From a virus: a stretch of DNA of 25,630 nt. The stretch's first letter is position 1. Each line of letters starts with the position of its first letter. The position numbers and the translations under genes are program-made. Shown piece by piece: positions 1 through 25,630 of this stretch. The stretch is taken from positions 1-25,630 of IMG/VR virus record IMGVR_UViG_3300030117_001685; one strand, 5' to 3'. Under the pieces are notes generated by a model that worked only from the letters and a program-made list of their open reading frames with translations, did no database searches and was not told the origin of the DNA.

Positions 1-2
1 TT

Positions 3-104
3 GGAATTATACAACCAACCGCAAACCAACCTAACACTATAGTTAATATCCCACAAGCTTCTGGTAGCAGTGGTGGAACTGGTGGAGGTGGTGGAGGTTA
101 TTAA
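3..104 (+). CDS. C-terminal end of a structural or fibre-like protein with Gly-rich tail (partial)
   Basis: The window opens inside a gene read in the frame starting at base 3 and ending with TAA at 102-104. Only 33 residues are visible. They run from a Pro/Asn/Gln-rich stretch into a low-complexity tail, GSSGGTGGGGGGY. Such Ser/Gly endings occur on virion and fibre-type proteins. Its place just before a holin matches the tail-fibre position of T7-like phages, but nothing catalytic can be seen. The stop lies 9 bases before the next ATG, so the two genes are probably cotranscribed. The function is an inference from position only. Confidence 0.5.
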   Translation, partial: GIIQPTANQPNTIVNIPQASGSSGGTGGGGGGY

Positions 105-113
105 AATAAAAAT

Positions 114-500
114 ATGTTAGATAAATTATTTAGCGGCGGTGCTGCTGAGCTAGTAAAAGGTGTGGGTGGAGTTATAGATAACTTACATACATCTGACGAA
201 GAAAAACTCGCTGCGGAGTTAAAAGTAAAAGAATTAATCGCTAACTACGAGACTGAAATGGAGAAAAACATTACCGCTCGTTGGCAAGCGGATTTAAAGT
301 CAGACTCATGGCTTAGTAAAAATGTAAGACCTATGGTTTTAATATTTTTAATAGTATGTACAATGTTATTAATATTTATAGACGCAGGTGCTATAAAGTT
401 TGACGTTAAAGATACATGGGTAGATTTATTACAATTAGTATTAATAACAGTGATCGGTGCTTATTTTGGCGGTCGATCATTTGAAAAAGTAAAAAAATAA
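114..500 (+). CDS. Holin-like small membrane protein (3TM-holin / GTA-holin type)
   Basis: This 128-aa protein has an amphipathic, glycine-containing N-terminus, a charged helical stretch (about residues 25-62), then two clear membrane segments at about 73-90 and 102-119 and a basic C-terminus. The junction motif RWQADLKSDSWLSKNVRP before the first membrane helix is the hallmark I associate with the phage 3TM-holin family, whose members sit in the inner membrane and time lysis. The N-terminal amphipathic helix may count as the third segment. No endolysin is seen in the window. The gene lies between a Gly-rich fibre-like gene and the terminase region, the same place as T7 gene 17.5. The start ATG follows an AT-only spacer; the only GGAGG nearby (93-97) is too far upstream to act. 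An alternative is a virion-associated membrane protein. Confidence 0.72.
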   Translation: MLDKLFSGGAAELVKGVGGVIDNLHTSDEEKLAAELKVKELIANYETEMEKNITARWQADLKSDSWLSKNVRPMVLIFLIVCTMLLIFIDAGAIKFDVKDTWVDLLQLVLITVIGAYFGGRSFEKVKK

Positions 501-504
501 AAAA

Positions 505-1224
505 ATGAGTAAAATATACAAAAAAGTAACTCCGGTTATGCCAGCAAGTATACAAGCATCAGCTTATGCTGATACAGAAATACTCTTTGATTGGCATAAA
601 GTAGATATTAAAAGAGCGTCATCAATTAGCGGTCTTCAGTGTATTGTTAGAGGTACTAATGGTGCTGACCAAACAATGGTAGGTATTGATTTATTATTTG
701 CGACAAGTCATATACCAACACCTTCAGATGGGGTAAACGTAAGTATTGATGTTGCACCTGTAACCTTAGGCACAACAGGTGCTGCCGTGGATACACCAGG
801 TTGGTTTAATAACCTTTGTGGTATTGTAGAAATTGCAGCTGGTGATTTTAACGACGGGGATTTAATATATTTAAATATAGCTACAAAATCAGGTTTAGAC
901 ATACCAGTAAATGGGGATTTATATGTTGCGGCTATAGCTAAAGGAGCTTTAGATTTTAGAACTACAGTTCAAGTAAATGAAGCTAATTTTGCAGCTGGGA
1001 CACAAACTGTAATAACATTAGACACTAAAGACGCTACGTTATGTTTTGCACCTGGTGATGTTATACACGCTGTGGACGATGCTGTTTTAGGTACAATTAA
1101 AACTGTTGATTCAGCAACACAAATAACTTTAACAAAAGCAAATGAAGATGCAATAGCAAACAATGATGTATTATATAATGTTAGCCCAATACAGCTAATA
1201 TTATCTTGCGAGTGCTTTAACTAG
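505..1224 (+). CDS. Beta-rich virion protein (decoration/fibre-like), unknown
   Basis: A 239-aa protein, short in charged clusters and rich in Gly, Ala, Thr, Val and Asp, with the alternating beta-strand pattern of virion surface proteins. The first half contains strand-turn-strand units. The second half (about 165-230) has a pattern of the type AGTQTVITLD...FAPGDVIH...ATQITLTKAN...NNDVLY, which reads as small beta-barrel or Ig-like modules common in capsid decoration and fibre proteins. There is no signal peptide or membrane segment. It starts 4 bases after the holin-like gene, so the two are likely cotranscribed. I do not recognise a named family; structural protein is the safest call. Confidence 0.5.
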   Translation: MSKIYKKVTPVMPASIQASAYADTEILFDWHKVDIKRASSISGLQCIVRGTNGADQTMVGIDLLFATSHIPTPSDGVNVSIDVAPVTLGTTGAAVDTPGWFNNLCGIVEIAAGDFNDGDLIYLNIATKSGLDIPVNGDLYVAAIAKGALDFRTTVQVNEANFAAGTQTVITLDTKDATLCFAPGDVIHAVDDAVLGTIKTVDSATQITLTKANEDAIANNDVLYNVSPIQLILSCECFN

Positions 1225-1251
1225 AAAAACAATTAACTTAAATTAAATAAA

Positions 1252-1533
1252 ATGGCAAAAAAAGAAAAGGTTATAGACTTAAAACCTGAAAAAATAACTG
1301 ATGAGCAGTTAAAGAAAATTCAAGATACTGTAAATGGTATAAATAGAGCTCAGCTAGAGATAGGTACAATGGAACTTAAAAAACATGAAATGTTGCATGG
1401 TATATCTGGTCTTAGAGAAGAACTAGTAGTCTTACAAAAAGAACTTGAAAAAGACTATGGTACTTTTGATGTAAATATAGTAAACGGAACAATAAACTAC
1501 TCAGAAAATGGCGAAGCTAATAAGAAAGATTAG
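1252..1533 (+). CDS. Small coiled-coil protein, unknown
   Basis: A 93-aa charged protein. Residues about 15-70 have continuous helical heptad character (KITDEQLKKIQDTVNG, then a region ending in ELVVLQKELEKDYG), predicting a coiled coil or helical hairpin. The tail after residue 70 is short, beta-like and acidic (VNIVNGTINYSENGE). I recall similar small proteins in marine phage structural regions, without known function. The last 26 bases overlap the start of the next gene, which suggests translational coupling. It could be an assembly chaperone or an anti-host factor; the sequence does not decide. Confidence 0.5.
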   Translation: MAKKEKVIDLKPEKITDEQLKKIQDTVNGINRAQLEIGTMELKKHEMLHGISGLREELVVLQKELEKDYGTFDVNIVNGTINYSENGEANKKD

Positions 1534-1729
1534 TGTAGGTAAAAACTACAAAAACGACGCTATGCATTATGCTGTTGGTCAAGAGGTTTACGGTGGACAT
1601 ACTATATGTAATATATTAGAAGAAGAAGATAAGTATTCTATATATATTAAAAAAAATAACGATGTTTTACCTTGGAAAGACTTTAACAAAAACATGGCGG
1701 TATCTGTAGAATATAATCTCGAATACTAA
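1508..1729 (+). CDS. Hypothetical 73-aa protein
   Basis: A 73-aa protein starting inside the previous gene (26-base overlap) and ending so that its TAA shares an A with the next ATG (TAATG). It is mixed alpha/beta with aromatic and Lys residues. A central AVGQEVYGGHTICNI segment and a WKDFNK segment near residue 57 look like a small beta-barrel or SH3-like fold. No catalytic motif is visible. The tight packing on both sides supports that it is translated. Function not recognised. Confidence 0.5.
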   Translation: MAKLIRKISVGKNYKNDAMHYAVGQEVYGGHTICNILEEEDKYSIYIKKNNDVLPWKDFNKNMAVSVEYNLEY

Positions 1730-2319
1730 TGAAAAGTGTTTACAACTTTGTTGTAAAACCAAAAGGAGAAAGATATAATAATACTAAAAAAGTTGGTGAT
1801 TCAGAATTAATACTTAACACTGAGATTTTTAATCATCAATACGTAAATAGAGAAGCAATTGTTATATCAACTCCAGTTATAGGTAATACAGATATAAAAC
1901 CAGGGGATACTGTTATAGTACATCACAATGTTTTTAGAAGATGGCATAACGTTAAAGGTGAAGAAAAAAATAGCAGAAGTTATTTTAATGAAAATACTTA
2001 TTTTATAAATAAAGATCAAATTTTTTTATATAAAACAAAAAACGAGTGGTTAGCTCCTCAAGGCTATTGTTTTGTAAAACCTTTGAAAGCAATAGATCAA
2101 TTTAATGTTGAATCTGAAAAACCGCTTCAAGGTATTGTTAAATATTCTGATGGTACGGTAAATATTAACGATTTAATAGGTTTTAGACCAAACAGTGAGT
2201 ATGAATTTATAGTTGATGGTGAAAGACTATATCGAGTTTTATCAAATTTTATTACAATTAAATATGAATATCAAGGAGACGAAGAAGAATATAATCCAAG
2301 CTGGGCAAAGAGCAGTTGA
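1729..2319 (+). CDS. GroES-like co-chaperonin, probably two tandem GroES-like barrels
   Basis: A 196-aa protein with a GroES-like pattern. Residues about 6-100 run from a VVKPKGERYNN strand through a flexible segment with a hydrophobic triad (SELILNT, placed like the GroES mobile-loop IVL) to AIVISTPVIGNTDIKPGDTVIVHH, the 'variable strand, then GD, then strand' signature of the GroES barrel, and an INKDQIFLYK closing strand. Residues about 108-182 repeat the plan (GYCFVKPLK, then PLQGIVKY, INDLIGF, then LYRVLSNFITIKYEY) without an obvious mobile loop. T4 gp31 is a phage co-chaperonin that replaces GroES for capsid protein folding; a similar role here is inferred. It sits upstream of the terminase and capsid genes. 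GroES is about 97 aa and gp31 about 111 aa, so this is double length. Its 3' end overlaps the next gene in another frame. Confidence 0.55.
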   Translation: MKSVYNFVVKPKGERYNNTKKVGDSELILNTEIFNHQYVNREAIVISTPVIGNTDIKPGDTVIVHHNVFRRWHNVKGEEKNSRSYFNENTYFINKDQIFLYKTKNEWLAPQGYCFVKPLKAIDQFNVESEKPLQGIVKYSDGTVNINDLIGFRPNSEYEFIVDGERLYRVLSNFITIKYEYQGDEEEYNPSWAKSS

Positions 2320-2539
2320 TGAGTTAATTAAGGTTGCTAAAGAACCTATAGTTGATTCAGACGACGATATATCAGCAGATAGATTAAAAAACGCTGCAGC
2401 TACTAAAAAACTAGCAATATTTGACGCATTTGAAATACTTAACAGAATTCAAGAAGAAGAGAACTTGCTTGAGGGAAAAACACCTGAAGAGAGAAAGGAA
2501 AAAGTCTTTAAAGGATTCGCAGAAGGCAGATCTAAGTAA
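2264..2539 (+). CDS. Putative terminase small subunit-like protein
   Basis: A 91-aa helical, charged protein immediately upstream of the large terminase, sharing one base with it (TAATG). The conserved-looking core is the stretch SADRLKNAAATKKLAIFDAF followed by EILNRIQEEE, with a basic or flexible end (GFAEGRSK). Position, size and helicity fit a TerS, which would recognise phage DNA and hand it to TerL, but no classic helix-turn-helix can be asserted. I chose ATG 2264 because it follows an A/T-only spacer. The frame is open further up to a TTG at 2213 and an ATG at 2216, which would add 16-17 residues with no better upstream context. With the chosen start, 56 bases overlap the co-chaperonin gene. 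Confidence 0.5.
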   Translation: MNIKETKKNIIQAGQRAVDELIKVAKEPIVDSDDDISADRLKNAAATKKLAIFDAFEILNRIQEEENLLEGKTPEERKEKVFKGFAEGRSK

Positions 2540-4752
2540 TGTACGAGCAAAGTTTAGTTAAGACAATAGAACCTATTAAAAAGACTACTATTAGTAGACT
2601 TAATAAAACAAAAAAATGGAAATATGGATACAATAAAGAAAACGATATCGTTGTTATATCAAAAACTGGTAAAATTGGTGAGATTATTGAAATACAAGGG
2701 TTGCGAATTGCTTTGCCGTTGGAACCAATGCACGTGCACACCAATAAAAAAAGTAAGTGGCAAAAAATAGAATATCCAAAAGAATTAAGTAGATTAAAAA
2801 ATATATTTGATTGGAGGTCATATCCTGAAGATCAAAAAGAAAAATGGTTTGATTATATAGACGAAGAATTTAAATATAGAGATGAGGGTTTTTGGTTTAT
2901 GAACAATAATAAACCAACATACATAACAGGTGCACATTATATGTATCTACAATGGAGTAAAATTGATGTAGGCGCTCCAGATTTTAGAGAGGCTAATAGA
3001 TTATTTTATATATTCTGGGAGGCTTGTAAGGCAGATAAAAGATGCTACGGTATGTGTTATCTTAAAAATAGACGTTCTGGATTTTCTTTTATGTCATCCG
3101 CAGAAACGGTTAATTTAGCTACTATTTCAAGTGATAGTAGATTTGGTATACTATCTAAAACAGGTGCTGACGCTAAAAAAATGTTTACAGATAAAGTAGT
3201 ACCTATTAGTATTAATTATCCGTTTTTCTTTAAACCAATACAAGATGGTATGGACAGGCCAAAATCAGAGCTTGCATATAGAGTGCCAGCTAGTAAGTTT
3301 ACAAGAAAAAAGATAACTGCTAATGAACAAATAGAAGATATACAAGGTTTAGATACAACTATAGACTGGAAAAACACGGGTGACAATAGTTATGACGGTG
3401 AAAAACTAGCTTTACTTGTACACGACGAAAGTGGTAAATGGGAAAGACCTGATAATATATTAAACAATTGGAGAGTAACTAAAACTTGCCTTAGACTTGG
3501 TAGTAGAATTATAGGTAAGTGTATGATGGGTAGTACGTCAAACGCTTTAGATAAAGGAGGTGATAACTTTAAAAAATTATACAATGCATCAGATGTCACT
3601 AAAAGAAATAGAAATGGTCAAACAAAATCTGGTTTATATTCTTTGTTTATCCCAATGGAATGGAACTACGAAGGATTTATTGACGAGTATGGAGTTCCAG
3701 TATTCAATAGTCCTGACGTCGACGTGTTTGCCCCAGATGGTGAATTAATTGATATAGGAGTTATAGATCACTGGCAAAACGAAGCTGACGGTTTAAAAAA
3801 CGATCAAGACGCTTTAAACGAGTTTTACAGACAGTTTCCACGTACTGAAGAACACGCATTTAGAGACGAAACAAAAAATAGTATATTTAACTTAGTAAAA
3901 ATATATGAGCAAATAGATTATAACCAAGAGATGTCTAGAAGTCTTGGTGTTACGACTGGTAATTTTCAATGGGTGAACGGTATAAAAGATACACAAGTTA
4001 TATTTTATCCTGATCAAAATGGTAGATTTAAAGTTAGTTGGGTACCACCTCAACAATTACAAAACAGACTAATAATTAAAAATGGAGTAAAACACCCTGG
4101 TAATGAACATATGGGATCCTTTGGTTGCGATAGTTACGACATATCAGGAACTGTAGACGGTAAGGGGTCTAAAGGAGCATTACACGGTTTAACTAAGTTT
4201 AGTATGGAAGATGCACCTGCTAATAGCTTTTTTTTAGAATATTTATCGAGACCACCTACAGCTGAAATATTTTTTGAAGATGTATTAATGGCATTAGTAT
4301 TTTACGGTATGCCTATACTAGCAGAGAATAACAAACCAAGATTGTTGTACTATTTAAGACGTAGAGGTTATAGAGGTTTTAGTATGAATAGACCAGATAA
4401 AGTCTGGAATAAGTTATCTGTAGCAGAAAAAGAAATAGGTGGTATACCAAACTCTAGTGAAGATATAAAACAAGCGCATGCAGCTGCTATAGAAATGTAT
4501 ATACAAGATCATGTTGGTATGAAACAGGACGGTAGTTTTGGTGATTTATACTTTAACGAACTTTTAAACGATTGGAGTAAGTTTGATATTAACAAAAGAA
4601 CAAAGTTTGATGCTACGATAAGTAGTGGTTTAGCTATCATGGCGAATAATAGACATTTATACGCGCCAAATGCTAAAATTGAAAAACAAAGTTTAAACTT
4701 AAACATATCCAGATATAATAATACTGGAACAAATTCACAAATAATAAAATAA
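2539..4752 (+). CDS. terL: Terminase large subunit (packaging ATPase and nuclease), crAss-like type
   Basis: A 737-aa packaging motor that docks on the portal, pumps DNA with ATP and cuts it. The ATPase half has an adenine-region aromatic stretch (YMYLQW, 134-139), a degenerate P-loop KNRRSGFS (176-183, no GKT/GKS), Walker B ALLVHDE (291-297, D296 and E297) and a coupling motif GSTSNA (331-336). The nuclease half shows the RNase H-like acidic set: GCDSYD near 529-534 (D531 or D534), LAEN with E596, and FDAT with D691. It is longer than T4 gp17 (610 aa), with an N-terminal extension of about 85 residues. It follows the TerS-like gene with a one-base overlap and precedes the portal by 2 bases. 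The family call is strong; the crAss-like affinity is from memory. Confidence 0.9.
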   Translation: MYEQSLVKTIEPIKKTTISRLNKTKKWKYGYNKENDIVVISKTGKIGEIIEIQGLRIALPLEPMHVHTNKKSKWQKIEYPKELSRLKNIFDWRSYPEDQKEKWFDYIDEEFKYRDEGFWFMNNNKPTYITGAHYMYLQWSKIDVGAPDFREANRLFYIFWEACKADKRCYGMCYLKNRRSGFSFMSSAETVNLATISSDSRFGILSKTGADAKKMFTDKVVPISINYPFFFKPIQDGMDRPKSELAYRVPASKFTRKKITANEQIEDIQGLDTTIDWKNTGDNSYDGEKLALLVHDESGKWERPDNILNNWRVTKTCLRLGSRIIGKCMMGSTSNALDKGGDNFKKLYNASDVTKRNRNGQTKSGLYSLFIPMEWNYEGFIDEYGVPVFNSPDVDVFAPDGELIDIGVIDHWQNEADGLKNDQDALNEFYRQFPRTEEHAFRDETKNSIFNLVKIYEQIDYNQEMSRSLGVTTGNFQWVNGIKDTQVIFYPDQNGRFKVSWVPPQQLQNRLIIKNGVKHPGNEHMGSFGCDSYDISGTVDGKGSKGALHGLTKFSMEDAPANSFFLEYLSRPPTAEIFFEDVLMALVFYGMPILAENNKPRLLYYLRRRGYRGFSMNRPDKVWNKLSVAEKEIGGIPNSSEDIKQAHAAAIEMYIQDHVGMKQDGSFGDLYFNELLNDWSKFDINKRTKFDATISSGLAIMANNRHLYAPNAKIEKQSLNLNISRYNNTGTNSQIIK

Positions 4753-4754
4753 AT

Positions 4755-7175
4755 ATGGCGTATACTAGTAAAAGTTATTTTCCAAGCCAAACGGTTAGCG
4801 ACGCTGAAAAGCTTAGTTATGATTATGGTTTAAAAGTAGCCAAAGCTATAGAAACAGAGTGGTTTCATGATGAAAGAACAACCAATAGATATAGCGCATA
4901 TAGAAATGATTTTCATAATTTAAGATTATATGCTAGAGGCGAGCAGTCTATACAAAAATACAAAGATGAGCTATCTATAAACGGTGATTTATCTTATTTA
5001 AATTTAGACTGGAAACCAGTACCTATTATATCTAAGTTTGTAGATATAGTAGTTAATGGCATAGCTGAAAGAACATATGACATACAGGCTTTTTCACAAG
5101 ATTCTTACGGCGTTGAAAAACGTACTAAGTACATGGAAGATATAATGGCTGATATGGAAAACCAACAATTCGATCAAGAAGCAAGTCAACAGTTTGGTGT
5201 AAATACTAGGCAAAGTGAAATAAAGGAATTACCAGAAACACCAGAAGAACTAGGTTTACACATGCAACTAGAATATAAGCAAGCTGTTGAAATAGCTCAA
5301 GAACAAGCTTTAGCTTTATTATTTGAAGGTAGTAATTATGAGTTAATTAAAAAACGTTTTTTTAGAGATTTAACTGTATTAGGTATTGGTGCTGTAAAAA
5401 CTAATTTTACAACATCAGAAGGTGCTACTGTAGAATATGTTGATCCTGCTAACTTAGTATACTCTTACACAGATTCGCCTTACTTTGAAGATATATATTA
5501 TGTTGGAGAAGTTAAAACTATACCTGTAAATGAATTAGCAAAACAATTTCCTCATTTAACAGAGTCTGATCTTGAAGAGATAATGAAAAGCAAAAATTAT
5601 AATAGAAGTAATTATAATAATAGATACTCAACTAAAAAAGAAGATGTAAATACAATACAGGTTTTATACTTTGATTTTAAAACTTATATGAACGAAGTTT
5701 ACAAAATAAAAGAGTCTAAAAGTGGATCTGAAAAAGTTTTACCTAAAGACGATAGTTTTAATCCACCAAAAGAAAAAGAAGGTGGGTATTCAAGGTTGTT
5801 AAGAGCAATAGAAACTATTTACCAAGGCGCTTTAATTTTAGGTACAGATAAGTTATTAAAGTGGGAAATGGCTACAAATATGATGAGGCCAAAAAGTAAT
5901 TTCACTAAAGTTAAAATGAATTACGCTATATGCGCGCCTAGAATGTATGAAGGCCGTATTGATTCATTAGTAAAACGTATTACTGGTTTTGCTGATATGA
6001 TTCAACTTACACATTTAAAGTTACAGCAAGTGATGTCGCGTATGATACCTGATGGTGTTTATTTAGACGCAGATGGACTTGCTGAAATAGATTTAGGTAA
6101 CGGTACAAACTACAATCCACAAGAAGCTTTAAACATGTTTTTCCAAACAGGTAGTGTTATAGGAAGATCTTATACTTCTGATGGAGATATGAACCCTGGT
6201 AAAGTTCCTATACGTGAAATACAATCTGGCGCGGGTGGTGGTAAAATGCAAGCACTTATAGGTAACTATAACTATTACTTGCAAATGATACGTGATGTGA
6301 CTGGTTTGAATGAAGCTAGAGACGGTAGTACACCTGATAGAAACGCACTAGTAGGTATACAAAAAATAGCAGCTGCCAATAGTAATACAGCAACTAGACA
6401 CATATTACAAGCGGGTTTGTTTTTAACAGTTGAAACAGCTGAAAAATTATCACTTAGAATATCTGATATTATAGAATATTCTCCAACTAGAGAGGCATTT
6501 ATACAAGCTATAGGTGCTCATAATGTTGCTACGTTAGGAGAAATGTCAGAACTACATTTATATGATTTTGGTATATTTTTAAACTTACAACCAGATGAGG
6601 AAGAAAGACAAATGCTTGAGAATAATATTCAAATGGCTATCCAACAAAAAAGTATTGATCTTGAAGACGCTATAGATCTTAGAGAAATTAAAAACATAAA
6701 ACTAGCTAACCAACTTTTAAAGCTTAGAAGAAGTAAAAAGATGGAAAAAGACCAAGCTATGCAGCAACAAAATATACAGATGCAATCACAGGCAAATGCT
6801 CAAGCCGCTCAAGCTGCTTCACAAGCTAAGATGCAAGAACAACAAGCTATTACTCAAAGTAAAATGCAGTTAGAGCAAATGAAAGGCCAGATGGAATCTC
6901 AAAAAATGCAACAAGAAGCTATGTTAAAAAAAGAATTAATGGCCTTAGAGTTTCAGTACAACATGCAGTTAAAAGGTGTTGAATCTCAAGGGTTGCAACA
7001 AAGAGATACTGAAAAAGAAGATAGAAAAGATAAAAGAACCAAAATACAAGCTAGTCAACAATCTGAACTGATAGAACAAAGAAAAGGTAATAGACCTGCT
7101 AAAAACTTTGAATCATCAGGTAATGATTTAATGGGTGGTGGTTTTAACATAGATAAATTCGGGCCAGCTAAATAA
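4755..7175 (+). CDS. Portal protein
   Basis: An 806-aa dodecameric portal, the head vertex channel through which TerL packages DNA. The length fits large podovirus-type portals (P22 gp1 is 725 aa). Motifs include the N-terminal LDWKPVPIISKFVDIVVNGI (84-103), the wing/stem pattern EYVDPANLVYSYTDSP (227-242), and a helical crown/stem region with DVTGLNEARDGSTPDRNAL (514-532). Residues about 660-780 form a very Gln/Met/Ala-rich coiled coil, like the helical barrel of P22-type portals that projects into the capsid. It lies 2 bases after TerL and 27 bases before the scaffold, the standard packaging order. A loop-like region rich in Lys/Ser/Asn (about 280-345) may be flexible. The call rests on motifs, size and gene order. 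Confidence 0.85.
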   Translation: MAYTSKSYFPSQTVSDAEKLSYDYGLKVAKAIETEWFHDERTTNRYSAYRNDFHNLRLYARGEQSIQKYKDELSINGDLSYLNLDWKPVPIISKFVDIVVNGIAERTYDIQAFSQDSYGVEKRTKYMEDIMADMENQQFDQEASQQFGVNTRQSEIKELPETPEELGLHMQLEYKQAVEIAQEQALALLFEGSNYELIKKRFFRDLTVLGIGAVKTNFTTSEGATVEYVDPANLVYSYTDSPYFEDIYYVGEVKTIPVNELAKQFPHLTESDLEEIMKSKNYNRSNYNNRYSTKKEDVNTIQVLYFDFKTYMNEVYKIKESKSGSEKVLPKDDSFNPPKEKEGGYSRLLRAIETIYQGALILGTDKLLKWEMATNMMRPKSNFTKVKMNYAICAPRMYEGRIDSLVKRITGFADMIQLTHLKLQQVMSRMIPDGVYLDADGLAEIDLGNGTNYNPQEALNMFFQTGSVIGRSYTSDGDMNPGKVPIREIQSGAGGGKMQALIGNYNYYLQMIRDVTGLNEARDGSTPDRNALVGIQKIAAANSNTATRHILQAGLFLTVETAEKLSLRISDIIEYSPTREAFIQAIGAHNVATLGEMSELHLYDFGIFLNLQPDEEERQMLENNIQMAIQQKSIDLEDAIDLREIKNIKLANQLLKLRRSKKMEKDQAMQQQNIQMQSQANAQAAQAASQAKMQEQQAITQSKMQLEQMKGQMESQKMQQEAMLKKELMALEFQYNMQLKGVESQGLQQRDTEKEDRKDKRTKIQASQQSELIEQRKGNRPAKNFESSGNDLMGGGFNIDKFGPAK

Positions 7176-7176
7176 A

Positions 7177-7202
7177 TTTATTAATTATTATTATATTATA
7201 TT
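7177..7202 (+). promoter_or_regulatory. A/T-only leader block before scaffold gene
   Basis: A 26-base spacer of only A and T beginning TTTATTAATT and ending ATATTATATT right before the ATG. The block at 9856-9882 has the same beginning and end. It may be an unstructured ribosome landing site for a Bacteroidota-type host or hold a promoter; no -35/-10 pair can be defended. Confidence 0.3.
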
Positions 7203-8357
7203 ATGGAAGAAAATAAAGAAAACGTAGTTGAAGAAACTACACAAGAAACAACTGAACAAGTTGAAGAAACAAAAAAACCAAATATTAATGAAGACGGCGA
7301 TTACGTTGTTGATTTAAGTAAACCAATAGAAAATGAAACTAAAGAAGATAACGCTGACGACAGCGGAGTGGTTGCAGAGTCTAAAGATGCCGAGCCCACA
7401 CAAGAACAAGAAGAAGTACAACCGGAAGCAGAAACACAAGAACTCCCAGCGTTAGAAGAAATAAAAGAAGAAGATACAGTTGAGGAAGAAGTTGAAGAAG
7501 CTATAGCTGAGGCTGAAGCTACTGGAAAACCACTACCAGAAAATATACAAAAGCTTGTAGATTTTATAGAAGAAACAGGTGGTGATATAAACGATTATGT
7601 AAAACTTAATCAAGATTATAGTAAATTAGATAATCAAGATTTACTATATGAATACTACAAACAAACAAAACCTCATTTAAATGCAGAAGAAATAAACTTT
7701 CTCATGGAAGATACATTTTCTTATGATGAAGATATTGATGAGGAGAAAGATATAAGAAGAAAAAAATTAGCGTTAAAAGAGCAAGTTGCCAGCGCTAGAG
7801 CCCACCTGGAAGGGCAAAAATCCAGATACTATGAAGAAATTAAAGCTGGAAGTAAATTAACTAATGATCAACAGAAAGCTATAGATTTTTTCAATAGATA
7901 CAACAAGGAATCAGAAGTAAAACAAAAAACAGTTAAAAAGAACTCTGAAATTTTTACAAAAAAAACTAATCAAGTTTTTAACGATAAATTCAAAGGTTTT
8001 GAATATAGTGTCGGTGATAAAAAATACAGATTTAATGTAAACAATGCTGAAGAGGTTAAAGCAACACAAAGCGATATAAATAATTTTACTAAAAAGTTTT
8101 TAGATAAAAATTCTACATTATCAGACGCTAAGGGTTATCACAAATCTTTATTTACAGCAATGAATGCAGATGCTGTTGCAAAACATTTTTATGAGCAAGG
8201 AAAAGCAGATGCTTTAAAAGAAAGCATTGCTAAAGCTAAAAATGTTAGTATGAACCCAAGACAATCACACAACCAAGTTGAAACTGGAGGTTTGAAGTTT
8301 AAGGTTTTAGGTGAAAGCTCTTCTGATTTTAAGTTTAAAATTAAAAACAATAAATAA
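7203..8357 (+). CDS. Scaffolding protein (acidic head-assembly protein)
   Basis: A 384-aa protein between portal and major capsid protein, the usual scaffold locus. The first ~115 residues are extremely Glu/Asp/Thr-rich and low in complexity, with long runs of EE and short Pro kinks. The middle and C-terminal parts are Lys-rich and helical (for example RRKKLALKEQ near residue 185) and end in a basic tail (FKFKIKNNK). An acidic, helical body with a basic C-terminal helix that binds capsid protein is the design of T7 gp9 and P22 gp8, which are released after shell assembly. There is no protease motif. The upstream spacer is a pure A/T block similar to that before 9883. The scaffold role is inferred from composition and position. 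Confidence 0.75.
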   Translation: MEENKENVVEETTQETTEQVEETKKPNINEDGDYVVDLSKPIENETKEDNADDSGVVAESKDAEPTQEQEEVQPEAETQELPALEEIKEEDTVEEEVEEAIAEAEATGKPLPENIQKLVDFIEETGGDINDYVKLNQDYSKLDNQDLLYEYYKQTKPHLNAEEINFLMEDTFSYDEDIDEEKDIRRKKLALKEQVASARAHLEGQKSRYYEEIKAGSKLTNDQQKAIDFFNRYNKESEVKQKTVKKNSEIFTKKTNQVFNDKFKGFEYSVGDKKYRFNVNNAEEVKATQSDINNFTKKFLDKNSTLSDAKGYHKSLFTAMNADAVAKHFYEQGKADALKESIAKAKNVSMNPRQSHNQVETGGLKFKVLGESSSDFKFKIKNNK

Positions 8358-8376
8358 CATTTAAAAATTTAAAATT

Positions 8377-9819
8377 ATGGCAATTACAAGTGCGAACGGT
8401 ATAGATGCCGCTCCTAGAAAACAAACGTTGTCGTCTAACTATGTAGACTTTACATCAAGCGCTACTGAAGGATGGGCACAACAATATTTACCAGACCTTA
8501 TGGAAAAAGAAGCTGAGGTATACGGTAAAAGAACAATCGCAGGTTTTTTATCTCAAATTGGAGCTGAAGAAGCTTCTACATCTGATAGAGTTATATGGTC
8601 AGAACAGGGTAGATTACATTTAGCTTATACAGCTACTTATAATGACAATAACACTGATTACACTATTGTAAACGATATTGATGGTAACACTGTTGGTGCA
8701 GACCACGGTATTAGAGTTGGTGATATGGTTATTATGTCTGTTGCTAATGCAACGGCTAAAGGTTACGTTTCTCATATCGATCCAGATGGTGATGACACTG
8801 ATCAAATTAGAGTTATTGCTTATGGAGCTGCTAATATGACTACAGCTTTAGGCTCTACGGCTACTACAGCTGGTGCTGTAAGAATTCTAGTTATTGGTTC
8901 TGAATTTGAAAAAGGAACTGATGGTAGATCTGCTGCTAACTCTCCTAAATTTAAATCTCACTCTAACAAGCATATTATCATGAAAGATTACTACGAAGTG
9001 TCTGGATCTGATACTACGCAAATTGGTTGGATTGAAGTTGCTGGAGAAGAAGGTCAATCAGGTTACCTATGGTATTTAAAAGCTGAAGGTGACACTAGAG
9101 CTCGTTTTACTGACTACTTAGAGATGACTATGTTAGAAGCTGAAACAGCTGTTGCTGGTGCTGGTGCAATTGGTGGTACTGATGGTGGTGCTTTACAAGA
9201 TGGTACGCAAGGTTTATTCCAAGCTATTACCACTAGAGGTCACCAAACTTCTGGTATTACTGGTGTTAACGCTGCAACTGATTTAGCTGAGTTTGACGCT
9301 ATATTAGCTGTGTTTGACCAAAACGGTGCGATTGAAGAAAACATGCTTTTTGTTGATAGAAGTACTTCGTTAGCAATGGATGACATGTTAGCTTCAATGA
9401 ACTCTTATGGGGCTGGTGGTACATCTTACGGTGTATTCGACAACTCAGAAGACATGGCACTTAACTTAGGATTCTCTGGATTCCGAAGAGGTTCTTATGA
9501 CTTCTACAAATCTGACTTCAAATACCTTAATGATAAAGGTACAAGAGGTGCTTTAAATGATACTGTAAATAACATTAGAGGAGTTGTTGTTCCTGCTGGT
9601 GTATCATCAGTATATGACGAGCAATTAGGTAAAAATATGAAACGTCCTTTCTTACATGTAAGATATAGAGCTTCACAAACTGATAATCGAAGATTAAAAA
9701 CTTGGATTACTGGTTCTGTTGGTGCTGCTACTTCTGGTAAAGATGTAATGGAAGTTCATTACTTATCTGAAAGATGTTTAGTTACTCAGGGAGCTAATAA
9801 CTTCATGTTGATAAACTAA
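8377..9819 (+). CDS. Major capsid protein (HK97-type fold expected)
   Basis: A 480-aa shell protein directly after the scaffold gene. It has an N-arm-like helical start, then a soluble alpha/beta body rich in Gly, Ala, Thr and Asp with no membrane segment; residues about 90-180 look like an inserted beta domain. Length and place fit the HK97-fold capsid proteins of crAss-like podoviruses (about 490 aa). Its codons differ from its neighbours: I count 26 Ile codons as 19 ATT, 3 ATC and 4 ATA, whereas nearby genes favour ATA, a sign of very high expression. The gene ends just before a strong intrinsic terminator. There is no protease or HK97-like maturation gene nearby, so cleavage is not predicted. 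The fold cannot be proven by eye; gene order is the main argument. Confidence 0.85.
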   Translation: MAITSANGIDAAPRKQTLSSNYVDFTSSATEGWAQQYLPDLMEKEAEVYGKRTIAGFLSQIGAEEASTSDRVIWSEQGRLHLAYTATYNDNNTDYTIVNDIDGNTVGADHGIRVGDMVIMSVANATAKGYVSHIDPDGDDTDQIRVIAYGAANMTTALGSTATTAGAVRILVIGSEFEKGTDGRSAANSPKFKSHSNKHIIMKDYYEVSGSDTTQIGWIEVAGEEGQSGYLWYLKAEGDTRARFTDYLEMTMLEAETAVAGAGAIGGTDGGALQDGTQGLFQAITTRGHQTSGITGVNAATDLAEFDAILAVFDQNGAIEENMLFVDRSTSLAMDDMLASMNSYGAGGTSYGVFDNSEDMALNLGFSGFRRGSYDFYKSDFKYLNDKGTRGALNDTVNNIRGVVVPAGVSSVYDEQLGKNMKRPFLHVRYRASQTDNRRLKTWITGSVGAATSGKDVMEVHYLSERCLVTQGANNFMLIN

Positions 9820-9830
9820 GTTTATTAAAA

Positions 9831-9860
9831 GTCGAGGCTTCGGCCTCGGCTTTATTTTAT
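9831..9860 (+). terminator. Intrinsic terminator after the capsid gene (UUCG loop)
   Basis: The inverted repeat CGAGGC-TTCG-GCCTCG (9833-9848) extends by a T-G and a G-C pair to 9831/9850. The loop is the extra-stable C(UUCG)G tetraloop. A T-rich tract (TTTATTTTAT) follows at once. It starts 11 bases after the capsid stop and should end or attenuate capsid transcripts and protect their 3' ends. Confidence 0.85.
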
Positions 9861-9882
9861 TAATTTTATTATATATTATATT
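9856..9882 (+). promoter_or_regulatory. A/T-only leader block before the 270-aa gene
   Basis: A 27-base A/T-only block, TTTATTAATT through ATATTATATT, immediately before the ATG at 9883 and overlapping the terminator T tract. It resembles 7177-7202. A restart promoter or a translation-enhancing leader is possible but not demonstrated. Confidence 0.3.
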
Positions 9883-10695
9883 ATGGCAAAAAAACAAGAA
9901 ACAAAAAAAGAGGTAGAGGTACCTGTTGTTGAAGCACCAGTTGTTGAAACACCGAAACCTAAAAAAGAAATAAAACCTTCGTGGGAAGTAAAAGATAGAA
10001 TGTATTATTTAAAAAACAATAGATCGCCTTTAACGTATTTAATACGAGGTAGTAATATATTTTGGTTTGACGAAGAGAAAGGATATGAAAGAGAACTAAA
10101 ATATACATCTAACCAAAGAACTCCTTTTGTTGACGAGATGAAAGGTGAGCAAAGATTAGAACATATTATATTTCAAAACGGTCAACTGTTTGTTCCTAAA
10201 AATAAAACCGTTTTACAAAAGCTTTTATCTTTATATCACCCACATAGAGATACGCTTTTTCACGAGCATAAACCTGCTGAAATAGCGGCTGAACAAATAG
10301 ATATTTTAGAGTTAGAGGTTGACGCTCTTATGGCTGCTAGAGAAATGGATATTGATATGGCAGAAGCAATTATGCGTGTAGAAAAAGGATCTGAGGTATC
10401 TAAGATGAGCTCTAAAGAACTTAAAAGAGATTTATTAATATTTGCTAAATCAAATCCAATTTTGTTCTTAGAATTAGCTAATGATGAAAACGTAATGTTA
10501 AGAAACTTTGGTATAAAAGCTACAGAAGCTGGTATACTAAAGCTACATAACCAAAGAGATTTTTTATGGGGCTCAACTGATAGAAAATTATTTACTGTTC
10601 CTTTTGAGGAGCATCCATATACAGCTTTAGCCGCTTGGTTTAAAACTGATGAAGGTATGGAAATATATGCAAATATAGAAAAACGATTAAAATAA
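9883..10695 (+). CDS. Conserved phage head-region protein of unknown function
   Basis: A 270-aa protein right after the capsid gene. Residues 1-33 are a disordered Lys/Glu/Val/Pro linker with a repeated VVE[AT]P unit. Residues about 38-125 form a beta-rich domain (LIRGSNIFWFDEEKGYEREL, then NQRTPFVDE, LEHIIFQNGQLFVPK). Residues about 130-215 are helical (ILELEVDALMAAREMDIDMA, then SKELKRDLLIFAKSNP), and the end is mixed (LFTVPFEEHPYTALAAWF). I recall similar proteins next to capsid genes in marine phages, annotated only as hypothetical. It has its own A/T leader and is bracketed by two UNCG hairpins, so it may be expressed separately from the capsid gene. Head completion or capsid-associated protein is an inference. 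Confidence 0.55.
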   Translation: MAKKQETKKEVEVPVVEAPVVETPKPKKEIKPSWEVKDRMYYLKNNRSPLTYLIRGSNIFWFDEEKGYERELKYTSNQRTPFVDEMKGEQRLEHIIFQNGQLFVPKNKTVLQKLLSLYHPHRDTLFHEHKPAEIAAEQIDILELEVDALMAAREMDIDMAEAIMRVEKGSEVSKMSSKELKRDLLIFAKSNPILFLELANDENVMLRNFGIKATEAGILKLHNQRDFLWGSTDRKLFTVPFEEHPYTALAAWFKTDEGMEIYANIEKRLK

Positions 10696-10702
10696 TCAAA
10701 CC

Positions 10703-10739
10703 GTAGTGGTAGTCGCCCTACGGGGCGATTACAAACTAC
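10703..10739 (+). promoter_or_regulatory. Long RNA hairpin with UACG loop, no T tract
   Basis: Inner stem TCGCCC (10713-10718) / GGGCGA (10723-10728) closes a C(UACG)G tetraloop. Flanking pairs extend it and an outer GTAGT (10703-10707) / ACTAC (10735-10739) stem completes it, with a small internal loop. No T run follows on the + strand, so it is better read as an mRNA stability or processing element, or a weak terminator. Confidence 0.6.
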
Positions 10740-10753
10740 AATAAAAAAATATT

Positions 10754-11491
10754 ATGGTAAGTGTAGACTCAGTATATCAAAAAGTTTTAGCTTTAGCTAA
10801 TAAAGAACAAAGAGGTTATATAACTCCTCAAGAATTTAATTTGTTTGCAGACTTAGCTCAAAAAGAAATATTTGAACAATATTTTTATGATATAAACCAG
10901 TTTAGAAGAGTACCTGGTAATAATCATGAATTTAGTGATCCATTAAAAAATCTAGATCAAAAAATATCTATTTTTGAAAAATATGATGAGAGTGTTGTGC
11001 CTGTTAATTCGTATAGCGATATATTTTTACCAAATGATGTTTACAGAGTTGGTATGATAAGAGTTAAATATAGAGGAAATCCTAGAAATGTTATAGCAGA
11101 AAAAATAGATTTTAGACAATTAATGACTTATCATGAAGCCCCTTTAACAAGAGCAAATAAAATGATTGGGGCTTATTACACTCAATACCCAACAAATGCT
11201 GGTGAGAATAGAATAAAAATATATCCAATTGTTTCTCAAGACGAAAGCGTAGATCAAGTTCGAGTTAGTTACATACGTAAACCAGTACAACCTAAATGGA
11301 CTTATGTAGTTATAAACGACAAACCAATATACAATGGTACTAACGCGATTGATTTTGAATTACATCAATCAGAAGAATCAGAGCTAGTATACAGAATATT
11401 AGTTTTAGCTGGTATAGCTATAGAAAAACCACAACTCACACAAACAAGCGCTCAGTTAGCAAGTGCACAAATTCAACAAGAAAAATCATAA
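10754..11491 (+). CDS. Head-tail connector/ring protein (adaptor-like)
   Basis: A 245-aa protein. The N-terminus is helical (VYQKVLALANKEQRGYITPQ then EFNLFADLAQKEIFEQYFYD, residues 8-46). A beta-rich middle (DIFLPNDVYRVGMIRVKY, then VSYIRKPVQPKW near 171-182) and a C-terminal helical pair (FELHQSEESELVYRILVLAG, 201-220) follow. A helical bundle plus a beta sheet is the layout of portal-bound adaptor and ring proteins, and its position between capsid and nozzle genes matches T7 gp11 and crAss-like ring proteins. These rings stack under the portal and link it to the tail. The gene ends 3 bases before a second, longer protein that probably has a related job. No enzyme motif is seen. The assignment is by architecture and position. 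Confidence 0.6.
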   Translation: MVSVDSVYQKVLALANKEQRGYITPQEFNLFADLAQKEIFEQYFYDINQFRRVPGNNHEFSDPLKNLDQKISIFEKYDESVVPVNSYSDIFLPNDVYRVGMIRVKYRGNPRNVIAEKIDFRQLMTYHEAPLTRANKMIGAYYTQYPTNAGENRIKIYPIVSQDESVDQVRVSYIRKPVQPKWTYVVINDKPIYNGTNAIDFELHQSEESELVYRILVLAGIAIEKPQLTQTSAQLASAQIQQEKS

Positions 11492-11494
11492 TAA

Positions 11495-13126
11495 ATGGGA
11501 TTAATTACAGAAACACAAAACGAATATTACAGTGGTAATAATCATGGTAGTTATCAGTTTATATCTTTACAAGATCTTATAACTCAGTTTGAAATAGCTT
11601 ATGTTGGTGAAGGTAAAGTAATACCTAAAATAAAAAGAGCTGATATATCATTTTTTGCACAAAGAGCTTTGCAAGAATTATCATTTGATACTTTTAAATC
11701 TATAAAATCTCAAGAAATAGAAGTGCCACCTAGTTTACAAATGATATTACCTCATGATTATGTTGGTTATACTAAATTATCTTCTGTAGACGCTTCTGGT
11801 ATAAAGCACGTTTTATACCCTACTACAGATACTAACAACCCTTTTCAAATAAAACAAAATGCTGATGGTAGTTACTTTTTTGGTGAAGCAACAAATATAG
11901 TAAATAATTTTGATTTTACAGTAGATTTAAATGCTTCTGAGTGGAGCTTTAACAATATTACATTTGGGAATGGTGCTTGGGATAGCACTAGCTTTAATGC
12001 TAATGGTAATGGTGGTAACGGACAGTATAAATTTAACTATATATTAGATAGTATACAAATAACAAATCAAGAACTTGAGTTTTCAATTTTGTGGCATAAT
12101 AATGCTCAAAACACCGGTGGTAGTAAAGCTTACGGCGCTTGGCAAAGATTAGATGTTAGTAATGCTGATATTGTAACTTTAAAAGCGACTGCTAAATCTG
12201 GAGACCGACAAACAGATGATAGTGGCACTTTATTGTGTGACTATGGTGTTGTTAGGGTTGGCTTGAGTACTATAAATCCAAGTGTTGGTTTTGAATTAGC
12301 AAACGGTAATATAGTAAACGCTAATCACACTAATCCTTATAATACTAATTATCCATCGCCAAACGTAGATGCATCAAGATTAGATTTAGGCTATACGGAA
12401 TGGAGTGATGGTACAGCTAGTCAAAAAGAATTAGAAGACATAGATGTTTCTTCGTATGATGAAGTTTGGGTTTATATACAATCTTTTTCACCTTGGCAAG
12501 CTGCTGCTGTAACAGACGTTTCTTCGGGTGCTCAAGGTGGTACAGTAGCAATATCACCTACTTCATCTGTAAATAACACTCCACAAAAAAACACTGTTAA
12601 TGAGGTTCAAATTGTAGTAGATGGTTTATTTCCAAGCTTAACCGAAAATAACGAAGATGGTATATCATCAACTTGGGATAAGTACAAGTCTATAACACCA
12701 GCTGAAGATAGAAACGATAATTATGATGACGATGATCATATATACCAAGCTAATGTTGGTAGAAGATATGGTATAGAACCTTCTCACGCTCAAATAAATG
12801 GATCATTTTATATCGATGAACTTAGAGGAAAAATACATTTTAGCTCTAACATTTCAGGAGAAACTGTGATATTAGATTATATAAGTGATAGCTTAGGTAC
12901 AGATGAAGAAATGCAAGTGCATAAGTTTGCAGAAGAAGCTATGTATAAACACATTGCTTATGCTATATTATCTACTTCTTCAAATCCGCTTCATCAAAAC
13001 TTAGCTGGAAGAATTAAAAGAGAAAGGTTTGCAGCTACAAGACAAGCTAAACTAAGATTATCAAATATTAAATTAGAAGAATTAACTCAAATACTTAGAG
13101 GTAAATCTAAACATATAAAACACTAG
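11495..13126 (+). CDS. Head-tail adaptor/ring protein with a large inserted beta domain
   Basis: A 543-aa protein. The N-terminal block (residues 27-110) has the helical adaptor look: DLITQFEIAYVGEG, then ADISFFAQRALQELSFDTF, then LPHDYVGYTKLSSVD. The C-terminal block (410-541) holds YQANVGRRYGIEPSHAQING, a beta hairpin FYIDELRGKIHFSSN, VILDYISDSLGTDEE and a helix VHKFAEEAMYKHIAYAI. I recall these blocks from crAss-like and other Bacteroidota podovirus ring proteins. Between them, residues about 133-379 form an Asn/Gly/Ser/Thr-rich, Trp-containing beta domain resembling a jelly-roll or carbohydrate-binding module (VNNFDFTVDLNASEWSF and onward). It probably sits between portal and nozzle, and the insert likely faces outward. 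The start at 11495 follows the previous stop by 3 bases. Confidence 0.65.
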   Translation: MGLITETQNEYYSGNNHGSYQFISLQDLITQFEIAYVGEGKVIPKIKRADISFFAQRALQELSFDTFKSIKSQEIEVPPSLQMILPHDYVGYTKLSSVDASGIKHVLYPTTDTNNPFQIKQNADGSYFFGEATNIVNNFDFTVDLNASEWSFNNITFGNGAWDSTSFNANGNGGNGQYKFNYILDSIQITNQELEFSILWHNNAQNTGGSKAYGAWQRLDVSNADIVTLKATAKSGDRQTDDSGTLLCDYGVVRVGLSTINPSVGFELANGNIVNANHTNPYNTNYPSPNVDASRLDLGYTEWSDGTASQKELEDIDVSSYDEVWVYIQSFSPWQAAAVTDVSSGAQGGTVAISPTSSVNNTPQKNTVNEVQIVVDGLFPSLTENNEDGISSTWDKYKSITPAEDRNDNYDDDDHIYQANVGRRYGIEPSHAQINGSFYIDELRGKIHFSSNISGETVILDYISDSLGTDEEMQVHKFAEEAMYKHIAYAILSTSSNPLHQNLAGRIKRERFAATRQAKLRLSNIKLEELTQILRGKSKHIKH

Positions 13127-13129
13127 TAT

Positions 13130-16100
13130 ATGCCAGAAATAAAGCATAATTTTATCAGTGGTAAAATGAATAAAGATTTTGACGAAAGAATCGTCAAAAA
13201 CGGTGAATATAGAGATGCCATGAATATACAAGTCAACACATCAGAAGATTCTGAAGTTGGTACTGTTCAAAATATACTAGGTAATTCTTTAATAACAGGC
13301 CAAGATTTTTTATCAGATAGAGCCATTTGTATTGGTAGTATTTCTAATGAAAGAGAAGATAAAGTTTATTATTTTGTAACAAATAAAGAGTTTGTTAAAA
13401 ACCCTAACTTTTCAAGAGATTTAAATGGAGATGGGCAAGTTGATCGTTGGACTCTAGAGTCTGGGTGGACTTGGGATAGTAATAATAAAGTTGTTAAAGG
13501 TAATAATCCTGGTCAATACTTTAAGGTTAGACAACCTACACCTTTTATAGGTGGTATTGATTGGCCTGTTACTATTAGGGTAACTCTTAGCGGCGTACAA
13601 TCAAACATTGATAATGGAACACTAGATGTGCGTTTAGTTAATTCAGGTGGTAAAGGTGTTAGGTTTGATATTGAAGATTTACAGAATAAAACTTATGAGT
13701 TTACAGGTAAAATAGGTGATTACGAAACTACTACTCAAAGTGTTTTTGATCAAGTTTTAATACAAAGAAGTGATAGTACAGGTGATGGTTATCAAGGTAA
13801 TATAGAAAGTATTTCTGTTTCTGAAGGTTATGATTATATTATAGAATACGATAAAACTCTAAACAAAATAACACCTGTTTTTGTTGATCACACTAAAGAG
13901 GTTTTAAGATTTAATCACAATAATTTAATAACTGGTATTAATATTATTGATGATATGTTATTTTTTACAGATGGCAACAGTGAGCCTAAAAAAATAAACA
14001 TACCAAGATCTATAAAAGGTACTAATCCTAATGGTAATGAAAAAACTAATTTTATAAATGAGTTTACAGATACACAAGTTGTCTGTAAAGAAGAGCATAT
14101 AACAGTAATAAAAAGAAAGCCTACATCTCAACCAACTATAAAACTAGTACAAGAGGTTGATCCTACTAAAACCAACTCAGCTATAACTAGAATATTAGAC
14201 GAACCAAGTAGTATAATTGCAGATGGTATAGTTGGACCTGATATTAATTTTAATAATTTTGAAGTAGGTAATGAAAAAACTATAGAATTATTTACAGATT
14301 TAAATGGTGAAAGTGGTTTTACTTTAGATTGGGCTGTTGGAGACTTAATAGGTATAAAAGCTTTTGAAGGTAGTAGTTTTGATGAACAACCTTCTTTACC
14401 ACTTCTTAATTATAATATAAAAGGTAAAATAGTAGCTAGTCCAGAAAATGATTTTACTGATTTAGCTTTAGAAGTAATTCCTAACAGTGACTTTGCTATT
14501 TCTAACTCTACAGGTGTTAAACCAAAATTTTGGACTAATTTACCAAACAATTGGAATTACAACCATCAAACCGCTACAGTTGAAGTTGACGCGGGTGAAT
14601 ACCAACAATGGCAAGGCCCATCACTAACAAATACACTTGTAGCTAATGGAGAGTACATACTTTCTATAAAAATAAATAACTATGTACAAGGAGGTGTTAA
14701 CGTGTGGCTTTGTACTACTCCAGCTGTAGTTGGTGATACTACTGACTATAGTAATACTACAGAGCCTAGATATTTATTTAAATTAACTGACACTACTATT
14801 GTATCAAATGGTATTTTTGAAAAAGAGTTTAATCTTTCACCAGGTAATCAAACACAGTTGTTTACACAAACAAATCATAGTAAATATTACGCCGGTACAG
14901 ATAGTAGAGTATATATACAAACAACTGGTATTTCAGGCCCACAATCACTGCAAAACGAGTTTGATATAGAATATGTTTCTTTAATAAGAAAAGACCAAAC
15001 AAATGCTAAGTGTAGAATAGAAGTATTATCTGTTCCCAATCCACCACCAGTTGTTCCTGCTGGTAAACAAACAATAAACTTTATCGTTAGTAAATTAGCT
15101 CAGACTAAAAAAATATTTGAATTTAAGTTTCCTAGAATAGCTTATAGATACAAATATCAAGACAATGAGTATTCTGCTATATCTCCTTTTTCACAAGTTG
15201 CTTTTGCGCCAGGATCTTTTAACTACCACCCTAAAAGAGGTTACAATTTAGGTATGGCTAATCAACTTAATTCTATAGAAATAACAAACTTAAAATCTTT
15301 AATGCCTGATGGCGTAAAAGAAATAGATATAATATACAAAGAGGACACTTCACCTAACTTATATGTTGTTGATACAATAAAACCAAACACAGCTTATTCC
15401 CAAGCAGTAGATTCTTGGGGGCAAGGTAGTTACATTATAAGTTCAGAGCAAATATACAAAGCTATATCCTCTAATCAGTTATTGAGACCGTACGATAACG
15501 TTCCTAAAAATGCTTTAGCTCAAGATGTTAGTGGTAGTAGAGTAATATATGGTAATTATACACAAGGTTTTGATTTACTCAGCAATAACCAAAATTATTA
15601 TCCTGACTTTAACTTTAATTTTAAAAGTACAAATATACAGGGTATAACGTTACCTTCTGTAAAAACATTAAGAGAATATCAAATAGGAGCTGTTTTTGTA
15701 GATGAGCATGGTAGAGAAACACCTGTTATTTCTAGCTCAGTAGGTAGTAAAGTTTTAGATAAAGAGTTTTCAGATAAACAAAATCAAATAAATGTATCTT
15801 TTAATAATACTAATAGTCCTGAAGGTTTAAAATATGTTAAGTTTTATATAAAAGAAACTTCTGGTGAATACTATAATATGGCTATGGATCGTTTTTACGA
15901 TGCTGGTGACAATCAATTATGGTTAGCTTTTCCTTCTTCTGATATAAATAAAGTTGATATTAATGATTTTTTAATATTAAAAAAAGGTAGTGAAAGTAAT
16001 GCTTTAGTAAAAGACGAAGCTAAGTATAAAATATTAGATATACAAAGAGAAGCACCTGATCATATAAAGCAAAATAAAATATTAATAGAACAATTAACAC

Positions 16101-19100
16101 ATAATACTGATTCTACGTTAGGAAGTATAAGAGATATATTCGATGATAATGATAATTTACCTTTATCTGGTCAGCAAATATTTAGAATGAACTACGAAGA
16201 GTTTACTAAATCTTTAAGTAGAGATTTACATAATATAGAAGAAGGTTTATTATATATTCAATTTACATCACCTGTTGATAATAGTGCTTCTAAAAGATAT
16301 AGAATAAACAAAATACAAAGTACATTTGGCCAAGATGGAGTTGCTTTATCCAATGCTCAATATATTGTAATAATACAAGGTGTTTTAGGTGATGATGTTA
16401 ATTGGATGACTAACGATATAACAGGTGGTAATTCTAGTTCTATAATTGATAATGTTACTGTTAATGTATATAATTATAGGGTTGAAAATTCATCAAAATT
16501 TGATGGTAAGTTTTTTATTAAAATAGATGCTAATGGTATAGCTAATAGTAATTTATTAAGCGGGTTTTTATCTGGTAGTAAAAGCTATAGACAAGTACTT
16601 AACAAAAGGCTTTACATGTTAGATAAAGAAATAGGAAGTAAATCTTCAGCTGCGTTAACTGGTATGAAACTAGGGCAGTACAGCCATCTTTTTGGTAGGT
16701 ATGCACCATTTTTTAGAAACTATTGGTCAAAACCAAATAGATTTCAAATGGAAGAAAGTGGAAGTGGGAATAGTCCTTTTAACGCTGGTCAATATGCTTT
16801 TGCTGAAGATCAAGTGGAGAATGACTATCAAACTTATCACCAACAAACTTGGATACAGTCAAATCTTTGGAGAGATGAACTTGCTTATATTACAGTTGGT
16901 AAAGATGTTGAAGCTGCAGAGCCTAATTACGGTGGTAATGGTTTTGTTGGTTATAGTATGGGTTACTTAGGTAACAATACTTATCAAGCAAACGCTAGAT
17001 TAGCAGATTCACATGGTTGGACAAAAAGAAATAGAGAAAATAATAGCGTTTGGTTTATTGATAAAGCTTTTTGGTCTGGTAAAGTAAGAAATAATGACAA
17101 CACACTACGTTTTGGTAGTGATTTTATAATAGGTACCGATTACTCCGCCGAAAACAACGGTATTAAGGGTACAGCCGCTTCAGATAAATCAACGTTTAAT
17201 ATATCTATGGGTGGTATTTTAAGAAACTCTGATTATACAACTGAAGCCGGTGAAGAAAGAGTTACTAAAGTTAAACATTTACATAATAATGAAACAACAC
17301 AGCCTAATTATTTTAACATTGGTGTAGATGGTGGTAACAATAACTATGAGACAATTGATACTCAAGATTTGATACAGTCATTTGTTCCTGGTACTTGCTT
17401 TAGATTTAGAGAAGATCCGACAAATGAAATATATAAAATAGTGGATCCAGTAGCGCCTGATGGTCACTTAAGGTTTGATGATGGATTAACTAATGGTGGC
17501 CACTGGGATGCACAAAGAACATCAGACACATCTGACGACGTTGATTATCCTAGCAATTGGCTTTGGAAAGATACAATTAAGCCAGCAGATGATTTTAATA
17601 CACCTGTTCAATTCTCCCCTTTCCCCTTATTAGAGCCAAATCTTACGGCAGCGTGGGGTGTTAATGCAGAACCTAGAGACGATCAAGAAAATGCTTATTC
17701 AGGAATTACATGGAACACTTATTTTAGGCCTGATACAAGAAAAAGAACAGCTCAATTATCACCTAACTTTAGTACAAACTACAAATTAAAATGTGTTAAT
17801 TCTAGCAATAACGGTGAAGTAACTTGGAACCCAGCTGGTACTATAGGACCAATATCTGGTGGTTTAAAATTAACTAAAGCGCACTCTACATATTCTTCTG
17901 GGTCTACAACCGAACCAAAAGCTAGTTATTCAGCAACTGGATCAGAGTGTTATATCGTTGTTGATGATTTAGATGCGGTAAATCATGATGGTACAACTAA
18001 ACGAATAACCACCGGTTTAATACTAACCGCACACTCTGGTAGTGACAACTTAGACTTTACAGGTAGCGGTGAAAGTAAACAACCTCTTTTAATATGGAAA
18101 ATAGAAGAAATTAGTAGTGTATTTAAACTTTGGCTTTGTGGATATAAAAAACCTTTGTGTTTAGATGGTAATACTTTTACTGGCTTATCTACACACGATA
18201 TAGTTGGTAATCTACCTTCTAGTGGTGGTGACTTAACATTTGAACAACCAGCTATGAATGGTTACTCTCAATACTTATGTAATAGAATAAATGCTCAAGA
18301 CGCCATGAATCATGGTTATGAAGTTTATGATCAAGATATGGGTGTTGACAATGGTGTGCCTAGTATAATGCCTGTTTACTATAACTTTGAAATTTTAGAA
18401 GAAATTGAAAGAGAAGCTCTTTTACCTAGTAACCCTGCTATTTGGGAAACAGAACCAAAAAATAATGTTGATTTAGATATTTATTACGAAGCTAGTGGTT
18501 ACAATCCTTTGTATATAAACAATGATACAAAAAGTTTAGCAGTGCCAATAGGCTCTAGCATCATACATTTAAACGGTAACATTAGTATAGAAAACAATAC
18601 TTTAGTTAGTAACGTAGATAAAGATGGTAATGATTGGTATTTAACAACTGATAAAACATTTTTTGCTGGAAGTGGTTATATAGAAATAGGTGATAAAGTA
18701 CAAATAAATAAACAAGATGGTGGCTCTGTAATATTAATAGTAGAAAACTACGGTACTTTAACTAATAATAAAACAAATAAACTTTATTTTAAATCAAACC
18801 TTTATGGTCCAGATATATCTTATGTTTTAAACTGGCATAATTGTTTTAGTTTTGGAAACGGTGTAGAGTCTAATAGAATTAGAGATAATTTTAACTTACC
18901 ATTTATAGCTAATGGTGTTAAAGCTTCTACCACTGTAGAGTTTTCTAATTATGAAGAAGAAACAAGAAAATATGGTTTAATATATTCTGGTTTGTATAAT
19001 GCTAATAGTGGTATTAATGAGCTAAATCAATTTATAGCTGCTGAAAAAATAACTAAAGATTTAAACCCAACTTATGGTAGTATACAAAAGCTACATGCTA

Positions 19101-20407
19101 GAGACTCAGATTTAGTTGCTCTTTGTGAAGATAAAATTGTACAAATACTAGCAGATAAAGACGCTTTGTTTGAAGCAAACAACGATATGCGTTTAGTTTC
19201 TACAAATAGAGTTCTTGGACAATCTAGACCTTTCACTGGTGAATATGGTATATCTAAAAACCCTGAGTCTTTTGCATCAGAATCTTATAGAGTTTATTTT
19301 ACAGATAAAGTTAGAGGTGCTGTATTAAGATTATCAAAAGATGGTTTAACTCCAATATCTGACGCTGGTATGAAAGATTGGTTTAAAGATAATTTAAAAT
19401 TAAGTACAAAAGTAATAGGTAGTCACGATGATAAAAAAGATGAATACAACGTTACTATTTATAAAGAAAACGATGACCCTGATAACACGGGAATAAATGA
19501 GGTTTTTGTAAACACTGTTTCGTTTAAAGAAAGCGCTAAAGGTTGGGTTAGTTTTAAATCTTTTGATTTAGAAAGTGGTGTTAGCTGTGCAAACGATTAT
19601 TACACTTTTAAACAAGGTAAAATATATCAACATCACTCTGAAGATGTAGATAGAAATACTTTTTATGATAATTTTAAAAACTCTACTATTAGTGTATTAC
19701 TAAATGATATGCCTAGTAGTGTAAAAAGTTTTCATGCTTTAGGTTATGAAGGTAGTCAAGCTAGAGTTAATGGTTTTTCAACACATGGCCCTACCGGTTT
19801 AACTGATTATACTTTGTACAATATAACCGATAGAAATGGTTGGTTTGTTAGTAACATAGAAACAGAACAGGCAATAGGTAGTTTAAATGAGTTTATAGAA
19901 AAAGAAAAAAAGTGGTTTAACTATATAAAAGGCGTAAAAAATATAGATCAAGGTGATTTGTTGTTTGAGCTAACTGACTTTTCAACTTTTAATATACAAG
20001 GTGTAGGTGTGGTTGCTAACGTAGAAGAAGACTTTATTGATTTTGATATTAAAGTTAATAGCTCTATAGATGTTGGTGACATGTTGTATTTTAGTGAGTT
20101 TAATTTAGGTATGGTAAGTACAAATGATCCTAACGCTTCACAAACTCAATTAATAGATAACACAAGTTTAAAGTTAGCTGGTATTATAAGTTTTGCTAGT
20201 GGAGATACAATACAAGTGAACAATACACAAGCAAATATAGGTGGTACAATACCTTCTGTTGGTAACTACTGTTTCTTTGTAAAAAATCAAATAGTAAACA
20301 TGGCTAATTTATTAGGTTATTATGCTAACGTTAAGTTTGAAAATAATTCTATAAATAAAGTAGAACTGTTTGCTGTTTCTGCAGAAGTAACTGAAAGTAG
20401 TAAATAA
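13130..20407 (+). CDS. Giant tail nozzle / crAss-like stabilization protein
   Basis: A 2425-aa virion protein. The N-terminus, KMNKDFDERIVKNGEYRDAM (12-31) followed by NIQV and VGTVQNILGN, matches the opening of nozzle/tail-tube proteins (compare the T7 gp12 and P22 gp10 type). It is followed by propeller-like blades: DYIIEYD (235-241), then LITGINIIDDMLFFTDGNSE (266-285). Further conserved blocks are FPRIAYRYKYQDNEYSAIS (667-685) and, near the C-terminus (about 2038-2077), NPESFA and VRGAVLRLSKDGLTPIS, which I recall from crAss-like stabilization proteins. T7 gp12 is about 794 aa. Much of the extra length comes from apparent beta insertions at about 86-234 (with a Ca-loop-like DLNGDGQVD, 97-105) and 449-625, and perhaps a Cys-containing region at 1420-1720. 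It should close the tail below the adaptors. It starts 3 bases after the adaptor gene. Confidence 0.75.
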   Translation: MPEIKHNFISGKMNKDFDERIVKNGEYRDAMNIQVNTSEDSEVGTVQNILGNSLITGQDFLSDRAICIGSISNEREDKVYYFVTNKEFVKNPNFSRDLNGDGQVDRWTLESGWTWDSNNKVVKGNNPGQYFKVRQPTPFIGGIDWPVTIRVTLSGVQSNIDNGTLDVRLVNSGGKGVRFDIEDLQNKTYEFTGKIGDYETTTQSVFDQVLIQRSDSTGDGYQGNIESISVSEGYDYIIEYDKTLNKITPVFVDHTKEVLRFNHNNLITGINIIDDMLFFTDGNSEPKKINIPRSIKGTNPNGNEKTNFINEFTDTQVVCKEEHITVIKRKPTSQPTIKLVQEVDPTKTNSAITRILDEPSSIIADGIVGPDINFNNFEVGNEKTIELFTDLNGESGFTLDWAVGDLIGIKAFEGSSFDEQPSLPLLNYNIKGKIVASPENDFTDLALEVIPNSDFAISNSTGVKPKFWTNLPNNWNYNHQTATVEVDAGEYQQWQGPSLTNTLVANGEYILSIKINNYVQGGVNVWLCTTPAVVGDTTDYSNTTEPRYLFKLTDTTIVSNGIFEKEFNLSPGNQTQLFTQTNHSKYYAGTDSRVYIQTTGISGPQSLQNEFDIEYVSLIRKDQTNAKCRIEVLSVPNPPPVVPAGKQTINFIVSKLAQTKKIFEFKFPRIAYRYKYQDNEYSAISPFSQVAFAPGSFNYHPKRGYNLGMANQLNSIEITNLKSLMPDGVKEIDIIYKEDTSPNLYVVDTIKPNTAYSQAVDSWGQGSYIISSEQIYKAISSNQLLRPYDNVPKNALAQDVSGSRVIYGNYTQGFDLLSNNQNYYPDFNFNFKSTNIQGITLPSVKTLREYQIGAVFVDEHGRETPVISSSVGSKVLDKEFSDKQNQINVSFNNTNSPEGLKYVKFYIKETSGEYYNMAMDRFYDAGDNQLWLAFPSSDINKVDINDFLILKKGSESNALVKDEAKYKILDIQREAPDHIKQNKILIEQLTHNTDSTLGSIRDIFDDNDNLPLSGQQIFRMNYEEFTKSLSRDLHNIEEGLLYIQFTSPVDNSASKRYRINKIQSTFGQDGVALSNAQYIVIIQGVLGDDVNWMTNDITGGNSSSIIDNVTVNVYNYRVENSSKFDGKFFIKIDANGIANSNLLSGFLSGSKSYRQVLNKRLYMLDKEIGSKSSAALTGMKLGQYSHLFGRYAPFFRNYWSKPNRFQMEESGSGNSPFNAGQYAFAEDQVENDYQTYHQQTWIQSNLWRDELAYITVGKDVEAAEPNYGGNGFVGYSMGYLGNNTYQANARLADSHGWTKRNRENNSVWFIDKAFWSGKVRNNDNTLRFGSDFIIGTDYSAENNGIKGTAASDKSTFNISMGGILRNSDYTTEAGEERVTKVKHLHNNETTQPNYFNIGVDGGNNNYETIDTQDLIQSFVPGTCFRFREDPTNEIYKIVDPVAPDGHLRFDDGLTNGGHWDAQRTSDTSDDVDYPSNWLWKDTIKPADDFNTPVQFSPFPLLEPNLTAAWGVNAEPRDDQENAYSGITWNTYFRPDTRKRTAQLSPNFSTNYKLKCVNSSNNGEVTWNPAGTIGPISGGLKLTKAHSTYSSGSTTEPKASYSATGSECYIVVDDLDAVNHDGTTKRITTGLILTAHSGSDNLDFTGSGESKQPLLIWKIEEISSVFKLWLCGYKKPLCLDGNTFTGLSTHDIVGNLPSSGGDLTFEQPAMNGYSQYLCNRINAQDAMNHGYEVYDQDMGVDNGVPSIMPVYYNFEILEEIEREALLPSNPAIWETEPKNNVDLDIYYEASGYNPLYINNDTKSLAVPIGSSIIHLNGNISIENNTLVSNVDKDGNDWYLTTDKTFFAGSGYIEIGDKVQINKQDGGSVILIVENYGTLTNNKTNKLYFKSNLYGPDISYVLNWHNCFSFGNGVESNRIRDNFNLPFIANGVKASTTVEFSNYEEETRKYGLIYSGLYNANSGINELNQFIAAEKITKDLNPTYGSIQKLHARDSDLVALCEDKIVQILADKDALFEANNDMRLVSTNRVLGQSRPFTGEYGISKNPESFASESYRVYFTDKVRGAVLRLSKDGLTPISDAGMKDWFKDNLKLSTKVIGSHDDKKDEYNVTIYKENDDPDNTGINEVFVNTVSFKESAKGWVSFKSFDLESGVSCANDYYTFKQGKIYQHHSEDVDRNTFYDNFKNSTISVLLNDMPSSVKSFHALGYEGSQARVNGFSTHGPTGLTDYTLYNITDRNGWFVSNIETEQAIGSLNEFIEKEKKWFNYIKGVKNIDQGDLLFELTDFSTFNIQGVGVVANVEEDFIDFDIKVNSSIDVGDMLYFSEFNLGMVSTNDPNASQTQLIDNTSLKLAGIISFASGDTIQVNNTQANIGGTIPSVGNYCFFVKNQIVNMANLLGYYANVKFENNSINKVELFAVSAEVTESSK

Positions 20408-20414
20408 ATAAATT

Positions 20415-21800
20415 ATGGCTAAAAAAATAACTAATTTTGAAATAGATACTAGTAATATACCTCAAATTGGTGGAACTAGAAACTTTACTGTTTATGGTGA
20501 AGATGGGGCTGGATTTTATTTAGTAGTAAAAAATGAAGATCCAAAATGGTATAATTTTACTACAAACACTTTTCAATCAGCAGAAACAAATTTAAAAGCA
20601 GAGGCTAGTGTTGCTGGATACACGGGTACTATATTTTTTCCTCAAGTTTCAGATGCTGATCAATATGAAATATACTTAATAACAGATGTGAGTCTAGATT
20701 CTGAGCATGAAAGATTTGTCCCTGCCTTTGACGAGTCTGGCGCTATAGATGTTAACAGAAGTTTTGGTTCTAACTCTAACTTTTTAAGAAAAAGAATATA
20801 TCAAACACTTGATTCTGTTCTTACTATAACGCCTTCAGAATTATCTTCAGATGCTGGTTTTAATAGTATGAGCGTTGTAAGTGATACTATTACAACCTCA
20901 ATAGATGGATCTGCTCCAGTAATAGATTTTACTATAGCTGCAACAGCTACAAATGGCAGTGCGTTTAAAATAGATCGACAACCTACACCAAGTGATTTTT
21001 ATGTTTCTGTTGACAGGGTTATAACTAGCTATATTAGAACAGGTCTAGCGGGAGAGGGTACTAATGCTAGATTTGGATGGGGCTGTACTAATATTGCTCT
21101 TTTAGAAGAAGGTATGTCTGTTACCGGTACTAATGTTACTGCTAATACTATTATTTCCGGTAGAGAAGATACTGTTATCTCGCAAGTTGGTACAGATCAA
21201 GAAGAAACTATTGTTTTAAAATCTAAAAAAGGTTTAAGACCTACTGGTGCAACATCTATATCTTATGATGGTACTACTAAAGTAAGAACTGTCTCTACTG
21301 CGGGTGAAATAGTTTTTAATAAATCACAAGTAGATGCTTTAGCGCTTGATACTATTGCTTTTGCTGGTTATGGTACAGATCAAATAAATAGATTAACAGG
21401 TTGGGATATTAGTATTACTGATTTAAAAGCAGAAATATTACCAGCTGACCGTATATCAACAACAACAAGATCAGCTGTGAGCAACAGTACTAGTGTACCT
21501 ATAACAAATGCTTTTGGAATAATGGATGATGTTAGTACAGTTAGCAGTGTAAATATAGATAGTTCAGCTGTAAATCCTACTGTTACCGCTATAGGTAGTT
21601 ATGATGTAAGCTCAGCAAATACTGCAACTTTAACTTTAAGCGCGGCACAAACACTAGAGTCTGGTGAAACTTTAAACTTTGACGGTGCTGCTGGGCGTAT
21701 AACTATAACCGGAAAAATAAGAACTAATAAAGCCTCTTCTGCTGCAACTATAAATATAGACGTTAGTAGATTTATAACTGCTACTGTAGAAACAGCTTAA
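20415..21800 (+). CDS. Fibre- or tail-associated beta-rich structural protein
   Basis: A 461-aa protein, almost free of helix signals, rich in Thr, Ser, Ala, Asp, Val and Ile with strand-turn repetition. The first ~110 residues look Ig-like (NFEIDTSNIPQIGGTRNFTV, then TGTIFFPQVSDADQYEIYLI). The middle has the pattern GMSVTGTNVTANTIISG, then EETIVLKSKKGL, as in repeated beta modules of phage fibres and decoration proteins. The C-terminus (ATLTLSAAQTLESGETLNF, then GRITITGKI) is again beta. There is no peptidase or lyase motif. It lies between the nozzle and the putative ejection proteins, with a 7-base gap after the nozzle stop. The likely role is a tail or head fibre, or an anchor for one. 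Confidence 0.5.
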   Translation: MAKKITNFEIDTSNIPQIGGTRNFTVYGEDGAGFYLVVKNEDPKWYNFTTNTFQSAETNLKAEASVAGYTGTIFFPQVSDADQYEIYLITDVSLDSEHERFVPAFDESGAIDVNRSFGSNSNFLRKRIYQTLDSVLTITPSELSSDAGFNSMSVVSDTITTSIDGSAPVIDFTIAATATNGSAFKIDRQPTPSDFYVSVDRVITSYIRTGLAGEGTNARFGWGCTNIALLEEGMSVTGTNVTANTIISGREDTVISQVGTDQEETIVLKSKKGLRPTGATSISYDGTTKVRTVSTAGEIVFNKSQVDALALDTIAFAGYGTDQINRLTGWDISITDLKAEILPADRISTTTRSAVSNSTSVPITNAFGIMDDVSTVSSVNIDSSAVNPTVTAIGSYDVSSANTATLTLSAAQTLESGETLNFDGAAGRITITGKIRTNKASSAATINIDVSRFITATVETA

Positions 21801-21855
21801 TAGTAAAAAAACAGCAAAAACTGTGACTATATTACTTATAATTAAATAATATATT

Positions 21856-22257
21856 ATGAGTAACGAATTAAAAATTCGTAAAATAGAAACAAAAGATTAC
21901 AAGTATATAAATAAGTGGTGGGTAGAACAAGGTTTTAAACCTGTAAGTTTAGATGTTTTACCAATGCAAGGTTTGGGTGGTTTAATAATAGAAAAACAAA
22001 AACCTATAGCTGTTGCTTATTTGTATTTAACAAATTCAAAAATGGGTTACATAGATAATTTAATATCAGACCCAAAATACATATCAAAAGATAGATTTAA
22101 CATTATATTAGAACTTATAGCAGCATGTAAACAAATGGCTGTAGAGATAGGTTGTTTGGATGTTTGGGCTATTACCAATAGCAAAGGCATAATAAAGAGG
22201 TGTGAAAAGCTAAAATATAATATAACAGAAAATAATTACGCATTAATATCAATATAA
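21856..22257 (+). CDS. GNAT-fold-like small protein (T7 gp13-like position)
   Basis: A 133-aa protein with a GNAT (acetyltransferase) pattern: an opening IRKIETKDYKYINKWW strand-helix, a central hairpin GGLIIEKQKPIAVAYLYLT, then MGYIDNLISDP and a helix FNIILELIAACKQMAVEIG, then CLDVWAITNSKGIIKRCEKL, where GNAT proteins often have an 'N...IR.YEKLGF'-like end. The acetyl-CoA pyrophosphate loop (Q/R-x-x-G-x-G/A) is not apparent, so catalysis is doubtful. It comes after a 55-base A/T-rich gap and before a gp14-like gene. T7 gp13 (138 aa), an internal virion protein placed the same way, is to my memory also annotated as acyltransferase-like. The role is either a small ejection-associated protein or a modifying enzyme. 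Confidence 0.55.
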   Translation: MSNELKIRKIETKDYKYINKWWVEQGFKPVSLDVLPMQGLGGLIIEKQKPIAVAYLYLTNSKMGYIDNLISDPKYISKDRFNIILELIAACKQMAVEIGCLDVWAITNSKGIIKRCEKLKYNITENNYALISI

Positions 22258-22268
22258 AAAAATAGGCT

Positions 22269-23120
22269 ATGGATCCAATGACGGCTATGAAAATAGCAGG
22301 TACAGCTTCTAGTATTATTGGAGGTAAAAAACAACGAAAACAAGCGGCAAGAGCCGCTAGAGAAGCTTTAGCACAAAGACAAGAACAACAAAAAAGAGTT
22401 GACGAACAAGTGGCTGAATATAAGGCTATGAAGTTTGAAAACCCTTATGCTAATTTAGAAAATGTAGCTGAAGACATGAGAGTTTCCACTCAAGCTGCTG
22501 ATTTTCAAGCACAACAAGGGGCGCAACGAAGAGCTGATATATTAGGTCAGTTAAGAGGCGCTGCTGGTACAAGTGGTATAGCTGGTTTAGCTCAAACTTT
22601 AGCAAACCAAGGTGCACTGCAAGCACAAAAAATATCAGCTGATTTAGCTAAACAAGAATTAGCTAATGAAAAAGCAAGGGCACAAGCAGCAGGTAATTTA
22701 CAAGCGAAAAAGGCTGAAGGAGATGTAATGGTTCAACAAGCAGAAACATCTAGACAGGCTACAATATTAGGTATGCAAATGGGACAATCACAAGCCGCTA
22801 ACACAGCTTACCAAACACAGTTGCAAAACAAAAGACAAGCTGATATATATGGTAATCAAATGATGATGTCTGGTGTAAAAAATTTAGCTGGTATAGATTT
22901 TAGTCAATTTGGAGTTGGTGATACTCCTGTAGATACTCCTATGCCAGGTGGGTCAATTGATTTTGAAATTGGACAATCATTAGATTCTAGTCTTACAGGT
23001 TGGAAACCCAAGTCCTTAAGCTTAGGAGTCCCTTTGAGTGATGTATTTACTACTTCACCTAAGCCTTATGATATAAGTCAATTTGGGACGTTAGACTTAG
23101 ATTCTAGTCTTACAGGTTAA
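22269..23120 (+). CDS. Internal virion (ejection) protein, gp14-like
   Basis: A 283-aa protein dominated by Ala and Gln. A short N-terminal hydrophobic stretch (MDPMTAMKIAGTASSIIGG) precedes a basic coiled coil (22-55), an NPYANL turn (58-63), another helix with QAADFQAQQGAQRRADILGQ (75-94), a Gly/Ala/Leu segment GTSGIAGLAQTLANQGALQA (100-119) and long amphipathic helices to about 195. This matches small ejection proteins of T7 type (gp14), which leave the head and help form a channel in the cell envelope. Position before a ~750-aa protein supports this. The last ~75 residues are different: Gly/Pro/Ser-rich, with SQFG and LDSSLTG each present twice, the second LDSSLTG ending the protein. An exact 22-nt DNA repeat underlies it. 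Confidence 0.6.
   Translation: MDPMTAMKIAGTASSIIGGKKQRKQAARAAREALAQRQEQQKRVDEQVAEYKAMKFENPYANLENVAEDMRVSTQAADFQAQQGAQRRADILGQLRGAAGTSGIAGLAQTLANQGALQAQKISADLAKQELANEKARAQAAGNLQAKKAEGDVMVQQAETSRQATILGMQMGQSQAANTAYQTQLQNKRQADIYGNQMMMSGVKNLAGIDFSQFGVGDTPVDTPMPGGSIDFEIGQSLDSSLTGWKPKSLSLGVPLSDVFTTSPKPYDISQFGTLDLDSSLTG
22980..23001 (+). repeat. 22-nt direct repeat, copy 1
   Basis: First copy of an exact 22-base direct repeat within the gp14-like gene, encoding LDSSLTG (residues 238-244). The second copy is at 23097-23118, in the same reading frame 117 bases downstream. Confidence 0.9.
23097..23118 (+). repeat. 22-nt direct repeat, copy 2
   Basis: Second exact copy, encoding LDSSLTG (277-283). Its final T forms the first base of the TAA stop, whereas in copy 1 the same T begins a Trp codon. 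A shorter shared tract AGTCAATTTGG lies upstream of each copy (22902-22912 and 23076-23086). Confidence 0.9.
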
Positions 23121-23151
23121 AAGGTTAAAAAAAATAAATAAAAATTAAAAT

Positions 23152-25416
23152 ATGGCAACAGGAAGTTTATTAGGAAAAGCGGATGCAACTTTAGTAAACG
23201 CTGCAGAAAAACAAGCAACGGCAAATGTACCAAGTGATCTTGGTAATATATATAAAGCCGAGATGGAGACCGCGGATTTATTTCAAACTGAAATTAATAC
23301 TTTTTTTGATACTTTATATGAGGAACATAACAAACTATCTGACGATTTAAACGCTTCTGTAGCTACTATTACAGAAAATTTATCAGCGGGTGTAGAGCCT
23401 AATGATGCACAAATAGATTTATACGTAGATTACTTAGATGAATTAAGAGAAAAACACAAAAACACACCTAAAGGCAAGGCTGGAGAAAGAGAAAGACAAA
23501 AGATAAGAGCAGAAATGAATAGGTTAAAAAACTCTACAGACCAGATGGACGGTACTATTACTGATTTAACAACAAGAATAAATAACAACGATTATATACC
23601 AAACGCAACAGGTAGTAATAATATGAAGTTATTAACTGCAATATCTAATGGGAGTGCTAAACAAGAAATAGTTAATGGTAATTTAGTTTATACACTTCCT
23701 GGTACTGATTTGAGAATAACACAAGGTGATTTAAAAAAGATGTTAGTTTCTAATGATCCTGCTGCAAACGAAAACTTTAATAAAGTACATCAATATACTG
23801 GAGATCAAAGCGGTGTTGATTGGGCTACAGATAGACAAGGTGTTGTAAATAATTACGAAAATAGTTTTAATACTAGAGAAAGTTACGCACAAAATATACA
23901 TCAAAAACAAGGTAACATGTCTCATACATTTGCTGAAATTTTACAAGGTAAAGGTGATTCGGAAATGAACTTACAAATTTTTGAAACATTAAAAGAATTA
24001 GGTGTTGAGGTACCAGAAGATACAAGTGGACCAGATGGTAAGCCAGATGGTAAAATTACTGAAGCTGATTTTGCAACTCCAGAAAACGGTATTGCTTTAA
24101 TAAGATCTTTGACAGATATAACTGATCCTAATTTTAACTTTCAAGCGGCTAAAAAAATAGCAGCTGAATTTTATACAGATAATATTGCTGCAAAAGAATT
24201 TGAAGACGCTGGCGGTGTTATAGGTGGTGGAAAAGATATGAGTGATTTTGATAGGGCTTTTGCTAAAGCTAGAAAAGATGGTTTAGAAACATTTATGTAT
24301 AACGGTAAAGAATATGGTACCGAGCTTGCTCAAAACGATGGTACTGGTACTGGTACTGGTACTGGTACTGATGATAAATCTGTTCCTGTTGGAAGTCAAG
24401 TAACAACTGGTTTAACAATTGGTCGAAAAATAATTGATTTATCTAAAGAAGAAGCTGTAGATTTCCAAAATGCAATAGCAAAAACTTCTGATGGTACGGC
24501 TACTGAACCTATGGAGTTTACGTTCACTAAGGGTGAAAGATCAGTAACATACGCTTGGACTTCTGAAACTGGTTGGACAGAAGATGGTAAGCAAATTCCT
24601 AAACCAGAAGGTAAACATGAAGGCATGGCAGGTTATTACAAACCAGGAGGTCCTGAAGCTTTAGTTAACGCATTAGGTTGGGAAAATATGCCACAGTTTA
24701 GTGGATATACAGATTATGTAAGTCAAGAAACTATTGAACAGCAAACTCAACTTATCGCTGATTTGATTACTGATGTTGAAGGAGGTAATTATTATAATAA
24801 TTATACTTATTATAAATCTGGCCGTGGAGAAAGTAGCCAGTCTGGAAAGACGTGGTCTGGTAAAATAGATGGCTATAGAATTGGTGATATATTAAAAGAC
24901 GATACAGAAGCGGGTCCTGGTAGAGATGCTAAAGGAACTACAGAAAGAAATATGAATATAGCCGCTGGAAACCGTGTTTCTGCTGATAACATGAAAAATA
25001 GAACAAGGGTTTCAAAAGCGTTAGTTTCAGCTTGGACTAGTGAATCTGATTTCTTTGCTTTCAGTCGTATAGGTAGTGATAAATTTGACTTTAAATTAGA
25101 CCCAAGGCGTATTAATAGAAAATATGGGCAAGGTTTTGTAGACTGGCTTGATACAGAAGAAGGTAAGCAGTACAAATGGTTACTTAATGATTCTTTAACA
25201 TATCAAGGTGCAGGAATGCCAGATGGTTACTTTGAAGGAATGGCTGCTGGTGGAAAAAACCCAGGTATTAAATGGTCTTATAAAAACGGAGGTACTAAAT
25301 ATTCAATGGATATGATGGTAGGTTTACAAAATAAAATTATGAAAGATATTGCTGATGCCTTTGCTTTATACCAAAGTCAAGGCCCGAAACTAGATACTAA
25401 AAAAAGTTATAAATAA
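23152..25416 (+). CDS. Large internal virion/ejection protein, gp15-like position
   Basis: A 754-aa protein, close to T7 gp15 (747 aa) and in the same place. The first ~145 residues are helical and charged (QTEINTFFDTLYEEHNKLSD; DELREKHKNTPKGKAGERER). The middle is mixed. An EF-hand-like loop DGKPDGKITEAD lies at 295-306. FMYNGKEYGTELA (381-393) resembles a short F-x-Y-x-GK-x-Y motif that I recall in phage internal proteins. It is followed by five Gly-Thr repeats (397-406) and an acidic linker. The C-terminal half is soluble, Gly/Tyr/Trp-rich and of unknown fold. There is no transglycosylase or peptidase signature and no membrane helix. It starts 31 bases after the gp14-like gene. The ejection role is inferred from order and size, not from sequence similarity that I can show. 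Confidence 0.5.
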   Translation: MATGSLLGKADATLVNAAEKQATANVPSDLGNIYKAEMETADLFQTEINTFFDTLYEEHNKLSDDLNASVATITENLSAGVEPNDAQIDLYVDYLDELREKHKNTPKGKAGERERQKIRAEMNRLKNSTDQMDGTITDLTTRINNNDYIPNATGSNNMKLLTAISNGSAKQEIVNGNLVYTLPGTDLRITQGDLKKMLVSNDPAANENFNKVHQYTGDQSGVDWATDRQGVVNNYENSFNTRESYAQNIHQKQGNMSHTFAEILQGKGDSEMNLQIFETLKELGVEVPEDTSGPDGKPDGKITEADFATPENGIALIRSLTDITDPNFNFQAAKKIAAEFYTDNIAAKEFEDAGGVIGGGKDMSDFDRAFAKARKDGLETFMYNGKEYGTELAQNDGTGTGTGTGTDDKSVPVGSQVTTGLTIGRKIIDLSKEEAVDFQNAIAKTSDGTATEPMEFTFTKGERSVTYAWTSETGWTEDGKQIPKPEGKHEGMAGYYKPGGPEALVNALGWENMPQFSGYTDYVSQETIEQQTQLIADLITDVEGGNYYNNYTYYKSGRGESSQSGKTWSGKIDGYRIGDILKDDTEAGPGRDAKGTTERNMNIAAGNRVSADNMKNRTRVSKALVSAWTSESDFFAFSRIGSDKFDFKLDPRRINRKYGQGFVDWLDTEEGKQYKWLLNDSLTYQGAGMPDGYFEGMAAGGKNPGIKWSYKNGGTKYSMDMMVGLQNKIMKDIADAFALYQSQGPKLDTKKSYK
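24340..24369 (+). repeat. GGTACT hexanucleotide microsatellite (5 units)
   Basis: Five perfect GGTACT units in frame, encoding Gly-Thr x5 (residues 397-406 of the 754-aa protein). Gain or loss of units would change linker length without a frameshift. Confidence 0.95.
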
Positions 25417-25425
25417 AAATTTAAT

Positions 25426-25630
25426 ATGGCAATAAGAACCTATAAAGTTGATGGCCGTGTTGTTGAGGTCAATGACAGAAAATTTGACATGTTTATAAAA
25501 GATTATCCTGATGCTACTGGCTTAGATGGAAAAACGCCAGCGCGTGATGCTTATACTCAGCTTGTAGAGTTTGATAGAAAAAAGAAAGTAGCTGAAGAAG
25601 TTAGTCAAAAACTTAGTCAAGAAGAAGATA
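25426..25630 (+). CDS. N-terminus of a further virion protein, gp16-like position (partial)
   Basis: An ATG at 25426, 9 bases after the previous stop and behind an A/T spacer, opens a frame that runs off the window after 68 codons. The visible sequence starts MAIRTYKVDGRVVEVNDRKF, then DMFIKDYPDATGL, followed by a charged helix (FDRKKKVAEEVSQKLSQEED). The pattern 'short beta hairpin, then F-x-x-x-x-P-x-A' followed by a charged region looks like the start of large internal virion or cargo proteins in related phages. In T7-like order this place belongs to gp16 (about 1318 aa, with a transglycosylase domain), but no such domain is visible in this fragment. Confidence 0.55.
   Translation, partial: MAIRTYKVDGRVVEVNDRKFDMFIKDYPDATGLDGKTPARDAYTQLVEFDRKKKVAEEVSQKLSQEED

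Follow-up and report, generated by a model that had tools for sequence, protein, structure and literature searches.

Rings and adaptors are usually regarded as conserved plumbing. Does the ring protein encoded in the window (the whole 25,630-nucleotide stretch of viral DNA that was analyzed) instead house an exchangeable domain, and what might such a domain do for the virion? The initial annotation had described a ring or adaptor protein whose conserved-looking blocks are split, at 11891-12631 (residues 133-379), by a domain of about 250 residues, and had proposed that this domain is displayed on the surface, binds sugar and serves adhesion to the host. The 25.6-kb virus fragment carries a colinear virion module with the following genes.

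2539-4752: terminase, virion module
4755..7175, + strand: portal protein (phrog_6547, E 2.2e-150)
from 7203: virion-module gene
8377..9819, + strand: virion structural protein (phrog_13704, annotated only as "virion structural")
from 9883: virion-module gene
10754..11491, + strand: upstream virion protein, 245 aa (phrog_14543), with a hypervariable middle
11495-13126, + strand: ring/adaptor protein, 543 aa (PHROG 13977, phrog_13977)
13130..20407, + strand: muzzle-like tail tip protein of 2425 aa in which several inserted stretches are hypervariable

Judging from gene order, the product of 8377..9819 is probably the major capsid protein. The muzzle-like protein matched phrog_14478 (E 3.7e-127) and, under the curated cut-off, PF25729 crAss_MUZ_C (E 0.0034). 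Within this module the ring gene lies directly before the muzzle gene, and the same order of virion, ring and muzzle-like genes was found in Maribacter phage Panino, in Cellulophaga phages phi38:1 and phi13:2 (Pervagoviridae and Pachyviridae, respectively, in their database records) and in the Flavobacterium elemo phage (elemoE). This recurring order groups the window phage with crAss-related podoviruses that infect Flavobacteriia. For the idea that the upstream 245-aa protein is a second ring, profile comparison with the ring core gave no support. A GroES-like co-chaperonin gene at 1729-2319 (phrog_13932, E 1.1e-17) adjoins the virion module, and a holin-like gene is located at 114-500 (phrog_3427, E 5.9e-29).

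Gene order, PHROG 13977 and a homologue model matching tail-ring/adaptor chains together support the identification of the 543-aa protein (11495-13126) as the tail-ring (adaptor) protein of a crAss-related marine podovirus, in line with the initial annotation. The ring fold was computed on a homologue, L044, which carries a different insert and was modelled better (pLDDT 79.3) than the window protein, whose own core was modelled poorly. The predicted structure of L044 contains the helical domain and beta-sandwich of the adaptor fold, and its core aligned with tail-ring/adaptor chains of phiCrAss001, GP4, B2, VP1, N4, Pa223 and others at Z 9.7-11.1 over 185-196 residues, the best whole-core matches being those of phiCrAss001, GP4, B2 and N4. 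Individual scores were Z 11.1 for phiCrAss001 chain 7qog_B (rmsd 5.5, 195 aligned), Z 11.1 for 8jov_G (rmsd 4.0 over 187), Z 10.6 for 9d83_B and Z 9.9 for 9lc0_H. In profile searches with the ring protein, no solved ring chain was matched by sequence.

According to the available text of PMC10172136, the rings of phiCrAss001 are dodecameric and each ring protein consists of three helices and a beta-sandwich. Rings R1-R5 (gp43, gp40, gp35, gp34) have the same kind of fold as that predicted for the homologue's core. Additionally, R1 (gp43) and the muzzle (gp44) carry neighbouring gene numbers (PMC10172136), just as the ring and muzzle-like genes adjoin in the window. Sequence similarity between these rings and the window ring protein was not detected, and the matched phiCrAss001 ring chains, at 226-238 aa, are too short for an insert such as the one described here.

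The alignment of the ring protein with relatives comprised 79 sequences (74 viral loci, four named phages and the window) and showed conserved residues 1-130 and 391-543 around a middle with little identity. The aligned insert is slightly wider than the region first noted, and the protein divides as follows.

11495..11884, + strand: N-terminal core with helices and the first beta strands (residues 1-130), conserved over the 79 aligned sequences
11885..12664, + strand: inserted domain of family A, residues ~131-390, missing in named relatives and with DNA breaks of close pairs at its edges
11879..12622, + strand: predicted CBM16-like jelly-roll, model residues 129-376 (AlphaFold2, Foldseek, VIA-align)
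12665..13126, + strand: C-terminal core (residues 391-543) with the stop codon, conserved in relatives

The composition of the insert differs from that of the core in Asn (12.1% vs 4.9%), Trp (2.8% vs 0.4%) and Lys (2.4% vs 6.7%). The region had been called Asn/Gly/Thr-rich with spaced Trp; Asn and Trp are clearly raised, whereas Gly (8.5% vs 6.0%) and Thr (8.1% vs 5.3%) rise only mildly. Since the summed Asn, Gly and Thr content of the insert (28.7%, against 16.3% in the core) was reached by 2.9% of same-length stretches when the other ORFs of the window were tested, composition is suggestive but not decisive alone.

The decisive evidence for an insert, at the level of sequence, is length polymorphism. 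The named relatives of the ring protein that were inspected are 269-307 aa long in total and do not have the insert. With an insertless relative as the query, at least 80% coverage by one place was obtained in 84 of 85 named phage records; the window protein achieved this in 0 of 85 and aligned to named relatives in two pieces. The alignment with relatives thus bears out the proposed splitting of the adaptor blocks: homologues do not all share the region at similar length, and its presence as part of the core fold was rejected because many relatives do without it. An artefact of metagenome assembly was likewise rejected, as the same insert occurs in locus L006 (89% protein identity, dN/dS 0.07) and family A was found in 38 of the 79 aligned sequences. 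A single-sequence scan with the window insert matched the contig of L006 only, and the family A profile found nothing above a chance-level match (E 0.7) in named phages. Altogether, these observations confirm the inserted domain.

An AlphaFold2 model of the window protein built with 31 natural sequences was weak as a whole (pLDDT 64.1, pTM 0.45); the strands of the insert were confident, with many blocks at 80-92, and long low-confidence loops were located at about residues 156-182, 267-290 and 342-359. Foldseek matches of the modelled insert included Cry protoxins, a porphyran-binding CBM, CBM61, CBM4, CBM16, Eph ligand-binding domains and a phage tailspike. CBM16 chains (PDB 2zex, 2zew, 3oeb) led the VIA-align list at Z 14.8 to 14.6 and rmsd 2.0-2.2, the top match being 2zex_A (Z 14.8, rmsd 2.1 Å, 130 residues, 17% identity, model 129..376). 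Full-length Cry1-type protoxins tied with CBM16 within 1 Z through their C-terminal part (Cry1Ac 14.8), and lower scores were obtained for hyaluronan-binding, porphyran-binding and CBM4 modules (Z about 11.6-13.8), and for CBM61, alginate-binding modules and the phage tailspike K2-2 TSP. A search of viral models gave a 455-aa viral protein as the best match (33% identity, E 2.1e-25); a Tenacibaculum phage structural protein and tail and CenC-like proteins ranked below it. From these matches the fold class of the insert is settled as a CBM-like jelly-roll, and the earlier suggestion of a jelly-roll resembling carbohydrate-binding modules holds at fold level.

CBM16 modules occur on glycoside hydrolases. 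The window insert shares their predicted jelly-roll fold but has longer loops, and a match to their sequence family was absent. At E 0.01, 0 of 27 type A inserts matched a CBM family in Pfam by HMMER, which is insensitive at this distance; single inserts gave only sub-threshold matches to Pfam at E up to 1, and the type A insert had no match among PDB sequences at E 1. About six aromatic residues are kept in family A and probably belong to the framework, while the loop aromatics of the window insert vary, so that no conserved sugar platform was found in the family. As the jelly-roll fold is also common to non-sugar binders (the Cry C-terminal part, Eph), the fold alone is no proof of a sugar ligand.

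In relatives, the same site of the ring protein is either empty or occupied by one of at least three insert families: A, to which the window insert belongs, and B and C, which have no detectable sequence similarity to it. The site is filled in 60 of the 79 sequences and empty in the other 19, five of which have a shorter insert close to the N-terminus. BLAST clustering separated the inserts into types A (37), B (14) and C (6) and three singletons, one of which belongs to family A by profile and brings it to 38 members; similarity of the family A profile to B or to C was not found. In the L044 model, the insert is placed between strands of the ring's beta domain. The second half of type B is structurally close to 8eci_1, a decoration protein from Arthrobacter phage Bridgette (Z 9.7, rmsd 2.3 over 74), which was also the sole match of the type B profile among PDB sequences, at an insignificant E of 0.36, and this likeness points to a non-sugar role for B. 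Type C inserts may also be sugar modules, as their profile matched, by sequence and weakly, a hyaluronan-binding module first (E 0.0074), with the endoglucanase C CBM4 module next (E 0.42).

The 74-locus set is biased toward inserts since some search words fall inside the insert, and a second locus set (76 of 80 loci used, four truncated ones omitted), ranked against an insertless query, is biased the other way; contigs of the locus sets overlap. Alignment A6 used 42 of 54 non-redundant insertless proteins. An insert-independent census was made with the last 112 residues of the C-terminal core as the query. Of at least 589 relatives, the 80 kept for closeness of this core comprised 19 of type A, 16 of type B, eight of type C, three with other inserts, three with an N-terminal insert only and 31 with none, the last three classes being taken from lengths. 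The 46 of 80 with an insert at this site represent no population frequency, because only these 80 of at least 589 relatives were kept.

Exchange at sharp borders was observed directly in the DNA. The closest pairs were about 77-92% identical up to both edges of the insert and unalignable inside. Loci L036 and L043, for example, share 88.9% DNA identity over 7.6 kb to ring residue 119, are unalignable to about residue 366 and then continue at 78%. Breaks were located at residue 117 and 368/289 in L009 (type A) and L042 (type B), at 124 and 348/282 in L018 (type A) and L049, and at 122 and 361/357 in L013 and L016, and DNA homology also stopped at the insert edges in L016/L042, L016/L191, L097/L245 and others. 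The converse was seen in L007/L040, where the inserts are more alike (91%) than the cores (77%). A core tree of 72 rows (7 of 79 dropped for short cores) required at least 16 changes of insert type; the long branches of the named phages joined in this tree, so that their placement is unsure. At least 21 changes were required by a tree of 193 rows, from which rows less than 75% filled and duplicate cores had been removed, in which rows with N-terminal inserts were counted as having none and the columns of which may include a few insert-edge residues; its well-supported branches alone force at least 4 changes for A, 7 for B and 3 for C. The insert types interdigitate on the core trees, yet their labels are more clustered than chance, which, together with the many changes, is the expectation for exchange plus descent.

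The inserts are also under purifying selection, with dN/dS of 0.07-0.43 in nine pairs including the window and L006, and family A has a mean identity of 27% in the insert vs 71% in the core. A diversity-generating retroelement as the sole cause was rejected by reasoning, as the inserts differ in family and length and not by point changes. Derivation of the insert from the neighbouring muzzle was unsupported: in these loci the family A profile matches ring proteins only, its match to the window muzzle was a 21-column stretch with a probability of 0.7%, and the match of A3 to the muzzle was not significant.

Neither the exchange between non-homologous inserts nor the hypervariable stretches in other virion genes had been noted at first. 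Variability along the module was deepest in the ring insert, in the central part of the 245-aa protein encoded upstream (about residues 51-190, window ~10904-11324; its ends are conserved) and in long stretches of the muzzle, and milder in the capsid-type protein (residues ~101-180), while terminase and portal were conserved uniformly. This pattern is as expected of outward-facing parts and agrees with the muzzle insertions described for crassviruses in the available text of PMC10172136. The variable block of the capsid-type gene (window ~8622-8963) is the sole break between two long DNA alignments of the window and L006. Muzzle stretches missing in short relatives are located at window 13388-13684, 14168-15073 and others to 18211, the first beginning with 'NPNFS', which resembles the start 'NNFDF' of the ring insert. 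Complete muzzles measured 946-1775 aa in eight phages with insertless rings vs 1615-3317 aa in those with an insert at the ring site, uncorrected for kinship. Residues 1295-1375 of the muzzle gene L017:8940-18935 matched the type B profile weakly (E 3.3e-4), hinting that the type B module family may sit in muzzles too.

Additions of beta structure to adaptors were already known. The tail tubular protein A (TTPA) of phage KP32, gp31, has a lectin-like sheet missing from T7 gp11 and P22 gp4 and was likewise proposed to bind exopolysaccharide; that element is a small sheet (residues 57-99), whereas the window has a complete module of ~250 aa that is swapped for non-homologous ones (PMC5440376, available text). 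TTPA and TTPB of phage OWB are reported to bind the adsorption receptor Vp0980 (PMC7241545). Roseophage R4C also carries an extra, Ig-like beta domain on its dodecameric adaptor, but that domain is N-terminal and contacts the capsid, while the window insert occupies an internal swap slot (PMC10276861). Crassvirus insertions, which similarly vary the length of a tail protein and can affect surface properties, are described for the muzzle, whereas that of the window lies in the ring protein (PMC10172136). A ring protein with such an exchange slot was not found described in the open-access literature examined, including passages of PMC12386605 and PMC10136315.

At this position relatives have either domains of other families or none, which argues for a plug-in slot, and we give a probability of roughly 0.5 to a slot on the tail barrel that displays exchangeable modules and here holds a carbohydrate-binding-like one for adhesion. 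The protein would belong to the rings stacked in the tail barrel of a crAss-related podovirus, and a loop of its beta domain would serve as the slot in this phage lineage, filled in the window phage by a jelly-roll of ~250 aa with a CBM16/CBM4-like shape. By analogy with phiCrAss001, the insert would lie outside the barrel, and the assembled ring, with 12 copies, would surround it with a belt of sites that bind sugar at low affinity. Such a belt may help to keep the virion attached to capsule, exopolysaccharide or particles rich in polysaccharide during engagement of the cell by the muzzle, and recombination in the conserved flanks would replace the whole module and change specificity. The initial interpretation is partly supported: surface display, sugar binding and host adhesion are reasonable to propose, and the outward orientation, copy number, ligand and adhesive role are what we infer. 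A simple sugar-only reading is weakened by the missing CBM sequence match, the variable loop aromatics, the tie with Cry proteins and the decoration-like family B. Tentatively, the ring of this clade of crAss-related marine phages could be a dedicated cassette rack, the fixed loop of which takes sugar-binding jelly-rolls, decoration-type barrels or nothing and which, with the hypervariable muzzle, would form a main surface for host or matrix recognition, specificity changing through swaps of barrel modules and not through a tail fibre.

It is rather unlikely that the slot instead provides docking platforms, each insert type binding its own partner within the virion (a fibre, hub or decoration protein) and changing with that appendage. 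R1 and R2 of phiCrAss001 bear tail-fibre docking hubs (PMC10172136), type B resembles a phage decoration protein and the muzzle, upstream gene and capsid-type gene also have hypervariable blocks. However, the swaps occur between phages whose virion genes can still be aligned for kilobases around the insert (at about 77-92% for the closest pairs), so that a docking partner would have to be a neighbouring hypervariable stretch, and the 31 insertless loci among the 80 kept in the census, which have no N-terminal insert either, also speak against docking. Somewhat less probable still is a promiscuous add-on of mild effect (particle stability, weak non-specific adhesion or shielding), like the Ig-like domains on phage structural proteins, as the purifying selection within inserts, and the low identity of family A inserts (27%) beside that of their cores (71%), resemble an arms race or change of specificity and not neutral baggage; its appeal lies in the frequent gain, loss or replacement of inserts and in jelly-roll and decoration-type barrels both fitting the same slot. 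That the insert is an enzyme, a polysaccharide depolymerase and not a binder, is very improbable even though degradation of capsular exopolysaccharide has been reported for the adaptor TTPA of KP32 (PMC5440376): the best structural matches are binding modules, the matches to a hyaluronate lyase module, an arabinanase and GH101 align over 120-140 residues, a typical module length, and a catalytic family was not found in Pfam searches.

The way of life of marine flavobacteria is polysaccharide-dependent, and here, in relatives of marine flavobacterial phages, a ring hosts a sharply bounded, recombining module with a predicted sugar-binding shape. If the slot does display adhesive modules, it would be a candidate site of receptor recognition in crass-type podoviruses, and the natural near-isogenic pairs with the same core and different modules are suited to a comparison of adsorption.

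A second insertion site was observed near the N-terminus of the ring protein, after a 'YY' motif, where inserts of roughly 85-110 aa are found. Two of these N-terminal inserts were searched against Pfam, with nothing significant. Those of L061, L062, L065, L068 and L072 start with 'KSFTGDG', and the site is also occupied in L243, L265, L267 and several of L106-L157.
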